The notes beneath the pieces are model-generated. The model did not search any database. It was not told the DNA's origin and saw nothing but the letters and a program-made list of their open reading frames with translations. Position numbers and translations under genes: made by a program. This document shows, in pieces, positions 1 through 64,000 of a stretch of DNA of 64,000 nt. The first letter of the stretch is position 1. Each line of letters begins with the position of its first letter. This stretch comes from Alkalicoccus halolimnae (GTDB taxonomy: Bacteria > Bacillota > Bacilli > Bacillales > Salisediminibacteriaceae): positions 434,001 to 498,000 of the forward strand of contig NZ_CP144914.1 in NCBI RefSeq assembly GCF_008014775.2, read 5' to 3'.

Positions 1-434
1 AGAATCATCGCGAGAATACCCGCGGTGAAATTATTGACGAGCATTTCAAATCCGGGTTTGATTTTCCCGTCCAAAGATTCGTCAATCTTCTTAATCAGGT
101 AACCGCCGAGAGGACCCATGATCATCGCACCGATGAACATCGGAATGTCGGCACCGACGATGACACCCATCGTAGCAGTGGCACCGACGACGCCACCACG
201 TCCGCCGTAGACGATTTTACCACCGGTGTAACCGATAAGGAGCGGCAGCAGGAAGAGAATCATCGGATCGACAAGCTGGACGAACGTTTCGTTTGGAATC
301 CATCCGTCTGGAATGAACAGGGCTGTAATTAACCCCCAGGCAATGAACGCACCGATGTTCGGCATGATCATACCGCTCAAAAAGGTTCCGAATCGCTGAA
401 TTTTCGTGCGGAACGTTGATTTTTGTTCTGCCAT
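1..434 (-). CDS. mtlA: PTS mannitol transporter EIICB, N-terminal part (partial)
   Basis: The gene runs off the left edge, so only about 144 N-terminal residues of the membrane IIC domain are visible. It would phosphorylate and import mannitol across the cytoplasmic membrane as part of the phosphotransferase system. The translation starts [16 protein letters not shown] and continues with [17 protein letters not shown] and a long glycine-rich membrane region ([17 protein letters not shown]), typical of MtlA. The ATG at 432-434 is preceded by an AGGGGG ribosome binding site at a good distance. A cre-like site in the promoter suggests CcpA control. The rest of the protein and any mtlF/mtlD neighbours lie outside the window. 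Confidence 0.92.
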
Positions 435-483
435 AATTATTTCCCCCTTAAATTATTCCGCCTTTAAGCGAAGTTATACTTTA

Positions 484-512
484 AGAATAGAGCGCTTTCA
501 TCGCTGATACAA
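484..512 (-). promoter_or_regulatory. mtlA promoter with cre-like CcpA site
   Basis: On the minus strand there is a -35 TTGTAT (507-512), a 17-base spacer and a -10 TATTCT (484-489). The spacer contains TGAAAGCGCTCTAT (487-500), close to the CcpA cre consensus TGWAANCGNTNWCA with the central AGCGCT intact. A cre lying between -35 and -10 fits carbon catabolite repression of mannitol uptake. Promoter and site are inferred from sequence only. Confidence 0.6.
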
Positions 513-600
513 CAAAATCAAAAGCCAATTTCGTCATCAGGTCTCCTGACATAATTTAATAAAGCCCCGTGCCGGAGCTGACAGAGAGGAGTTGAAAAAA

Positions 601-684
601 TGAGTATTATCTGTAACACTGTAGAACGGGAAGCGACCAATACAGTACAGCCTTTCCTTCTAATTCTAAGGACAAGAGCCTGAC
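601..684 (+). CDS. possible 27-residue small ORF
   Basis: A short ORF (MSIICNTVEREATNT...) starts at an ATG preceded by a good ribosome binding site (GAGAGGAG around 583-590). It lies between the divergent mtlA and glmS control regions. The peptide is not recognised and has no clear membrane segment. It may be a chance ORF; the ribosome binding site is the only positive evidence. Confidence 0.2.
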
Positions 685-750
685 ACACAAACGTTTGTTC
701 CGAAATAACAGCTGTAAGCTTCTTTTTCCAAATTGTTCAAAAAAAAGATT

Positions 751-780
751 GACCAAGATTAGTCCTATGTAGTATGCTGA
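751..780 (+). promoter_or_regulatory. glmS promoter
   Basis: A sigma-A type promoter: -35 TTGACC (751-756), 18-base spacer, -10 TATGCT (775-780). Transcription would begin near 787, about 40 bases before the ribozyme cleavage site, as expected for a glmS leader. Confidence 0.6.
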
Positions 781-821
781 TTCTATTCAAATACATGAAA
801 GGAGGATAGTCCCAAAAATTC

Positions 822-965
822 CATATAAAGCGCCTGGACTGCCAGAGAGAGCAGTTGACGAGGAGGAGGTTTATCGAGCATTCGGCGGATGCCTCCCGGT
901 TGCATGTCACAACCGATAAAGAATTACTAAAACCAGCGAGGCGACTCGCTGAACAATCGTTTTTC
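822..965 (+). promoter_or_regulatory. glmS ribozyme/riboswitch (GlcN6P-activated self-cleaving RNA)
   Basis: The sequence follows the Bacillus glmS ribozyme closely: the cleavage site region ATAAA/GCGCCTGGACT (cut predicted between A829 and G830), the core TTGACGAGGAGGAGGTTTATCG (854-875), TCGGCGGATGCCTCCCGG (882-899), and the P4-like hairpin CAGCGAGGCGACTCGCTG (934-951). In the known family, glucosamine-6-phosphate acts as a cofactor for self-cleavage, which exposes a 5'-hydroxyl end and leads to mRNA decay by RNase J. It lies about 220 bases upstream of glmS, so it gives feedback control of hexosamine synthesis. Confidence 0.95.
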
Positions 966-1119
966 TTATGACATTCTTCAGCTTTGTTTTTTTGCCGTTA
1001 TGATTTCCCCTGTGCGTATTCCGTCTTTGGAGCGTTGAAGCAGGCCGAAATCCTGCGGATCTGAACAAAGCTGTTTCATGGTGATAAAGAAAATACCACA
1101 CTACACTAAATGGATAGAG

Positions 1120-1165
1120 AATAGGGGCCGCGTGCCCTTATAAAGAGCAGCGTGCCGCCCTATTC
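1120..1165 (+). other. inverted repeat next to the glmS ribosome binding site
   Basis: AATAGGG (1120-1126) is the exact complement of CCCTATT (1158-1164), and GC-rich bases inside both arms (GCCGCGTGCCC and GCGTGCCGCC) may extend the stem. The second arm ends about four bases before the glmS ribosome binding site at 1168-1174. It may be a structured element left in the processed mRNA after ribozyme cleavage, but no function is known to me. Confidence 0.35.
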
Positions 1166-1183
1166 CAGGGAGGATATTAACTT

Positions 1184-2986
1184 ATGTGCGGAATTGTAGG
1201 ATATATAGGAACAGCGGATGCAAAAGAGATTTTACTAAGAGGACTCGAGAAACTTGAATACCGGGGCTATGACTCTGCGGGAATAGCCGTGGCAAACGAA
1301 AAAGGCGTGCATGTCTATAAAGAAAAAGGACGCATCGCTGCCCTTCGTGAAGCCGTCGACCCTATGCAGCAAAGCGATGTAGGTATCGGCCATACACGCT
1401 GGGCTACACACGGGGTGCCGAGCCAGCTCAATGCCCACCCTCACCAAAGCTCCAATTCCAGATTTACAATTGTTCATAACGGCGTCATTGAAAACTATGA
1501 ACAGATCCGCCGCGAATTTCTTCCGAACGTGAACATGGTTTCCGATACGGACACAGAAATCATCGTGCAGCTTGTAGAAGTATTTTCAAAAGACGGTCTT
1601 TCAACAGAGCAGGCTTTCCGCAAAACGTTAAGCCAGCTTGAAGGGTCCTACGCAACTGCGCTCATTGACGACGAAGACCGGGAAACGATCTATGTCGGTA
1701 AAAATAAAAGCCCGCTGTTAATTGGGTTGAGCGACGGCGTAAACGTTGTTGCAAGCGATGCAATGGCAATGCTGCAGGTAACGAACGAATTTGTGGAAAT
1801 TGAAGATAAAGAAGTTGTTATCGTAACACGTGGAGAGGTGCAGATTAAAAAGCTGAACGGGGAAGAAGTAGACCGTGATTCTTACATTGCAGAAATTGAT
1901 TCCACGGATATCGAAAAAGGAACCTATCCTCACTTTATGCTCAAAGAAATTGAAGAACAGCCGTTTGTGATGCGTAATATCATTACGAAATATAAAGACG
2001 AGCACGACAACATCAAGCTCGATGAAAACGTCCGCAATGCTGTGACGGCGGCCGACCGCATCTATATTATTGCGGCAGGCACAAGCTACCACTCCGGACT
2101 TGTCGGTAAAGAACTGATCGAAAAAATTGCCAACATCCCGGTAGAAACGCATATTGCCAGCGAGTTTCTTTATAATATGCCGCTGCTCAGCAAAAAACCA
2201 CTCTTCATTTTCATTTCCCAGAGCGGCGAAACAGCCGACCTGCGCGGGGTGCTCGTGAATGCGAAGAATATGGGACATCCGTCTCTTACGATTACAAACG
2301 TACCCGGATCAACCCTTTCCCGCGAATCGGACTATACGCTTCATACGTATGCAGGTCCTGAAATAGCGGTAGCATCAACGAAAGCCTATACGGCTCAGAT
2401 GGCTGTCATGGCAATTCTCGCTGTGGACGCTGCGAGAGCAGGCGGTGTAACGATCGAATTTGATCCGCTCCAGGAACTTGCGATCGTAGCCAATGCGATG
2501 GAGATCTTCACAAATCAAAAAGAAGAAATGGAAGAAGTAGCACGTAACTACTTAAGTGTTTCCCGGAACTGTTTCTTCATCGGCCGTTCGATGGACTACC
2601 ACGTCTGTCTGGAAGGTGCCCTTAAACTGAAAGAAATTTCCTACATTCAGGCTGAAGGTTTTGCCGGCGGAGAGTTGAAGCACGGCACGATTGCGCTGAT
2701 CGAAGAAGGTACTCCGGTTATCGGACTTGCCACGCAAAAAGGGGTAAGCCTGAATATCCGCGGCAACATGAAGGAAGTGGTGGCACGCGGAGCGAACCCA
2801 TGCTTTATCAGTATGGAAGGGTGCGAGCACGAAGAGGATAAAATTGTGATGCCTAAAGTGCATGAATATTTAACGCCGCTCGTGAGTGTCATCCCAATGC
2901 AGCTTATTTCCTACTATGCAGCGCTTCACCGCGGCTGTGACGTAGATAAGCCGAGAAACCTTGCTAAAAGTGTAACTGTAGAATAG
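1184..2986 (+). CDS. glmS: glutamine--fructose-6-phosphate aminotransferase (isomerizing)
   Basis: A 600-residue cytoplasmic enzyme that makes glucosamine-6-phosphate from fructose-6-phosphate and glutamine, the first step towards UDP-GlcNAc for peptidoglycan and teichoic acid. The N-terminal class II glutamine amidotransferase domain (about 1-220) begins MCGIVGYIG with the nucleophile Cys2 and includes GHTRWATHG. Two SIS domains follow (about 285-415 and 455-590), with [18 protein letters not shown] and ASTKAYTAQ motifs. The C-terminus [15 protein letters not shown] is the usual family ending. Length equals the family norm. The start follows GGGAGG with about nine bases spacing. Expression is controlled by the upstream ribozyme; a terminator follows. 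Confidence 0.98.
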
Positions 2987-3031
2987 AAACAGCACGATCT
3001 GGTTGTTGCCGGGTTGTCTAAATAAAGCCAC

Positions 3032-3078
3032 GATATTTACCCCTTTAGATATGATTTGTCTAAAGGGGTATCTTTTTG
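3032..3078 (+). terminator. terminator after glmS
   Basis: The stem TACCCCTTTAGA / TCTAAAGGGGTA with a nine-base loop is followed by TCTTTTT. It is a standard intrinsic terminator about 50 bases after the glmS stop. Confidence 0.85.
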
Positions 3079-3242
3079 TCAGCTGTGTTAAAGGTTGTGG
3101 CTCTTAAGCATATAAAAGAAATCGTTCCTGTTCTTTATCATTTACAGTCTGCTTCTTCTCTTAAAAATCCGCAGTAACAAACATGGCCAGTTTGAGATAA
3201 TGAGTTTATTTTAGATTTACTGGAAAATATAGCTTCATACCA

Positions 3243-3700
3243 CCAAGGCTGCGTAAGAGCCCCGTAGCTTTAACAGAGACCCTCATGCAGGATTGCTGCA
3301 CCATGATGGATAAAATTTTCCTTTAATAGAAAGCTCTGTTAAAGCAGTCTGTTGTTGATATATAAGAAAACTTCGCTACAACCCGGCAGGCCTGCCGTGG
3401 AGGAGATCTCCAGCTTCCTCAGGCTTACGCCCTGCGGGATCTTCCAATCTCCTTCTTCCACAGGCGTCCGCCGGTTTCCGCTTCGTTTTCATTTTCTAAT
3501 ACAGAAAGCCCGCTTGTTGAATCAAGAATGTACCAAGGTAGAAACCAGTGCCAAGGTGATTTTTCAAGACGCCTGCGGAAAAAGAAAGCGGGAAGATCCT
3601 CCCGGACGTCAGGGAGGAAGGGATTAGCTGAGGCCGGCCCTGAACCCCCATGGAAACAAAGACTGTCGTTTACAGAAGAGGAAGCTGAGGATGAAATTCA
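3243..3700 (+). repeat. dispersed noncoding repeat, copy 1
   Basis: The gene-free stretch 3080-3800 holds blocks that recur elsewhere in the window: AGCTTTAACAGAGACCCTCATGCAGGAT-type sequence with GCTGCACCATGATGGAT (3272-3314), CAGTCTGTTGTTGATA (3344-3359), CTGCGGGATCTTCCAATCT (3432-3450) and GGAAGATCCTCCCGGACGTCAGGGAGGAAGGGATTAGCTGAGGCCGG (3590-3636). Related blocks lie at 7645-8130, 10999-11040, 17330-17760 and, inverted, 22922-22995. A 91-codon ORF across it reads through repeat DNA and is not accepted as a gene. Confidence 0.6.
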
Positions 3701-3812
3701 TATATAGTTCTTAATCAGATGATTTGTCTGATATAATACTGTCCAAACAGAGCACAATAGAACAGGAACATGGCCGGTTTTTAATTTATAATTTAGTTAA
3801 GGAGTTGGAAGT

Positions 3813-4670
3813 ATGGCGCTGATTGAATCTTTGCAGAAGGCGATCGACTACATGGAAGAACATCTGCTGGAGTCTCTTTCCATAGAAACGATTGCCCGTC
3901 AGGCAAGTGTCTCTCCCTATCATTTTCAACGGATGTTCATGATTCTGACCGATTATTCTGTCGGCGAATATCTTCGTGGCCGCCGTCTGACTTTAGCTGC
4001 AAAAGAATTATCCAGCTCAGACAGTAAAGTTATTGATCTGGCGTATAAGTATGGCTACGAAACTCCTGAAGCTTTTTCAAAAGCTTTTCGTAAACAGCAT
4101 GGTGTCAGTCCAAGTAAAGCGCGTAAAGGAAGTGGGCAGCTGCAATCCTATAACCGTCTGACGATTCAGGTTAATTTGAGAGGAGCAGAACCGATGAACT
4201 ATAAGATCATTGAAAAAGAGGCGTTTCAAGTTGTTGGTATCAAGCGGGAGTGTCCGTGCGGGGAGACAGGTGAAGTCAGTGGAATTGCTGAACTATGGGA
4301 GGAAGTCAATGCAGATGGAACGGCAGATAGACTGGTTCAGTTAATAAATGGTGAAATCAACGGGTTACTGGGGATCACGAACAACTACAGTGAAGAGAAG
4401 GAAACGGTGGACTACTGGGTGGCAGCGGAGCACAGCGGGGAAGTGCCGGGCGATTTCACCGCTATGACATTGCCCAGTTCCAGGTGGGTTATTTTTGAAG
4501 TGACTGGATCTGCTCCAGTCGCTATGCCGGAAGCGTGGAATCAGATTTACACGGAATGGATTCCGTCAAACGGGTATGAAGTAGCCGATATCCCGGCGGT
4601 CGAAGCCTACACGGATCCCGATTCCTATAAAGACGATTCATCCAATCAAATATGGCTTGCCGTTAAGTAA
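3813..4670 (+). CDS. AraC-family regulator with GyrI-like effector-binding domain
   Basis: The 285-residue protein has an N-terminal AraC-type double helix-turn-helix (about 8-105; SIETIARQASVSPYHFQRMF and the second helix region VIDLAYKYGYETPEAFSKAF) and a C-terminal GyrI-like ligand pocket domain (about 125-285) that begins with MNYKIIEKEAFQVVGIK and ends NQIWLAVK. Such proteins are cytoplasmic transcription activators that sense small, often cationic or drug-like molecules. The ATG follows AAGGAGTTGG. It is monocistronic, and a paralogue of similar layout is encoded at 18936-19808. The target genes are not evident here. Confidence 0.88.
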   Translation: MALIESLQKAIDYMEEHLLESLSIETIARQASVSPYHFQRMFMILTDYSVGEYLRGRRLTLAAKELSSSDSKVIDLAYKYGYETPEAFSKAFRKQHGVSPSKARKGSGQLQSYNRLTIQVNLRGAEPMNYKIIEKEAFQVVGIKRECPCGETGEVSGIAELWEEVNADGTADRLVQLINGEINGLLGITNNYSEEKETVDYWVAAEHSGEVPGDFTAMTLPSSRWVIFEVTGSAPVAMPEAWNQIYTEWIPSNGYEVADIPAVEAYTDPDSYKDDSSNQIWLAVK

Positions 4671-4757
4671 AAGCATTGTAAAAAGAGAGTTGCTGCATTA
4701 CGAAATCTGTAAACAAAACCTTAACATCTGATGAATAGACGAGGAGGGATGGAATAT

Positions 4758-5060
4758 ATGGCAGCTGCTGAAAAAACGCTGCGAACGTGCGAGCAAGGAC
4801 ATAACTACTACAAGAGCATTGATTGTCCAACTTGTCCAGCATGTGAGCAGGAAAAGAAACCCGACAGTGGATTCCTGTCTCTGCTTTCCAATCCTGCCAG
4901 GCAGGCATTGGAACATGAAGGGATTACGACTTTACAAAAACTTTCGAAATGCACCGAACGCGAGATTTTGAAGCTTCACGGAATGGGACCACGCTCTATG
5001 CCCACTCTTAGAAATGAACTGCAGTCAAAGGGGCTGGCATTCAAGCCTGGAAAAAAGTGA
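4758..5060 (+). CDS. RNA polymerase alpha C-terminal-like helix-hairpin-helix protein
   Basis: A 100-residue protein. The C-terminal half (about 45-98; SNPARQALEHEGITTLQKLS and LKLHGMGPRSMPTLRNEL) is the helix-hairpin-helix fold of the RNA polymerase alpha C-terminal domain, found as small stand-alone proteins in Bacillaceae. The N-terminus carries C11, H15, C23, C26 and C29, a possible zinc knuckle. The start at 4758 is chosen because GAGGAGGG (4741-4748) sits nine bases before it; the ATGs at 4731 and 4749 lie before or on the ribosome binding site. It may bind DNA; its role is unknown. Confidence 0.7.
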   Translation: MAAAEKTLRTCEQGHNYYKSIDCPTCPACEQEKKPDSGFLSLLSNPARQALEHEGITTLQKLSKCTEREILKLHGMGPRSMPTLRNELQSKGLAFKPGKK

Positions 5061-5130
5061 TGCTGAACGAAAGGCAGACAGAAAAGCGGGAATGGTCGGC
5101 AGCTGAACTTTTCACGAATCGGGTTTTTAC

Positions 5131-5168
5131 AAAAAAGCAGGGCCTGCCAGAAGCGTCCTGCTTTTTGC
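5131..5168 (+). terminator. terminator
   Basis: AAAAAAGCAGG and CCTGCTTTTTG form the arms around a 15-base loop, 70 bases after the gene ending at 5060. The A-run and T-run make it potentially bidirectional. Confidence 0.75.
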
Positions 5169-5259
5169 ATTTAACCCTGTTTTTTCTGATAGAAATCTGC
5201 ATTGTTTCCACGTATTTATCATTATATGGTGAACAAAATCAACCGAGCGGTGGTGTCTT

Positions 5260-5610
5260 ATGGCCAAACACAGAATTTATACAACAAGTTTTGCAAGTGT
5301 CTATCCCCACTATATTAATAAAGCAGAGAAAAAAGACCGTACGAAAAAAGAAGTGGATGAAATTATTTGTTGGATGACGGGATATAACGAGGGAGAGTTA
5401 GAATCGCAGCTGGAAAAGAAGACGGATTTTGAGACTTTCTTTTCGGAAGCTCCCCAGTTGAATCCTTCGCGTCATTTAATAAAAGGAGTGATCTGCGGTG
5501 TCCGGGTGGAAGACATCGAAGAACCGACGATGCAGGAAATCCGCTATCTGGATAAAATGATCGACGAGCTGGCAAAAGGAAAAAAGATGGAGAAAATTTT
5601 GCGGAAATAG
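5260..5610 (+). CDS. DUF2200 family protein
   Basis: A 116-residue cytoplasmic protein covering the whole DUF2200 family: it starts [19 protein letters not shown], has [14 protein letters not shown], then KKTDFETFF and [15 protein letters not shown], and ends [20 protein letters not shown]. The family is widespread in Firmicutes and has no known function that I can state with confidence. The start fits GAGCGGTGG upstream only loosely, but the conserved N-terminus supports it. It is a single gene convergent with the MerR-family gene that follows. Confidence 0.85.
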
Positions 5611-5681
5611 CATTTGAAAATGAAAACGGCTGGTTACAGAAGTGGCAAAGAATTATGAAGTTCAACATATACAGCTTCTTT

Positions 5682-6422
5682 TTATTTTTGATTAACCGCA
5701 AAAATCTTCATCGCCTCACTCATAAATTCCGCTAAGCCTTTCCCGTGTTTATCGATGTTTTTCGTGAAGCGTTCATCGTCAATATAGAGCTGCCCTAAAC
5801 CATAAAACATATCAGGAGAATAGCTGCTGAAGTTATGATTTAAAAACTCATACCATTCCTTGATTGTTTCTTGTACTTCTCTGGATTCAGGAGGCTGCTC
5901 CCGGAGATCAGCAAGTTTATTTAAGATCATGTCCCATCTTTCAGATAAATCTGTTTGTTCGTCCTGAGACATTTTTCTTAACTTTTTATCCGCCGTATCT
6001 ACATAGGAATCGCCCCAGCGTTCGCGGGCTTCCTGTTCATACGGATTATCCTGAAAATTAATCCCTTCAAATTTCTCTTCATTTGTCATCTCGATTTCTC
6101 CTCTTCCACTTTTAATTGTTTTGTCTATGGTGACAATCATCTTATCGAGCCTCTTTCGTTTCTCCACGAGCATTTTCCTCTGTAAAATCAATGCTTCCTG
6201 CCGGTTAAAAGAAGAACTGCTGATTATTTTTTTAATCTCCTTTAAAGAGAAGCCAAGCTCTTTAAAAAACAATATCTGCTGCAGCATTTCAATGTTTTCT
6301 TCCGAGTAAAGCCGGTAGCCGGATTCGGTTATTTCCTCCGGCGGAAGCAAGCCGATCTCGTCATAATGATGCAAAGTGCGGACACTGATACCGACCAGGT
6401 CAGCCACTTCTTTAATTTTCAC
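5682..6422 (-). CDS. MerR-family activator with TipAS ligand domain (Mta-like)
   Basis: About 246 residues. The N-terminal winged-helix MerR domain reads KIKEVADLVGISVRTLHHYD and GYRLYSEENIEMLQQI, followed by a dimer coiled coil (about 75-110). The C-terminal TipAS antibiotic-recognition domain spans about 130-246 (NPYEQEARERWG, FYGLGQLYIDDERF). The family twists promoter DNA to activate drug pumps; B. subtilis Mta is the closest well-known type. The reading frame extends upstream to a GTG at 6437, but this overlaps the GGGAGGTGG ribosome binding site. The GTG at 6422, giving the normal family N-terminus, is therefore preferred, though its spacing is long. Confidence 0.85.
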   Translation of the reverse strand: MKIKEVADLVGISVRTLHHYDEIGLLPPEEITESGYRLYSEENIEMLQQILFFKELGFSLKEIKKIISSSSFNRQEALILQRKMLVEKRKRLDKMIVTIDKTIKSGRGEIEMTNEEKFEGINFQDNPYEQEARERWGDSYVDTADKKLRKMSQDEQTDLSERWDMILNKLADLREQPPESREVQETIKEWYEFLNHNFSSYSPDMFYGLGQLYIDDERFTKNIDKHGKGLAEFMSEAMKIFAVNQK

Positions 6423-6559
6423 AGCGAATTCGTCCACCTCCCTTTAACTGTTACTATAAAGTATCACGCAGCGTCAGAGTCAATATAAAAGAGATATATA
6501 ATTACGGAATGAAAATAGCATCAGCAAGTCTGCTGTGCACTGAAAATCACTGCAAATAA

Positions 6560-6587
6560 CCCCTGCGGACAAAACGTCCGTCAGAGG
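6560..6587. terminator. hairpin between two minus-strand genes
   Basis: CCCCTGCGGAC and GTCCGTCAGAGG flank a five-base loop, giving a nearly perfect stem. The T-rich tail is better on the plus strand (TAATTTTTC) than on the minus strand (TTATTTG). It may end the hydrolase transcript coming from 6638 on the minus strand. Confidence 0.45.
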
Positions 6588-6637
6588 TAATTTTTCATTT
6601 AGGATTTGTCAGTGATCTTCGTTTTTAACATTTTAAA

Positions 6638-7624
6638 TTATGGAGAAGTTAACCAGGCAGCTATTTCTTCATGAGACTGTTCATTGTGAATGGGACCGAA
6701 ATGGGATAGGTCATTTAATAGAATGATCTCTGCCTGCTCCTGTACGTTAAAAACTTTTTCATATTTTTCTGCATGAAATGATTCGTCTTCCCGGCCTGCT
6801 ACGACGAGCACTTCGTCATTCATAGAAGCAATATCTTTTTCATATTCATTCCCGGGATGCATAGACACCTGCAGACGATAATCGTACGTTAAAGTTTCTG
6901 TGCCATCCCGGTATTCATCCGGCATGTTAAAGGAAATAACATCCGTATCATTCATATGACCTATACCTGCCTGGTTTAACATGGATAAACCAATCATACG
7001 CGGCACGCTGACGTTCGCCCATCCGCTTTCACTGCTGTTATTCGTTGGAGCGTTGTGATGAATATAGGGGGCCAGTAATAAATATTTATCAACAACATCA
7101 TGAGGGGAACCGCCTCCTGCTGTCCTTATGACGGTACCGCCGCCACTGGAATGTCCGCCTAATACGATGGATTGATCCGGGTGGCGTTTATTTACGAGCT
7201 GAATGAAATCCTGGATGTCATGCTCAATCTGACCGATGTAATCAATGGTGCCGCGTCTTTCTGGATTTGCTCCGTGACCTCTGAAGTTTGGGGTATAAAC
7301 AGAGGATACATTCTCATTTGCCAGATAATTTGCTAAAGGTTCCAAGTATCTGCTGTGATAGCCTGAACCATGTAATAAAATAAGAATCTGATCCGCACTG
7401 GATTCATAATGACGATACGTTAACGGAGTCCCATCCCTGGCTTCGTATTCTTTGAGTTCAGGCAGCGCCTTTTCATCTGTTTTAACCTGTTCAAAATTTA
7501 AGTTTTTCATTTCCCCGGAAGGCTGTTCTACTTCGCTGAAAAATAAAAGGCCGTATGCAAGACATAAATAAATGCCTGCAGAACTAACTACGGAAATGAC
7601 AAGTGTTTTAAAGATTTTCTTCAA
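6638..7624 (-). CDS. membrane-anchored alpha/beta hydrolase
   Basis: A 328-residue protein with an N-terminal signal anchor (about 1-30; KTLVISVVSSAGIYLCLAYG) and an extracytoplasmic alpha/beta-hydrolase fold. The oxyanion-loop motif LLHGSGYHS, the nucleophile elbow GHSSGGG, an acid in VAGREDESF and the histidine in LSHFGP form the expected catalytic set. The substrate is unknown; lysophospholipase or carboxylesterase activity is plausible. The frame is open to 7693, but AAGGGGG at 7633-7639 (minus strand) followed by TTG at 7622-7624 gives the best start, directly before the anchor. It is a single gene. Confidence 0.75.
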   Translation of the reverse strand: MKKIFKTLVISVVSSAGIYLCLAYGLLFFSEVEQPSGEMKNLNFEQVKTDEKALPELKEYEARDGTPLTYRHYESSADQILILLHGSGYHSRYLEPLANYLANENVSSVYTPNFRGHGANPERRGTIDYIGQIEHDIQDFIQLVNKRHPDQSIVLGGHSSGGGTVIRTAGGGSPHDVVDKYLLLAPYIHHNAPTNNSSESGWANVSVPRMIGLSMLNQAGIGHMNDTDVISFNMPDEYRDGTETLTYDYRLQVSMHPGNEYEKDIASMNDEVLVVAGREDESFHAEKYEKVFNVQEQAEIILLNDLSHFGPIHNEQSHEEIAAWLTSP

Positions 7625-7644
7625 TATGAAAGCCCCCTTACCAC

Positions 7645-8130
7645 GTGTCAAAGAATCCATAAAAAGCTGTGTCAAAGTCTGTTGTTGAGACATGTGGAAG
7701 ACTCCGCTTCAGCTCTGCCATGGAGGAGCTCTCCGGGTGGGTCTGTCTCCTGCGGGATCTTCCAATCTTCTTCTTCCAAAGGTATGTTTCCGCTTCGTTT
7801 TTCTTCGCGGAAAGAGAAGTCCTTCTGCTCTTCATGAAGCATATTTTTCATTCCGTAAAACCGGTAGACGCCTGCGGAAGAGCCGCAGGCCTTCCAAAAA
7901 CAGTACGGAGCTTGAACAGAGCCACTCATGCAGGATCGCTGCACCATGATGGATGAAAATAGCCTTCTACAGGAATGGAGCTTTCCCTTTATACAGGTGG
8001 AAGAAAAAATGGTCAGAAGGAGTCTTCTTTATATGGAAACGAAAACGCCCGCTTATCGCTTATCTGCTATATTTTCAAGGCAGCTTTTAAATAAACGTAC
8101 AGATATAAGTATTTTCGGGGGTAGGAGATT
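7645..8130 (+). repeat. dispersed noncoding repeat, copy 2
   Basis: The stretch 7625-8347 has no convincing gene. It shares with the 3243-3700 region the blocks GTCTGTTGTTGA (7677-7688), CTGCGGGATCTTCCAATCT (7752-7770) and GGAGCTTGAACAGAGCCACTCATGCAGGATCGCTGCACCATGATGGATGAAAA (7907-7959), and shares GAGCCGCAGGC..TGCC/TTCC AAAAACA.. with 17380-17410. The tail TATTTTCAAGGCAGCTTTTAAATAAACG (8070-8097) resembles 15786-15812 and 17729-17756. Overlapping ORFs on both strands are repeat shadows. Confidence 0.6.
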
Positions 8131-8347
8131 TCTGCTTTAAACCTTTTTATATAACGGGTGGATAGGGCAATGGTATCATATAGTGCTTCTGAACATAAAA
8201 TATTAACTGAATTTTTAAAATATTAATGCTGAATTATTGTTTTTTACTGAGGAAATTTATTTTCAACCAGCAGAAGTTCTTAAAACAATTCCAGTCTGAT
8301 GCCTGCTTTTTAAAGAAAATAATACATTTCGTATATTACGTATTTTA

Positions 8348-9568
8348 TTACCGGCTGTTTTTTCGAGTGACCCAGAAGATGCCGGGTACTATCAGCATAG
8401 CCGCAACGAGGGCATATAATTGTGCTGTGTTCAGCACGGCGAAGAGCAGGTAGGCGAGGAACGGGCCGGCAGCAGCACCGATGTCCTGCAGTATGGACAA
8501 GTTCGTCATCACCTTCACCCTCGATGAAGAATCAGGCTGGTCAGCGGCTTTCGTCAAAATAAAAACTTCCAGAAAAACAGCACTGAGCTGGAGAACGACG
8601 ACGATTAAAAGAAAGGTAATCAGTTGATCGGCAAGTCCGGAAAATAAACTGGAAAGAGAAGCTGTAATCAGAAACGAGCCTAAAAGAAAGGATCTGCGCC
8701 GTGTCTGATCAATGATTCTTCCAGCCAGCGGGGATAAAATCGGCTCGAGAAGTCCCCGGAATAACTGAAGAAAGCTTGAGACCGCTGCCGCGCCGAGGGA
8801 AAGGGACAGGACATCGAAACTTCCGTCCAGCACATTTTCCACGAGCAGAGGCAGGGTCGATTTTAATACGCCGTCAAAGGTAATTGTAAGCAGGACAGCG
8901 GTAACGAAAATAGCTGCAAGTCCCGCCTTATTTTCAACGGGGACCTTTTGTACTTCTGCTGGACTGCTGGAACTGCTCTCAGATACGGTTAAGCGGCCGT
9001 TCATCAGCAGTACAAAGGGAAAGACTGCAAACGTTAATACCGCAAACAGGGTAAGCACAAAAGTGATGCCGAACGGTTCGATCATCAAAGCTCCAGCTGC
9101 CATTCCAATGAGGGCGCCGACTCTCGTTATTCCTTTATGCAGGCCGAAAAGGTAGCCCCTGTCCTCATTGTTGGACCACTGCGGGATCGCAAAATAAGCG
9201 CCCAGTCTGAAGAAAGTCCAGGCGGCTCCCCATAGACACCGGGCAGCAAAAAGTAGAACAAAGCCCTGCAGCCAGCCATATCCGAGCGTTGTCAGTACGG
9301 CAAGTGAAAGGGCAGCAGCAAACCCCATTCGAAAGGATATATGGTGATACAGCTTTGCGATAATCGGGTTAAGCGGGATGCGGATAAAACGATTGACGGA
9401 GAGAAGCACGCCGATCTGCCAGTACGCGGTTAATCCCATCTCCTCCCAGTATAAAGGCAGGATGACATACATCAGTCCGTCTCCCAGTAGAGAGAGGGCT
9501 GTGATGATTCCCATGATGCGAACTTGACTGCGAACGGAAAGACTTCCCGCTTTTATACGGGCGATCAT
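8348..9568 (-). CDS. MFS transporter
   Basis: A 406-residue integral membrane protein with about twelve hydrophobic segments and the arrangement of a major facilitator transporter: GDGLMYVILPLYW in the first helix, an RFIRIPLNPIIAKL loop, and a central acidic/serine-rich cytoplasmic loop (about 195-215, TVSESSSSSPAE). The second half has PLLVENVLDGSFD and a LSPLAGRIIDQTRRR loop that resembles the repeated motif A. It is probably a proton-driven exporter; the substrate is not predictable. The start ATG lacks a strong ribosome binding site, so the N-terminus is uncertain by up to about 18 residues. It is monocistronic. Confidence 0.8.
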   Translation of the reverse strand: MIARIKAGSLSVRSQVRIMGIITALSLLGDGLMYVILPLYWEEMGLTAYWQIGVLLSVNRFIRIPLNPIIAKLYHHISFRMGFAAALSLAVLTTLGYGWLQGFVLLFAARCLWGAAWTFFRLGAYFAIPQWSNNEDRGYLFGLHKGITRVGALIGMAAGALMIEPFGITFVLTLFAVLTFAVFPFVLLMNGRLTVSESSSSSPAEVQKVPVENKAGLAAIFVTAVLLTITFDGVLKSTLPLLVENVLDGSFDVLSLSLGAAAVSSFLQLFRGLLEPILSPLAGRIIDQTRRRSFLLGSFLITASLSSLFSGLADQLITFLLIVVVLQLSAVFLEVFILTKAADQPDSSSRVKVMTNLSILQDIGAAAGPFLAYLLFAVLNTAQLYALVAAMLIVPGIFWVTRKNSR

Positions 9569-9683
9569 AATAAACGTGTTCCGGCTTGTGTGATCCGTTC
9601 CGGAAGGCTGCCCGGTTTAATGATTGCGAAAAAAGGGATATGTGCTACGGTCCATCACGTCCTTCTAATAAAATGAATGGTGT

Positions 9684-9945
9684 TTGACTATTATTATAGG
9701 GAGGTTTTATTAAGGTACAATTAATTTTCCTTAAAGCTTATGGAGGAGGAGAATTATTTAATAGAAGCGTGGAAAAAGACAGCGCAGGTAGAAAAATCCT
9801 TGCAAATGAAGAAGTCCATTCGGTGTCAGACATGACAACAGCCGGTAATCATAATCATGAAGGGGTTATAACACTCTTTCCCTGGTGTTACGAAAGCAGG
9901 CATGATGACGCTTTATAAGGTCGTCATCGTGCCTGCTTTTTTCTT
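9684..9945 (+). ncRNA. candidate small RNA or short-peptide transcript with strong terminator
   Basis: In the gene-free stretch 9569-10155 there is a plausible promoter (TTGACT 9684-9689, 18 bases, TATTAA 9708-9713) and, about 180 bases later, a long terminator stem (AAAGCAGGCATGATGACG / CGTCATCGTGCCTGCTTTTTT, 9893-9942) in the same direction. Between them are two short ORFs, 31 codons (9739-9834, behind no separate RBS) and a GTG frame of 49 codons (9769-9918), neither recognised. It does not show the conserved T-box or other riboswitch motifs I know. Confidence 0.35.
9893..9942 (+). terminator. strong intrinsic terminator
   Basis: An eighteen-base arm (AAAGCAGGCATGATGACG) pairs with its complement with only one mismatch, around an eleven-base loop, and is followed by six T residues. 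It has no annotated gene upstream on the plus strand, so it probably ends the candidate small transcript. Confidence 0.8.
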
Positions 9946-10155
9946 GTTTTATGGAAACTTATATAAATTCAGAATGGAAATTTTGTAAAAACAAACTGTC
10001 GATTGAAGCGAAAGGGAGCAGGTCCGGTGGGATGGAGCAAATTCTTGACGGATTCAGAAGGGGGTTAAAACCAGCCCTGCGGAAAGTGTCCGCCTGAAGT
10101 GAACAGTATTCTCGAATTTAGAACGAACGGGAATTGGCAGGAGCAGGTATTTATT

Positions 10156-10971
10156 TTAAGACGAAGCGAAACGGAGCAGGTGAGCGAGTAAAGTGGCAGG
10201 CTGGTCCTCCTGTACTAAGTGACCTGCTTCCGGCACAGAAATAAAGAGCGAGTCCGGGATCGCCTGATGCAGCTGTCTGCCTTTCTCTATCGGAATCCAA
10301 GTATCCTCCTCTCCCCAGATTAATAAAGCCGGCACCTGGATGTGAGGATAGCTTTCTTCTATTTCATCTGTGAATGTTTGGTCTGCCTGGGCAATCTGCC
10401 GGTAGAAAGCAGCCTGTCCTTCTTTTCCTGACCAAGGAGCTTTAATGCCGCTAAGCGTCTCTGCGTTCATCTCCTTAAACATCGCACTCTGCACATAAGC
10501 AGAGACGATCGAATCATGAATGTAGGAAGGAATCCCGCGGAATGCCTTCTCATACTCGTTTACATGAGAAAAGAAGGGGGAGCCCCATGGTCCGACAGCA
10601 ACTGGATCTATGAGTATCATTTTCTTAAATGGCCAATTGTTTAATAAATGGGTGCGGAGCACAGTTGTTCCTCCAAAATCATGACCGATCATAACAGGGT
10701 TTTCCATTTTCCAATGGGTAAGCAGCTCGTGAAGGACTTGATTCTGTATGCCGAGTGAAACATTCTCCCCTTTTTCTGATAATCCGTAGCCGGGCAGATC
10801 ATAATAGTAGACGGTAAACCATTGGCTGAGACCCGGTATAATATGCCGCCAGTTAAAGGAAGACCAGGGCGTGCCGTGCACTAATATTAAAGGAGGGCCC
10901 TCCCCGGAAATTCCATACTTCACTTCGCCGTAATTCGAACGAAACGATTTATTAAGAGAATAATTGTTCAT
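10156..10971 (-). CDS. alpha/beta hydrolase with Asp nucleophile (dehalogenase/epoxide hydrolase-like)
   Basis: A 271-residue cytoplasmic enzyme with the complete alpha/beta-hydrolase fold. It has the HGTPWSS oxyanion loop, the nucleophile elbow GHDFGG (Asp in place of Ser, as in haloalkane and haloacetate dehalogenases and epoxide hydrolases), the acid in WGEEDTWIP and the catalytic histidine in AGHLVQED. The length is normal for the family. An ideal ribosome binding site (AAAGGAGG, six bases spacing) fixes the start. The Asp nucleophile suggests C-halogen or epoxide hydrolysis rather than esterase action; the substrate is unknown. It is monocistronic. Confidence 0.85.
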   Translation of the reverse strand: MNNYSLNKSFRSNYGEVKYGISGEGPPLILVHGTPWSSFNWRHIIPGLSQWFTVYYYDLPGYGLSEKGENVSLGIQNQVLHELLTHWKMENPVMIGHDFGGTTVLRTHLLNNWPFKKMILIDPVAVGPWGSPFFSHVNEYEKAFRGIPSYIHDSIVSAYVQSAMFKEMNAETLSGIKAPWSGKEGQAAFYRQIAQADQTFTDEIEESYPHIQVPALLIWGEEDTWIPIEKGRQLHQAIPDSLFISVPEAGHLVQEDQPATLLAHLLRFASS

Positions 10972-10998
10972 AAAGAACCTCCTTTATATAGTTTTTTG

Positions 10999-11050
10999 AG
11001 ACGTCTGCGGAATGTGTGGAGATCCTCCCGGACGTCAGGGGAATCGCATG
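10999..11050 (+). repeat. fragment of the dispersed repeat
   Basis: GACGTCTGCGGAATGTGTGGAGATCCTCCCGGACGTCAGGGGAATCGCATG contains the block AGATCCTCCCGGACGTCAGGG, which also occurs at 3592-3612 and, with changes, 17332-17352. It sits between the hydrolase gene and the glpF leader. Confidence 0.5.
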
Positions 11051-11148
11051 TTTTCTTCTCTCTATATTAGTCCTGTTCTTCCGAAGTATAAAAGATAATC
11101 CCCGTTTTTTCGGTGAAAATAGGTCTTAGGACATGTTCTATGGTACGT

Positions 11149-11270
11149 TTGACACCGTTTTCAAAAAATGATAGTCTCATAAATAAGTTAATATTCAGGC
11201 CGAGATACGGAGTGAGCCGCGCACAGAAAGACAGTCCCTCAGTTGGGATCTGCCGCTGTGCGCGTTTTTT
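11149..11270 (+). promoter_or_regulatory. glpF-type promoter and leader with conditional terminator
   Basis: The promoter is TTGACA (11149-11154), a 17-base spacer and TAGTCT (11172-11177). About 35 bases after the expected start, the arms GCGCACAG (11219-11226) and CTGTGCGC (11256-11263), followed by GTTTTTT, form an intrinsic terminator inside the 5' leader of the channel gene. This layout matches the glycerol-regulated leaders of B. subtilis glp genes, where GlpP with glycerol-3-phosphate permits read-through. GlpP is not encoded in the window; its involvement is an inference. Confidence 0.6.
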
Positions 11271-11316
11271 ATGTCCAAAATGCCTCTCGGCCGCAAATCT
11301 GAAGGAGGAGATAGCA

Positions 11317-12141
11317 ATGTCGGTGTATATTGCAGAGATTATTGGGACGATGATACTGATCATTTTCGGCGGCGGTGTAGTAGCAAACGTCAATTTGGAA
11401 AAATCAAAAGCTCAGGGAGGCGGCTGGATCGTGGTCGCTTTCGGGTGGGGGTTTGCCGTAGCAATGGCGGTCTATGCGGTTGGTCAGTACTCCGGGGCCC
11501 ACATCAATCCGGCCGTGACGCTTGGGTTTGCCTCTGTAGGGGAGTTTGACTGGGCCCTCGTACCGGGCTATATCGCCTCCCAGGTTTTCGGTGCGATGAT
11601 CGGCGGTATGATCGTCTATGCCCATTTTAAGGATCATTTCAAAGAAACCCCCGATGCTAATGTAAAGCTGGGGGTCTTCTCGACAGATCCGGCGATTCCA
11701 AACCGGTTCTCCAATTTTTTGACGGAATTTATCGGAACCGCTGTCCTTGTCGGCGGACTGCTCAGCATCGGTGCCAACGAATTTACGGAAGGGCTGAATC
11801 CGCTGATCGTCGGTTTTCTGATTACCGCGATTGGACTTTCACTCGGGGGACCGACGGGCTATGCCATCAACCCGGCTCGTGACCTCGGTCCGCGGATTGC
11901 CCACATGCTCCTGCCCATCCCCGGCAAGCGCGATTCCAACTGGGGATACGCACTGATTCCTATCTTCGGTCCGATCTTCGGAGGGATTTTCGGTGCTATG
12001 ATGTACCGCTCTTTCTTCCTCGAAGAAGGGTTTACGGCTTTCGGTGTTTTTACAGGCGTTACGATCGTCGTTCTCGCTGCTCTGCGTTTCACGACGAAGC
12101 GGCATGAGCCGATGGCTGGTAATCCGGATGTGGAAAACTAA
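11317..12141 (+). CDS. glpF: MIP-family channel, glycerol uptake facilitator
   Basis: A 274-residue membrane channel of the aquaglyceroporin family. Both signature loops are present, HINPAVT in the first half and AINPARD in the second, and about six hydrophobic helices surround them. FGWGFAVAMAVY and TEFIGTAVLVGGL are typical of GlpF. The Asp after the second NPAR points to a glycerol-type pore. The frame is open upstream to 11113, but AAGGAGGAG at 11302-11310 fixes the start at 11317, and the upstream part is leader RNA. No glpK follows, unlike the usual glpFK operon; a terminator does. Confidence 0.92.
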   Translation: MSVYIAEIIGTMILIIFGGGVVANVNLEKSKAQGGGWIVVAFGWGFAVAMAVYAVGQYSGAHINPAVTLGFASVGEFDWALVPGYIASQVFGAMIGGMIVYAHFKDHFKETPDANVKLGVFSTDPAIPNRFSNFLTEFIGTAVLVGGLLSIGANEFTEGLNPLIVGFLITAIGLSLGGPTGYAINPARDLGPRIAHMLLPIPGKRDSNWGYALIPIFGPIFGGIFGAMMYRSFFLEEGFTAFGVFTGVTIVVLAALRFTTKRHEPMAGNPDVEN

Positions 12142-12262
12142 AGAAGAGTGGGTGGTGCTCCAATGTTAATATGCCCAAAAAATCAGTATTGTTTCATAAA
12201 ACAGCAGAGTCCAAACTCTGTGGGAGATATTTTCTGAGAAAAAGAAGAATTCGATGGAGGAT

Positions 12263-12303
12263 AAAAAAGCATTCATGCCGGGTTCCCGGCGTGAATGCTT
12301 TTG
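12263..12303 (+). terminator. terminator after glpF
   Basis: AAAAGCATTCATGCCGGG and CCCGGCGTGAATGCTTTT form a seventeen-pair stem with a two-base loop, ending in TTTTG. The A and T flanks allow function in both directions. Confidence 0.85.
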
Positions 12304-12487
12304 CATCGGGCAGAGTCACTTCCGCTCGGGAAGCCATATCTAAATTAAATCCATTTTTAAGCAGCTGTTCTACGTTTATTTCCGAACGTTGTGAAGGATT
12401 TCCATGTTCGGAAATCCTTTTCTCACAGCGGCTCACGAAATTGGTTCACATAAAAAAACATTAATCTAATAAAGATTGTAAATCTCA

Positions 12488-12548
12488 TTGACAATGATTC
12501 TCATTTGCAGTAGTATTGCTTTTAGAGCTTCATTGATAATCGTTATCA
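12488..12548 (+). promoter_or_regulatory. Fur-controlled promoter with two Fur boxes
   Basis: The promoter is TTGACA (12488-12493), 17 bases, TAGTAT (12511-12516). TGACAATGATTCTCA (12489-12503) overlaps the -35, and TGATAATCGTTATCA (12534-12548) lies just after the expected start site. Both match the 7-1-7 Fur box TGATAATNATTATCA, with two mismatches and one. This arrangement predicts strong iron repression of the binding-protein gene that follows. Confidence 0.85.
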
Positions 12549-12595
12549 ATTATCCAGCTTTAAAACCATACATACTACTAGGGGGAAATAACAGC

Positions 12596-13792
12596 ATGAA
12601 AAAGTACAGGAAAGTGTTTTTATTCAGCGTAGCGGCTCCAATGTTATTTACAATAGCAGCATGCGGAAGTAATGACGGGGCGGAAGAGAACGACGGAGCT
12701 TCTGAGAATACCTCTGGCAATGAAGCGTCCAACGAAGAAGCATCCGGTGAAGAAAATGCAGAAGCGGATGAAGAAGCAAGCGAAGAGAATGCAGACACGG
12801 AAGAAACAGCCAATGAAGAGAATGCAGCAGATGGTGACGCAGGGGAAGTGAATCTTTATACGAGCCGTCACTATGACACCGACCGGGATTTATACGATCA
12901 GTTCACAGAAGAAACCGGCATTGAAGTCAACGTCATTGAAGGCGAAGGCGATGAACTGATTGAGCGTATCAATATAGAAGGCGAAAGTACAGAAGCTGAT
13001 GTCTTCATCACTGCGGATGCGGGAAATCTCTACACAGCAAAAGAAAATGAATTACTGCAGGAAGTGGAGAGTGAGACACTGACCGAAAATGTACCGGAAA
13101 ATCTTCGTGATGTTGATAATCAGTGGTTCGGCCTCACGAAACGTGCCCGCGTTATCGTTTATAATGAAGAAACGGTGGATCCGGAAGATTTAAGTACGTA
13201 TGAAGCTCTTACAGAACCGGAGTGGGAAGACAGCATAGCGGTTCGTTCATCAGACAATATGTATAATATTTCGCTGCTTTCTTCTTTAATTGAGATAAAT
13301 GGAGAAGAAGAAGCAGAAGAATGGGCGCAGGGTATCGTAGACAATATGGCAAGAGATCCTCAGGGAGGGGATCGTGACCAGGCAAAAGCGATTGTAGCTG
13401 GTGAAGGTGACGTTGCCATTATGAATACTTATTATATCGGCGGTATGCTCGAATCAGAAGATCCTGAAGAGCAGGAAGTAGCAGAATCTGTCGGCGTATT
13501 CTTCCCTAACCAGGATACAACAGGAACACATATTAACATCAGTGGTGCCGGCGTAACGAACCATTCACAAAACGAAGAAAATGCTCAGGAATTTATTGAA
13601 TTTCTTTCAGGTGAAGATGCCCAGGGAAGTTTTGCTGAAGCAAATAACGAATACCCTGTAAATGAAAACGTGGAGTGGACCGAGCTTCTGGAATCATGGG
13701 GTGAATTCGAAGAACAGGATATTAACTTATCTGTACTAGGTGAAAACCAGCAGGAAGCGATCCGTATATTCGACCGTGTCGGCTGGCAGTAA
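12596..13792 (+). CDS. ferric iron ABC transporter substrate-binding lipoprotein (FutA/FbpA type)
   Basis: A 398-residue secreted lipoprotein. The signal peptide ends in a lipobox (FTIAAC) with the lipidated Cys at about 22. A very acidic, Ala/Glu/Asn-rich linker of about 55 residues follows, then the binding domain beginning VNLYTSRHYDTD. Features typical of ferric-binding proteins are LYTSRHY, DVFITADAGNLY and the Tyr pair in NTYYIGGM that would ligate iron. The start at 12596 is set by AGGGGGA and the signal peptide. Two Fur boxes precede it. The permease follows at 14075 after a terminator; no ATPase is encoded nearby. Confidence 0.9.
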   Translation: MKKYRKVFLFSVAAPMLFTIAACGSNDGAEENDGASENTSGNEASNEEASGEENAEADEEASEENADTEETANEENAADGDAGEVNLYTSRHYDTDRDLYDQFTEETGIEVNVIEGEGDELIERINIEGESTEADVFITADAGNLYTAKENELLQEVESETLTENVPENLRDVDNQWFGLTKRARVIVYNEETVDPEDLSTYEALTEPEWEDSIAVRSSDNMYNISLLSSLIEINGEEEAEEWAQGIVDNMARDPQGGDRDQAKAIVAGEGDVAIMNTYYIGGMLESEDPEEQEVAESVGVFFPNQDTTGTHINISGAGVTNHSQNEENAQEFIEFLSGEDAQGSFAEANNEYPVNENVEWTELLESWGEFEEQDINLSVLGENQQEAIRIFDRVGWQ

Positions 13793-13866
13793 GAGATAGT
13801 CTAAAAAGGTCTCTTTAAAAGAACTGGGAGGCCGGGCTGAAGTCACGAAAAAGCCGGACAAACGAT

Positions 13867-13905
13867 AAAAAAGCCTGTCAGACGGAATTTGTCTGACAGG
13901 CTTTC
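13867..13905. terminator. bidirectional hairpin terminator
   Basis: AAAAAAGCCTGTCAGAC and GTCTGACAGGCTTT flank a seven-base loop. The same design, with sequence similarity extending into the flanks (GGACAA..., GTCCGTG.GAAGC), occurs at 15885-15924. Confidence 0.75.
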
Positions 13906-13978
13906 GTCCGTGTGAAGCGGGAATACCATTTTACAGGGAAATTTCTTTTCCACTGCTCAGAACGTAACTTCTTTCATT

Positions 13979-14000
13979 TGACTATGATTTTCGGTATAAT
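13979..14000 (+). promoter_or_regulatory. probable promoter region of the iron permease gene
   Basis: A consensus -10 TATAAT lies at 13995-14000, about 75 bases before the start codon. No good -35 is found at 17 bases; TTTCAT at 13972-13977 is the nearest. TGACTATGATTTTCG (13979-13993) resembles a Fur box weakly (about 10 of 14 positions), so iron control is possible but uncertain. Confidence 0.35.
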
Positions 14001-14074
14001 CCTTGGGAGCGTTCAATCTCTTCCACTGCTGAATAGAATAGATTGATTGAATTTTTCATCAAGGGTGTGTCATC

Positions 14075-15712
14075 ATGGGACGGATTAAACGATTACGAAA
14101 GTATTTAGACATCTGGACAGTATTGAGCCTGTTTTTTATATCCATTATCATTATTCCAAATTTATTAATAGGCTTTAACCTGTTTACAGAAGCCAACGAA
14201 AACTGGCAGCATATAAAAGACTATCTGCTTCAGGAATATATTACAAACTCGGTGCTGCTGATCGTTTTTACAGCTGCGGCGACGATGATTATTGGAACCA
14301 GTTTAGCGTGGCTTGTCACAAATTACCGCTTCCCGCTGAAGAATTTCTTTTCATGGGCGCTTATTCTGCCGTTGGCTATTCCGGCCTATATCGGGGCATA
14401 TGCTTATCACGGCATAGTCAATTACACGGGGGTCATTCAGGCCACATTAAGAAACAGATTCGATATAGAAGTAAACCAGGCGTACTTTGATATTACGAAT
14501 ATCCCTGGAGCGGTGTTTATTTTTACGCTGTTTCTGTTTCCATACGTGTATGTAATTACAAAGGGATTTCTCGAGAGACAGTCAGCCTCCCTCTTTGAAG
14601 ATGCACGGCTTCTCGGGAGCGGCCCTTTTAATACCTTTTTTAAAGCAGGTCTGCCGCTTTCCCGTGCGGCGATCGTAGGTGGAGTAGTTCTCGTGATCCT
14701 GGAAGTACTTAACGACTACGGTGTCGTCAGTTATTTCGGTATCCAGACGTTCAGTACCGCCATTTTCAGAACGTGGTACGGGATGCAGGACCTTGATTCT
14801 GCGATGAAACTGGCGGGCATACTCATGTTTCTCGTTATTATTATTCTTGTTCTGGAGCGGCTCATCCGCGGCCAGAAAAATTACAGTTTCTCCTCTGCGA
14901 ACGTTCGGCCTGTGGAGCCGCAGGAGGTAAAAGGAGTAAAGGGCTGGCTGATTTTCTCTTACTGCTTTTTCATCTTCAGTCTGGCTTTTATCATTCCGAT
15001 GGCGCAGCTGGCTTACTGGGCGATGCTCACTTATGAAAAAGTAATCACAATGGAGTTTATTACTCTCATATTCAATTCCGTGTTTGTCGCAACAATTACG
15101 GCGGTTATCATCGTCTTTATTTCGTTAATAGTAGGCAATTATACCCGTCTTCACAAGGGATTAGGCCCGAAAATTATATCACGGGTTATTATTCTCGGTT
15201 ATTCCATTCCTGGGGCAGCGATCGCCATTGCAGTGATAACTTTGTTTATATCCATTGATGGTTTCCTCGGTTCGATCTCTTCTCTGCTGAATCTGGACGG
15301 GGCAATTGTATTAAGAACTACGCTCGTGATGCTTATTTCCGCCTATATTATTCGATTTATGGCAGTAGGCTATAACGCTATAGAAGCGGGTTTCGAAAAA
15401 ATTGGTACAACCTTTACAGAGGCTTCAAGAGGACTCGGCTTTTCGACAATTAAAACGTTTTTTAAAGTTGATATCCCTCTTTTGAGAGGTGCTATCTTCG
15501 GAGGATTTATTCTCGTATTTGTCGATATCCTGAAAGAGCTTCCTCTGACATTATTCCTGCAGCCGTTTAACTTTTCCACACTTGCCACTCAGGCTTACCG
15601 TTTCGCCAACGATGAGATGGTTCATGAAGCTGCACTGGCATCAATTTTGATCGTGATCGTCAGCGGCTCATGTATCTATTTCTTCCACAGATTTTCACAA
15701 AAAGACTTGTAA
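14075..15712 (+). CDS. ferric iron ABC transporter permease (FbpB type)
   Basis: A 545-residue inner-membrane protein with about twelve transmembrane helices in two homologous halves. Each half has an EAA-like loop for contact with the ATPase: FEDARLLGSGPFNTFFKAGLPL near residue 170-190 and FTEASRGLGFSTIKTFFKVDIP near 445-470. This fused double-permease form is usual for FbpB/FutB iron transporters. It would move iron delivered by the lipoprotein encoded at 12596. The start follows AAGGGTG. The gene has its own promoter-like -10 and a terminator. The partner ATPase is absent from the window and may be shared or encoded elsewhere. Confidence 0.9.
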   Translation: MGRIKRLRKYLDIWTVLSLFFISIIIIPNLLIGFNLFTEANENWQHIKDYLLQEYITNSVLLIVFTAAATMIIGTSLAWLVTNYRFPLKNFFSWALILPLAIPAYIGAYAYHGIVNYTGVIQATLRNRFDIEVNQAYFDITNIPGAVFIFTLFLFPYVYVITKGFLERQSASLFEDARLLGSGPFNTFFKAGLPLSRAAIVGGVVLVILEVLNDYGVVSYFGIQTFSTAIFRTWYGMQDLDSAMKLAGILMFLVIIILVLERLIRGQKNYSFSSANVRPVEPQEVKGVKGWLIFSYCFFIFSLAFIIPMAQLAYWAMLTYEKVITMEFITLIFNSVFVATITAVIIVFISLIVGNYTRLHKGLGPKIISRVIILGYSIPGAAIAIAVITLFISIDGFLGSISSLLNLDGAIVLRTTLVMLISAYIIRFMAVGYNAIEAGFEKIGTTFTEASRGLGFSTIKTFFKVDIPLLRGAIFGGFILVFVDILKELPLTLFLQPFNFSTLATQAYRFANDEMVHEAALASILIVIVSGSCIYFFHRFSQKDL

Positions 15713-15715
15713 CAG

Positions 15716-15765
15716 AAAAGCCGGGTGGACAGCGTGATTACGTCATGCTGCCCACCCGGCTTTTA
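15716..15765 (+). terminator. terminator after the iron permease
   Basis: AAAAGCCGGGTGGACAGC and GCTGCCCACCCGGCTTTT form a long GC-rich stem, starting four bases after the stop codon. Confidence 0.85.
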
Positions 15766-15821
15766 TAGTATTCATTTCCCTGCTTTATTTTCAAGGCAGC
15801 CTGAAAATAAAATGTAAGGAG

Positions 15822-15853
15822 AGGCTGTCTCAAAAGATATATCGAGACAGCCT
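15822..15853. repeat. GGCTGTCTC hairpin repeat
   Basis: AGGCTGTCTC and GAGACAGCCT flank AAAAGATATATC. A related hairpin, GGGCGGTCTC AAAAGA ... GAGACGGCCC, lies at 29479-29510. Short elements of this type are common behind genes in Bacillaceae; here it also resembles a terminator without a T-run. Confidence 0.5.
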
Positions 15854-15884
15854 GGAAAGCAAGTGCGGAGCCGGATAAGTTGTT

Positions 15885-15924
15885 AAAAAGCCTGTTAGAC
15901 AGGAATTTGTCTAACAGGACTTTG
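15885..15924 (-). terminator. terminator of znuA
   Basis: CCTGTTAGAC and GTCTAACAGG pair around a seven-base loop; on the minus strand the stem is followed by CTTTTT. It lies 50 bases beyond the znuA stop and has sequence similarity to the hairpin at 13867-13905. Confidence 0.7.
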
Positions 15925-15973
15925 TCCGTGCGAAGCCGTGCCCCTGTCCTTATGGGTCAGCTCCTTTTAAAGC

Positions 15974-17098
15974 CTACCGCAGTGCGGTATTCAGGCTTTC
16001 CAGATTCTGCTCCATCAGGGAGAAGTAAGTTTCCTCATTTTCCACATCTTCTTCAACGAGTACTTCCAGGTTGTGAAGCTCCAATGCCTCGGCACCAACT
16101 TCTTCACGCACTGTTTCTGTGATGTTTTCAGGAATATTCTGCTCAAACATAACATAATTAATGTCGTTCTCATCCATAAACGCCATCGTTTCCTCTAACT
16201 GCTGAATCGAAGGCTCGTTGGAAGGGGAAAGCCCGGCAATACCGAGCTGATGAACGCCATATTCTTCTTCCCAGTAGCCGTAGCCTGCGTGGGAGACAAC
16301 GATAGTGTCGTTCGACATGTTTTCAGAGAGCTCGGTAAACTGCTCATCCAGCTCTTCCAATTGCGTAAGCACCTCTTCATAGTTTTCTTCAAAGGTGTCC
16401 GCTTCATCCGGATTGACTTCGCTCAGCGCATTTTTAATATTTTCTGCCTGTTCGGCTGCGCGCATCGGGTCAAGCCAGACATGTGCATCTTCTTCGGCAT
16501 GTCCGTGCTCGTCATTATTGCTGTTATTATCATCATGATCATGGTCCTCTTCATCGTTGTGATTATTATTGTCATGATCGTTGGCGTCATTATGGTTGTC
16601 ATTATCATCGTGACCATGGTCGTCATCGTGGTTATTATCATCGCCGTGATCGTCTTCAATTCCGTGACTGTAGGAAATCAGCTCGATACCTTCTGAAGCT
16701 GTCACCATGTCAACGTCCTGGCCGCTGACCGCTTCCTGCACACTTTCTGTAAAACCTTCAAATCCTGCCCCGTTATAAATGAACAAATCAGCCTCTGCGA
16801 TTTCAATCATCTGACTGGAGGAGGGGTCAAACGTATGGGCGTCCACACCGACTGGGACGATATTTTCCACCTCAACATGATCTCCGCCGATTTCTTCTGC
16901 GAAGTACTGAAGAGGGAAGAGGGTCGTTTTAACAACAACCGGCTCCTGGTCACCGGCGGCTTCCGCCTCATTGTTCTGTTCGTCAGGAGTTGTATTGTTT
17001 CCGGCGTTGCCCTCATTATTTGTCGTATCTTCATTGCTTCCGCACGCTGCAAGAAGAACAGCGGAGAGCACAATCATCGATAAAGATGTTTTTTTCAT
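15974..17098 (-). CDS. znuA: zinc ABC transporter substrate-binding lipoprotein
   Basis: A 374-residue lipoprotein: signal peptide with lipobox LLAAC near residue 20, an acidic Asn/Glu linker, and a cluster A-I binding fold. Metal-ligand regions are visible: DAHTFDPS, DAHVWLDP, SHAGYGYWE and, late in the protein, FEQNIPE. Between about 155 and 215 lies a long His/Asp/Asn-rich loop (HDDDHGHDDNDNHND), the zinc-scavenging loop seen in ZnuA proteins. MKKTSLS at 17098 is chosen as the start because of AAAGGGG just upstream and the signal peptide. The Zur box and promoter lie directly upstream. The permease and ATPase genes are not adjacent. Confidence 0.92.
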   Translation of the reverse strand: MKKTSLSMIVLSAVLLAACGSNEDTTNNEGNAGNNTTPDEQNNEAEAAGDQEPVVVKTTLFPLQYFAEEIGGDHVEVENIVPVGVDAHTFDPSSSQMIEIAEADLFIYNGAGFEGFTESVQEAVSGQDVDMVTASEGIELISYSHGIEDDHGDDNNHDDDHGHDDNDNHNDANDHDNNNHNDEEDHDHDDNNSNNDEHGHAEEDAHVWLDPMRAAEQAENIKNALSEVNPDEADTFEENYEEVLTQLEELDEQFTELSENMSNDTIVVSHAGYGYWEEEYGVHQLGIAGLSPSNEPSIQQLEETMAFMDENDINYVMFEQNIPENITETVREEVGAEALELHNLEVLVEEDVENEETYFSLMEQNLESLNTALR

Positions 17099-17141
17099 TT
17101 GTCTTACCCCTTTCGTAACGATTACGTTCTGCATAATTAGT

Positions 17142-17188
17142 AGTATACGGATTATTAAACAGTTTGTAAATCATAATAATTACGATTA
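17142..17188 (-). promoter_or_regulatory. znuA promoter with Zur box
   Basis: On the minus strand, -35 TTTACA (17165-17170), a 17-base spacer and -10 TATACT (17142-17147). The palindrome AAATCATAATAATTACGATT (17168-17187) nearly matches the B. subtilis Zur consensus AAATCGTAATNATTACGATTT and overlaps the -35. Zinc repression is therefore expected. Confidence 0.85.
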
Positions 17189-17329
17189 ACGTAAATTTTA
17201 TGTCGTTTTTTTAAGAAGAGGAAGAGTGGACGTTTTCGAAAGGGAAAGATGTCCTGGATCGAAAACTTCCGGAGAATGGGTTCCGTCTGAAGACCAGTTT
17301 TTTTAAGGTTATCATTCGCGAAATTAAGC

Positions 17330-17760
17330 TGAAGATCCTCCCGGACGCAAGGGAAGCCGCATGCTTTCTCCGAGGCAGGCGGAGGAGCCGCAGGCATGCC
17401 AAAAACAACACGGAGCTTTAACAGAGACACTTATGCAAATATTTTTACACCATGAAGCATGAAAATGCCCTTTTACAAGAATAGAATTTCTATCTATAAA
17501 GGTGGTATGAAAGATGTTCAAGAAAGGATCTTCTTTAGTAGGTGGCAGATACTTCTCTATCTTTTTACCGTAAGCTGGAGTGGACATGGCGCGACTCCGG
17601 GGCGAAGGAGGACGAGCCGAAGATCCATTCCGCACGACCGCAGGGAGGAAGGGAATAGCTGAGGCCGGCCCGCCCGGAAAGCGTCCCCATGGAAACGAAA
17701 GCGCACGTTCATTGCTTCAATACTTTATTTTCAATGCAGCCATTCTATAAACAGGTCTTT
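17330..17760 (+). repeat. dispersed noncoding repeat, copy 3
   Basis: The gap 17190-17767 has no convincing gene. It contains GAAGATCCTCCCGGACGCAAGGGAAGCCGCATG (17330-17362), ACGGAGCTTTAACAGAGACACTTATGCA (17410-17437), GACCGCAGGGAGGAAGGGAATAGCTGAGGCCGGCCC (17637-17672), GCGTCCCCATGGAAACGAAAGCG (17681-17703) and TACTTTATTTTCAATGCAGCC (17722-17742). These recur at 3243-3700, 7645-8130, 10999-11050 and, inverted, 22922-22995. Confidence 0.6.
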
Positions 17761-17767
17761 CTTAATA

Positions 17768-17812
17768 TTGACAGATTCTTCATTATATAAGATTATACTT
17801 GTATAAGTACAA
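17768..17812 (+). promoter_or_regulatory. promoter and possible ArsR-type operator
   Basis: TTGACA (17768-17773) is followed by AT-rich DNA with -10 candidates GATTAT/TTATAC (17791-17798). Overlapping this is a palindromic stretch TACTTGTATAAGTA with a further half-site ACTTATA downstream. It may be the operator of the ArsR-family repressor encoded second in the operon. Confidence 0.45.
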
Positions 17813-17846
17813 ACTTATAAAACTTCACAAGAAAGGAATGGTACGT

Positions 17847-18503
17847 ATGAAGCCGCATGAAACGGGAATTGATTTTGAAACGTCGCTGGGAGCGGTAACC
17901 CGCAGTGTGTCGGAACTTGAGAAGGAAGGGGAGACGCTGCGCAGTGTTACGCTGGAACGGTCATACAATACGACGGCAGAGGACCTGTGGGATGCAGTTA
18001 CAAATCCCGAGCGGCTCGAACGGTTTTTCGCTCCTGTCAGCGGAGAGCTGCAGCTCGGGGGCCGATATCAGATTGAAGGAAACGCAGATGGCAAGATCAC
18101 GGCATGCGAGCCGCCGGAGTTTTTCGGGGCCACGTGGGAATTCGGAGGCGGTATGAGCTGGATCGAAGTCCGCATCAGCCGGGATGGGGAGAAGAGATCC
18201 CGGCTTTCCCTGTCCCACCTCTGTCCGGTAGATGAACACTGGGAGAAATTCGGACCGGGAGCAGCTGGTGTCGGATGGGATTTGAGTCTGCTTGGTCTGG
18301 AGGCGCACCTAGCGGATATTGCTTTTGATCGTACGGACGGGCACGCTCTGATGGTTTCCGAGGAAGGAAAGGCCTTCATGATTGGTTCCAGTAAAGACTG
18401 GGGCCGGGCCGCGGCTGCCTTTGGAGAAGACCCTGCTCAGGCCAAAGCTGCGGCAGAACAGACAACGGCGTTTTATACGGGTGAAGAAACTCAGGAGGGC
18501 TGA
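17847..18503 (+). CDS. SRPBCC (AHSA1-type) domain protein
   Basis: A 218-residue cytoplasmic protein. The central AHSA1/START-like domain (about 30-155) begins VTLERSYNTTAEDLWDAVT, with PERLERFFAPVSG and a GGRYQIEGNADG strand pair, the usual pattern of this ligand-binding fold. A C-terminal extension of about 60 residues is Ala-rich. The gene is two bases ahead of an ArsR-type regulator, the standard pairing for these proteins, in which the regulator controls the operon. The start follows GAAAGGA; an earlier in-frame ATG at 17799 lies inside the promoter and is rejected. The ligand is unknown. Confidence 0.85.
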   Translation: MKPHETGIDFETSLGAVTRSVSELEKEGETLRSVTLERSYNTTAEDLWDAVTNPERLERFFAPVSGELQLGGRYQIEGNADGKITACEPPEFFGATWEFGGGMSWIEVRISRDGEKRSRLSLSHLCPVDEHWEKFGPGAAGVGWDLSLLGLEAHLADIAFDRTDGHALMVSEEGKAFMIGSSKDWGRAAAAFGEDPAQAKAAAEQTTAFYTGEETQEG

Positions 18504-18505
18504 CG

Positions 18506-18835
18506 ATGCATGCGTTCGATGTTCTCGGTGACCCGGTGCGGCGCCGCATCCTGGAACTGCTCGCGGCGGGCGAGCAGCGTTCCGGTAATATCGTGGAAGT
18601 GATTCAACACGAGTTCGGTATCACGCAGGCGGCTGTCTCGCAGCATCTGCGTATCCTCCGCGAAAACGGTTTTGCCAGCGTACGAATCGATGGAGCCCGC
18701 CGCATTTATTCGGTGGACGGCCGGGCTCTTCGGGAAGTGGACGAGTGGCTCAGCCGCTTCCGTTCCTTCTGGGAACCGAAGCTGGACGCACTCGATACGG
18801 AAATTGCAAGGGGAAAGAAAAAGGATAAAGGCTGA
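18506..18835 (+). CDS. ArsR-family transcriptional repressor
   Basis: A 109-residue winged-helix protein: ALGDPVRRRILELL-type helix one (here VLGDPVRRRILELLAAG), recognition helix TQAAVSQHLRILRENGFASV and wing RIDGARRIYSVDG. No Cys pair for metal binding is present, so it belongs with the non-metal ArsR/SdpR-like repressors that partner with AHSA1 proteins. It is translationally close to the preceding gene (two-base gap) and probably represses the shared promoter at 17768. Confidence 0.9.
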   Translation: MHAFDVLGDPVRRRILELLAAGEQRSGNIVEVIQHEFGITQAAVSQHLRILRENGFASVRIDGARRIYSVDGRALREVDEWLSRFRSFWEPKLDALDTEIARGKKKDKG

Positions 18836-18935
18836 ATAAACCTTCAGGCAAATAGTTTAATCCTGCAGAAAAGAACACAACGTGCAGGGAGGATCAAAAC
18901 GTTTCCTGCTAAGCTGAAAAAGAAGGAGGGATAAA

Positions 18936-19808
18936 GTGGATTCGCTTCAGAAAATGAATGATGCTATGAAGTACATTGAAGAAAATCTGGCAGGAGAAAT
19001 AGATTTTCAAAAGGCCGCACGAACCGCTCATTGTTCGGAATACCACCTGAGAAGGATTTTTTCTTTTCTTGCCGGCACCTCATTATCCGAATATATCCGT
19101 CGCCGCCGGCTCAGTCTGGCTGCTCTGGAACTCAAGGATAAAAAGATCAAAGTCATTGATGCGGCATTGAAGTATGGATATCAATCGCCGGATGCTTTCA
19201 CAAGAGCATTTATTCACCTGCACGGCGTGACACCTTCAGAAGCAAGAGAGGATGCCAGCAGGCTGAAGGCTTATCCCCCCATGACCTTCCGATTATCAGT
19301 AGAAGGAGGAAATGAAATGAATTACCGTATTGAGCAGAAAGATGCGTTTCATATCGTTGGAATAATGAAAAGGGTGCCAATTATTTTTGAAGGGGAAAAT
19401 CCGGAAATAACGGCGATGTGGAAATCATTAACGAAGGAAAAACGAGAGCAGTTAGAAAAGCTTTCAAATGTGGAGCCGGAAGGAATTATTCAGGCATCTG
19501 CCAATTTTTCTGAAGGACGCATGGAGGAGCAGGGAGAACTGGATCAATATATCGGCGTAGCAACAACGAAGGATTCGGGAGAAAACTTCTCCAGCCTTGA
19601 AGTTCCTGCCTTCACGTGGGCCGTTTTTGAATCAGAAGGACCGTTTCCACAGACTCTGCAGGAAACATGGGGCAGAATCTATTCTGAATGGTTCCCATCT
19701 TCCGGGTATGAATCGGTGGCGGGACCGGAAATATTGTCGATTAAGACGAGTGACTTAACTTCCCCTGCTGTATCCTGCGAAATCAGGATTCCAGTTTCGA
19801 AAAAATAA
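18936..19808 (+). CDS. AraC-family regulator with GyrI-like effector-binding domain (paralogue)
   Basis: A 290-residue protein with GTG start after AAGGAGG. The N-terminal AraC double helix-turn-helix (about 5-105) includes [20 protein letters not shown] and [19 protein letters not shown]. The C-terminal GyrI-like domain (about 128-290) starts [17 protein letters not shown]. The layout and many residues match the protein at 3813-4670, so the two are paralogues with different ligand domains. It lies just upstream of the antibiotic-resistance genes and could respond to a drug, but no direct target site was found. Confidence 0.88.
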
Positions 19809-19954
19809 ATAGTGCGGAGGATGTATAGATGCAGGCGACAGAAGATCATTATTTAATACGTTCTTTCAGCCGCTGCTTTCCTGCTGATCATATTGATCTT
19901 TACCTGTAGGTAGGATATAGTTAAATGACATTAAAACAAGGAGGGTTGTTAAAA

Positions 19955-20002
19955 ATGATGCATTCAGGAAGAATCTGGTCCCGGACTTTGAACAATAAGT
20001 AA
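19955..20002 (+). CDS. 15-residue leader peptide
   Basis: MMHSGRIWSRTLNNK, preceded by a consensus ribosome binding site with nine bases spacing. It recalls the ErmD/ErmK leader peptide (MTHSMRLRFPTLNQ as I remember it): both have M-x-HS near the start, a basic residue in the middle and TLN at the end. That peptide stalls ribosomes with macrolides. Stalling here is inferred, not shown. Confidence 0.6.
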   Translation: MMHSGRIWSRTLNNK

Positions 20003-20106
20003 CTGAATATGTTCAAAGGCTCTGTGTTCATAAAGCAGAGTAAACGGGAGTAATCTGCACATTTTTAACAATCTTCAACGGGAAAGTATATACTTTTTAC
20101 GAGAAG

Positions 20107-20134
20107 AAAGGCAGATATACATCTGTCTTTTTTT
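20107..20134 (+). terminator. attenuator terminator 1
   Basis: AAAG-CAGAT and ATCTG-CTTT form the stem around ATAC, followed by a run of T residues. It lies about 105 bases after the leader-peptide stop. Confidence 0.75.
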
Positions 20135-20179
20135 CGTACGGTTTTTGATAAGACAAAAGAATATCTCCGTTTACTCTTC

Positions 20180-20209
20180 CCACAGACAGCCCGCTGCCTG
20201 TGGTTTTTT
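20180..20209 (+). terminator. attenuator terminator 2
   Basis: CCACAG(A)CAGC and GCTG(C)CTGTGG pair closely and are followed by TTTTTT, 43 bases before the ABC-F remnant start. The sequence just upstream can pair with the leader (20037-20050). Confidence 0.8.
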
Positions 20210-20252
20210 ATGATTACATTCCTTTCTATTTTATAAAAAGCGAGTGTAGGAA

Positions 20253-20585
20253 ATGGAAAAGCTGGTTTTGGAATTAAACGATATTAAAGTTTCTTTTCTG
20301 GATAAAACCATTTTTACAGAAATAGACCAGCTGAGCGGCGGGGAATCTATACGATTAAAGCTTTGTCAGCTGTTTCTCGGTGCCTGTAACGTGCTTATTT
20401 TAGATGAACCGGAGAATTTCCTGGATCTCCGAAGCAGGAAAGCTCTGGAATCGCTGCTCTTAAATTATGAAGGTACGGTGTTGATGGTGAGTCATGACCG
20501 TGCGTTTATTAACCGAACAGCAGATCAAGTCTACGAAATACAGGAGAAAAAGGTAAAACTGATTCATGAATATAAAAAGCAGTAA
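20253..20585 (+). pseudogene. internally deleted ARE ABC-F ATPase (remnant)
   Basis: The 110-codon frame joins the first 21 residues of an ABC-F protein (LELNDIKVSFLDKTIF, the beginning of NBD1) directly to the second half of NBD2: LSGGESIRLKLCQLFLGACN, Walker B LILDEPENFLD and the switch-region HDRAFI. Both Walker A motifs, the NBD1 rest and the interdomain linker are missing; a normal ABC-F has about 500-550 residues. The junction keeps the reading frame, so a short product could be made, but it cannot bind ATP normally. The intact attenuator lies upstream and mph follows 41 bases downstream. Confidence 0.8.
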
Positions 20586-20626
20586 TTCTGCCCGGGCTTA
20601 AAATTAAATGATGGAGGGAATAAAAA

Positions 20627-21529
20627 ATGAAGACTATAGAAATCAAACAGTTAGCAGAAAAGAACGGCCTGCATATTTCAGAGGAGACGATCACTATGAA
20701 CGAGTCGGGCGTGGACTTTCTTGTCGCTTATGCGAAAGATCCGAACAAAAACAGATGGATCCTCCGCATTCCCCGGAGACCGGAATCGATGAGGCATGCA
20801 GGAAAGGAAAAAGCAGCGCTCGAAATCATTCAGCGCCATGTGAGATTTGAAGTGCCCTTCTGGTCCGTTTTCAGTGAAGACCTTATTGCTTACAGGGAGC
20901 TGAGCGGAGTGCCCGCCGCTGTGATTGATATGGAAAAGCAGGACTACGAGTGGAAGCTGGATAAAACGAATGTCCCGGCCGGCTATTACGAGTCGCTCGG
21001 AACCGCACTCGCTGATTTACACGCGATTCCGCCCAAAGCATTTCACCCGATCGGAGCAGAAACGACCAGTGCCGGGAACCTGCGGTCTTCGATGAAGGAG
21101 CGGATGGCGCGTGTAAAGGAAATCTATGACGTCAACGAAACGTTATGGGAGCGCTGGCAGAGGTGGCTGGCTGATGATACGATCTGGCCGGCTCACGCAG
21201 GTGTCCTTCACGGGGACCTGCATCCGGGACATATTCTTATTGATGAGAACAGCCGTGTGACAGGCCTGATCGACTGGACGGAAACAGCTGTAGGGGACGT
21301 GTCGGCCGATTTCCTGTCGCATTACCTCATATTCGGAAAAGAAGGGCTGGCAGAGCTCCTGCATGCGTATGCCCGGGCAGGGGGGAAAACGTGGTCCGGA
21401 ATGGAAGAGCATATAGAGGAACTGCTGACAACGAGCGGCATTACTGTCGCGGAATATGCAGAGGTCTCCGGATTAAAAGAGATGCACGAAGCAGCGGCGC
21501 ACATGCTTTCACAGGAAAACGGCAGGTAA
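20627..21529 (+). CDS. mph: macrolide 2'-phosphotransferase
   Basis: A 300-residue aminoglycoside-phosphotransferase-fold kinase. NESGVDFLVAYA and the WILRIPRRPES strand match the N-lobe of Mph enzymes; the catalytic loop HGDLHPGHILID and the metal-binding IDWTETAVGD form the active site. Mph enzymes inactivate macrolides by GTP-dependent phosphorylation of the desosamine 2'-OH. Chromosomal copies are known in Bacillus relatives. The ATG follows GGAGGG. It lies directly after the ABC-F remnant and may be transcribed from the same attenuator-controlled promoter, which would make it macrolide-inducible. Confidence 0.88.
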   Translation: MKTIEIKQLAEKNGLHISEETITMNESGVDFLVAYAKDPNKNRWILRIPRRPESMRHAGKEKAALEIIQRHVRFEVPFWSVFSEDLIAYRELSGVPAAVIDMEKQDYEWKLDKTNVPAGYYESLGTALADLHAIPPKAFHPIGAETTSAGNLRSSMKERMARVKEIYDVNETLWERWQRWLADDTIWPAHAGVLHGDLHPGHILIDENSRVTGLIDWTETAVGDVSADFLSHYLIFGKEGLAELLHAYARAGGKTWSGMEEHIEELLTTSGITVAEYAEVSGLKEMHEAAAHMLSQENGR

Positions 21530-21558
21530 GCATGCAGGCTTAAGAAAGGAGAGTTGAC

Positions 21559-22092
21559 GTGAATATTTTTATCAGACAGGAACGGCCCGAAGACTATGAG
21601 AAAACGGAAAAACTGGTTAGAGAGGCTTTTTTGAAGGAAGAGAGGAGTGATCAGACCGAGCACCTGCTCGTAAGGCGGATCAGACAGTCAGAAGCCTTTA
21701 TACCAGAGCTGTCTCTCGTTGCGTTCGATAGCGAAAAGGAAATGACAGGCCACATTCTATTATCGGAGATAACGATAACAGGAGAGGATAAAACGACAGC
21801 ATCCCTGGCGCTCGCTCCGATGTCGGTGCTCCCCGCGCATCAGAAAAAAGGTATTGGCAGCCGCTTAATTCATGAAGCGCTGGAAAAAGCAAAAGAGCTC
21901 GGCTGGCATTCGGTAATTGTACTGGGACACAAAGACTACTATCCGAAATTCGGCTTCCGCCAGGCTCAGCTGTGGAACATCCGCGCGCCGTTTGACGTGC
22001 CGGAAGAAGTCTTTATGGCTCTGGAATTAACCGAACATGCTCTGGGAAACGCACAGGGGACGGTTCATTATTCGAGCGCTTTTTCAGAATGA
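21559..22092 (+). CDS. GNAT family N-acetyltransferase (YhbS-like)
   Basis: A 177-residue protein with GTG start after AAAGGAG. The acetyl-CoA binding loop is HQKKGIGSRLI, following the LAPMSVLP strand, and VLGHKDYYPKFGF is the typical C-terminal signature of the YhbS group. The substrate is unknown. It follows mph by 30 bases and could be cotranscribed, so an antibiotic or amine substrate is possible but unproven. Confidence 0.88.
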   Translation: MNIFIRQERPEDYEKTEKLVREAFLKEERSDQTEHLLVRRIRQSEAFIPELSLVAFDSEKEMTGHILLSEITITGEDKTTASLALAPMSVLPAHQKKGIGSRLIHEALEKAKELGWHSVIVLGHKDYYPKFGFRQAQLWNIRAPFDVPEEVFMALELTEHALGNAQGTVHYSSAFSE

Positions 22093-22193
22093 AGGCAGCA
22101 GTCTTTGTGAAATCAATCCCGGTATATCAGCAGGCAGGCGCAAGTTCAGGGAGCGGGATAGTAAGGGTGCAGTAGTTTTGTCAAAATAAAAAA

Positions 22194-22229
22194 GAAAGAA
22201 GCATAAAGAAAGGATTTTATGCTTCTTTC
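22194..22229. terminator. bidirectional terminator
   Basis: GAAAGAAGCATAAA and TTTTATGCTTCTTTC form a long AT-rich stem with a seven-base loop between convergent genes ending at 22092 (plus) and 22267 (minus). Confidence 0.75.
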
Positions 22230-22266
22230 AAGAAAATTTATTAAGTTGAATCATTTTTTAAAGCGC

Positions 22267-22764
22267 TTACAAAAATAAGGATTTATTAATAGGGAGACCA
22301 TTCTCCCGGCAATACGTCTCGTAATGGTTAATCATCCAAAATGTGTCGACCACAAGATTGGTATTTTCCTCATCGTCAAGGAATTCCAGCGTCCCGTGTA
22401 CTTGGAAAAAAATTATGGCTCCATTATCCGTCATTAAAGTGTGGCTTCTTCCGGGACTTTCACGAACATAATCTCCCACCTGAGAGACCCAGTCATACTC
22501 AGCATAACGCCAGCTTCCCTCTAATGTCATTGCCTGTACAGGTCCGCGGTGACGATGGACACCCAATCCGCCCGGTCCTTCGATCTTAAGATTAACTGCT
22601 GTGGAATTATTTCGAATATCAAAAGTTAAGTAGCGTACAAAAACGTTATCAGTCAAAAATGGTATCCACGGAGAAGTTTCCAAGGACGAATCAATATACC
22701 CTTCTTCTAAAGCATATTTATCCCGAGTTATGTCCACTTTACGTTCCATTTCAATTAAAGACAT
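22267..22764 (-). CDS. cupin protein, 2,4'-dihydroxyacetophenone dioxygenase family
   Basis: A 165-residue single-domain cupin. Motif 1 GGLGVHRHRGPVQAMTLEGS supplies His ligands, motif 2 is ESPGRSHTL followed by FFQVHGTLEFLD. The SWRYAEYDW strand is characteristic of proteins named after 2,4'-dihydroxyacetophenone dioxygenase, a non-haem iron enzyme that cleaves a C-C bond. The true substrate here is unknown. The start follows AAAAGGGGACAG. It is monocistronic, convergent with the GNAT gene. Confidence 0.8.
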   Translation of the reverse strand: MSLIEMERKVDITRDKYALEEGYIDSSLETSPWIPFLTDNVFVRYLTFDIRNNSTAVNLKIEGPGGLGVHRHRGPVQAMTLEGSWRYAEYDWVSQVGDYVRESPGRSHTLMTDNGAIIFFQVHGTLEFLDDEENTNLVVDTFWMINHYETYCRENGLPINKSLFL

Positions 22765-22921
22765 CTACCTGTCCCCTTTTTGTTTATTATTGGAAATCGA
22801 AGTTCTTAGCTAAACATATAGTATTCAGACTATTGTGTCAATAGATAACATTCCTGCTGTTAATTTCCAAACGGATAAAATGAATATATATGTTGAACTT
22901 AATAATTAGTCTCTGCTTCTG

Positions 22922-22995
22922 TGAGCAGCCGCTTACGTTTCCATGGGGATGCTTTCGCCGGCCTTAGCTAATCCGTTCCTCCCTGCGGTCGGGCG
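22922..22995 (-). repeat. dispersed repeat, inverted fragment
   Basis: The stretch CGTTTCCATGGGGATGCTTTCGCCGGCCTTAGCTAATCCGTTCCTCCCTGCGGTCGGGCGGG is the reverse complement of the block at 17637-17703 with a few changes. It lies in the gap 22765-23227, which otherwise holds only a CCCCCC/GGGGGG hairpin. Confidence 0.55.
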
Positions 22996-23120
22996 GGATT
23001 GTTCAAGATAAAGATAAAACTGTACACAATGAGGAGAATAATGCCAGTAACGAACAAGGAAAGCAGCACAGCGTTTTGTTTGAATAGAAATCGAAAAAAT
23101 AAAACACGAGGAACGACGAA

Positions 23121-23160
23121 CATCCCCCCGGTTTTCTAAAGAAAGCAGGGGGGTGTTTTC
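23121..23160. terminator. GC hairpin in intergenic gap
   Basis: CATCCCCCC and GGGGGGTG arms flank about 16 bases and are followed by TTTTC on the plus strand. On the minus strand, where the MFS gene ends at 23228, the T-run is missing. Function as a terminator is uncertain. Confidence 0.4.
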
Positions 23161-23227
23161 ATTATGAAATAGCAGCGGGCAGGCCCTGTTATCGAAACCA
23201 GCTTAATAAAAAAGGTTTTCTCTTTTT

Positions 23228-24454
23228 TCAGTCTACCTCCCGAATCGACCTTGCAAAACCGACGACAACCAATGCCTGCAGGCTCATGAGCACGCCGCCT
23301 CCGATCATGATCGTATCGATCGTGAGGCCGGCAGCGAGTAGAAGAGACGTGAGCAGGTAGCTTACCGGTACGAGGCCGAGAGCAGCGAAAGACAGCATGC
23401 TCATGACGCGGCCGATGTAGCCTTCCTCCGTATTCGCCTGGATAGCGGAAATGAGCGGAATGTCGATGATGGAAAGCAGCACGCCGATCAAGGCAATAAA
23501 AACGAGGCTCCAAAGCATATCCGGAATCAGGCCGAAACCGAGAAAGGCGAGCGCGAGAAGGAGAATGCCCGTAACAGAAACAAGCCCCCGCTTCCGCTGG
23601 ATATTCAGCACACCGACGAGAAGCGCCCCGGCGAGCATTCCGGCTCCGCTTGTCGCATTCAAGTAGCTGTACGTAAGTTCGTCTCCACCTAAAACGAGAT
23701 TGGCATAAATCGGCAGTCCCATGACGAGTGGTCCGACTAAAAGCAGGTTCAAAAAAACGGACGTCAACATGAGCGTTGTCAGAAACGGCGAATTTTTCAC
23801 ATACAGAAAGCCGCTTTTTATCGATTTCCAGATGGAATCTCCTGCTTCCGCCGGTTTAATTGCCGGGAGCCTTTTTTTCAGCATCCAGTCGATGACGGAT
23901 GCGGCGAAAAGCATGACGGACACGAGGAGAAACATGAGCTCGTAGCTCCCGAAACCGATAAGAAAGCCGGCAAACATCGGTCCGGCAATTAACGTCGCGT
24001 TCATCGTCAGTTGGGCCACCGAATTAGCACGCGTAAGCTGCTTTTTCGAGACGATTCCCGGAAGGACCGTCTGACTTGCCGGCCAGAAAAAAGCGTCCAG
24101 AAGACCGAAGAAAAGTGCAAGAATGACGAGCACCCAGATGTTGACGAGCTGGAACACGAGCAGAACGACGAGGGCGATCAGCAGCACCGCTTTCGTGAAG
24201 TCGGATATAAGCATGATCACGGCCCGGTTCACGCGGTCGGCGATCACACCGCCTAGAAGCATAAACACGAGACGCGGGACGGAGGTTGCAAAAAAGACGA
24301 TGCCGAGCATCGCTTCGAGCTCCAGCGAATCGACGACGTACCAGTTGACTGCAAACAGGAAAAAGGCAACGCTCAGCCCGGAGGCGAGAAGCGTCAGAAA
24401 ATAAAGCACAAACGCCTGGTTGTGCCAGAGGGACGGCACCTGTTTTTCGGTCAT
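23228..24454 (-). CDS. MFS drug-efflux-type transporter
   Basis: A 408-residue membrane protein with about twelve helices and the layout of the MFS_3/enterobactin-exporter-like group: FATSVPRLVFMLLGGVIADR (motif A) between helices 2 and 3, GLLDAFFWPASQTVLPGI in helix 4-5, and EEGYIGRVMSM before helix 10. AAGGAGG lies just before the ATG. It is 15 bases downstream of a large ArsR-type regulator on the same strand, so the two form an operon, and the regulator probably controls the pump. The substrate is unknown. Confidence 0.85.
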   Translation of the reverse strand: MTEKQVPSLWHNQAFVLYFLTLLASGLSVAFFLFAVNWYVVDSLELEAMLGIVFFATSVPRLVFMLLGGVIADRVNRAVIMLISDFTKAVLLIALVVLLVFQLVNIWVLVILALFFGLLDAFFWPASQTVLPGIVSKKQLTRANSVAQLTMNATLIAGPMFAGFLIGFGSYELMFLLVSVMLFAASVIDWMLKKRLPAIKPAEAGDSIWKSIKSGFLYVKNSPFLTTLMLTSVFLNLLLVGPLVMGLPIYANLVLGGDELTYSYLNATSGAGMLAGALLVGVLNIQRKRGLVSVTGILLLALAFLGFGLIPDMLWSLVFIALIGVLLSIIDIPLISAIQANTEEGYIGRVMSMLSFAALGLVPVSYLLTSLLLAAGLTIDTIMIGGGVLMSLQALVVVGFARSIREVD

Positions 24455-24469
24455 TCTTCTCTCCTCCTT

Positions 24470-25492
24470 TTACTCGGCGAACATCCGCTCCATCTGCCCC
24501 ATGACGCGTTTGATCTCCTCGGTATTCACCTTATAATAGACGCGGTGCTCGGCCCGCTCGGATTTCACAAACTTGTGGCTTAACAGAATCGCCAGGTGAT
24601 GTGACACGGTGGAGTTTGACACCCCGAGTGCCTCGGCGATTTCGTAGCCGTAATGCGGCCGCTTTCTCAGAAGTTTAAGAAGCCGGAACCGCCGCTCATC
24701 GGTGAGGACCTTCAAAAGACCGAAAAGCTCTTCTTCGTTCATTTTCGATTCCATCAGGGAAAAACGCTTCAGTCCAATAGCGAGATGAACCGCGTTTTCC
24801 TCAGACAGGTCCTGAAGCATAAAACCGATGTTCAGCGAGTAGGAGGGATAGACGTGGATCCCTTCGATCGTCTCCGTGTCCATGTAGTCGCGGACGAGCC
24901 TGCGGACCGGATGCTCCGGGTCGTTCGGCGCAGCCCGGAGCTCCTCGGCAAACGCTTGAGCCGCGTCCGCTGCTTCCTGTTGAAACGGTTTGTAAAAGGA
25001 GTGGTAGACGTGTTCTATCAGTGCCGCCAGCTCTTCATTCACCGCTTCCGGACGGTCCATGTAGTAGTAAAGCTTCCACTTTTCCTGTTTTGGAACAGCG
25101 AGCTTATCGACGAAGCGTTTCCCTGCCTTCGGATCGAGCCCGTCGTATTTATTATCGGCAAATCCTCTCCCGAACAAATGCCTGCGGACTTCTTTCTCCT
25201 CCATGCTGCGAAGCCTGTTCATCAATCCTTCAGCCGTGAGGGAAGGATGGCCTTTCATAACGGCCGGCAGAAGCGCCGGTGCGATGGAGCTGTCCTCGTT
25301 GAAAAAAACGTCCAGCTTTTCATGATCCTCAGCTGAAAGTCCGCGGCGGATCTCCTTCAGTTTTTTTTCCACCTCGTCATCCTGAAGCATCCGCTCGATC
25401 AGTTCCTGGTCCTCTTTCCGCCCCATATTATGAATGCTGAACATAAAAGCCGTGAGATCCACCGCTTCCGATACGTGAACATGAAGATCCAT
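24470..25492 (-). CDS. large ArsR-type regulator of the MFS pump
   Basis: A 340-residue protein. The C-terminal 85 residues form an ArsR winged helix (KVLTDERRFRLLKLLRKRPH, recognition helix SNSTVSHHLAILLSHKFV, wing RAEHRVYYKVN). The first 250 residues are helical and charged and not recognised beyond a generic ligand-sensing domain seen in this class of long ArsR proteins. The ATG follows GGAGG. The first gene of a two-gene operon with an MFS exporter; it likely binds the inverted repeat in its own promoter and responds to the exporter substrate. Confidence 0.78.
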   Translation of the reverse strand: MDLHVHVSEAVDLTAFMFSIHNMGRKEDQELIERMLQDDEVEKKLKEIRRGLSAEDHEKLDVFFNEDSSIAPALLPAVMKGHPSLTAEGLMNRLRSMEEKEVRRHLFGRGFADNKYDGLDPKAGKRFVDKLAVPKQEKWKLYYYMDRPEAVNEELAALIEHVYHSFYKPFQQEAADAAQAFAEELRAAPNDPEHPVRRLVRDYMDTETIEGIHVYPSYSLNIGFMLQDLSEENAVHLAIGLKRFSLMESKMNEEELFGLLKVLTDERRFRLLKLLRKRPHYGYEIAEALGVSNSTVSHHLAILLSHKFVKSERAEHRVYYKVNTEEIKRVMGQMERMFAE

Positions 25493-25511
25493 CCTATTGC
25501 CTCCGTTCTGA

Positions 25512-25574
25512 ATTCGATATCATTCGAATGTTTTATTTAATTTATATTAAACTATATAGTTTCACTTGTGTCAA
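25512..25574 (-). promoter_or_regulatory. promoter and operator of the ArsR-MFS operon
   Basis: Minus strand -35 TTGACA (25569-25574), 17 bases, -10 TTTAAT (25546-25551). Downstream of the start point lies an inverted repeat ATTCG-N8-CGAAT (25512-25529), a fair candidate operator for the autoregulator. Confidence 0.6.
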
Positions 25575-25713
25575 ATGTTTATTTTCATTACCATCGAATA
25601 CGCTGGATAAGAAGCACGCATTTCCCCTTGCATACAGAAGCAGCATTTTTAATTGTCAGTCAATGGTATATACTGTAAGCAGACAGAAATACAGAAAGGG
25701 AAGGTGACTGCTG

Positions 25714-26553
25714 TTGACTTCAAATATTGTCGATATGGTATGGCTGAAGAATAATTTAGAACACGAAAATCTGGTCGTAGTAGACTGCCGGTTTCATTTA
25801 GGGGAGCCTGACAAAGGATATGAGGAGTATAAAAATGAGCACATCCCGGGAGCCCTGTACTTTCATCTGGAAAACGATTTGTCCGCTCCGACGGGGAAAC
25901 ACGGAGGACGACATCCGCTGCCGGATGCCGGACAGTTTTCTTCCCTGATGGAGCGTTCCGGCATCACAAAAGAGAGCATCGTCGTCGCCTACGATGATCA
26001 GGCCGGAGGGATGGCATCCCATCTGTGGTGGCTGCTGAAATATTTCGGTCACAGAAAGGCGTACGTGATGAGAGAAGGTTTTTCTCATTGGAAAGCCGCC
26101 GGGTACCCGACCGATGATCGACTGCCCGCGACTGAAAAAAGCTCTTATACCGCAAGCCCCAATGACGATATGCTCGCTTCCATGGAAGACGTGCGAAAGG
26201 CACTGGAAGACCCTGCGGTACGTCTGGTGGATTCGCGCTCCGAAGAGAGGTACCTCGGAATCTCGGAGCCGTTTGATCCCGTCGCGGGTCACATACCTGG
26301 AGCCGACAACGAAAACTGGCAGGCCCGTTCCGACAGCGAGGGGCGTCTCAAGGATAAAAGCGCGTGGAACGAAGAGCTTCAGGACTATGTAAACAGCGGC
26401 GGAGACATCATCGCCTACTGCGGATCCGGAGTGACAGCGTGTGTGAACGTACTTGCTCTGGCCGAAACAGGCAGGCAAGCAAAATTATACGCGGGCAGCT
26501 GGAGTGACTGGGTCAGCTACGGGGACAATCCGGTTAACCGAAGAACGAAGTAA
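25714..26553 (+). CDS. sulfurtransferase with two rhodanese domains
   Basis: A 279-residue cytoplasmic protein with two rhodanese domains. The N-terminal one (about 5-130) is inactive, with Asp-Asp-Gln-Ala-Gly at the active loop. The C-terminal one (about 155-275) has the active loop YCGSGVTA with the persulfide Cys. The CGSGVTA loop is typical of 3-mercaptopyruvate or thiosulfate sulfurtransferases (SseA-like). The start is a TTG, 8-10 bases after GGGAAGG. It is monocistronic. Confidence 0.88.
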   Translation: MTSNIVDMVWLKNNLEHENLVVVDCRFHLGEPDKGYEEYKNEHIPGALYFHLENDLSAPTGKHGGRHPLPDAGQFSSLMERSGITKESIVVAYDDQAGGMASHLWWLLKYFGHRKAYVMREGFSHWKAAGYPTDDRLPATEKSSYTASPNDDMLASMEDVRKALEDPAVRLVDSRSEERYLGISEPFDPVAGHIPGADNENWQARSDSEGRLKDKSAWNEELQDYVNSGGDIIAYCGSGVTACVNVLALAETGRQAKLYAGSWSDWVSYGDNPVNRRTK

Positions 26554-26659
26554 AAAGGAGGGTCTTCCCGAAAGCCTCTTCGGAAAAGCGTCCGTCCGGA
26601 TGTCACCGCCCGTTTGCGTTTTTTCGGGATAGGTTTTTATTATTACATTCATTCAGCAG

Positions 26660-26689
26660 TTGACAGCTATTTACGTTTCGGCGTATTGT
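26660..26689 (+). promoter_or_regulatory. promoter of the ABC-F leader
   Basis: TTGACA (26660-26665), 18-base spacer, TATTGT (26684-26689). It places the start point about 35 bases before the three-codon leader ORF. Confidence 0.55.
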
Positions 26690-26729
26690 TTAAAGTAACT
26701 TAAAGAAAACGAAAGGGTGACCCAATCAC

Positions 26730-26741
26730 ATGAAGTACTAA
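26730..26741 (+). CDS. three-residue leader ORF (MKY)
   Basis: ATG-AAG-TAC-TAA follows AAAGGGTGA at a suitable distance. Minimal leader ORFs of a few codons are known ahead of ABC-F resistance genes. Its stop codon lies at the edge of the first pairing segment. Confidence 0.5.
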   Translation: MKY

Positions 26742-26775
26742 TCCTATTGACGAAAACAGACAATCGAAGGCTTGC

Positions 26776-26797
26776 AGCAGAGGAGCTCTGCTTTTTT
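26776..26797 (+). terminator. leader terminator 1
   Basis: AGCAGAG and CTCTGCT with a three-base loop, followed by six T residues. Confidence 0.7.
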
Positions 26798-26892
26798 ACT
26801 GTGCCTTTCATTGCCGTTTTTCAGAATAGGATTGGCTTTATGCAGCTGGACCCGGGGGAGAAGTCTCTTTCGGTGTGCACCCGTATATTTTT

Positions 26893-26927
26893 ATGCCCCC
26901 TATTCTGAATGCAGAAGGGGGCTTTTT
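26893..26927 (+). terminator. leader terminator 2
   Basis: GCCCCC (26895-26900) and GGGGGC (26917-26922), followed by TTTTT, 40 bases before the ABC-F start. Confidence 0.75.
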
Positions 26928-26966
26928 GTGTCCCCGTAATTTTATGGAACAAAAGGGGATGTTCAT

Positions 26967-28535
26967 ATGCTTTTATTCGAAGCACAGGAAATCAGACACT
27001 ACGTTCAGGACCGCTTATTGCTGGACATCGATAACCTGCAGATCAATCCAAACGACCGGATTGGATTAGTCGGCCGTAACGGATGCGGGAAAACAACATT
27101 GCTTCAAATCATCAACGGGGAAGTGGTGCCGGAAAAAGGAACGATTATGAAAAATACAAGCAGCGAGCTTCTGCCTCAGCTGAAGCCGACGGACACGACG
27201 AAAAGCGGCGGGGAAATCACCCAGGACTATATTCAACAGACGCTTAACCGAAAGGCAGAGCTGCTGCTTGCCGATGAACCGACAACCAATCTGGATACCG
27301 ATCATATCGAGTGGCTGGAAAAGAAGCTGGGTGAGTGGCAGGGAGCCTTCCTCCTCGTTTCCCACGACCGTACACTTTTGGACGCGCTCTGCTCCACCAT
27401 CTGGGAAATAGGAGAAGGTAAAGTAACAGTGTATCAGGGAGGATACAGCGCCTATACGGAGCAGAAAAAAATTGAACACCGTCAGGCACAGCTCGCATAT
27501 GAAAAGTATGAACAGGAAAAAAAGAAACTGAAGGAAGCGGTGAAATCCAAAGAAGAAAAAGCGCAGAGGGCAGTTAAAACCCCGAAAAATGTAAGTGGCT
27601 CCGAAGCAAGGATTACCGGAGCGAAGCCGTATTTTGCGAAAAAGCAGAAGAAGCTGCAAAAGACAGCGGCAGCAATGGAAACGCGGCTGGAGAAATTGGA
27701 AAAGGTGGAAAAAGTGAAAGAGCTTCCGCCGCTTAAGATGAATCTGCTGAATGAAAGTGCGTTTAAAAAGCGGATTGTTCTGCGGGTGGAGAAGACAGCA
27801 GGCAGGATTGGCAGCCGCATTTTATGGGATGAAATAAGCTTTCTATTTCGGGGCGGAGATAAATTAGCGGTTATCGGGCCGAACGGAAGCGGAAAAACGA
27901 CACTCGTAAAGAAAATTCTACGTCAGGAAGAGGGTATTACTCTGTCACCCTCCGTAAAAACCGGCTACTTCAGTCAAAATTTAAATATATTAGACGAAGA
28001 AAAGACCATTTTGGAAAACGTTCAGTCTTCCTCTGCGCAGAATGAAACGCTGATCCGGACCGTGCTCGCAAGAATGCGTTTCTTTAACGAAGAGGTGCAT
28101 AAGAAGGTGAACGTGTTAAGCGGCGGGGAGAGAGTGAAAACCGCCCTTGCCAAGCTGTTTGTGAGTGACATTAACATGCTGATTCTGGACGAGCCGACGA
28201 ACTTCCTGGATACGGAGGCACTGGAAGCACTGGAGAAGCTGTTGAAAGATTATGAAGGAAGCATTATTTTTGTTTCCCATGACCGGCAGTTTATCGAAAA
28301 CATTGCTGATCATATACTGGAAATCCGCCGCGGAAAGATAAAGTTTTTCGAGGGGAACTATAAAGACTATAAGCAGAGTGAGACGAAGGAAAAACGACAT
28401 ACGAAGCAGGATGATTATTTAGTGCTGGAAACGAAAATATCCGAAGTGCTCAGCCGGCTCAGTGTAGAGCCGTCGGAAGCACTGGAAAAAGAATTTCATA
28501 AGCTGTTAAAGGAAAAGAGGGAATTAGATAAATAG
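26967..28535 (+). CDS. ARE ABC-F ATPase (ribosome protection, VmlR/Vga-like)
   Basis: A 522-residue cytoplasmic protein with two ATP-binding cassettes and no membrane helices. NBD1 has Walker A GRNGCGKTT (36-44), signature SGGE and Walker B LLADEPTTNLD; NBD2 has GPNGSGKTT, LSGGE and LILDEPTNFLD. Both cassettes have the HDR switch. Between them is a long Lys/Glu-rich linker (about 170-265) that reaches the peptidyl-transferase centre in this family. SGGEITQDYIQQ in NBD1 is typical of the Vga/VmlR group, which removes lincosamides, streptogramin A and pleuromutilins from ribosomes. AAAAGGGG precedes the ATG. The attenuator leader supports antibiotic induction. Confidence 0.9.
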   Translation: MLLFEAQEIRHYVQDRLLLDIDNLQINPNDRIGLVGRNGCGKTTLLQIINGEVVPEKGTIMKNTSSELLPQLKPTDTTKSGGEITQDYIQQTLNRKAELLLADEPTTNLDTDHIEWLEKKLGEWQGAFLLVSHDRTLLDALCSTIWEIGEGKVTVYQGGYSAYTEQKKIEHRQAQLAYEKYEQEKKKLKEAVKSKEEKAQRAVKTPKNVSGSEARITGAKPYFAKKQKKLQKTAAAMETRLEKLEKVEKVKELPPLKMNLLNESAFKKRIVLRVEKTAGRIGSRILWDEISFLFRGGDKLAVIGPNGSGKTTLVKKILRQEEGITLSPSVKTGYFSQNLNILDEEKTILENVQSSSAQNETLIRTVLARMRFFNEEVHKKVNVLSGGERVKTALAKLFVSDINMLILDEPTNFLDTEALEALEKLLKDYEGSIIFVSHDRQFIENIADHILEIRRGKIKFFEGNYKDYKQSETKEKRHTKQDDYLVLETKISEVLSRLSVEPSEALEKEFHKLLKEKRELDK

Positions 28536-28569
28536 CATTTTTCTCTTAGTGTGATTCGACCATTGATGT

Positions 28570-28591
28570 GAAGCTGTACAGCTTCTTGTTT
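28570..28591 (+). terminator. probable terminator after the ABC-F gene
   Basis: GAAGCTGTACAGCTTC is a perfect palindrome followed by TTGTTT, 35 bases after the stop. The loop is very tight, so strength is uncertain. Confidence 0.5.
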
Positions 28592-28777
28592 CTAAAAAAC
28601 TTATAGAAATGAGATTTATTAACCCGTCTGATTGTTCGTGGAGAGCAGCACTGCTTACCCCAAAGGAGACAGGAATAAGGGAGTCTGGCACGCGGACATT
28701 CTCCCCGTGTTTTTTCTCGCTTTCATTTGTAAATTAAAGTATTGTTAGTATACAAATGGTGACTTGGGGGAGAACGC

Positions 28778-29476
28778 ATGCAACTTGGATATTTTATGGT
28801 CCTGCTTATCGCAGCTTCTTTTTTTATCAGCATATGGATGTTCTTATTCAATCGTGCGGATATAGATCCGCTTTTTTGGAATTTGCTCCTTGCCTGGATT
28901 CCAATCGGTTTCGCCTGTGCAGCGCACTGGATTCTGACAACTCCCCGCTCCGTGCAGGGTCGAGGGCTGATTGCCTGTATTTTCGGCACCGGCTGGCTGT
29001 TTTTCTTTCCGAATACCGTGTATATATTAACAGATTTCCTCCATCTGTCTGATCTCAATTTTTATTTGTCAGAACCGGAAGACACCATAGGAAGCGGAAA
29101 TGCTTCCACCCCCTACGCTATGGACGGCCAGTCCTGGAATTCCTTTTTTACGACGGCGTTTACTGCCGGAATCGGACTTGCCATCAGTGTTCTCAGCCTT
29201 TATATTATGCACTTTAATGTTCGAAATTATTTTCATACTGTCACCGGCTGGCTGTTCGTTTTGATGGCGCAGGTTTTATGCGGCATCGGCGTCTTTTTAG
29301 GCCGTTTCATCCGTTTTAACTCCTGGGACATTTTAAGTGAACCACTGACCATTCTCACCGTAACTGTCGAAAGCATCGACCGGTTCATGATTTATTTCAC
29401 CGGCGGCTTCACGTTGATCGGGATGTTTTCGTATTTGTTTTTCTATACGGCCACGCAGTTTACTAAATCAAAATAA
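28778..29476 (+). CDS. DUF1361 membrane protein
   Basis: A 232-residue integral membrane protein with about six or seven helices. The family hallmark FFPNTVYILTDFLHLSD lies between helices 3 and 4, and GVFLGRFIRFNSWDIL is the second conserved block. DUF1361 proteins are common in Firmicutes and have no established function. The ATG follows a GGGGGAG ribosome binding site. It is a single gene followed by a GGTCTC-type hairpin. Confidence 0.88.
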   Translation: MQLGYFMVLLIAASFFISIWMFLFNRADIDPLFWNLLLAWIPIGFACAAHWILTTPRSVQGRGLIACIFGTGWLFFFPNTVYILTDFLHLSDLNFYLSEPEDTIGSGNASTPYAMDGQSWNSFFTTAFTAGIGLAISVLSLYIMHFNVRNYFHTVTGWLFVLMAQVLCGIGVFLGRFIRFNSWDILSEPLTILTVTVESIDRFMIYFTGGFTLIGMFSYLFFYTATQFTKSK

Positions 29477-29478
29477 AA

Positions 29479-29510
29479 GGGCGGTCTCAAAAGAAGTGTT
29501 GAGACGGCCC
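29479..29510. repeat. GGTCTC hairpin repeat
   Basis: GGGCGGTCTC and GAGACGGCCC flank AAAAGAAGTGTT. It is related to the hairpin at 15822-15853, and both are followed by CCTGGAAAG / CCTGAAAGTA and a similar GAAGCCG stretch. The 29511-29720 remainder holds no gene I can support. Confidence 0.5.
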
Positions 29511-29720
29511 TGAAAGTACGTATGAAGCCGCGGCCTTCCTTATGGATAAGTCTGCGGTTTTTCGTATTGCGAAAAGAAACTCCGCTCATGCGGAACGATA
29601 AAGAGGATGTTTTTCATCTCCTGGCTGCATGAGCGAATTTAAAAACGGCCCGTGCCCATAGAGCGGAACCTAGAAAGAAGCTGGAGGCTTCCTTTACCAA
29701 AAACGTTGCGCTGACGAGTG

Positions 29721-30455
29721 CTACGGTTCTTCCGGACGATCGTGCTTCGCCGCGGTTTGTTCCTCTTTTAAAGACTGCAGCATATATAGAAGCCGGTCGT
29801 AGTCATGAGGTGTGAGCGTTTCATAGTGATTAAGCTGGCTGCGCAGAAAATGTACCGTATCATTTTTGGTATGGTTTTCTTTTTTCTCCATAAAATAAGT
29901 GGCAATCGAGCCTGTTACCATACCGATGAGGCCGATGCCGAAGACCATCAGCACCATAGCGATCACTCGTCCTGTCGTCGTGACCGGAGCAATGTCTCCG
30001 TAACCTACTGTCGTTGCTGTCACAACCGCCCACCAGATGCCGTCCATAAATGTTTCCACCTCTGATTCCAGGAAGGTAATTGGAATAGCCGAAAGGAAAA
30101 TCAGGATAGCGACAGCGGCAAGGGTTTTGAACAGGCCGTTCGTATGAAGGATAGTATAAAAGGACGTATGTTTCAGCAGCCGGATGAATCTGATAATCCG
30201 GAACAGCCGCACGAGCCGGGCAAACTGAAAGGTGGAATCAAGCGGAATGGCGGCAATGAAATCAAATGGGTTGCGCTTGATGAAGTTTATTTTGTCTTTG
30301 GTCATAAAGAAGCGTGTGAGCACGTCAGTAAGCAGCACAACCCAGACGAAGTGATCGAGAAAAACAAGGCTGGTGTCATAAAAGACGGTGGAAGCCGACG
30401 ATAAAATGAGCAGCATTAGGATGACTTCATAGGTAATTAACACCTTCTGTTTCAT
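29721..30455 (-). CDS. voltage-gated-type potassium channel
   Basis: A 244-residue membrane protein with about six transmembrane segments. The selectivity filter TVGYGD is preceded by the pore helix WWAVVTATT, and an S4-like arginine ladder RLVRLFRIIRFIRLLK precedes it, so it is a Kv-type 6TM channel subunit. A C-terminal cytoplasmic helix (about 200-244) is charged and may form a coiled coil. The start is MKQKVLITYE at 30455, set by GGGAGG; the frame is open upstream for 49 more codons, but those are not protein-like. It is monocistronic. Confidence 0.9.
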   Translation of the reverse strand: MKQKVLITYEVILMLLILSSASTVFYDTSLVFLDHFVWVVLLTDVLTRFFMTKDKINFIKRNPFDFIAAIPLDSTFQFARLVRLFRIIRFIRLLKHTSFYTILHTNGLFKTLAAVAILIFLSAIPITFLESEVETFMDGIWWAVVTATTVGYGDIAPVTTTGRVIAMVLMVFGIGLIGMVTGSIATYFMEKKENHTKNDTVHFLRSQLNHYETLTPHDYDRLLYMLQSLKEEQTAAKHDRPEEP

Positions 30456-30619
30456 ATACAATCCTCCCTGAGCGTCTGTCCAAAAGTATATAACAAAAAG
30501 AGCAGCACGGTGCTGATATTTGTAAATGCCGCGGGATAAGGCAGGGACGTAAAGCTTTATCTTACAGCGGCAGGCGCTTCCTTTACCGCTTTTCCCATTC
30601 ATTCCCTGCCAATGCTTTT

Positions 30620-30870
30620 CGATCCTTTCTCTAAATCACCTGCCAGTAATAAAAGATCCACGCGAGCACGGGACCAGCCATAGCAACCAGCGTATAGTGG
30701 ATTCTTCCCGCCGCGAGCCACTAGGATTGCTCTTGCTTTCATACCTTCAGGCGTTTCTTCGTCTTCCCCGGGAAAATACCGGTCCATGAACTGCCGGGGA
30801 ATTTCTATGTTTGCGAGATAGCGGCCGCCGCTGTGCGAATCGTTACCTGCTGAACCGGATGAATGTTGAC
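30620..30870 (-). pseudogene. fragment of a serine-hydrolase paralogue
   Basis: Two pieces of a gene closely related to the serine hydrolase at 36071-38023 are joined here. 30730-30850 matches its middle (HSGG.YLANIEIP.QFMDRYFPG, ending PEGM), and 30620-30720 matches its extreme C-terminal coding DNA (WRVPGRIHYTL... to ...FYFWQV), out of frame. About 600 bases between the pieces and everything upstream are missing. The 93-codon ORF here is only the remnant frame. Confidence 0.8.
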
Positions 30871-30899
30871 TTGATTCCATTATATTCCTAATACTCCGC

Positions 30900-31484
30900 G
30901 ATAAATACAGTTATTTTTTATATAGTTGAACCAATTTCATAAGTACCTGTTGCAGCAAAATATCCGAACATTATCATTAACTTTCATTTCAGACGCACGC
31001 TTTCTGCGGGGCTTGTCTTCAACTAATTCTTTCTCGCAAAGCTTCGTCAGAATGGATTCTCAGACTGCGCTGATCCCGACAGAGTTGCCGTCTTACATTC
31101 CAATTCTGTATTTTAAATACGAACTATTATTAACTTAGTTCCAGGAACGTGCTTTAAGTTAGTTAATATAACAAATTACGAAATTAGTTCAATTTAAGTG
31201 TTATTAGTTTCAGGAAGTAAATCGGTTCAGAGAACGTCCCTTAATGAATTATTGCTGTTTCTGCTGCATCATGGGAAATGAAATACAGCACAAATTCCTT
31301 TTATCCAAGTGTTTTTATGGTCATTAAGAAGGGGCAGCTTTTAAAATAAAATTCTTTAAGTTATGTATAATAAGTTAAGGAAGGCAGGTCGAACTAAGCA
31401 GTATTTCAAGACATTAAAAATTTTCGACGATAAGGACAGATTATGATAAAAAGATAAATCAATTATCGATACACGGGAGGCCGT
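30900..31484. other. gene-free stretch
   Basis: No gene is supported. A 70-codon frame at 30926-31138 has no ribosome binding site and no protein-like features. The AT-rich part 31130-31220 repeats TTAGTT/AACTAA motifs. A -10 like TATAAT at 31368-31373 with TTCTTTAA upstream may serve the DinB gene. Confidence 0.4.
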
Positions 31485-31976
31485 ATGAACAAATATAAAA
31501 AGGATATTCTGGATCACCAGATAAAATCCATAGAATTTGTGAAATCATTGCATTCCATAAGCGAAGATCAATGGAGAACCCCCGTAAAAGAAGGCAAATG
31601 GACCATTGCAGAGATCATTGGTCATTTCAAACCCTGGGATGAGTTTGTTATGAAGCACCGCTTACCTTATTTATTCTCGGCTGGCGAACTTCCTAAAGGA
31701 CCGGATGCTCAAAAAATAAATGTGGAATCAGCCGCTGTCAGCAGAATAAAGAGTAAGCAGGAGACATTGGATACATTTATCATAACGAGAGAAAAGCTTT
31801 ATGGGGAGCTCCTGCAAATCCCGGATGAATTATGGGAAAGAGAATTTTCTATTGGAACATCTAAACTTAACCTGTATGACTATCTGCGGGGATTAGCTGC
31901 ACACGACTGTCATCATTTTGAACAGATAAAAAATACCCATCCTTTTTTAAAGCAACTGCACCCTCCTGACAGTTGA
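31485..31976 (+). CDS. DinB-family metal-binding protein
   Basis: A 163-residue four-helix-bundle protein. WTIAEIIGHFKPWDEF gives the first His and HDCHHFEQI the C-terminal His pair that bind metal in DinB/YfiT proteins. The family includes thiol S-transferases such as bacillithiol transferases and many of unknown function. The ATG follows GGGAGG with five bases spacing. It is monocistronic. Confidence 0.85.
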   Translation: MNKYKKDILDHQIKSIEFVKSLHSISEDQWRTPVKEGKWTIAEIIGHFKPWDEFVMKHRLPYLFSAGELPKGPDAQKINVESAAVSRIKSKQETLDTFIITREKLYGELLQIPDELWEREFSIGTSKLNLYDYLRGLAAHDCHHFEQIKNTHPFLKQLHPPDS

Positions 31977-32249
31977 AGCCGATCGTTGAATAGAAAACTG
32001 GAGGAGGGGCCTGAACGTGCGAATCACCCTGCTGGAGGGCAGGAAGGGAATCGTGTGATTCAAACGACTGCAACGCGGCCGGCAAAATAGTACCGGTGCT
32101 GGTTTAAAAGCAGCAGGCAGTTTCCTCAAAGATTTTTTCTCCTGAAAGTCTCCGCGGCAGCGGGGAAACAATAACCCTTTTAAAAAAATTGACATCGAAA
32201 AGCACGGCAGCTTTATCTGCCGGCTTTCCTGTTTATGAAAGGAGCTGTC

Positions 32250-33305
32250 ATGTCGTTGATTAGATATTTACATCCGGCTTTCGGAGGGAAACCAAGTAAG
32301 GAACAAAGAAAATGGTTTAGTACGTTAGATAACTATGAGAACGGAAAATTTGTCTACCGCCCACCAGCAGAGAGAAAAAGCGCAGCGGAACCGTCTCCCG
32401 CGATCACTGCCTCTCATGCTAAAGGTAAAACGAGTCCGTCCGGCCGGCTTCCTGTCAGAAAAATTGACTGGGACAAAATAAACAGTAAAGAAGACAGTCT
32501 CGTCTGGCTGGGCCACTCCACTTTTATGCTCACTATTGATAATAAAAAGATGCTTTTTGATCCCATGTTCGGTCCCGCGGCTTCTCCCGTTACCTTTCTG
32601 GGACCGAAACGCTACAGTGAAAACATCATGGGGATTATGGACGAAATGCCTGCAATGGATGCTGTCTTCCTGACTCATGACCATTACGACCATCTGGACT
32701 ATCCGTCCATCACACAGCTGAAAAACAGAGTTGATCATTTTTTCGTACCGTGCGGTGTCAGCAGTCACTTGATTCGATGGGGTGTCGCAGCAGAAAAAAT
32801 TACCGAACTGAACTGGTGGGTTGAAGCAGAGTTCCAGGGGTTGACGATCGCTTTAACGCCGTCCAGACATTTTTCGGGGAGAGGAGTGCTGAACCGGAAT
32901 ACAACCTTGTGGGGCGGCTGGGTGATTCTCGGGAAACAGACGCGCTTCTATAACAGCGGTGACGGCGGATACGGCGGGCACTTCAAGGAAATTGGCGACA
33001 AATACGGCCCGTTTGATATCACTATAATCGAGGGCGGTCAGTACAATAAGCACTGGGCCTGGGCTCATATGTTTCCTGAGCAGGCGGTGCAGGCCCATAT
33101 AGATATAAAAGGCAGAACGATGCTTCTGGCGCACTGGGGTGCCTTTACTCTCTCCAGGCATGGGTGGTCGGAACCGATCGAACGGGCATTAAAAGAAGCA
33201 GAGGAAAAGAACATTCATCTTATCGCTCCCCGGATCGGTGAAACAGTGCAAATGAACGGGAGGTTAACGGCTCCTGCGTCGCCCTGGTGGGAGGAAGTGG
33301 ACTAA
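32250..33305 (+). CDS. MBL-fold metal hydrolase (UlaG/NAPE-PLD-like)
   Basis: A 351-residue protein of the metallo-beta-lactamase fold. The zinc motif HDHYDHLD is followed by conserved His in PSRHFSGRG, Asp in YNSGDGGYG and His in LLAHWGAFTL. WLGHSTFMLTIDNKKMLFDPMF is the usual N-terminal strand region. Its length and the WGGWVI segment match the NAPE-PLD-like hydrolases, which act on phosphodiester or lactone bonds. The first ATG (32235) overlaps the AAAGGAG ribosome binding site, so 32250 is used. Substrate unknown. Confidence 0.85.
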   Translation: MSLIRYLHPAFGGKPSKEQRKWFSTLDNYENGKFVYRPPAERKSAAEPSPAITASHAKGKTSPSGRLPVRKIDWDKINSKEDSLVWLGHSTFMLTIDNKKMLFDPMFGPAASPVTFLGPKRYSENIMGIMDEMPAMDAVFLTHDHYDHLDYPSITQLKNRVDHFFVPCGVSSHLIRWGVAAEKITELNWWVEAEFQGLTIALTPSRHFSGRGVLNRNTTLWGGWVILGKQTRFYNSGDGGYGGHFKEIGDKYGPFDITIIEGGQYNKHWAWAHMFPEQAVQAHIDIKGRTMLLAHWGAFTLSRHGWSEPIERALKEAEEKNIHLIAPRIGETVQMNGRLTAPASPWWEEVD

Positions 33306-33420
33306 AAATGCGGGCGCACGGCCCGGCTTGTTCAGAGCTTTAAGAAGGGGATTTTGTAATCACCACGGTGTGCCGGGGAAAGCTCAGTCCTCAGGCAGGC
33401 GGTGAATCATCCCCGCCCCA

Positions 33421-33453
33421 GAGCCCCCGGAAAACATTTCCGGGGGCTTTTCC
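33421..33453 (+). terminator. terminator
   Basis: GAGCCCCCGGAAA and TTTCCGGGGGCTTTT form a strong stem with a three-base loop about 115 bases after the MBL gene. Confidence 0.75.
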
Positions 33454-33710
33454 ACAGTCTGTGGGAGAACCCCTGAACGACGAGCTTCTGTAAATGCCGG
33501 GACTGCGGTTTTGACAGAAGGAACGACCGGAGAGGATAATAGGAACGGTATATTAAGCAAAGCCGGCAGCGGAATTTCAGCGGGGACTGCCCGGGATGAA
33601 AAGGTATGGAGCAGTTTATTCCACAGCGCCCGTGGCCCCCGGAAGTTCAGACCGAAAAACAGAAAATAATTTCCATTAATAAACAGCATTTCAGAGAGGA
33701 GGGAAAGCCC

Positions 33711-34820
33711 ATGAACAAACCCGTCGTGATTATCGGAGCCGGCTTAAGCGGCCTGCGCGCGGCGTCGCTGCTCGCTGCCAAGGGGATAAAATGCCAGGTT
33801 CTCGAGGCCAGAGACAGAGTTGGAGGAAGGGTTTTGAGCCGTTCTGATCCAGCCAGACCGGATCTTGGGACATTCGACCTTGGCCCGACATGGTTCTGGC
33901 CGCAGTATGAGCGCTCCATAACGAGCCTGGTTCATGAACTGAATGTAAAAACGTTCGCTCAGTATACGAAAGGAGCGATGCTTTCCGAACGATTTGCAGG
34001 TAGAGTGCCGGAGCGTTTTATGCTGTCGGAAAGTGCCGTGGAAACATCGATGCGGATCGAAGGAGGGATGCAGTCGCTGATTGAAGCCGTAGCAGATACG
34101 ATTCCCCCGGGCATCGTGGAGCTTAATACGCACGTTACCGCCGTCCGGCTCGATGAAGCAGGGGCTGTCACGGTAGAAGCAGAAGGTGCGGACGGACAGA
34201 TGAAAACAGTGTCAGCCGGTGCGGTGATTCTCGCCCTGCCGCCCCGGGTTGCGGCGCGTCATCTGGCCTTTTCTCCTTCCCTTCCTACGGAGATGATTGC
34301 TGACCTTTTAAGCAAACCTGCCTGGATGGCGGGGCAGGCCAAGGTGGTTGCCGTCTATGACCGTCCTTTCTGGAGGGAATCCGGCCTTTCCGGATTTGCA
34401 GCCAGCTGGGTCGGCCCTCTGCAGGAAATTCACGATGCTTCTCCTCAAACAGGCGCCGGTGCTTTATTTGGGTTCTTCGGCATGCCGGCAGAAACACGCC
34501 GGGATCTGGGGGAGGAGCAGGTTTTGAAACTGGCATCCGAACAACTGAGCAGACTTTTCGGCACGCCCGCTGAAAACATGCAGGCGCTTCTTTATAAAGA
34601 CTGGGCCACTGACGCGGAAACAGCCGTGGAGGAAGATCTGGAACCGCTTCGGGATTTCCCGGTTTACGGCCGGCCGCCGGCATCGGATGTATGGAAAAAG
34701 AAGCTCCTGTTTGCAGGAACGGAGGCGGATGCCCAATCCGGGGGGCATCTCGAAGGCGCTCTCCTTGCAGCGGAACAGGCCGTTTTTGAAGTGACCCGTA
34801 AAAAGGAGGAAAAAAGATGA
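33711..34820 (+). CDS. flavin-containing amine oxidase, copy A
   Basis: A 369-residue FAD enzyme. The Rossmann dinucleotide loop is VIIGAGLSGLRAAS, followed by LEARDRVGGRVLS, the GG-doublet motif of monoamine-oxidase-like proteins. The C-terminus LFAGTEADAQSGGHLEGAL closes the FAD site. It is about 80-100 residues shorter than typical amine oxidases, a length also found in its neighbour. AGGAGGG fixes the start; the upstream frame to 33606 is not coding. It overlaps by four bases with a paralogue (ATGA), so the pair is translationally coupled. The substrate is unknown. Confidence 0.88.
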   Translation: MNKPVVIIGAGLSGLRAASLLAAKGIKCQVLEARDRVGGRVLSRSDPARPDLGTFDLGPTWFWPQYERSITSLVHELNVKTFAQYTKGAMLSERFAGRVPERFMLSESAVETSMRIEGGMQSLIEAVADTIPPGIVELNTHVTAVRLDEAGAVTVEAEGADGQMKTVSAGAVILALPPRVAARHLAFSPSLPTEMIADLLSKPAWMAGQAKVVAVYDRPFWRESGLSGFAASWVGPLQEIHDASPQTGAGALFGFFGMPAETRRDLGEEQVLKLASEQLSRLFGTPAENMQALLYKDWATDAETAVEEDLEPLRDFPVYGRPPASDVWKKKLLFAGTEADAQSGGHLEGALLAAEQAVFEVTRKKEEKR

Positions 34821-35920
34821 ATAAACCGGTCGTTATCGTCGGTGCAGGGTTGAGCGGTCTGCGTGCAGCTTCCCTGCTTATGGAACAGGGCATCCCCTTT
34901 CGGATTCTCGAGGCAAGAGACCGAATCGGCGGCAGGGTGTTGAGTACCCCGGTTCCGGACAGGCCGGATCTGGGCAGGTTCGATCTGGGGCCAACCTGGT
35001 TCTGGGCGCAGTATGAGAAGCGGATAGCCTCTCTCGTGGAAGAGCTGCAGTTACCAACGTTTGTCCAGCATAACGACGGAGCTATGCTCGTGGAGCGGTT
35101 CCAGATCAAGCCGCCGGAGCGGGCTGTACTGCAGGAAAACATGGAGGAAAGGGGCGTCCGGTTCACGGGAGGAGTGCAGTCGCTTATGGAGGCGCTCGCA
35201 GAGAAGATTGCTCCGGAAGCGATAGAGCTGGAAACACGTGTCAAAAGCATCCGGCTGGATGAAAAGGCGGAAGCAGTAGTGGAAGCAGAGCGGGCAGACG
35301 GGACGGCGGAAAGCCTTCCGGCAGCTGCGGTCATTCTGGCCCTGCCGCCCCGCCTCGCAGCGCATCATATCCATTTTTCTCCACCGCTCCCCGGGAATAT
35401 TCTATCCGACATGACGGAAAAACCGACGTGGATGGCCTCCCAGGCGAAAGCCGTTGCCGTGTATGACCGTCCTTTCTGGAGAGAAGCAGGGCTTTCCGGC
35501 CTGGTAATAAGTTCTGTCGGTCCCATGGAGGAGATCTATGACGCATCTCCGGCAGACGGAGGAGGGGCCTTATTCGGTTTCTTCGGCCTTCCTTCAGCAG
35601 TTCGTCAACAGCTCGGAGAGGAGAAAGTAGTCGAGCTGGCAGCCGAACAGCTGATCAAGCTCTTTGGGAAAGAAGCAGAAAATCCGCGCGCCATCCTTTA
35701 TAAAGACTGGGCGGGTGATTCCGAAACCGCAGTGGAGGAAGACGCCGGGCCTTTTAAGAATTACAAAAGCTACGGCCCGCTGCCGTCAGCGGGGATCTGG
35801 GAAAAGAAACTCGTTTTTGCCGGTACAGAAACAAATGCCGAGTACAGCGGACATCTGGAAGGAGCGCTTCGGTCAGCGGAAGCGGCGGTGATCAAAATAA
35901 CCGGTGCAAACAGCCGATAA
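34817..35920 (+). CDS. flavin-containing amine oxidase, copy B
   Basis: A 367-residue paralogue of the preceding protein, similar over its full length (VIVGAGLSGLRAAS, LEARDRIGGRVLS, FDLGPTWFWAQYE, LALPPRLAAHH, YDRPFWREAGLSG, FAGTETNAEYSGHLEGAL). The FAD-binding residues are preserved in both. It probably arose by tandem duplication. The four-base overlap and AAAGGAGGA within the end of copy A indicate cotranslation; the two may form a heteromer. Reaction and substrate are not known. Confidence 0.88.
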   Translation: MNKPVVIVGAGLSGLRAASLLMEQGIPFRILEARDRIGGRVLSTPVPDRPDLGRFDLGPTWFWAQYEKRIASLVEELQLPTFVQHNDGAMLVERFQIKPPERAVLQENMEERGVRFTGGVQSLMEALAEKIAPEAIELETRVKSIRLDEKAEAVVEAERADGTAESLPAAAVILALPPRLAAHHIHFSPPLPGNILSDMTEKPTWMASQAKAVAVYDRPFWREAGLSGLVISSVGPMEEIYDASPADGGGALFGFFGLPSAVRQQLGEEKVVELAAEQLIKLFGKEAENPRAILYKDWAGDSETAVEEDAGPFKNYKSYGPLPSAGIWEKKLVFAGTETNAEYSGHLEGALRSAEAAVIKITGANSR

Positions 35921-35972
35921 GCCGAAAACTGATGTACAGCAGAACATCGAAAAGACCTTCTTTTACAAACGA

Positions 35973-36001
35973 GCCCTCCTCCCGGTTTTCGGAAGGAGGG
36001 C
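35973..36001 (+). terminator. terminator after the amine oxidase pair
   Basis: GCCCTCCTCCCG and CGGAAGGAGGGC pair around five bases, about 50 bases after the stop. The T-rich tail is weak. Confidence 0.55.
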
Positions 36002-36070
36002 CTGCTTATAAGAAGCACGAAACTTCCTCGTTTAATCTATTTTTATATTCATTCTTTCTCCTGATCCTCT

Positions 36071-38023
36071 TTAAACGACCTGCCAGAAATAAAAGATCCA
36101 GGAGAGCACGAGGCCAGCCAGAGCAAAAAGGGTATAGTGAATTCTTCCCGGCACGCGCCAGTAGGATTTCCACCAGGCCAATATGGAAAAGACGGCAGCG
36201 GCAAGGGCGGAGAGGACGATCACATAGGAAACAACAGTATCAAGCAGCTGCGCCCACCGTGGAGGCGGGGCATAAGCGGATTTCGGCAGGGCGTATACCG
36301 GATCCGGTGCACTTTCCGTAAGAAACTGGATAAGGAAAGCGATGGTGAACAGGCCGAGCACGACCGCTGTTCTTTTGGCCCAGACGGCACCCGGCTTTTT
36401 TGCAGGTCCCGTTTTCCTGCGAAGTTTTAAAATTCCTGCTTTTACGCCCCAGTACAGGAAGCTTCCGATAAGGAAAACAACAGAAATGACCAAAGCGGCA
36501 ACGGTGAAAGCGGACGTTTCATACCAGGCGGCTTTCGAGTAGCTCACCGGTCCGTTCGTCAGAAGCATCGTTTTTCCAAGGGGATCCGTGGAGAAGACGA
36601 TCGTCCGAAAATCCTCGCCGTAGCTCTGCGTACTGCTCGCCCTTACCATTTCGTATACGCCGGGCTCCACTTCTGTGAACGGATTCGTTTCTTCGGCATG
36701 CGTGACGGTTAAAAAACCGTCCTCCTCGGTATCAACACGGACGACCCCGACGAGAATGCTTAACAGCTTATCTGTTGTCGTAAAAGCGCGCCGGTTTTGA
36801 TGGTATTCCCCGGTAAACGCACCGGCTCTTTCTGCCATCCCTTCAGGCGCTTCGGCGTCAGCAGCTTCTTCCTCTCCGCCGGGAAAGTACCGGTCCATGA
36901 ACTGCTGGGGAATTTCTATATTCGCAAGGTAGCTGCCGCCGCTGTGGGAAATGAAAAAGCCCATTTCTTCCTCCGGTACGAGATACATCCCTGTATTGAA
37001 AAGCATCGTTCCACCAGGATGGTGAAAGACGTCCCGCCCGTTAATCGCCGTTTTTATAAAGCCGTGGGCGGTGTTGTCGAGACGGGGGTCGACCGTATAC
37101 TGCTCCGCGAACATGCCGTTTACCGTCTCCTCCGCTAAAATCCTTTCCCCGTCAACCGCTCCTTCCTGCAGGTAGGCAAGCATGAACCGGGCCATGTCCG
37201 AAGCACTGCTGCTCATGCTTCCGGCAGGCTCCGGCATAAACTCAAACTCTCCTTCCAGAAACCCGCCGTCCACATACCGGTAAGCACCGGCCATGTTCTC
37301 CGCGATATCGGGTGGAAGCGGCTGGCGGAACGAACTGTTTTCCATGCCGAGCGGAGCGTAAATATTCTCTTCCACATACTCGGAATACGGCATGCCGGAA
37401 ACGACTTCCACAATATAACCGGCAAGGGCGGCTCCGTAATTGGAGTAGGCCGGTACTTCGCCGGGAGGGAAGACCCTTGCCGGCTTTTCTTCCCGGACGT
37501 ACTGGTCGAGAGGAGGCAGCTCTTCTTCGGAGAGGGCAAACAGCCCGGTCAGTTTATCTTCAAAACCGGGCGTATGCGACATAAGATGCCTTAACGTAAT
37601 CGGCTCTGCTTCTGTCTGATTCTCTCCATACTCCAGATAGGAAGGGATCTCGAAGTCCAGGTATTCATTCACGTCCGTATCGAGGTCCAGCTCTCCTGCT
37701 TCCACGAGCTGCATGACGGCGGTCCACGTAAACAGTTTGCCGGTGGAGCCGATCCGAAACAGCGTGGTCTCCGCATCGACAGGTGTTTCCTGTTCTATGT
37801 CCTCCAGCCCGTATCCCTTCGCTAAAACAACTTCTCCATCCGCTACGACAGAGAGGGTGAGGTTTGCGATGTCCCACTCCTCCATCTGTTCTTCTACAAC
37901 GTCATCCAAAAACGGTTCGACATCTGCTGCATCCATTAAGGGTGACGAAGCTGCGGCTGGCTGAATATTGATGCCGGAAAGCAGAACCAAGCATACAAGG
38001 AAGCAGATACTGAGCTTTCCCAC
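36071..38023 (-). CDS. secreted, membrane-anchored serine hydrolase (beta-lactamase class C fold)
   Basis: A 650-residue protein: signal peptide (about 1-25), beta-lactamase/PBP-like domain (about 35-370) and a C-terminal membrane region with about four helices (from about 500). The nucleophile motif is GSTGK near 92-96, the second motif AYSNYG near 193-197, and HPGG takes the place of the usual KTG. An acidic insert (GEEEAADAEAPEG) follows. Such proteins act on peptidoglycan peptides or esters outside the cell. The first GTG overlaps the GAGAGGAG ribosome binding site, so the GTG three codons later is used. A paralogue fragment lies at 30620-30870. Confidence 0.85.
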   Translation of the reverse strand: MGKLSICFLVCLVLLSGINIQPAAASSPLMDAADVEPFLDDVVEEQMEEWDIANLTLSVVADGEVVLAKGYGLEDIEQETPVDAETTLFRIGSTGKLFTWTAVMQLVEAGELDLDTDVNEYLDFEIPSYLEYGENQTEAEPITLRHLMSHTPGFEDKLTGLFALSEEELPPLDQYVREEKPARVFPPGEVPAYSNYGAALAGYIVEVVSGMPYSEYVEENIYAPLGMENSSFRQPLPPDIAENMAGAYRYVDGGFLEGEFEFMPEPAGSMSSSASDMARFMLAYLQEGAVDGERILAEETVNGMFAEQYTVDPRLDNTAHGFIKTAINGRDVFHHPGGTMLFNTGMYLVPEEEMGFFISHSGGSYLANIEIPQQFMDRYFPGGEEEAADAEAPEGMAERAGAFTGEYHQNRRAFTTTDKLLSILVGVVRVDTEEDGFLTVTHAEETNPFTEVEPGVYEMVRASSTQSYGEDFRTIVFSTDPLGKTMLLTNGPVSYSKAAWYETSAFTVAALVISVVFLIGSFLYWGVKAGILKLRRKTGPAKKPGAVWAKRTAVVLGLFTIAFLIQFLTESAPDPVYALPKSAYAPPPRWAQLLDTVVSYVIVLSALAAAVFSILAWWKSYWRVPGRIHYTLFALAGLVLSWIFYFWQVV

Positions 38024-38305
38024 TAGGTTCACTCCTCTCTTATTCTGCGGCAGGGGGATAAAGGAAGGGGCAGTGATTCTTATTTACATTATATTCCTGA
38101 TCCTGCTCGATAAAAACAATTATTTTCTTGAACTGCAAAAGTTTTTCAAAGACCCTCCTGGATATTACAATATTTTCTATAATATAGGGATGACCCCAGT
38201 TCCTCATGCTATACTGGAATCAAAAACGAAAAGCGCAGGTTTCTTTTTTACATAAAAACTGTAATTGCTCACGAACCCTGGAGGATAAAGGCGGCCTAAA
38301 CAGAT

Positions 38306-39190
38306 ATGTATGGATTTATAGTAAATAAAACCGCAGGAAGCGGAAAAGGGCATAACATATGGAAGAAAACAGAAAAGGAACTAAAGAGGAAAAAGGTACC
38401 TTACATCGTTGCTTTTACAAAAGAACCAAACGATGCCGGAAGACTCACGGATGACCTGCTGAACAGCAGCGTGAAAATAGTGGTAGCAGTCGGCGGAGAC
38501 GGGACGGTTAATGAAGCAGCAGCTGCCCTCGTACATAAAGGCATTCCTTTAGGGATAATACCGGCAGGATCAGGCAATGATTTTGCCCGAAGCCTTGGCA
38601 TTACAGGGAATACGCAACAAGCCCTTTTTCGTATCTTTAAAAATAATCCTAAAAAAATAGACGTCCTTCAAACAGGAGACCGCTGCGGCTTAACGGTAAC
38701 CGGAATTGGTTTTGACGGAAAAGTGGCAGAAACAGCCAATGAATCTCCGTACAAAAAATGGTTCAACATGTTCGGTCTGGGCCGGCTCTCTTATACTGTC
38801 AGCGTGTTACAAGTTTTAAAATCATTTAAACCGGTAAACGTGACGCTGACGATTGACGGCAGACAACGGGTGTTTACCGATGTATGGCTTACGGCAGTGG
38901 CAAACGCCCCTAACTACGGCGGCAACATTCTTATCTGCCCTGAAGCAGTGAATAACGACGGCTGCCTCGACATCTGCGTGCTGCACGGCAGAAATAAATG
39001 GCCTCTCATCCGGCAGATTCCAAAAATTTATAGGGGAAAACACACGTCAAATGAAAATATAAGCTTTTTTAGAGGAACGAATGTGGATGTTCACTCCGTT
39101 ATTCCATTCCTCGTTCAAAGTGACGGAGAACTCATAGGAGAAACCCCGGTGAGGGTACAGATAATAAAGGAGGCTCTCACTGTACTGTGA
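38306..39190 (+). CDS. diacylglycerol kinase-family lipid kinase
   Basis: A 294-residue cytoplasmic or membrane-associated kinase. It begins with the NKTAGSGKG phosphate loop, has the nucleotide motif VVAVGGDGTVNEAA and GIIPAGSGNDFAR, and ends with the beta-sandwich domain typical of DagK/YegS/BmrU proteins (VQSDGELIGETP). It would phosphorylate diacylglycerol or a related lipid. The ribosome binding site is weak: GGAGG is 20 bases away and AAAGGCGG closer, so translation may be low or the start slightly different. Confidence 0.88.
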   Translation: MYGFIVNKTAGSGKGHNIWKKTEKELKRKKVPYIVAFTKEPNDAGRLTDDLLNSSVKIVVAVGGDGTVNEAAAALVHKGIPLGIIPAGSGNDFARSLGITGNTQQALFRIFKNNPKKIDVLQTGDRCGLTVTGIGFDGKVAETANESPYKKWFNMFGLGRLSYTVSVLQVLKSFKPVNVTLTIDGRQRVFTDVWLTAVANAPNYGGNILICPEAVNNDGCLDICVLHGRNKWPLIRQIPKIYRGKHTSNENISFFRGTNVDVHSVIPFLVQSDGELIGETPVRVQIIKEALTVL

Positions 39191-39200
39191 GAGCCTCTTC
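39172..39200 (+). terminator. terminator overlapping the lipid kinase stop
   Basis: GGCTCTCAC and GTGAGAGCC flank six bases, followed by TCTTCG. The stop codon lies in the right arm. Confidence 0.65.
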
Positions 39201-39368
39201 GTGTGCAGAGAAGGCTGAAGAACCGGATATGTAAAGTTCGGGAGCCGTTCATTTGAAGCTGGTTTCTTAAAAAGTTACTAAAAGATAACTGATGCAAATG
39301 CAAAAAATCACCTTTTTCTCCTATACGGTGGTGAAGCGGAAAGTTGTGAAAATCCTGATAAACGATAA

Positions 39369-39400
39369 CCGCCCTGGAAAAATGCCGGGGCGGTTACGTG
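39369..39400. terminator. hairpin in the 39191-39564 gap
   Basis: AACCGCCC and GGGCGGTT arms around ATGCC-rich loop. No T-run follows directly. The rest of the gap contains a promoter-like TATAAT (39527-39532) about 35 bases before the next gene. Confidence 0.4.
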
Positions 39401-39564
39401 TATAAAAAAGCTTTGAAACCGGCCTTAGTGATATCGAAGTACTCGAGTCATCATCTCCTGACAATTAATATACAAATTTACCCATTAAAACGAACGGAAA
39501 TACACTTTATACTGGATAATTAAGGTATAATACAGAGAAAATGAGAATAGAGAAGAGGGAGTTT

Positions 39565-40857
39565 ATGGGTGATGAGAAAACAGAAAAGAAAAAGAAGCAC
39601 CTGCTTAAGTGGGCAGAGGTAATCCGAACTTACTGTGAAATAAACGCTATCCCACATACCTATGTGGTAGAATCCAGCTTTCCGGAAGCCGGTTTTTCCG
39701 TGCGATTTTATTCAGCTGTAAACACCGGGGAAATTGTTACTTTCAAAATTGCCGACTCTGATTTGTTCTACGAAGAAGGCGAAAAAGAAGAAAAAATGCA
39801 GGAAGTATTAAGAAGTGTATTTATCCATAACAAAATACTATTTGAAGAGTATAAACAGGTTACGGTAGACAGTTACGCAGTGAAAACAGAACTCATATTT
39901 GACGACAGCAGACGTATTATCAAGCTGATGAGTGACGGAAAAAGTATCGTCAGTTATCTGAAATTAAATACCGGCCTTACATTCATTGAAGTGGAAAGAG
40001 CCTGGTACAACAAAATTTTTGGATTTCGAAGCCGAAGCAAAATAAAAATGGCTGCAGCTTCTGCCGCTTATATGCTTATGCTCGGATCCTGTGCTTCCCT
40101 ATTTATAGGAGGGGACACGGAGGAAGAAATCGCAGCCGAAGAAAGTAATCAGGCTGTTCACGAGGAAAATATAGAAGAATCTCAGAAAGATGAAGACAGT
40201 TCAACTAATGAAGAACCGGATAACGAGGAAGTAAATGATACGGAGAACAGCAGCGAAGAAAAGGCAGAACAAGCAGTAAACGAAGAGGAAGAAATGAACA
40301 CCGTGGCGGATGAAGAAGAAAATGAAATTGCCGCAAATGAAGAAGATATATTTAATCCAGAAATAACAGCTGATTTTACTACGGATATAGACGAACCAGA
40401 ATCAGACATCAGCGAAGAAAATTATAAGAAATATAACGATGTCATGGATTATCTTGCGGCATATCCAGATAAATCGGAAGAAGTTCTATTCGGGGAATTG
40501 GCTGGTGAGTACGGGGAATCGGTCGATGAATTAAGGGAGTTTATGAGTTCCCATATGGATGCTGCGATTGCTTATGACGTTGGCCGATCGACAAATGAGG
40601 TGTCGATAGAAGAAAGCGATGTTAAAAGCACGATAAAAGCATTCTTTTATGAAAATGTTCAGGAACCTTCTTTATTGGATATCAATGAAAATCAAGCAGA
40701 TGTACAGATTACAAATTTAAGAACATTATCTGAAGGGGAATTTGAATACGCTGGTGAAAAATTCGATTATATTTTAAAGACGGAATACACGGGAGACTTT
40801 CAGCAAGTTAGTGTATTTCAGTTGAAAGTGAATGGGGTAAATATAGATTTGGATTAG
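39565..40857 (+). CDS. acidic membrane protein of unknown function
   Basis: A 430-residue protein that I do not recognise. The first 155 residues look like a folded cytoplasmic domain (EVIRTYCEINAIPHTYVVES, FYSAVNTGEIVTFKI). One hydrophobic segment (about 162-185; MAAASAAYMLMLGSCASLFI) follows, then about 110 very acidic residues (E/N/D-rich linker), then a C-terminal domain (about 280-430) ending DFQQVSVFQLKVNGVNIDLD. The layout suggests a single-pass protein with an intracellular sensor and an exported C-terminal domain. The start follows AGAGGGAG. It begins the accessory region just before mrr. Confidence 0.6.
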   Translation: MGDEKTEKKKKHLLKWAEVIRTYCEINAIPHTYVVESSFPEAGFSVRFYSAVNTGEIVTFKIADSDLFYEEGEKEEKMQEVLRSVFIHNKILFEEYKQVTVDSYAVKTELIFDDSRRIIKLMSDGKSIVSYLKLNTGLTFIEVERAWYNKIFGFRSRSKIKMAAASAAYMLMLGSCASLFIGGDTEEEIAAEESNQAVHEENIEESQKDEDSSTNEEPDNEEVNDTENSSEEKAEQAVNEEEEMNTVADEEENEIAANEEDIFNPEITADFTTDIDEPESDISEENYKKYNDVMDYLAAYPDKSEEVLFGELAGEYGESVDELREFMSSHMDAAIAYDVGRSTNEVSIEESDVKSTIKAFFYENVQEPSLLDINENQADVQITNLRTLSEGEFEYAGEKFDYILKTEYTGDFQQVSVFQLKVNGVNIDLD

Positions 40858-40978
40858 AAAACGACCAAAGGGGCATTAAAATATTAAAGATAGTACCCTT
40901 ATTATCGGTTGAGAAGAGTAGTAGATACTACTTAAAAACTTACGAAAGCTAGAAATAGGTTAAAGGAGCTTTTCAAAA

Positions 40979-41892
40979 ATGAGCGTTCCAGATTATCAGA
41001 AGTTTATGCTTCCGTTATTGAAATGTTTAACAGACGGAGAGGTCCATAGTTTAAGAGAAATATACGACACATTAGCTGAGCAGTTTCAGCTGACTGAAGA
41101 AGACCTGACAGAAGTACTGCCAAGCGGGAAGCAGTCCAAATTTAAAAACCGAGTAGGGTGGGCTAGGACTTATTTGAAGAAAGCAGGATTATTACAAACG
41201 ATAAACCGGGGGGAGTTTCAAATAACTGATACTGGATTAGAAGTCCTTAGTAATAATCCTGCTGGAATCAACTCGAAATATTTAGAACGATTTTCGTCTT
41301 TTTTAGAATTTAAAAATAAAAGCCAAAAGTCATTAAGCAATAAAGAGGCAATAGAACCAGAGGAAGAGTCCGTGAAAACACCTAAAGAAATTCTGAATCC
41401 AGCTATTTAGAATTAAGAAGTAATTTATCGGAAGAGCTACTTGATATGATTAGAAGCTGTTCTCCGGCTTTCTTTGAGGAGCTAGTAGTCGACCTGCTCG
41501 TAGCTATGGGGTATGGCGGTTCAAGAACAGATGCAGCGCAAGTGCTGAGGAAGAGCGGAGATGAAGGGATCGACGGAATTATTAAAGAAGATAAACTCGG
41601 TTTAGACATACTGTATATTCAGGCGAAAAGATGGCAGGGCTCTGTAGGCCGTCCATCTATTCAAACGTTTGCAGGAAGCCTGGAAGGCAAGCGCACAAAA
41701 AAAGGAATCTTTATTACAACTTCCGCGTATACACCTGGAGCGTTGGAATACGTAAAAAATATTGAGAAAAAGATTATTCTAATAGACGGAGAATATTTGG
41801 CAGAACTAATGATTGATTACAATATCGGCGTATCTATGCAGGAAGAATATGTGATCAAGAATATTGATCATGATTATTTTATTGAAAGTTAA
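40979..41892 (+). pseudogene. mrr: Mrr-type restriction endonuclease, frameshifted
   Basis: Two consecutive frames encode the halves of one Mrr protein. The first (40979-41410) is the N-terminal winged-helix Mrr_N domain (YQKFMLPLLKCLTDGEVHSL) and ends KEILNPAI-stop. The second frame, open from about 41404, continues YLELRSNLSEELLDMIRSCS and holds the catalytic domain with FFEELVVDLLVAMGYGG, DEGIDGII and IQAKRW, the D-x(n)-QxK nuclease motif. Adding one base near 41403 would give exactly 304 residues, as in E. coli Mrr. Mrr cuts modified DNA. AAAGGAG precedes the start. The shift could be a real mutation or a sequencing error. Confidence 0.88.
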
Positions 41893-41914
41893 CGTAAAAG
41901 AGCATTGAAAATAC

Positions 41915-42205
41915 TCAGCAGTGGATTTCCATTCGTAGCTTGAGCTTTCTTAAAGCCAGCTTCTCCACCTGATACACCCTCTGTAAAGATATATTCAAAG
42001 CTTCACTCACTTCCAATCTCGACAAATTGCCCTCGCCAATAAAGCCATACAGGAGCGTGATTACACGCTGCTCCTGTATGGTTAATTTGTTTATCGCCTG
42101 ATGCAGGGAGCGGTACTGCTCCGTTTTCTCCAACGTATAATAAGGATCTGTTTCATCGTTCAGCAGCAAGTACAACCTTTTAGGTTTACATAGGCGTTTC
42201 ATCAT
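41915..42205 (-). CDS. sigma-70 region 4-like small protein
   Basis: A 96-residue protein whose second half is a sigma-70 region 4 type helix-turn-helix: LTIQEQRVITLLYGFIGEG, LSRLEVSEALNISLQRVYQV, EKLALRKLKLRM. It lacks the region 2 core-binding and -10 domain of a full sigma factor. It overlaps the stop of an XRE-type gene by four bases (TTATGATG), so the two are cotranslated on the minus strand. It may act as a DNA-binding regulator. The function is unknown. Confidence 0.72.
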   Translation of the reverse strand: MMKRLCKPKRLYLLLNDETDPYYTLEKTEQYRSLHQAINKLTIQEQRVITLLYGFIGEGNLSRLEVSEALNISLQRVYQVEKLALRKLKLRMEIHC

Positions 42206-42450
42206 AACTTTTTGCGCAGGATTACTTCAAATTCTTTATGTACTTCAAGCGCATCCAGCCCAATACTCTGACAGATCATACGGAATTCAATAAGATCGAT
42301 CCTTCTTTCGCATCTCTCATACTTGCTTACATAAGCCTGTTTCTGTCCGAGCCGTTCTGCCAAGTCTTCCTGCGTAAGTTCGGCAGCTATTCGTTTTTCT
42401 TTAAGCAGCTGAATAACCATCTCGTATTCTTTCCTATGTATAGTTTTCAT
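42202..42450 (-). CDS. XRE-family DNA-binding protein
   Basis: An 82-residue protein with a Cro/C1-type helix-turn-helix (about 10-65): LLKEKRIAAELTQEDLAERL, QKQAYVSKYERCERRIDL. The start at 42450 follows AAAGGAT with eight bases spacing; the frame is open for 35 more codons upstream, but these are unlike protein. It overlaps the sigma-region-4-like gene by four bases. Regulators of this size often control restriction-modification genes; whether it acts on hsdMSR or mrr is not known. Confidence 0.8.
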   Translation of the reverse strand: MKTIHRKEYEMVIQLLKEKRIAAELTQEDLAERLGQKQAYVSKYERCERRIDLIEFRMICQSIGLDALEVHKEFEVILRKKL

Positions 42451-42664
42451 TTTTTCATCCTTTAGCCTTGTCTTACTCTTAACTAAAGCAAAGGAGAATA
42501 AATATACCAAAATCGAATATTTCATGGGACTATAGTCAATTAAGTTGGAATACAAATAAGTTTCACCTTTTAATTCCCGTGATTATTTTTTTATCATATC
42601 TTGCATCAAAGAACAAATGTTCTTATGATAAGAGAGAAGCTCTGTAAAAAAGGGGAGAAGGGGA

Positions 42665-42901
42665 ATGTTCACAGATCGGGAGCGGAAGATGGCGACGATC
42701 ATTTACAACTTATATAAAGCAAAGCAAAAACATACTATGATAGCGGATTTAGAGAAGTATATGCTGCTGCCGGAATCAGATATTAAAGAATCTATCCAGA
42801 AATTAAAGGGAAAGAAGCAGGTCGTGGAAATTTATCCTGGCTGTTACGTTACTTCTAAGTTTGTGGATCATTACCGGCATAAGCGAACTTTTAATAAATA
42901 A
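42665..42901 (+). CDS. small hypothetical protein, possible winged helix
   Basis: A 78-residue protein with GGGGAGAAGGGG directly before the ATG. The sequence DLEKYMLLPESDIKESIQKLKGKKQVVEIYPG reads like two helices and a strand of a winged-helix fold. It is not recognised. It lies divergent to the XRE gene and upstream of hsdM. Confidence 0.5.
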   Translation: MFTDRERKMATIIYNLYKAKQKHTMIADLEKYMLLPESDIKESIQKLKGKKQVVEIYPGCYVTSKFVDHYRHKRTFNK

Positions 42902-42954
42902 ATTTTTGCGGAAAGAATCTTAAGGTTATTTTAGGAGTGGTATATTTCATCTCT

Positions 42955-43177
42955 ATGACTATCTATTCAGTGCCTTTAGATGGAAAAAATTCATTAAGTA
43001 GAGCAGCTGATTATGTGTTGTATGCTTACAATCACACTTACTCTGCATAAAAAAGCTTTCGATACATGCAAGCATTTACTGGAGGAAGTAAGCTTTATTA
43101 GCATAGAGCGCTCGTATACTGATAAACTTAAAGGAAACACGATAATTCGTTTATATTCTTTGAAAGAAGAGTTTTAA
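42955..43177 (+). other. possible decayed small gene before hsdM
   Basis: Two overlapping short frames look protein-like but are not recognised: 42955-43050 (MTIYSVPLDGKNSLSRAADY...) and 43013-43177 (ending IRLYSLKEEF). The second has regular, non-repetitive composition over its last 40 codons. They could be halves of one frameshifted gene or chance ORFs. Neither has a well-placed ribosome binding site. Confidence 0.2.
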
Positions 43178-43215
43178 ACGACTAAATTTCATCATACATA
43201 AGGGGTATTGCAAAC

Positions 43216-44811
43216 ATGGGAGCAGAATTAAATCAAAAACTATTCAGTGCGGCGGATAATCTCCGCAGCAAGATGGATGCATCTGAATACAAAAATTACT
43301 TATTAGGATTAATATTTTATAAACACTTATCCGACAAGCTATTAATTAAGGTAGTAGAGTTGGCAGATGAATCGTTGGACACGTATTCCACACCAGAGAA
43401 ACAGACAGAGCTTTATCAAGAACTATTGGCTGATGAGGAGACACAAGAAGATCTTATCGCAACGGTGGTTGATACGTTAGGGTATGCTATTGAACCACGC
43501 TATTTGTTCAATGTATTAGCCGATCAGGCGAAACAAAATATCTTTCAATTAAACGATCTAAATAAGGCGTTCATGCAGCTTTCCACGAATTACGAGGCAT
43601 TTAGTGGCTTGTTTGACGATGTCGATTTACAGTCCAAAAAATTAGGATCCGACGATCAGCAGCGTAATGTGACCATTACGGATGTGTTAAAGAAGTTAAA
43701 CGATGTCGATCTCATTGGGTATGAAGGGGATGTCATTGGGGATGCGTACGAGTTTTTAATTGGGCAGTTTGCATCGGAAGCAGGGAAGAAAGCCGGAGAG
43801 TTTTATACCCCTCATATGGTATCGGACATGATGTCGCAGATCGTTCCCATTGGGCAGGAAGATAAAAAATGGTTTAGTGTGTTTGACCCAACGATGGGAT
43901 CGGGGTCGTTGATGCTGAACGTACGGAATTATCTTCACCACCCGGATAAAGTAAAGTATCACGGGCAGGAACGGAATACGACAACCTTCAACCTAGCGAA
44001 GATGAACCTGATTTTGCATGGCGTCGACCCGGAAGAAATGAGAGTCCGTAACGGGGATACGTTAAACAAAGACTGGCCAACGGATGAACCGTACACGTTT
44101 GATTCGGTCGTGATGAATCCTCCGTATTCCGCAAAATGGTCGGCAGACGATACATTTCTGGATGACTCTCGTTTCAATCGTTACGGGAAACTCGCACCAA
44201 AATCAAAAGCTGACTTTGCTTTTCTTTTACACGGTTACTATCACTTAAAAGAAACCGGTACGATGGCGATAGTTTTGCCGCACGGGATTCTATTCCGGGG
44301 TAATGCAGAAGGTGTCATTCGTAAAAAGTTGCTAGAAGATGGCAGTGTTTACGCTGTGATTGGCATGCCTCCGAATTTATTTTTTGGAACCTCCATTCCA
44401 ACGGCGGTGCTTATCTTAAAGAAAAATAGAAGGACCCGTGACGTACTCTTTATTGATGCCAGTCACGAATTTGTGAAGGGGAAAAATCAAAATAAGTTGT
44501 CGAAAGAGAACGTGGAGAAAGTTGTCGAAACGTATACCAAGCGAGAGAGCGTAGAGAAATATGCACACCTCGCGACGTTTGAGGAAATCAAGGAGAACGA
44601 CTATAACTTAAATATTCCAAGATACGTCGATACCTTCGAAGAAGAAGAGTCGGTGGATATGAAAACGGTTGGGAATGAAATGGAAAAGATTCAACAGAGC
44701 AAAAAAGATCTGCAAAAGACCATGTTCGAAGATATCTCTTCTCTACAGTATAGCGAAGAAGATGCAGAATGGATTCAAGGGGCGTTAGAGGTGTTTAGTT
44801 ATGAAAAGTAA
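43216..44811 (+). CDS. hsdM: type I restriction-modification DNA methyltransferase subunit
   Basis: A 531-residue N6-adenine methyltransferase. The N-terminal HsdM_N helical domain (about 1-150) is followed by the methylase core: SAM motif I VFDPTMGSGSLML near 224-236 and catalytic motif IV NPPYS near 301-305, with GEFYTPHMVSDMM before them. It forms the M2S modification complex with HsdS and the R2M2S complex with HsdR. AGGGG precedes the ATG. It overlaps hsdS by 11 bases; hsdR follows, giving a complete operon. No frame damage is visible. Confidence 0.96.
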   Translation: MGAELNQKLFSAADNLRSKMDASEYKNYLLGLIFYKHLSDKLLIKVVELADESLDTYSTPEKQTELYQELLADEETQEDLIATVVDTLGYAIEPRYLFNVLADQAKQNIFQLNDLNKAFMQLSTNYEAFSGLFDDVDLQSKKLGSDDQQRNVTITDVLKKLNDVDLIGYEGDVIGDAYEFLIGQFASEAGKKAGEFYTPHMVSDMMSQIVPIGQEDKKWFSVFDPTMGSGSLMLNVRNYLHHPDKVKYHGQERNTTTFNLAKMNLILHGVDPEEMRVRNGDTLNKDWPTDEPYTFDSVVMNPPYSAKWSADDTFLDDSRFNRYGKLAPKSKADFAFLLHGYYHLKETGTMAIVLPHGILFRGNAEGVIRKKLLEDGSVYAVIGMPPNLFFGTSIPTAVLILKKNRRTRDVLFIDASHEFVKGKNQNKLSKENVEKVVETYTKRESVEKYAHLATFEEIKENDYNLNIPRYVDTFEEEESVDMKTVGNEMEKIQQSKKDLQKTMFEDISSLQYSEEDAEWIQGALEVFSYEK

Positions 44812-46027
44812 TAATGTTCCTGAAGTTCGGTTTGAGGGGTTTAGTGATGAGTGGGATCAAAGGGAATTAGGAGATGTATCGGTTAAAGTTACTGAAAAAA
44901 ATAAGGATAAAAAATACTCAGAAACTCTAACGAATTCAGCGGAGTTTGGAATTATTAGTCAAGGGGATTATTTTGATAAGAAAATATCAAATGATGCCAA
45001 TATTGATGGATATTACGTCGTATCCCCAAACGATTTCGTTTATAATCCGAGAATATCTAGTCATGCTCCAGTTGGGCCAATAAAGCGAAACAAGCTAAAC
45101 CGAACAGGTGTAATGTCACCATTATATTATGTTTTTTCTGTTCACGGTTTAGACGAGGTTTATCTTGAGAAATATTTTGAAACTGTTAACTGGCATAAAT
45201 TCATGAAGTTAAATGGTGATTCAGGAGCCCGATCGGATCGTTTTGCAATTAAAGATACTATTTTTAAAATGATGCCAATTCCCAATCCAAATATTGAAGA
45301 ACAACAAAAAATCGGCCAATTCTTCAAACAACTCGACGATCGCATTTCCCTTCAGCAACGACAAATCGAATTATTAAAAGAGAGCAAACAAGGCTTTTTG
45401 CAGAAGATGTTCCCGAAGGATGGCGAACGAGTACCGGAGGTTCGGTTTGATGGATTTCATGGGGATTGGTCTCTAATAATGATTGGAGATGTTGCAGAAA
45501 TCGTGGGAGGGGGCACTCCAAATACAACAATAGATGAATATTGGAATGGCAATGTTAACTGGTTTTCGCCTGCCGAAATAGGTGAACAACGATTTCTGAA
45601 GACAAGTCGTAAAAAAATAACAGATTTAGGCTTACAAAAAAGTTCAGCTAAACTTTTGCCTGTTGGAACGATATTATTTACGTCTCGTGCAGGAATTGGG
45701 AATACAGCTATCTTGGTCGAACCAGCTTCAACCAATCAGGGATTTCAATCAATTGTCCCTAAGCAAGGAGAACTTGATACTTATTTCATCTATTCAATGT
45801 CAGGTAGACTCAAGAAATACGGCGAGATTAACGGTGCCGGTTCAACTTTCACAGAAATATCAGGTAAGCAATTAGCAAAGATGAAAATGCATATCCCAAA
45901 TATCGAAGAACAACAAAAAATTGGCGAATTCTTCAAACAGCTCGATGACAATATCGCTCTACATGAAAAAGAACTGGAACTATTAAAAGAGACGAAAAAA
46001 GGATTCTTACAGAAAATGTTCGTTTAG
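44801..46027 (+). CDS. hsdS: type I restriction-modification specificity subunit
   Basis: A 408-residue protein with two target recognition domains, each followed by a conserved helical spacer. TRD1 spans about 5-160 and spacer 1 is EEQQKIGQFFKQLDDRISLQ; TRD2 spans about 210-365 and spacer 2 is EEQQKIGEFFKQLDDNIALH. The openings PEVRFEGFSDEW and PEVRFDGFHGDW show the same internal duplication. It sets the bipartite recognition sequence of the enzyme. It overlaps hsdM and is 11 bases from hsdR. The DNA of the two spacers is almost identical. Confidence 0.95.
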   Translation: MKSNNVPEVRFEGFSDEWDQRELGDVSVKVTEKNKDKKYSETLTNSAEFGIISQGDYFDKKISNDANIDGYYVVSPNDFVYNPRISSHAPVGPIKRNKLNRTGVMSPLYYVFSVHGLDEVYLEKYFETVNWHKFMKLNGDSGARSDRFAIKDTIFKMMPIPNPNIEEQQKIGQFFKQLDDRISLQQRQIELLKESKQGFLQKMFPKDGERVPEVRFDGFHGDWSLIMIGDVAEIVGGGTPNTTIDEYWNGNVNWFSPAEIGEQRFLKTSRKKITDLGLQKSSAKLLPVGTILFTSRAGIGNTAILVEPASTNQGFQSIVPKQGELDTYFIYSMSGRLKKYGEINGAGSTFTEISGKQLAKMKMHIPNIEEQQKIGEFFKQLDDNIALHEKELELLKETKKGFLQKMFV

Positions 46028-46038
46028 GAGTTGACTCT

Positions 46039-49000
46039 ATGCGCAAGCTTTCTCATCGTTCGGAGGCTGAAATTGAAGAGCACTTGATAGAAGTATTAGG
46101 GGAAGGGCATAACCAGTGGACGTTTCGAAGTGACCTGAAATCGGAAGACGACCTATGGAAAAACCTCCGTCAAAAGATTACCCAGAACAATTTATCGGAG
46201 CTTGGGGACCAGCCGTTAACCGATAAAGAGTTTCAGGCCGTTAAAACCGAACTGCTTATGCGTACACAAACCCCGTTTGAGGCGGCGAAATGGTTGAAAG
46301 GGGAGAACGGGATCGCCCGCATTACAATTGAACGGGAAGACCCTCGTCTTGGTTTCGTTTCTTTAGTCCTTTATTCTAACCAGGACATCGGCGGGGGAAT
46401 TTCCAGCTATGAAATCGTCCATCAAATCGCTAAGAAAAAGGAACATAGCGAAGGGCGGGATAGACGCTTTGATGTAACACTGTTAATTAACGGGCTGCCG
46501 ATCGTCCAGATTGAATTGAAAAAAGTCACCGCCAAAGACGGGGTCTATCAAGCCTTTCATCAAATTAAGAAATACACCGAAGAAGGGATGTTTCGAAACA
46601 ACATCTTTTCGACCCTTCAGTTATTCGTTGTCTCCAATGAGCAGACGACCCGTTATTTCGCCAATGCGATGTCGAAAAACATGCATCGAAAGCTGATGTT
46701 CAGCTGGCGTACGAAAGACAATAAAAAAGTGGAAAACCTCTACGAATTTTGTAAGCAGGCGTTAAACATTCCCGATGCGCACCGGTTGATCGCTCACTAT
46801 ACGATCGTCAGTGAAGACCAGGACAATAAAACCTTAATGGTTCTTCAGCCGTATCAGGTGCATGCGATTGAAGCCTTGTTTACAGCAGCGAATAAACATC
46901 AGTCGGGGTACGTGTGGCACGCGACTGGTTCCGGGAAAACGTTAACGAGCTTTGTTTCCACAAAACTGTTAGCTAAAAAATCGGGCATCGACCGTACGAT
47001 TATGCTTGTCGATCGGAAGGACTTGGATAACCAGACGACAAGTGAATTCACGAAGTTTGCCTCGGAATTTAATACCGGAAATTCAAGCGGGACTACTCCC
47101 GCCAACAGTTTAGTCGTAGGCACGGGAAGTTCCAAAGAATTAAGCAAAACGCTTCTGGCGGATGCCAATTCCAATGTCGTCATTGTTACGACCCGTCAAA
47201 AGCTCGATGCGGCTTTAAAGTACGCGAAATTGACCGAAGAGCAAAAAGGAACGAACCGGTACCAAAAGCTGATGGGGCAGCATATCGTCTTTATCGTCGA
47301 TGAATGCCACCGGGCGTTAAGTGCGGAGAATATGGAAGAAACGAAAGCATTCTTTCCTAACTCTACGTGGTTTGGATTTACCGGCACGCCTATTTTTGAA
47401 GAAAACAAAAAGCAAGCGAAAGGCAAGCTGGCAAGGACGACGCGTGATCAATACGGGGACCGTCTACATACATACACCATTAAAAACGCCTTGGAAGACG
47501 GCGCAGTACTGGGTTTTCAAGTGGAACACGAAACGACGATTGAACCGACCTCTGTGGATAATATGATTTATCATCAATTACAAAACAGCGAAAAGCACAC
47601 CGATCTCCCTTCGGAGGCGATCAATAAAGAGATTGATAAAATGACAGGCATCGAAAAAGAAAGGTACATCGACAAAAGTACGTATGAACAGGACGAGCAC
47701 ATTGATCAAGTTATTAAGAAAATCTTGCGTCCGGATAATGCGTATACTAAATTTGATTTTAAGAACGGTAAACCCACGAAATCCGCTATCTTAACGACAA
47801 GTTCCATCGCCATGGCCAAGCGCTATTACCATGCGATCAAAGCGATGAGGCAAGAAGATGATTGGATGGACCACGTTTTTCCTGACCGGCCGATCCGAAA
47901 AGGCCGCACGATGGACGATCCGGACTTCCCGAGAATTGCGATTACGTATTCGTTGGATGAAAATACAGAGAATGCCTTCGAGCAGCAGGAAGAAATGCAA
48001 GCGATCATCGAAGACTACAATCAGTATTACCAAACCGCCTGGACGCTAGCCGACCTTGAACGGTATAACGGTGACATCAATAACCGCCTGGCAAGAAAAC
48101 GGGCAGAGTTTCAACAAATGGGGCGCCAAGTAGATTTGGTAATAGTCGTCGACCGGTTATTGACCGGATTTGACGCGCCAACGATTCAAACGTTATTTGT
48201 GGATCGGAACCTGGAATACGCCGGATTGATTCAAGCCTTCTCCCGTACCAATCGCACCTATCCGGATAAAACGAAAGGAATGATTGTCACCTTCCGCAAG
48301 CCGTTTACGATGGAGGAAAACGTACAGAAAGCGACCAAGCTGTATTCGGAAGTAAAAGAAGAGTCTGGCTTGATTTACCCGACCTATAAGGAAGCCAAAA
48401 AACGATTTAACAAGGCCCACGAATCGTTTTCCGAGGTCACCGACAAGGAAGGGGACGTAGATGAGCACACTCCATTGGAAACACGGGTGAAGTATGTCAA
48501 AGCGTTTCAGGAGCTGAAAAATGCTTACGAAGCCTTAGTGACCTACGACAGCTATAACAATGATATGTACACTTCCCCAACCTTACAGGAACAAGTGAGC
48601 ACATTGGAAGAAGAAGCAGGGGTATATGAAACCGTAAAAGGTTCCCTCGTGGAATTGGATAGGGAAGACGAACCTGGGGATGACACTAATTTTTCCGACT
48701 TAACCTTCTACAGTGATTCAACAACCAAGCTGTATGATATCGATTCAAGCTATATTGATCAGTTATTAGGTACGTACCAGGCAAATAATCCAGATGTGCG
48801 GGAAGAAATTGAAAATGCCTTAAAGAAATTAAATAAGGCCGAAATTGTAAAAGACGTGTACCGAAACATATTAAATGCGATGGACGAAAAAGAGGTCGAA
48901 GAAAATGAAGACGTCTTTGCCGTGAAGCGCCGCTTCTTTACAGAGAAAAAATACCAAATTGTCGAGTCATTCAGTATCTCCTGGTGTGTCTCCAACAAGG

Positions 49001-49203
49001 AACTCCATGCTTCTGCGATCCAATACATGATCGGAATGGACAGTATTCCTAACATGAAAAGCATCATCGAAAGCAAGGATTACGAAGCCTTTAAAGGGCA
49101 TCATCCGAACGTGAAGCCGTTTAGTTATCCTCAAATGATGAAAAGAGAATGGCAAAAGGTGCTGGATGAACAAATTGTGCCGTTGGATGATGAATTGCGG
49201 TAA
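46039..49203 (+). CDS. hsdR: type I restriction endonuclease subunit R
   Basis: A 1054-residue protein with an N-terminal PD-(D/E)XK nuclease domain (LLINGLPIVQIELKK near 147-160), a superfamily 2 DNA translocase with Walker A ATGSGKT near 295-301 and DECH box VDECHRA near 420, later motifs FGFTGTP and FSRTNRTYPDKTKG, and a C-terminal helical domain. Length is normal for the family. It pulls DNA and cuts when unmodified sites are found. AGGAG precedes the ATG. It is the last gene of hsdMSR, and a terminator follows. Confidence 0.96.
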   Translation: MRKLSHRSEAEIEEHLIEVLGEGHNQWTFRSDLKSEDDLWKNLRQKITQNNLSELGDQPLTDKEFQAVKTELLMRTQTPFEAAKWLKGENGIARITIEREDPRLGFVSLVLYSNQDIGGGISSYEIVHQIAKKKEHSEGRDRRFDVTLLINGLPIVQIELKKVTAKDGVYQAFHQIKKYTEEGMFRNNIFSTLQLFVVSNEQTTRYFANAMSKNMHRKLMFSWRTKDNKKVENLYEFCKQALNIPDAHRLIAHYTIVSEDQDNKTLMVLQPYQVHAIEALFTAANKHQSGYVWHATGSGKTLTSFVSTKLLAKKSGIDRTIMLVDRKDLDNQTTSEFTKFASEFNTGNSSGTTPANSLVVGTGSSKELSKTLLADANSNVVIVTTRQKLDAALKYAKLTEEQKGTNRYQKLMGQHIVFIVDECHRALSAENMEETKAFFPNSTWFGFTGTPIFEENKKQAKGKLARTTRDQYGDRLHTYTIKNALEDGAVLGFQVEHETTIEPTSVDNMIYHQLQNSEKHTDLPSEAINKEIDKMTGIEKERYIDKSTYEQDEHIDQVIKKILRPDNAYTKFDFKNGKPTKSAILTTSSIAMAKRYYHAIKAMRQEDDWMDHVFPDRPIRKGRTMDDPDFPRIAITYSLDENTENAFEQQEEMQAIIEDYNQYYQTAWTLADLERYNGDINNRLARKRAEFQQMGRQVDLVIVVDRLLTGFDAPTIQTLFVDRNLEYAGLIQAFSRTNRTYPDKTKGMIVTFRKPFTMEENVQKATKLYSEVKEESGLIYPTYKEAKKRFNKAHESFSEVTDKEGDVDEHTPLETRVKYVKAFQELKNAYEALVTYDSYNNDMYTSPTLQEQVSTLEEEAGVYETVKGSLVELDREDEPGDDTNFSDLTFYSDSTTKLYDIDSSYIDQLLGTYQANNPDVREEIENALKKLNKAEIVKDVYRNILNAMDEKEVEENEDVFAVKRRFFTEKKYQIVESFSISWCVSNKELHASAIQYMIGMDSIPNMKSIIESKDYEAFKGHHPNVKPFSYPQMMKREWQKVLDEQIVPLDDELR

Positions 49204-49224
49204 CAAAAATTCTATAATAGGAGG

Positions 49225-49261
49225 AGAGGTGATGAGATTGGGAATCTTATCACCTCTTTTT
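49225..49261 (+). terminator. terminator of the hsd operon
   Basis: AGAGGTGATGAGATT and AATCTTATCACCTCT form a long stem with a four-base loop, followed by TTTTT. The stretch 49262-49664 after it has no supported gene; a 61-codon frame there has no ribosome binding site. Confidence 0.85.
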
Positions 49262-49664
49262 GGGATCTGTAATGATATTTGAGGTCTACACATTATGAAT
49301 ATAAAAAGTACGAGGACTTACTATTCCTTTATACTCGAATTTTTAAGATCATGAGAAAGGAGTGGAGAGAGGGGTATCCTTGCATTATATCTGCCGTCCA
49401 TTGGGTGAGGGATAAAATGTCATATTACCCAAATGTGTACAGAAAGAACGAGCCATTTAAATAAATGTATAAATGCCAAGTGACACTAAACCTGTTCTTC
49501 TTGCTAGACTAAACCGAGTCGGGTTCACGATGACTAGACTTCAAATATTGATTACTAAAGTGTGTTTTACTTAACAACATTTATTTATTGTTTATAAGGG
49601 AGATAGTAGATGGGCGTTAATTGAATAAGAGTAGTAAGGAATTGAATGAGGGACTTTTTATAAG

Positions 49665-50291
49665 TTATCTTGAGTTTATATGTTCATTAAAAATAATAAG
49701 CTTTTCTACCAAAGCACAAAATTTTTCCATTTCAGGCTGGACATTTGTAATAGGAGTAGTTCTTCCATGATATTTTCTTGAGGAAGGAGATAGGAGAACA
49801 TCACAGTTTAGGCCTGCCATTCTCGTACCGTATTTTCCAGAAGAGCCGATAGGAATGTTTGGTGCCAATCCCTTAACTTCTGTAATAGGTAAACTCTTCA
49901 CTTGTTCTTTAAAGTCTCCTTTTATACTTAACCTTGTCCAAAAATTACTATAGCCAGGATCATATAAAAGAATTTGTTTATTAGTTAAATATAAAGTGCC
50001 AGAAGCTTCAGTATCGAATAAATTTTCTCGAGGATCCATTTCCATCCAGTCAACATCTTGTAACTTGAAGTAACACTCTTCTTCTTTATTTAAATAAAAT
50101 TGACCTCTAACTCCTAAATTAATAGATTCATCAATTGGAGTTAAATTTAATACTTCTTTTGCCATTTTTTTATCATCAAATATATGAGGGGGCTCAATTG
50201 GAGAAGAGTTTTCTTGCTTTAGACCGCAGTAAGAACAAAATTTAGCTTGTTCATTTAATGTTTCTCCACATTTTGTACAATATTTACTCAT
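49665..50291 (-). CDS. zinc-ribbon protein with PH-like C-terminal domain (unknown function)
   Basis: A 208-residue protein. The N-terminus has a zinc ribbon with four Cys (YCTKCG and FCSYCG, residues 5-22). The rest is beta-rich (GTLYLTNKQILLYDPG resembles the strand pattern of GRAM/PH-like domains) and ends with EKFCALVEKLIIFNEH. Function unknown. AAAGGAGGGTG precedes the ATG at 50291; an in-frame GTG at 50300 overlaps that site. It is a single gene in AT-rich DNA between the hsd operon and a nuclease gene. Confidence 0.7.
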   Translation of the reverse strand: MSKYCTKCGETLNEQAKFCSYCGLKQENSSPIEPPHIFDDKKMAKEVLNLTPIDESINLGVRGQFYLNKEEECYFKLQDVDWMEMDPRENLFDTEASGTLYLTNKQILLYDPGYSNFWTRLSIKGDFKEQVKSLPITEVKGLAPNIPIGSSGKYGTRMAGLNCDVLLSPSSRKYHGRTTPITNVQPEMEKFCALVEKLIIFNEHINSR

Positions 50292-51024
50292 AATATTCAC
50301 CCTCCTTTATCTAAATTACAGAGTCTAAACACTTAACTATATGCTTAGAGAATACCATATTAATTAGAAAAATACACCAATATTTATGGTAATATAATAC
50401 AACAAGGTATAATAATAGTGAAATCTATAAATTTCTAAATGCGAGCCTGATTAGATAATTATGGATTTGGCAGGCATTTATGTCGTATTAATTAAGTGAA
50501 AAATAAACTTTTTAGAATGGCCTCGGTAACAGTTTTTTACAAGTTGATTCCTTACCTTGTAGGTCGTTACGTCTACATATAGATGGGTAGACTGATTTCT
50601 TCCATGAAATATGAAGATTATAACGTGAATCTGTAAGTAAAACGAATACACTTAAGTGATTCATTACCAACGAAACAAAAGACGAAACGGAGATGACTCT
50701 CGAAAATTCAGAAGGTGCTTGAATAAAGAGTGGTGAATCCAGGGTATATTATTCAGGCAAAAGGTAAACCGGAGGAAGCTGAATTTCTGCCTAGTGGATA
50801 AGGGGATATAAACGGATAAGAAATCTCCATAAAGATCTGACTTAATAATTTATTCAGATGATCCAGCATCCATACCTATTTTTTCGTCATTCATAAAGAA
50901 TTGGGCGAAACTTAAGTCAGATAAGGGGAAATATGGATGAGAATAGAGGAGGATAGGGAGGGAAATATCTCTCTATCGGAATAGAAAGTTTCACTATAGT
51001 AAAAATACAGGAGGATTGATTTCC
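50292..51024. other. gene-free AT-rich stretch
   Basis: No gene is supported in these 730 bases. A hairpin ATGCGAGCCTG...CAGGCATTT lies at 50437-50481. Short protein-like tails (for example VVNPGYIIQAKGKPEEAEFL ending at 50799) may be remnants of decayed genes. A GGAGG at 51010-51014 belongs to the next gene. Confidence 0.4.
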
Positions 51025-52059
51025 ATGACAGATGTTCATTATTTCCCGAGATACTCGCAGAAAGAAAATATGGTTACGAATAACACCTTGTTATTATTCA
51101 GCCGTTTGTACCAGAACAGTCCGGCAAAGTTCTCTCTGTTTATCAATTCTATCTTGGAAGATAACGAAAAAGAGTTGAATACATCGGTTCAATTTAAGCA
51201 GCAGGAACGATCCAGCAGCGGTCGAGTGCCGGATGGGATTATAAGCCAGGAAAGCTTTAAAGTGGTCATTGAAACCAAACTTTACAGTCAGCAGAATATT
51301 CCTCAAATTAAAGGACATTTAGACGCTTTTGAAAAAGAAGACAATCAAATATTTCTATGGATCGATAAAGAACCGATTACAGCGACCTATAAAAAGCTAA
51401 TTAACGATGAATTACTTGATTATAATAAAAACAACGGAACGGATATAAAATTTGCTTCCACGACATTTAAAGAAATAGCTCATTCGTTTAAAGATATTCT
51501 TCAGGAATTTGATTTGGAAATGATCGCTTTGATTGATGACTATGAGAAGTTCTGTCACGAATCGGGGCTTGTCGATAATTTAAATAATACGGTGCGTGTC
51601 GTATTAACGGGGAATACCTTCGATGAAAATATAAAGCATAAAATATACTTTCATCCTCAGGATCGTGGATACCAAAACACAAAGTACATCGGGTTATATA
51701 AAGATAAAGCGATCCGGGCAATCGGTAAAATAACCGGTATTGTTGATGCGCAATATGATGAAAACAGCCAGGACTTCGCTTCTTACGAAGATATCCTGGG
51801 CAGTTCTACAAAAACTCGAAAAGATCAAATAAAGCAGATCATACTGGAGTCTAAAGCTAAACACAGTTATCCAGCGGAAGAAGCCAGAAGGTTCTTTTTC
51901 GTAGACGAATACCATGAAACGGAATATATAAAAACATCCAAAGGCGGTATAGCCGGCGTACGGTATTTGGATCTCTCCGAAGTAAAAGGATATAAAGAGA
52001 AAATGAATGCAGAAGAAATTGCAGAATTACTTAAAGGGGAACATTGGGGAATTTTATAG
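51025..52059 (+). CDS. PD-(D/E)XK-type nuclease-like protein
   Basis: A 344-residue cytoplasmic protein. Near residues 67-86 the pattern RVPDGIIS...FKVVIETKLYSQQ gives the D-x(n)-E-x-K active site of PD-(D/E)XK nucleases, followed by a helix with Q (QQNIPQIKGHLDAF). The rest is alpha/beta and not recognised; the second half (FHPQDRGYQNTKYIGLYKD) may contact DNA. It is probably a defence nuclease given the adjacent hsd operon. AGGAGGATTG sets the start at 51025. No partner gene is close, so it may act alone. Confidence 0.62.
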   Translation: MTDVHYFPRYSQKENMVTNNTLLLFSRLYQNSPAKFSLFINSILEDNEKELNTSVQFKQQERSSSGRVPDGIISQESFKVVIETKLYSQQNIPQIKGHLDAFEKEDNQIFLWIDKEPITATYKKLINDELLDYNKNNGTDIKFASTTFKEIAHSFKDILQEFDLEMIALIDDYEKFCHESGLVDNLNNTVRVVLTGNTFDENIKHKIYFHPQDRGYQNTKYIGLYKDKAIRAIGKITGIVDAQYDENSQDFASYEDILGSSTKTRKDQIKQIILESKAKHSYPAEEARRFFFVDEYHETEYIKTSKGGIAGVRYLDLSEVKGYKEKMNAEEIAELLKGEHWGIL

Positions 52060-52255
52060 TTTCCCTTGAAGTAATAAATTATTTAAGTCAAAGCCAGCTT
52101 TCCAAAAAAGCGGCAGCTCCTGCATGCTGTTAGAGATGATATTTCTACAAAGGTGTTTTGAAAATATCGAATACCTATACACAGAATTGAATAACTTAAA
52201 ATTTTATTTTATAGTAATACGAAAAGAAAAAAATATAAATTTTCTGAAAATGCAG

Positions 52256-52309
52256 TTGACTTATTGTAATTAATTGTCTATACTCTAACTCAAGATGTAA
52301 CCGGTTACA
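52256..52309 (+). promoter_or_regulatory. promoter and LacI-type operator of the BtpA operon
   Basis: TTGACT (52256-52261), 17-base spacer, TATACT (52279-52284). The perfect palindrome TGTAACCGGTTACA (52296-52309) covers the region just after the start point. The central CCGG and the TGTAA arms are typical for LacI/GalR-family repressors. Confidence 0.85.
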
Positions 52310-52334
52310 CAAATCGACCTGCAGGTGAGAAAAA

Positions 52335-53318
52335 GTGAAAACAATTAGAGATGTAGCGAAGCAAGCGGAAGTTTCCGTAGCAACTGTTTCAAGGGTTGTA
52401 AATAATTCAGGGTACGTTAGTGAAAAGACTCGCAAAAAAGTTATAAACACTATTGAGTTGTTGGGGTATAAGCCAAATTCCGTTGCTCAAAGTCTTTATA
52501 ACAAAAGTTCAAAAACAGTAGGTCTAATTGTTCCTGATATTACAAACCCGTTTTTCCCGGAAATATCGAGAGCTGTTGAGGATGTGATGAATGAAAAAGG
52601 TTACACGGTTATCTTATGCAACAGTGACGCCAGCCCTCAAAAAGAAGAGAATTACTTTGATGTTCTAAGTAGAAAATATATTGATGGCATGATTGTAGTA
52701 ACTAATGAAACTGATACTTCATACCTGGATCATTACAAGCTTCCGATTGTTGCTTTAGACCGGCCTTTTTCAAAACTACCTTCTATATACACTGACAATA
52801 TTTCAGGGGCGGAAATTGCAATGAATCATTTGTATGAATGCGGATGTCAGAAAATTGCGCATATTTGCGGGCCGCGTAATATAGTAAATGCGGTAGAACG
52901 ACTGAACGGTTATAAAAAATCTTTAAACAAACTGAATTTCAACCATCTTCCTATAGTAGTTGATGGAGAATATCAGTGGCGTACGTCAGAAAAATCAGTA
53001 ATGGAGCTCTTAAATGATGATCCATCAATAGATGGAATATTTGCAGGAAATGACATCATGGCTGTTGGAGCTCTAAAAGCAGCTCAAAAACTAGGGGTAT
53101 CGGTTCCAAGTGATTTACAAATCATAGGATTTGACGGTATTGAATTAAGCAAAATGATGGTTCCTTCTTTAACTACTATCCGCCAGCCCTTGGAGGAAAT
53201 AGGCACGTTGGCTGCCCAAACTTTAATATACATGATTGAAGAAGGCAAGCAGCCGAATGCTCTACCCCCCTTTATAGGAAAACTGCAACAGGGGGAAACT
53301 ACGATGATAAAGGAGTAA
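52335..53318 (+). CDS. LacI-family transcriptional repressor
   Basis: A 327-residue repressor with GTG start. The N-terminal helix-turn-helix TIRDVAKQAEVSVATVSRVV and hinge region (YKPNSVAQSL) are followed by a periplasmic-binding-like sensor domain (about 60-325; IVPDITNPFFPEI, GIFAGNDIMAVGALKA, GFDGIELS). It is the first gene of the operon and probably autoregulates it through TGTAACCGGTTACA. The effector is likely the imported sugar or its phosphate. The ribokinase gene follows after four bases. Confidence 0.93.
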   Translation: MKTIRDVAKQAEVSVATVSRVVNNSGYVSEKTRKKVINTIELLGYKPNSVAQSLYNKSSKTVGLIVPDITNPFFPEISRAVEDVMNEKGYTVILCNSDASPQKEENYFDVLSRKYIDGMIVVTNETDTSYLDHYKLPIVALDRPFSKLPSIYTDNISGAEIAMNHLYECGCQKIAHICGPRNIVNAVERLNGYKKSLNKLNFNHLPIVVDGEYQWRTSEKSVMELLNDDPSIDGIFAGNDIMAVGALKAAQKLGVSVPSDLQIIGFDGIELSKMMVPSLTTIRQPLEEIGTLAAQTLIYMIEEGKQPNALPPFIGKLQQGETTMIKE

Positions 53319-53322
53319 ATAA

Positions 53323-54228
53323 GTGAAACCAAAAATAGTTGTAATTGGAAGTATAAATATGGACTTAATAACGGTAGCGGAAAGAATTCCTCAACAAGGG
53401 GAAACCGTTCGAGGAAGCTCATTTTTAACAAAACCTGGCGGGAAAGGTGCTAATCAGGCTGTAGCAGCCTCAAAACTAGGTGCAGACGTTTGTTTCATCG
53501 GTTGTGTTGGAAAGGATTTATTTGGAACAGAAAGTAGAGAAAACCTAGAACACCATGGTATTAAAACAAATAATATGGATAATATAACAAATTGCATGAC
53601 TGGCATCGCCAATGTGTTTTTAACTGATCATGATAACAGGATCATTGTAGTACCTGGAGCAAATGATGAAGTGTCACCAAGCATGATAAGAAAATACGAA
53701 GATGAGATCAAGGATGCAGACTTTTTACTTCTCCAATTGGAAATCCCTATAGTTTCAGTAGAGGTAGCCGCTGACCTTGCTAAAAAACATGGGACTAAAA
53801 CAATACTTAATCCTGCCCCTATTCAACGTCTTTCTGCTTCACTATTAACAAACGTTGATTATATAACACCAAACGAAACAGAGTATGAAGAGCTTGTAAC
53901 TCAAATCGATCCTCAGCTAATTCAAGATAAAGTAATACGGACTAAAGGAGAAAAGGGAGTTTCCTTTTTTAAAAACGGGGAGGAAGTTTTTGTGCCAGCT
54001 TTTCCTGTTGAGGTTATAGATACTACAGGGGCAGGTGATACTTTTATAGGAGCCTTATCTGTAGCTATGGCCGAAAGAAAAACAATCTATCAAGCATGTG
54101 TTTTTGCTAATGCTGCAGCTGCACTGGCTATAACAAAATTAGGAGCACAAGAAGGGATGCCTAAACGAGATGAGGCAGAAGTTTTTTTATCGGATAATAA
54201 TCAAGCCGATGAACAAAAATTTATATAG
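53323..54228 (+). CDS. rbsK: ribokinase-like PfkB kinase (first)
   Basis: A 301-residue cytoplasmic kinase with GTG start after AAAGGAG. PfkB signatures are GGKGANQAVAASKLGAD near 40-56 and DTTGAGDTFIGAL near 240-252, with the catalytic Asp in GAGD; NPAP in the middle (KTILNPAPIQ) is usual in ribokinases. It would phosphorylate a pentose-like substrate. A second PfkB kinase is encoded later in the operon, so at least one may have a different substrate. The ribokinase name is by family resemblance only. Confidence 0.85.
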   Translation: MKPKIVVIGSINMDLITVAERIPQQGETVRGSSFLTKPGGKGANQAVAASKLGADVCFIGCVGKDLFGTESRENLEHHGIKTNNMDNITNCMTGIANVFLTDHDNRIIVVPGANDEVSPSMIRKYEDEIKDADFLLLQLEIPIVSVEVAADLAKKHGTKTILNPAPIQRLSASLLTNVDYITPNETEYEELVTQIDPQLIQDKVIRTKGEKGVSFFKNGEEVFVPAFPVEVIDTTGAGDTFIGALSVAMAERKTIYQACVFANAAAALAITKLGAQEGMPKRDEAEVFLSDNNQADEQKFI

Positions 54229-54274
54229 TGATTTTAAGTTATAAAATAGTATTTATTTTTTATTTAAATTTTTA

Positions 54275-54288
54275 TGTAACCGTTTACA
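54275..54288 (+). promoter_or_regulatory. second LacI-type operator
   Basis: TGTAACCGTTTACA differs from the operator at 52296-52309 by one base. It lies 22 bases before the BtpA start codon in the only sizeable gap (82 bases) of the operon. It may form a repression loop with the first operator or mark an internal promoter. Confidence 0.75.
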
Positions 54289-54310
54289 TATCGAAATGGA
54301 GGAATGACAA

Positions 54311-55174
54311 ATGAGTGAGTACGTATTTCCACCTAAAGAAAATTATTTAGATCGAATTTATGGAGTGAAAAAACCAGTGATCGGGATGGTTCATCTGCGA
54401 CCATTGCCAGGTGCCCCGCATTTCCAAAGTGATGGGATGCAAGAAGCAATAGATTGGGCACTCAGAGATGCTGAAGCTCTTAAAAAGGGTGGCGTAGACG
54501 GCATTATAATCGAAAATGCTTGGGATATTCCTTTTTCAAAACCAGAAGATATAGGGTATGAAACAGTTGCTGCCATGACTGCGATTGCCGAGAGATTAAA
54601 ATTGGAATGTGATTTACCGATCGGAATTAATTGTCTTGCAAATGGAGCCATACAGGGGTTGGCAGTTGCCAAAGCTGCGGAATTACCGTTTGTGCGAGTT
54701 AATCAATGGGTGAATGCTTATGTAGCGAATGAAGGTCTTGTAGAAGGTCCTTCGGCAAAAGCCATGCGTTATCGCAGCTTGATTAAGGGAGAAGAAATTA
54801 AAGTATTCACAGATGTCCATGTTAAGCATGGAAGCCATTCTATTGTAGCAGATCGATCTTTAGCTGATCAGACTCATGATAATATATTTTTCGACAGTGA
54901 TGTACTAATTGCTACAGGAACTAGAACTGGTAATGAAACAGAGCTGGAAGAAGTTAGGGGGATAAAAGACAATACTACTTTACCAGTTATTATTGGCAGC
55001 GGAATGACAGAAAATAATGCAGAGAAAATTCTTCAAGTCGCAGATGGGTGTATAATTGGAAGTTATTTGAAGGAGAATCATCAATGGTGGAAACCGGTGG
55101 AGCAGAGCAGGGTAGAAAGATTTATGAAAGCCGTTAACAAACTTAGATATGAGCAGATCTCCCATGAAAAATAA
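54311..55174 (+). CDS. BtpA/SgcQ-family TIM-barrel protein
   Basis: A 287-residue cytoplasmic protein covering the whole BtpA family: IGMVHLRPLPGAP at the start, DGIIIENAWDIPF, GINCLANGAIQGLAVAKAA, then FTDVHVKHGSH and GSYLKENHQWWKPVE. BtpA was first linked to photosystem I in cyanobacteria, but in non-photosynthetic bacteria (E. coli SgcQ) the genes lie in sugar-catabolism loci, where the protein is a putative sugar-processing or nucleoside-related enzyme. GGAGG precedes the ATG. It overlaps the second kinase gene. The exact reaction is unknown. Confidence 0.85.
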   Translation: MSEYVFPPKENYLDRIYGVKKPVIGMVHLRPLPGAPHFQSDGMQEAIDWALRDAEALKKGGVDGIIIENAWDIPFSKPEDIGYETVAAMTAIAERLKLECDLPIGINCLANGAIQGLAVAKAAELPFVRVNQWVNAYVANEGLVEGPSAKAMRYRSLIKGEEIKVFTDVHVKHGSHSIVADRSLADQTHDNIFFDSDVLIATGTRTGNETELEEVRGIKDNTTLPVIIGSGMTENNAEKILQVADGCIIGSYLKENHQWWKPVEQSRVERFMKAVNKLRYEQISHEK

Positions 55175-56072
55175 ACTACTGGTTGCAGGTACGGTAAACA
55201 TTGATTTATCAGCAGGGTTACCACGTTTTCCAAGTACCGGGGAAACCTTAGCTTCCACTTCCTATTCAGAAAACATTGGCGGCAAAGCTGCTAATCAAGC
55301 TGTCGCAGCAAATAGATTTGGGGCGGAAGTAGTGTTTGCAGGCAAAGTAGGAGAAGACGCTTTTGGAAAAAAAGTTTTTGAATTCTTCCAGAAAGAAGGT
55401 ATCGACACTAGATATCTATATAAAAGCGAAACCGTTAATACAGGAAATTCCTTTATTTTAGTAGATACACATGGAGATAACATAATCGTAACTAATTTAC
55501 TAGCCAATCAAGAGTTAACCAAAGAAGAAATTTTTGGTGGTGTATTTGAAACTAAACCAGAAGCTGTATTACTACAATTGGAAATAGAAAATGAAGAGAT
55601 TGAAGCAGTTTTAAATACAATAAGTAAAAGAGGTATTCCGCTTTTTGTGAATTTAGCTCCGGTTAAGTATCTATCTAAAGAAGCAATGACTCGCATAGAT
55701 TACCTTATTATAAATGAAGTTGAAGCGGGGCAGTTGGCGGAAATGAAAGTTACTACAGAAGAAAAAGCGGAAGAAGCTGCAGAAATAATTTACCAAAAAA
55801 CCGGAAGTGTCATTATTATGACTCTTGGAGGAAAAGGTGTCTTAGTAAAAGAGCGAGGCTCAAAGACTTGGTTTGAAGTTCCAAAATTAGAAGCTGTGGA
55901 CACAACTGCAGCTGGAGACTGCTTTTGTGGAGTTCTCGCAGCTGAATGGTTACAGGAAAAAGATTTACATCAAGCTGTCAGATCGGCTATTAAAGCAGCT
56001 TCTAAATCTGTATTAACCAGAGGGTCTGTTCAGTCTCTACCTTATAAAGAAGAAATTCAATTGAGAGGTTAA
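55149..56072 (+). CDS. PfkB-family carbohydrate kinase (second)
   Basis: A 307-residue kinase related to the rbsK product. GGKAANQAVAANRFGAE is motif 1; motif 2 is DTTAAGDCFCGVL, in which Ala replaces the first Gly of GAGD but the catalytic Asp stays. It overlaps the end of the BtpA gene by 26 bases, or 11 if the Met at 55164 (MKNKLLVAGTVNID) is the real start; no clear ribosome binding site separates these. It likely acts after the BtpA protein or on an alternative sugar. Confidence 0.82.
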   Translation: MSRSPMKNKLLVAGTVNIDLSAGLPRFPSTGETLASTSYSENIGGKAANQAVAANRFGAEVVFAGKVGEDAFGKKVFEFFQKEGIDTRYLYKSETVNTGNSFILVDTHGDNIIVTNLLANQELTKEEIFGGVFETKPEAVLLQLEIENEEIEAVLNTISKRGIPLFVNLAPVKYLSKEAMTRIDYLIINEVEAGQLAEMKVTTEEKAEEAAEIIYQKTGSVIIMTLGGKGVLVKERGSKTWFEVPKLEAVDTTAAGDCFCGVLAAEWLQEKDLHQAVRSAIKAASKSVLTRGSVQSLPYKEEIQLRG

Positions 56073-56103
56073 CCATCACTAAAATTTATTAGGAGGTATT
56101 AAC

Positions 56104-57150
56104 ATGAAAAAAAGAAATATGGTTCTGTTCGCTGCTATTGGATCAACCTTTACGTTGCTAGCTGCCTGTGGTGAAGTTGACAACGAGAGTTTAAATGAGG
56201 AAACGGAAGCTTCGTCAAACAATGGAGGCAATAATAGTGCCGAAGCTGATTTGGAAGAAGATGTTGCAGTTGAAGCTGGAGAGGATGCTCCTACTATTGG
56301 AATGACAGTAATAAACCAGGAAGCTTGGTTTTTTACAGAGATGGTTAGGGGAGCAGAAGAAGCTGCAGAAGAGTTAGGAGTGAACTTAGCTGTTTTTAAC
56401 GCGAATAACGATACAGTAGATCAGTACAATGGTGCAGAAGATTATATCAATTCAGGTGTTGATGCTCTTGTTATTAATGCAATCGATGTAGAAGCAATGG
56501 ATCCAATAGTGGAAAGCGCGGAAGAAGAAGGTATTCCAGTAATATCTATCGATTCGGTCATTGAAAACGAAGGAGTTGATGTTCAGATAGGGGTGGATAA
56601 TTACGAATCTTCTGTAAAACTCGGAGAATATTTTAATAATTACATGGAAGAAGAGTGGGGAGAAGAAGCTATCGAAATGGGGGCAGTAGGAGCACTGAAT
56701 TCTCCAATTCAAATTAACCGTCAAGATGGTTTTATGGATACTATCCTTGAAGATGACCAAGTAGACTTAGTTAATACAGTAGATGGAGAAAATGTTCAGG
56801 AGAGAGCTCTTTCAGCTACAGAAGATTTATTTACTGCAAATCCTAATCTAAACGCTGCGTTTGCAACAGGCGAACCAGCATTCATAGGCATGGTTTCAGG
56901 CGTGAGATCACAACAAGCCCAAGATTCTATAAAACTTTTCGGGTGGGACCTAAGCGAACAAGTTATCGAGGGAATTGACGAAGGATTCGTGGAAGCTGTC
57001 GTGCAGCAGCATCCGGATGAATATGGGGCGGCTGCCATTGAAGCGGCTATTTCGTTAAACGATGGAGAAGAAGTAGAGGAAGAGATTGATATCCCAGCAT
57101 CTATTGTAACGGAAGATAATGTTGAAGATTTTCGTTACTTGTTCGAATAA
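56104..57150 (+). CDS. sugar ABC transporter substrate-binding lipoprotein
   Basis: A 348-residue lipoprotein: signal peptide with lipobox LLAAC near residue 22, an acidic linker to about 60, then an RbsB-type type I periplasmic-binding fold (TIGMTVINQEAWFFTEMVRG, DALVINAIDVEAMDPIV, IPVISIDS, GQ-like region replaced by GVDNYESSVKLGE). It captures the substrate outside the cell for the permease and ATPase that follow. AGGAGG precedes the ATG. The ligand is probably a pentose, nucleoside or related polyol; sequence alone cannot tell. Confidence 0.9.
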   Translation: MKKRNMVLFAAIGSTFTLLAACGEVDNESLNEETEASSNNGGNNSAEADLEEDVAVEAGEDAPTIGMTVINQEAWFFTEMVRGAEEAAEELGVNLAVFNANNDTVDQYNGAEDYINSGVDALVINAIDVEAMDPIVESAEEEGIPVISIDSVIENEGVDVQIGVDNYESSVKLGEYFNNYMEEEWGEEAIEMGAVGALNSPIQINRQDGFMDTILEDDQVDLVNTVDGENVQERALSATEDLFTANPNLNAAFATGEPAFIGMVSGVRSQQAQDSIKLFGWDLSEQVIEGIDEGFVEAVVQQHPDEYGAAAIEAAISLNDGEEVEEEIDIPASIVTEDNVEDFRYLFE

Positions 57151-57175
57151 AAATGAAGAATAAGGAGGTCATGAA

Positions 57176-57925
57176 ATGAGTGATAATAAAATAGAAATGC
57201 GCGGAATTGAAAAATCCTTCGGGGCGGTTAAACCGCTTCGGGGGGTGGATCTTCATTTAAAAGAAGGAGAATGTCTTGGACTTCTTGGAGATAATGGTGC
57301 TGGTAAGTCTACATTAATGAAAATTCTAAGTGGAGTAGTCATTCCTGATAAAGGATCATTTTCTTTTGAAGGACGCACAGTAAAAATTTCAAACCCTCGT
57401 GATGCTAAAGATTTGAAAATCGAAACTATTTTCCAGGATTTATCTCTATGTGACACTTTGAATGTTGCAAGTAATATGTTTCTCGGAAGAGAGCCGGTCA
57501 AAAAAGGACGCTTGATTGACCACAAAAATATGCATGAAAAAGCAAAAGCAGAACTTAATAAGTTGAAAATAAACATATCATCAACGCGCTTAAAAGTACA
57601 AAATATGTCAGGGGGGCAGCGACAAGCAGTCGCTATAGCAAGAGCTATGGCTTTTCGTCCAAAAGTGCTGATCATGGATGAGCCTACCGCAGCTCTTGGG
57701 GTAAAGGAAGTAAATATGGTGTTGAACCTCATCAATACCATTAAGGAACAAGGGGTTAGCGTTATATTGATCACTCATAGACTGCAAGACCTTTTTGAAG
57801 TCTGTGACCGGCTGATGGTTCTGCATGAAGGCAAATGTATTGATGATCGTTCAATTGACGAATTTACATTGGAAACGATAATTCAGTCAATTATGGGTAA
57901 TCCCCAGGGGGTGCAAACAATATGA
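57176..57925 (+). CDS. sugar ABC transporter ATP-binding protein (single NBD)
   Basis: A 249-residue ATPase with Walker A GDNGAGKST near 39-47, Q-loop IFQD, signature MSGGQRQ and Walker B VLIMDEPTAALG. It has only one nucleotide-binding domain, whereas RbsA/MglA/XylG ATPases have two fused. This resembles the FrcA arrangement of the Rhizobium fructose transporter, so the working transporter would contain two copies. AAGGAGG precedes the ATG, and it overlaps the permease by four bases. Confidence 0.92.
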   Translation: MSDNKIEMRGIEKSFGAVKPLRGVDLHLKEGECLGLLGDNGAGKSTLMKILSGVVIPDKGSFSFEGRTVKISNPRDAKDLKIETIFQDLSLCDTLNVASNMFLGREPVKKGRLIDHKNMHEKAKAELNKLKINISSTRLKVQNMSGGQRQAVAIARAMAFRPKVLIMDEPTAALGVKEVNMVLNLINTIKEQGVSVILITHRLQDLFEVCDRLMVLHEGKCIDDRSIDEFTLETIIQSIMGNPQGVQTI

Positions 57926-58932
57926 ATCAAACGAAAATAGCTAATAATACGGAAGCTAAAAGAGAGATACAAATAGGGCAAAATTGGAAAGAATGGGCAG
58001 TAGAGCATAAACAGATTTTAAGCATTTTTGGGATATTAATAGCTATTACGTTCAGCTTCGCGGTTTTGACAGATTCTTTCCTCACTTCTAATAACGCTTT
58101 GAATTTGATAATGCAGTTAGCACCAAACCTAATTGTCGCAGTAGCTATGACCTTTGTTATCACAACTGGTGGTATTGACTTGTCGGTGGGTTCTATTCTT
58201 GCCCTTGCCAGTGCTTTGACGGCTGTTTTGTTAAGTGCAGGATTTGCTACACCCGTGGTTCTTTTACTAGTGATCATGGCAGGTATATTGATGGGAAGCA
58301 TCAATGGTTATATAGTAGCTTACCATGCAATACCACCTCTAATTGTAACACTTGCTGCGATGCTCTATGTTCGAGGGCTGGCACTGTTAATAACAGGTGG
58401 ATATTCTGTTGCTATTGCCTCGGATAGTGGGCTGCTAACTGTTGGAATAGGAACTTTTCTCGGAATCCCTGTACCAGCAATTTTAGCAATATTGATTATG
58501 GTCATAGGAATAATCGCCTTGCGTCATACTAGATACGGTACTTATGTGACGGGAATTGGGGCTAATGAAGAAGCTGTGCGCCGATCGGGAGTAAACACTA
58601 AAACTGTTAAGTTGTTTACGTACATGTTTAGTGGAGGAGCAGCTGCATTGGCTGGTCTGATCATCGCTTCACGTCTTGGATCAGGTTCTTCAAATATTGG
58701 ACTGATGTTTGAACTTGATATTATAGCTGCTGTAGTTTTAGGAGGCACTGCACTATTTGGAGGAGCTGGTACAATTATTGGGTCTCTTATCGGGGTTACT
58801 ATCATTGGAGTTATAAATAACGGATTAACACTTATGCAAGTTTCTCCATATGTTATTCAAATTGTGGAAGGTATAGTCTTACTAATTGCAGTTATAGTTA
58901 ATATCAGAGTGTTTGGCCGCAAACGTATGTAG
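57922..58932 (+). CDS. sugar ABC transporter permease (RbsC-like)
   Basis: A 336-residue membrane protein with about nine or ten helices. The family region GGIDLSVGSILALASAL (about 75-92) and GANEEAVRRSGVNTKTVKLFTY, the ATPase-contact loop, identify it as an RbsC/XylH-type permease. The N-terminal 35 residues are cytoplasmic. ATGA overlap with the ATPase gene indicates translational coupling. With the preceding two genes it forms a complete importer. Confidence 0.93.
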   Translation: MNQTKIANNTEAKREIQIGQNWKEWAVEHKQILSIFGILIAITFSFAVLTDSFLTSNNALNLIMQLAPNLIVAVAMTFVITTGGIDLSVGSILALASALTAVLLSAGFATPVVLLLVIMAGILMGSINGYIVAYHAIPPLIVTLAAMLYVRGLALLITGGYSVAIASDSGLLTVGIGTFLGIPVPAILAILIMVIGIIALRHTRYGTYVTGIGANEEAVRRSGVNTKTVKLFTYMFSGGAAALAGLIIASRLGSGSSNIGLMFELDIIAAVVLGGTALFGGAGTIIGSLIGVTIIGVINNGLTLMQVSPYVIQIVEGIVLLIAVIVNIRVFGRKRM

Positions 58933-58950
58933 TTTTAAGGAGGTGTGAAT

Positions 58951-59985
58951 ATGCCAGAAGTTCAAACAGTTACTGGTCTTATTCCAGTTGAGAATTTAGG
59001 TATTACTCTGATGCATGAACATATATTTGTGGACAGAAGACATTTATGGAAGAAACCACAAGAAGTGGAGGATTCGTTTGCTTATGCTCCAGTTTCATTG
59101 TCGATTGTAAACGAATTAAAGCATACTCCCTACGGAAACCTTGATAACAATCATTATACTGACTTAGAAGAATCTTCTCAGGAATTAGATTATTTCAAAA
59201 GTGAAGGTGGAGGCAGTGTAGTAGATGTAACCATTCCAGGGATTGGTCGCGATCCGGAGAAGTTAAAACAAGTTTCAGAGAATACAGAGCTTCCTGTCAT
59301 TATGGGATGTGGATACTATTTGGAACCTACTTTTCCTCCAGGAGTTAAAGAAGCTTCTAAAGAACAAATACGTGACTGGATACTTCAAGATATATACGAA
59401 GGTGTAGGTCCTGAAAAAATTAAAGCAGGAATTATAGGCGAAATAGGTATCAGTCCATATAAGACAGCGGCAGAAGTGAAAGTACTCAGAGGCGCAGCTA
59501 TGGCTCAACGTGAATCTGGTCGTGTGTTAACTATTCACATGCCAGGATGGGAGCGGTACGGTCATGAAGTGCTGGATATCGTGGAAGAAGAGGGAGGAGA
59601 TATTGACTTGGTTATTCTGGATCACATGAACCCAAGTCACGAAGATATCAGCTATCAAACCTCTCTTGCAGAAAGAGGTGCCTATCTCGAATACGATATG
59701 ATAGGTATTGAATTACTTTTTCCAGAAGGACAATCTCCTTCCGATGAACAAAGTGCACAAGCTATTTGTGAATTATTAGATCGAGGATTTGAAAAATCTC
59801 TACTTCTCTCACAAGATGTGTTTCTGAAGTCACTTTTAAGAAAATATGGAGGAGGTGGCTTTAGTCATCTTCTTAGACATTTTGTTCCACGATTAAAAAG
59901 AATGGGAGTGAGCGAAAAAGAAATTCATACTATGCTGGAAAACAATCCTCAGCAATTGTTTTCAAAAGCTTCGGTGAAAGTATGA
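58951..59985 (+). CDS. phosphotriesterase homologue (binuclear metal hydrolase)
   Basis: A 344-residue TIM-barrel amidohydrolase of the phosphotriesterase (PHP/YhfV) family. Metal ligands are visible: H22 and H24 in MHEHIF, a bridging acid E164 in GEIG (Glu instead of the carbamylated Lys of true phosphotriesterases), H196 in TIHMPG, H225 in LDHMNPSH and D289 in SQDVF. Family members include lactonases and unknown phosphoesterases. AAGGAGG lies seven bases before the ATG at 58951; the GTG at 58945 overlaps it. It overlaps the peptidase gene by four bases. Confidence 0.9.
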   Translation: MPEVQTVTGLIPVENLGITLMHEHIFVDRRHLWKKPQEVEDSFAYAPVSLSIVNELKHTPYGNLDNNHYTDLEESSQELDYFKSEGGGSVVDVTIPGIGRDPEKLKQVSENTELPVIMGCGYYLEPTFPPGVKEASKEQIRDWILQDIYEGVGPEKIKAGIIGEIGISPYKTAAEVKVLRGAAMAQRESGRVLTIHMPGWERYGHEVLDIVEEEGGDIDLVILDHMNPSHEDISYQTSLAERGAYLEYDMIGIELLFPEGQSPSDEQSAQAICELLDRGFEKSLLLSQDVFLKSLLRKYGGGGFSHLLRHFVPRLKRMGVSEKEIHTMLENNPQQLFSKASVKV

Positions 59986-61061
59986 GTACTCTTTACGAAG
60001 ATTGGGTCGATTTCGCTCACCTCGGCCCTAAACCTGCCGGCAGTAAAATGAATGAAGCAGCTTCACAGTGGTTAGAAGACAGTTTGAAGCAAGAAGGGAT
60101 TACTTCACATCAACATAGATTCGACACCACAGTATGGACATTAAAAAATTTTGAGCCATTAAAGATGGTTGAAAGCGATCAAATTTTAGAATCTTATCCT
60201 GCTGTTGGAAGTAGTTCTGGGAATATCAAACAAGGTTTAATTGAACGCAGTGGAACAACAAATATATGGCATATGTACCAATGGCCCCGTTATACCGTAA
60301 AAAATCATGTGGGGAAAGTAATAGCTCATATTACTGCTCGACCGGACGGGCCGCCTTTAAGTCAAACGTTATTAGAAACATGGAATTACCCACACTTGTT
60401 TGTTGGAGAAGATACTTTTCGAGAGTGGGAAGCATTGATTAATTCTGGAAAAACTCCAACAGTATCATTTCAAATTGAAACCGAAATAACGAAAAAGGAA
60501 CTGATTAATGTACACGGTATTATAAAAGGGACTAATTCAGACCTTCCCCCGTTAGTTATTGGTGCCCATTTTGATACCATGTACAATACTATTGGAGCGT
60601 ACGATAATGCTTCTGGAACTATGGTACTCCTTCATTTAATAAAACACCTTTTTGATAAGCCTATTGAACGTGATATACATTATGTTTTTTTTAATGCAGA
60701 AGAGCTTTTGCTGGCAGGAAGTAAAGCTTTCGTAAATGATTTTTACAGTGAAAAAGATTCACTCAACATTATGATTAATATAGAAGGGATGGGCAGAGGC
60801 TCACAAGTAGATATCTGGTCAACAAATCCAAATAAAATTAAAAATTTGGAGCTTTTAAAAAGTAATTTTGATAGTTTACATCAGATCACACCTCCTTTGG
60901 CAGGTTCCGATCATCAACCTTTCGTGGATGTCGGTCATCCAGCAATGATGCTTACAGTAAATGATCAGGAGATTATACACAGTAGAAGAGATGTACCACA
61001 AAGTGAGATGGTCAAAAACATGAAAATATTATATTCTTATTTAGAAAAAATAACAGTCTAA
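59982..61061 (+). CDS. M28-family zinc metallopeptidase
   Basis: A 359-residue cytoplasmic protein (no signal peptide) with the di-zinc M28 aminopeptidase core in the second half: H196 and D198 in GAHFDT, D208 in AYDNASG, E240/E241 in FNAEE, E268 in NIEGMG and H333 in IIHSRRD. The family also includes glutaminyl cyclases and carboxypeptidases. The first 170 residues include an inserted domain. It is translationally coupled to the phosphotriesterase homologue. In this sugar-type operon it may remove an aminoacyl or amide group from the imported compound. Confidence 0.88.
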   Translation: MSTLYEDWVDFAHLGPKPAGSKMNEAASQWLEDSLKQEGITSHQHRFDTTVWTLKNFEPLKMVESDQILESYPAVGSSSGNIKQGLIERSGTTNIWHMYQWPRYTVKNHVGKVIAHITARPDGPPLSQTLLETWNYPHLFVGEDTFREWEALINSGKTPTVSFQIETEITKKELINVHGIIKGTNSDLPPLVIGAHFDTMYNTIGAYDNASGTMVLLHLIKHLFDKPIERDIHYVFFNAEELLLAGSKAFVNDFYSEKDSLNIMINIEGMGRGSQVDIWSTNPNKIKNLELLKSNFDSLHQITPPLAGSDHQPFVDVGHPAMMLTVNDQEIIHSRRDVPQSEMVKNMKILYSYLEKITV

Positions 61062-61075
61062 AGGGTGGATAGAAT

Positions 61076-61816
61076 ATGAAGCTATTGTTTGTTGGAGAAT
61101 CTTGGACTAAACATACAATTCATGTAAAAGGATTTGATTCTTTTACTACTTCAGAGTACGAAGAAGGTGCTGGAGCTTTTCTTCGAGCTATGAAGGAATA
61201 TAAAGTAGATGTGACTTATATAAGAGCCCACGAAATCGATGAAAAATTCCCTTCCACCTATGAAGAAATTAAAGCTTACGACGCTGTGATATTAAGTGAT
61301 ATAGGAAGTAATTCTTTCCTTTTAGCGAATCAGACTTTTAATCATTCACAAAGATCTATAGATAAATTACAGTTAATTGAGAAGTATGTTCGGTCAGGAG
61401 GAGGCTTTGGCATGATAGGTGGGTATATGTCATTCCAAGGTATTGATGGGAAAGCGAAGTTTAAAAATACAGTAATTGAAAAGTTACTTCCAGTTTTTTT
61501 AGAAAAAACTGACGATAGAGTAGAAAAACCAGAGGGGGTTAATCCTAAAATAGAAAAACAACATGAAATTTTAAATGAAGTTGAGAATAACTGGCCACAT
61601 TTTCTAGGATATAATGAACTAAAGCTCAAACCACATGCAGAATTAATTCTGTCAATTAACGAAGATCCCCTTGTAGCGTTGGGAGAACATGGGGAAGGGA
61701 GAAGTTTTATTTTTTCAAGTGATCTCGCGCCTCACTGGGGACCAAAAGAATTTGTAGAATGGCAAAGCTATCCTGTATTTTGGAAAAATATCGTTTCATG
61801 GGTAGGGAAAGCATAA
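61076..61816 (+). CDS. ThuA/glutamine amidotransferase-like protein
   Basis: A 246-residue protein with a class I glutamine-amidotransferase-like fold: KLLFVGESWTKHTIHVKGFD at the start, AYDAVILSDIGSNSF, then RSGGGFGMIGGYMSFQG at the nucleophile position, and LVALGEHGEGRSFIFSSDLAPHWG at the end. The expected Cys at the nucleophile elbow is missing (GMIGGYMS), so it is likely not a glutaminase; ThuA-like sugar-processing is more plausible. The ATG follows AAGGGTGG, 15 bases after the peptidase. It is the last gene of the operon. Confidence 0.78.
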   Translation: MKLLFVGESWTKHTIHVKGFDSFTTSEYEEGAGAFLRAMKEYKVDVTYIRAHEIDEKFPSTYEEIKAYDAVILSDIGSNSFLLANQTFNHSQRSIDKLQLIEKYVRSGGGFGMIGGYMSFQGIDGKAKFKNTVIEKLLPVFLEKTDDRVEKPEGVNPKIEKQHEILNEVENNWPHFLGYNELKLKPHAELILSINEDPLVALGEHGEGRSFIFSSDLAPHWGPKEFVEWQSYPVFWKNIVSWVGKA

Positions 61817-61954
61817 AACCTTTAGTACTATTTTTACTAATTAGTTTTACGTCTTCTATCTTAAACTGAACGACAATATCAAGCCGGGAAATGATTACAC
61901 TCACCTGCCTTGTCAAAACGAGCAGGGGAAAAAAGCCTTTTAAATAATTTCAAG

Positions 61955-61990
61955 CAGCCGTCGAAGGATCCTTCGACGGCTGTTTCCTTT
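61955..61990 (+). terminator. terminator of the BtpA operon
   Basis: CAGCCGTCGAAGGATCCTTCGACGGCTG is a perfect 28-base palindrome followed by TTTCCTTT, 140 bases after the last gene. Confidence 0.8.
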
Positions 61991-62189
61991 CTCTTCATCG
62001 GGGAATTGGAGGCGTCATGCATATAAACTTCTCACCACATTCGCGGATTAATCCCTAGGCTAATTCTATAGATGTCTTTACGAAAAAGCAGAATATCAGC
62101 TATTTGAAGTAAGGAATTTAAACAGAATGTGAAAGTGACTTACTGGAAAGACGGAGGGTGTAAAGAGATAAATGGTATGGTAATTAACA

Positions 62190-62229
62190 TTGATTCCTTA
62201 ACTAGATAGTTCTACATATTCTTGTAGAA
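62190..62229 (+). promoter_or_regulatory. promoter and inverted repeat before the nuclease gene
   Basis: TTGATT (62190-62195) and TACATA (62213-62218) at 17-base spacing form a weak promoter. The inverted repeat TTCTACA-N6-TGTAGAA (62210-62229) covers the -10 and start point, so a repressor could bind here. Confidence 0.5.
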
Positions 62230-62309
62230 ACATGATTGAGAGAGGTTGGAAGTTTTTCCTTTTTGTAAGGAGTTTTTTGGGATATGATGGTAGAAATGAA
62301 GGGGAAGGA

Positions 62310-63641
62310 ATGATAACAGTGACCTTTTCAGAACGTCTTGATGAAGCACGTGTACTGTTAAACGGAAAAGACAAAATACAAGAGGAGCTACGCCAGCTCA
62401 TTCATGAATACTCGGAGCTCGAACAAAACTACACTGATAAAAAGAAGCATCTTGAAGCCGACTTTCAAGCTTATTCCAACCGTATACACGACCAAATGGA
62501 AGTGAGTGGCCGCTACTTGGAGGAGTTGGAAAATAAGATTACCAAAAGACAAGAGCTGCTTGCCAGCCTCGGTGATGTGTATGATAAACGGAAGGTAAAC
62601 ATTCACAAAAATACGCAGGACGTTACAAAACGCTATGAAAAAGCTTCCCGCTTATCGTCAAATTACCTCCGTCTTACGTCACTTCAGACTCGCCTAATTG
62701 ATAGTTTTCTTCAATACATCGAACGGTCATCGGCTCCACTACTATACACCACCCCTTCCGTGGACATCCATGACCCTGAGATTAATGACTTGGCGAACCG
62801 CTTTCTACAAAAGCAACAGGACCTGCCTGGTCTTTTTCATGAAGATATGGTCGATTTTCTTGAAAAAAGCAACCTGTCCAATCCATCTGCTGCACAGTTA
62901 TACCGGTTTCACAGTTACCTTGGCAAATGCGGATACGATTTCGGTAACGACTTGATAGATTTTGTTTATTTTATGCGGGGTAAAGCACGTCAGGAAATCC
63001 GTCGCAGGTTTGACCCTTATTTTTCAGATCTCACCTCAGTGCCTGCCGATACACTATCTAGAAACAGCGTTTTCCTGGACTACCTGAAAATTACCGGCGA
63101 GGAATTTGCATATCGCCCTGATCACCTCTTATGGCTCTCGTGCTTTCTTTGTGATGTCGAGTTATCTTATGGCTATTTTAGTATCGATCAGATCTGCGAA
63201 CGCATCAATCAGCAGATAGAAGAGTATCAAACACACGAATGGGTACGGCGTTTCTCATCCGAAAATTCGACTTTTTTCGATGCCAACTCTATCGATGATT
63301 TAGACGGACGCCAATTCGAATTCTTTGTTTCCGATCTGCTTTCCTGCATCGGCTACATGACCGAGGTAACAAAAGCATCAGGCGACCAGGGGATGGATAT
63401 TTTGGCTCGGAAAAACGGTATTCGCTATGCTGTTCAGACTAAAAAATCGTCCTCTCCTGTGGGCAATAAAGCCGTACAGGAAGCGCTTCATGCCAAGTCT
63501 TATTACAAAACAGACGAAGCGATTGTTTTAACCAACAATGTATTTACCCCAAGCGCTGTAAATTCGTCAAAAGAAACAGATGTAATCTTGTGGGATCGAG
63601 GTCAGTTACTCAAGTTCATTGATCAGGCTAATAACATATAG
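62310..63641 (+). CDS. coiled-coil protein with C-terminal Mrr-type restriction nuclease domain
   Basis: A 443-residue cytoplasmic protein. Residues about 10-125 form a long coiled coil (QEELRQLIHEYSELEQNYTD, KHLEADFQ, LEELENKITKRQELL). The middle (130-320) is helical and not recognised. The C-terminal 120 residues form an Mrr-like nuclease: RQFEFFVSDLLSCIGY (E near 336), GDQGMDILA (D near 361) and YAVQTKKSS (QxK near 376-378). It is likely a type IV or defence nuclease that senses through the coiled-coil region. The start at 62310 follows AAGGGGAAGG; 26 more codons are open upstream. Confidence 0.8.
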   Translation: MITVTFSERLDEARVLLNGKDKIQEELRQLIHEYSELEQNYTDKKKHLEADFQAYSNRIHDQMEVSGRYLEELENKITKRQELLASLGDVYDKRKVNIHKNTQDVTKRYEKASRLSSNYLRLTSLQTRLIDSFLQYIERSSAPLLYTTPSVDIHDPEINDLANRFLQKQQDLPGLFHEDMVDFLEKSNLSNPSAAQLYRFHSYLGKCGYDFGNDLIDFVYFMRGKARQEIRRRFDPYFSDLTSVPADTLSRNSVFLDYLKITGEEFAYRPDHLLWLSCFLCDVELSYGYFSIDQICERINQQIEEYQTHEWVRRFSSENSTFFDANSIDDLDGRQFEFFVSDLLSCIGYMTEVTKASGDQGMDILARKNGIRYAVQTKKSSSPVGNKAVQEALHAKSYYKTDEAIVLTNNVFTPSAVNSSKETDVILWDRGQLLKFIDQANNI

Positions 63642-63647
63642 TTTTGT

Positions 63648-63676
63648 CCCGGCGCTTGAGAGCGCCTCTTTTTATG
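63648..63676 (+). terminator. terminator after the nuclease gene
   Basis: GGCGCT and AGCGCC with a four-base loop, extended by flanking bases, followed by TCTTTTT. Confidence 0.75.
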
Positions 63677-63943
63677 AAATAATGGCTCCAGTTTTTTTAC
63701 CTCAAAAAAGTAGGCAGAGTGACTCCCACCCGTGATTTTTTTGTTTTTCGGCTTTAACATAGTATTAATTTCGATTTCCTGAAACTGTTTAAGAACCTTT
63801 TGCATTGCTTCTGCAGTACTAAGGTTTCATCACCAAATGAGGTATAAATTAAAAAGCAGGAAGAATTGGCTGAAATGTAATAAAATTATTTATAGTGAAA
63901 CTACGTACTATAGACAGCCGTGATTCAACGAGAGGGGAATTTG

Positions 63944-64000
63944 ATGAATTTTCAAGATAAAATAGATGATAATTATCCGAAGTATTACGATTACAAAGTA
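63944..64000 (+). CDS. start of an unidentified gene (partial)
   Basis: The ATG follows AGAGGGG with seven bases spacing and opens a frame MNFQDKIDDNYPKYYDYKV that runs off the window. Nineteen residues are too few for identification. The 270 bases before it hold no other gene. Confidence 0.5.
   Translation, partial: MNFQDKIDDNYPKYYDYKV

Follow-up and report, generated by a model that had tools for sequence, protein, structure and literature searches.

What does a bacterium import and break down with an operon that joins a sugar transporter and two PfkB kinases to a BtpA-family protein, a phosphotriesterase (PTE) homologue, an M28 peptidase and a GATase1_like protein (GAT)? Such an operon lies in a 64,000-nucleotide stretch of the Alkalicoccus halolimnae genome, all of which is called the window here. 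Proteins of the BtpA family and of PF07090 are widely found, and outside cyanobacterial BtpA no reaction is known to us that has been assigned to them. An earlier note, made from the letters of the window, had read the genes as a single catabolic unit that combines import and hydrolysis with kinases and BtpA. It also knew of no described pathway with this combination. The first claim is supported by what follows; on the second, no paper on the gene set was found in the literature searched. In our preferred reading, to which we give an even chance, this would be a LacI-controlled catabolic operon that takes an imported ribose conjugate, with ribose N-linked to an amide-bearing part, to ribose 5-phosphate.

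Layout and Control of the Operon

The ten same-strand genes with short spacers or overlaps that the earlier note described are present as ten + strand open reading frames (52335-61816), with spacers of 4-82 bp and three overlaps of 26, 4 and 4 bp. Each protein was assigned to Pfam by its best model above that model's own cut-off. The operon is AT-rich, as had been claimed, with 38.3% G+C against 45.8% for window positions 1-48000, and was probably acquired by transfer.

A promoter-like site on the + strand (52256-52284) has -35 TTGACT and -10 TATACT with a spacing of 17, a 10/12 match. It is one of four with such a score among the 50 listed for the window, but the match is weak by itself because shuffles give a mean of 39.4 (sd 5.0) against those 50. 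Immediately 3' of the -10 is the exact palindrome TGTAACCGGTTACA (52296-52309, no strand assigned), a predicted LacI-type operator. A second operator-like site, TGTAACCGTTTACA (54275-54288, likewise without strand), has one mismatch to the first and stands 5' of the ribosome-binding site of btpA; 0.10 operator-like sites are expected in the window. So the single promoter with a LacI operator proposed before is borne out as to promoter-like site and operator, but its being the only one is doubtful, since TGTAACCGTTTACA sits in the 82-bp spacer upstream of btpA and a second LacI-controlled start, predicted from that site, may lie there. The operator core also precedes LacI or the first gene in related loci, and the operator is present twice upstream of the host genome's own rbs operon. 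The expected terminator is seen at the operon's end as a terminator-like + strand hairpin (61952-61985), which with 15 pairs is the longest of the 11 found (8.0 on average in shuffles).

Regulator, Kinases and Importer

The first gene encodes an RbsR-like LacI-family repressor (52335-53318; Pfam LacI), which scores 243.7 bits with the RbsR model, below the cut-off of 382. Both kinases belong to Pfam PfkB. With the ribokinase model TIGR02152 (cut-off 299.65), PfkB1 (53323-54228) scores above at 325.8 bits and is called a ribokinase, while PfkB2 (55149-56072) scores below at 262.8 bits and is called a ribokinase-like kinase. For PfkB1 and PfkB2, respectively, a pseudouridine kinase (NF007355, 32 and 47.2 bits against a cut-off of 540) and a fructoselysine 6-kinase (NF007321, 54.7 and 49.4 bits against 247) were rejected. 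The score of PfkB1, together with the operator shared with the rbs operon, suggests a link to ribose that the earlier note did not have. That rbs operon, LacI-ribokinase-RbsD, is separate and contains the genome's only RbsD, at 3211381.

The importer consists of a lipoprotein substrate-binding protein (56104-57150; Peripla_BP_4; lipobox read from the N terminus; nearest solved relative 5hsg), a single-domain sugar-type ABC ATPase (57176-57925; one ABC_tran domain in Pfam) and an RbsC-like ABC permease (57922-58932; BPD_transp_2). It was rejected as an RbsABC ribose importer: the binding protein scores 104.6 bits against the RbsB equivalog cut-off of 337, and the ATPase scores 217 bits against 745 for the two-domain RbsA equivalog, matching over 5-239 of 501. 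Conserved motifs of its own (IN..ALFF, ATGEPA..G and GWDL) mark the binding-protein clade, which also differs at several aligned sites from the solved ribose-binding relative 2ioy. Among the 37 loci whose PTE score exceeds 230, 36 have a binding protein scoring >200 against the window's, which argues for one importer clade.

The operon might instead degrade an ordinary (or modified) nucleoside or ribose, with PTE, M28 and GAT in side-product or housekeeping roles. The ribokinase, the RbsR-like LacI, the RbsB/RbsC-like importer and the operator common to this operon and rbs all fit that idea, and so does the nucleoside hydrolase of sister clusters. We still think it unlikely, given the distinct motifs of the binding-protein clade and its differences from 2ioy, the rbs operon already in the genome, and a PTE-GAT pairing fixed in three phyla.

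The Hydrolases and GAT

The PTE protein (58945-59985; PF02126, 220.2 bits) is a predicted metal hydrolase whose nearest solved structures are 3k2g (311.4 bits), 3rhg and 9efa (189.5 bits), with the first and PTER as its nearest relatives. The earlier note had called it lactonase-like. A pathway for sugar lactones or esters would fit that label, with PTE acting as lactonase or esterase and the kinases adding phosphate to the resulting sugar acid or to the ester. The PTE family does include lactonases, and 3rhg is Pmi1525, a promiscuous carboxylate esterase. But the phospho-furanose lactonase model NF045706 (cut-off 630) gives 60.6 bits, the structures listed above are nearest, and the ten genes include no sugar dehydrogenase or dehydratase by Pfam; the lactonase label is dropped and such a pathway looks quite improbable. 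An E. coli-type PHP was rejected too (NF007373, 138.3 bits against 486).

The ligands H24, H26, E166, H198 and H227 are found in 43/43 alignment rows and D291 in 41, with 2 gaps. Mammalian PTER is described as an N-acetyltaurine hydrolase in PMC11374699, which gives R204, R233 and H300 as substrate residues of the mouse enzyme, and is linked to N-acetyl-beta-alanine in PMC13311154. Hand mapping places G201, P230 and F293 at those positions here, and the N-acetyltaurine hydrolase assignment was rejected. G201 is found in 42 of the 43 cluster PTE proteins, P230 in all 43 and F293 in 40 (1 Ala, 2 gaps). By sequence the protein belongs to the PTER-type side of the family, with metal ligands retained and a different pocket.

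The next gene (59982-61061; PF04389, 98 bits, cut-off 21.3) encodes a predicted M28-family peptidase/amidase-type hydrolase in which no signal peptide was seen by eye. M28 is near GAT in 3/64 loci and is therefore taken as exchangeable, no fixed part of the set. The idea that the last three genes are kept with the transporter elsewhere thus holds for PTE and GAT and fails for M28.

GAT (61076-61816) matches PF07090 with 326.6 bits and has solved relatives 3soz (STM1381) and 2gk3. The earlier name of GATase-like protein is right as to family, but a class I glutamine amidotransferase was rejected because the nucleophile-elbow cysteine is missing: position 113 is Met in 65/68 rows and Cys in none, and position 114 is Cys in one. 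No fused partner enzyme domain appears in the precomputed Pfam labels among the GAT matches listed (120 of 3973), and an apparent GAT-nucleoside hydrolase fusion in L088 proved to be two reading frames. In three loci (L085, L087, L091) GAT has no listed hydrolase or kinase in its vicinity, L061 has it within an allose-type cluster without amide hydrolases, and in L103 it is flanked by NupC and a penicillin-V-amidase-like gene.

The BtpA-Family Protein

The protein encoded at 54311-55174 is of the phosphate-barrel type and carries the subfamily motifs ENxxDxPF, RVNQWVNAYVANEG and DVHVKHGxH. Its conserved residues include E68, N69, D72, N131, E141, D168, K172 and R205. It belongs to the BtpA/SgcQ family (PF03437, 253.2 bits, cut-off 30; TIGR00259, 242.2 bits, cut-off 153.4); the photosystem I biogenesis equivalog NF045918 was rejected (197.4 bits against 400). 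Cyanobacterial BtpA is reportedly the subject of Skotnicova et al. 2024. That work is in the reference list of PMC11433714. The BtpA sequence profile matches the TrpA, GGGP synthase, HisF and TrpF barrels across the C-terminal half. The protein thus appears to resemble phosphate-binding TIM barrels, and activity on an N-ribosyl 5-phosphate is our proposal. Clusters that have BtpA but neither PTE nor GAT are frequent; no family assignment was found for HypX and HypY, which adjoin other BtpA copies.

Co-Occurrence across Genomes

Importer, PTE and GAT, usually with ribokinase and often with BtpA, are found together again in Bacillota, Actinomycetota and Pseudomonadota, and finding the same set in other phyla places it beyond chance. 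One rhizobial copy of the cluster, in L064, is on psymB. Among 150 Rhizobiales genomes, PTE occurs in 12, GAT in 17 and both in 11, lying within 4.3 kb of each other in 9 of the 11 (co-occurrence p ~1e-11; 6.6e-10 without two genomes reached through BtpA loci). Nine have PTE with BtpA and nine have all three; BtpA is missing (E <= 1e-40) in G380 and G421, both with PTE and GAT. Among 197 actinobacterial genomes, PTE and GAT occur in the identical six, the centre G315 included, and always close together. When the window is compared together with 25 other loci, six proteins co-diverge (r 0.92-0.97; 0/500 permutations as high).

An amide-type hydrolase family enzyme is near GAT in 52/64 loci, a count based on annotated names, which do not prove amide chemistry, and a kinase is also near GAT in 52/64; these loci were not dereplicated, and BtpA, PTE or GAT served to retrieve many of them. 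When GAT loci were chosen regardless of BtpA, the figures, on the same naming basis for the hydrolases, were 19/24 and 14/24. That set holds 24 of 29 GAT hits, omitting those of G442, G389, G455 and G409 and the short G258 locus.

Five actinobacterial loci (L080-L084) have a nucleoside hydrolase near PTE-GAT, directly 3' of GAT in L080-L083, and no BtpA at the locus. The two occur together in 0/64 loci. This exclusion is not significant in the GAT-chosen loci (5 and 6 of 24; 0.20 by hand), and has P 0.002 in 36 PTE-GAT loci (24 and 5), all five being actinobacterial. It appears from these gene neighbourhoods, and is new relative to the earlier note, that in some actinobacteria the nucleoside hydrolase stands where BtpA would.

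Eight of the plasmid loci retrieved have TenA after BtpA (L055, L056, L060, L063, L070, L071, L072, L075). Formylaminopyrimidine salvage uses TenA and M20 deacylases, and the TenA neighbours would suit a thiamin-type pyrimidine salvage island. That is very improbable here: the window has no TenA, the L055 TenA scores 43.2 against a thiaminase II cut-off of 130, and the ribokinase and ribose-type importer would be left unexplained.

Proposed Pathway

For the ribose conjugate that we prefer, the binding protein and ABC importer would take it up, and amide or other C-N bonds would be cleaved by PTE and M28, which both seem to be cytoplasmic. GAT would act on the ribosyl intermediate so released, either ribosylamine or some form of ribose, and ribokinase would form ribose 5-phosphate. 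In a parallel branch, PfkB2 may phosphorylate a riboside, and BtpA may cleave or rearrange the N-ribosyl 5-phosphate. LacI would sense ribose or an intermediate. The core would be importer, PTE, GAT and ribokinase; BtpA with its kinase, nucleoside hydrolase, TenA, M20, M28, carbamoylase and amidase would be extras varying among bacteria. Ribose is suggested because PfkB1 passes the ribokinase cut-off and the operator stands twice before rbs, C-N hydrolysis because amide-type hydrolase families so often neighbour GAT, and an N-riboside because nucleoside hydrolase is near PTE-GAT in L080-L084 and NupC occurs with an amidase-like gene in L103.

More speculatively, and with the odds against it, there could be a widespread, so far undescribed ribosyl-amide pathway. 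In it PTER-like enzymes would split N-acyl-ribosylamines, and cysteine-less GAT (PF07090) would supply ribokinase by acting as a ribosylamine hydrolase or as a ribose anomerase. The BtpA subfamily would replace nucleoside hydrolase and act on N-(5-phosphoribosyl) compounds, as a glycosidase or an isomerase. If this is true, two orphan families would gain a function together. As it is, in three phyla BtpA and PF07090 are linked to a single importer clade, to a ribokinase and to a metal hydrolase whose pocket is uniform, and the open search for their function is narrowed to one testable compound class.

Comparison with Known Systems

The ribose operon RbsDACBK with RbsR is like this one in its LacI regulator, ribokinase and RbsB/RbsC-type importer, and the operator is shared with the genome's rbs operon. 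The operon here differs in having a single-domain ATPase and no RbsD, and in adding BtpA, a second kinase, PTE, M28 and GAT. In the pseudouridine (PsuK/PsuG) and fructoselysine (FrlD/FrlB) systems, a PfkB kinase acts before an enzyme that splits the phosphorylated sugar conjugate. The likeness to those systems is in this logic of kinase and conjugate splitting, but the kinase models are far under their cut-offs and the ten genes lack PsuG and FrlB.

The E. coli sgc region, with SgcQ, the SgcX M42 peptidase, a PTS, the SgcE epimerase and a DeoR regulator, likewise has a metallopeptidase-family gene next to that of its BtpA-family protein, along with a sugar-phosphorylating importer. However, SgcQ is 29% identical to BtpA here and lacks its RVNQWVNAYVANEG and DVHVKHG motifs, a PTS takes the place of the ABC importer, and the stretch examined has no PTE or GAT. 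Two actinobacterial plasmid clusters (L058, L067) encode nicotinate PRTase, PRPP synthetase, LLM monooxygenase and NIPSNAP. They have GAT-LacI-ribokinase, as if ribose were recycled, but PTE, BtpA and the ABC importer are absent beside GAT. Presumably they resemble pyridine degradation clusters, a likeness not found in the literature searched.

Finally, mammalian PTER is on the same side of the PTE family, judging by the scores with 9efa and 3k2g, and the metal ligands, including the Glu, are kept. The mouse substrate residues are replaced here, as mapped by hand. Human PTER, as a relative, gives a precedent for the chemistry.

Organization and Control of the Operon

The operon occupies 52335-61816 of the + strand. 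Its ten genes overlap at three junctions and are otherwise 4-82 bp apart, as the earlier note had described in broad terms. By Pfam and NCBIfam they encode LacI, a ribokinase-type kinase (PfkB1), BtpA, a second PfkB kinase (PfkB2), an RbsB-like binding protein, a one-domain ATPase, an RbsC-like permease, a phosphotriesterase-family protein (PTE), an M28-family hydrolase and a GATase1_like protein (GAT). A promoter-like site (52256-52284) has its -10 just ahead of an operator palindrome, TGTAACCGGTTACA (52296-52309), and a terminator-like hairpin of 15 pairs lies at 61952-61985. These sites fit the promoter and LacI operator claimed earlier, but they may not be the only control site. A second operator-like site, TGTAACCGGTTACA with one mismatch, abuts the btpA ribosome-binding site in the operon's largest gap (54275-54288). 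Because only 0.10 sites of this type are expected in the window, an additional LacI-controlled start 5' of btpA is plausible.

Recurrence of the Gene Set

The neighborhood comparison proposed for BtpA, PTE and the transporter was run by scanning named genomes with BtpA, giving 46 loci. In some of them, from Bacillaceae (loci L008-L012 and L014) and Actinomycetota (L043, L045, L046, L050), BtpA belongs to a cluster of this type, together with genes for a kinase, binding protein, ATPase, permease, PTE and GAT. Annotated plasmid records of Shinella, Rhizobium, Pannonibacter, Aureimonas, Ponticoccus, Agrobacterium and Pantoea also carry the set, as does a Klebsiella record in which GAT is broken. 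Among 150 Rhizobiales genomes, PTE is found in 12, GAT in 17 and BtpA in 12, with PTE and GAT together in 11, PTE and BtpA in 9 and all three in 9; of the 11 genomes with PTE and GAT, 9 have the two genes no more than 4.3 kb apart and the other 2 have them on separate contigs. The identical 6 of 197 actinobacterial genomes carry PTE and GAT, the sample's center genome included; the two starts are 5.2 kb apart in one of the six and <=1.1 kb apart in the other five. GAT occurs in 6 of 299 Bacilli (the window's own genome included) and in 4 of 197 Enterobacterales (center genome included); of 5426 E. coli genomes, one carries GAT DNA. An E. coli plasmid (L059:6899-13853) has kinase, GAT, proline iminopeptidase and APC permease genes between two IS26 copies.

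Neighbors within 9 kb were counted in 64 GAT loci, which were not dereplicated and were partly picked via BtpA or PTE. A PfkB-type kinase is present in 52 and an amide-type hydrolase in 52; BtpA is present in 36, a nucleoside hydrolase in 8, both in 0 and neither in 20. The 36 PTE-GAT loci have a kinase in 33, a second amide-type hydrolase in 26, BtpA in 24, a nucleoside hydrolase in 5, both in 0 and neither in 7 (exclusion P 0.002, all five nucleoside-hydrolase loci being actinobacterial). GAT hits found independently of BtpA numbered 29, and the 24 inspected have an amide-type hydrolase in 19, a kinase in 14, LacI in 14, PTE in 13, BtpA in 5 and a nucleoside hydrolase in 6. M28, which the earlier note had placed with the set, is rarely near GAT (3/64 loci) and does not appear to be a fixed part of it. 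In two Rhizobiales loci (L092, L093) the set is limited to LacI, ribokinase, importer, PTE and GAT, and neither genome showed a BtpA at E <= 1e-40. In Proteus and three others (L065, L066, L096, L097), GAT and PTE are accompanied by a kinase and by a YdcZ-type transporter, the latter Pfam-tested in L065, L096 and L097; where tested (L059, L096), the kinase carries a DeoR-type regulator domain. Taken together, the neighbor counts, the BtpA-free loci and the Proteus-type loci suggest a core of importer, PTE, GAT and ribokinase, with BtpA as an extra.

Possible Ribose and N-Riboside Connections

The ribokinase cut-off is passed by PfkB1 and by two further proteins of the genome, one adjoining its only RbsD. 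The operator core TAACCGGTTA has 9 occurrences in 6 of 111 loci, versus 0.95 expected in shuffled loci. Outside the window it lies 5' of LacI in L022, L100 and L101, 5' of GAT in L014, and twice 5' of the genome's own rbs operon (L078); TGTAACCGNTTACA brings in L012 in addition. A nucleoside hydrolase (PF01156; the two tested score 339-341 bits) sits directly 3' of GAT in L080-L083, the position of BtpA in other clusters, and L084 has one nearby. In L103, GAT is flanked by a penicillin-V-amidase-like gene and a NupC-type transporter. On plasmids L058 and L067, GAT-LacI-ribokinase lies next to PRPP synthetase and nicotinate phosphoribosyltransferase genes. In these two and L084, GAT and a ribokinase-type kinase stand amid nicotinate phosphoribosyltransferase, LLM monooxygenase and NIPSNAP genes; ribose may there be a recyclable handle.

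The Individual Proteins

The best solved relatives of PTE are 3k2g (311.4 bits), 3rhg (212.6) and 9efa (189.5); E. coli PHP follows at 120 bits, and lactonases and organophosphatases at ~101 or less. Its metal ligands are conserved in every row examined. Three residues are reported to dock N-acetyltaurine in mouse PTER (PMC11374699); mapped by hand, they correspond to G201, P230 and F293, near-invariant among 43 cluster PTE proteins. The site would thus be of a similar kind, but with a substrate that differs from that of PTER and is uniform across the clusters.

The class-I nucleophile, located by its motif, is missing from GAT: Met occupies position 113 in 65 of 68 rows, and a single row has Cys at position 114. 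Cys does recur in one further column, in half or more of 24 rows. The SDCSPHW Cys of solved relatives 3soz and 2gk3 is Leu in the window GAT. PF06283 (ThuA) also labels 15 of the 120 GAT relatives listed (3973 found).

BtpA proteins of this subfamily share ENxxDxPF, RVNQWVNAYVANEG and DVHVKHG, the last two absent from E. coli SgcQ (29% identical) and two distant BtpA copies. Profile comparison links BtpA to tryptophan synthase alpha (5ey5, named LBCATS-a, 5.5e-9; 3tha, 5.4e-7), to GGGP synthase (2.2e-5) and, more weakly, to HisF (0.05) and TrpF (0.063). All of these matches fall within positions ~184-272, which agrees with a phosphate site but does not prove one. A distant copy on a Mesorhizobium plasmid (L074:1272-9822) lies beside annotated PurC-like, PurH and phosphoribosylanthranilate isomerase genes. 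GntR-PfkB-BtpA clusters with a different ABC importer (L071:10831-11902; L024-L030, L095, L108) have two orphan genes (~246 and ~109 aa) directly 3' of BtpA, with no match in Pfam or PDB.

The 38 binding-protein relatives scoring >200, a group chosen by score, share IN..ALFF, VGALNS.IQ, ATGEPA..G and GWDL, motifs lacking in 36 other binding proteins. Of 37 PTE loci, 36 have this type, versus 2 among the 29 further loci that encode a binding protein.

Origin

The operon is AT-rich, as the earlier note held (38.3% G+C versus 45.8% in window 1-48000). Among the 40 relatives searched, of which 7 belong to its genus, no other had PTE (E <= 1e-40). At the 3' flank, the gene at 62232-63641 has an Mrr restriction-nuclease domain, and at the 5' flank the 347-aa ORF at 51016-52059 matched nothing in Pfam; operon and flanks are perhaps an island carrying defence genes. 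An acquired island fits the low G+C, the absence of PTE in relatives and the Mrr-domain neighbor, although the relatives may instead have lost the operon. In the BtpA tree, the window protein groups with Bacillaceae loci also having PTE.

Proposed Pathway and Relation to Known Systems

A ribose conjugate whose aglycone bears an amide would be imported, and PTE and M28 would hydrolyze its C-N bonds. Ribose 5-phosphate could then form by two routes, one through GAT and ribokinase and the other through PfkB2 and BtpA. The sequence supports import, regulation and the classes of kinase and hydrolase; we infer the substrate, the bond cut by PTE and what GAT and BtpA do. Counting against the proposal are GAT loci without a listed hydrolase or kinase (L085, L087, L091), an allose-type cluster (L061), BtpA clusters without PTE or GAT, and the weak statistical separation of BtpA and nucleoside hydrolase (5 and 6 of 24; P 0.002 in the 36 PTE-GAT loci, but with all five in actinobacteria). 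The gene set was not found described in the literature searched, mainly open papers. The operon makes two orphan families directly testable. It is a variant of the LacI/ABC sugar-catabolic operon, not a novel type of system.
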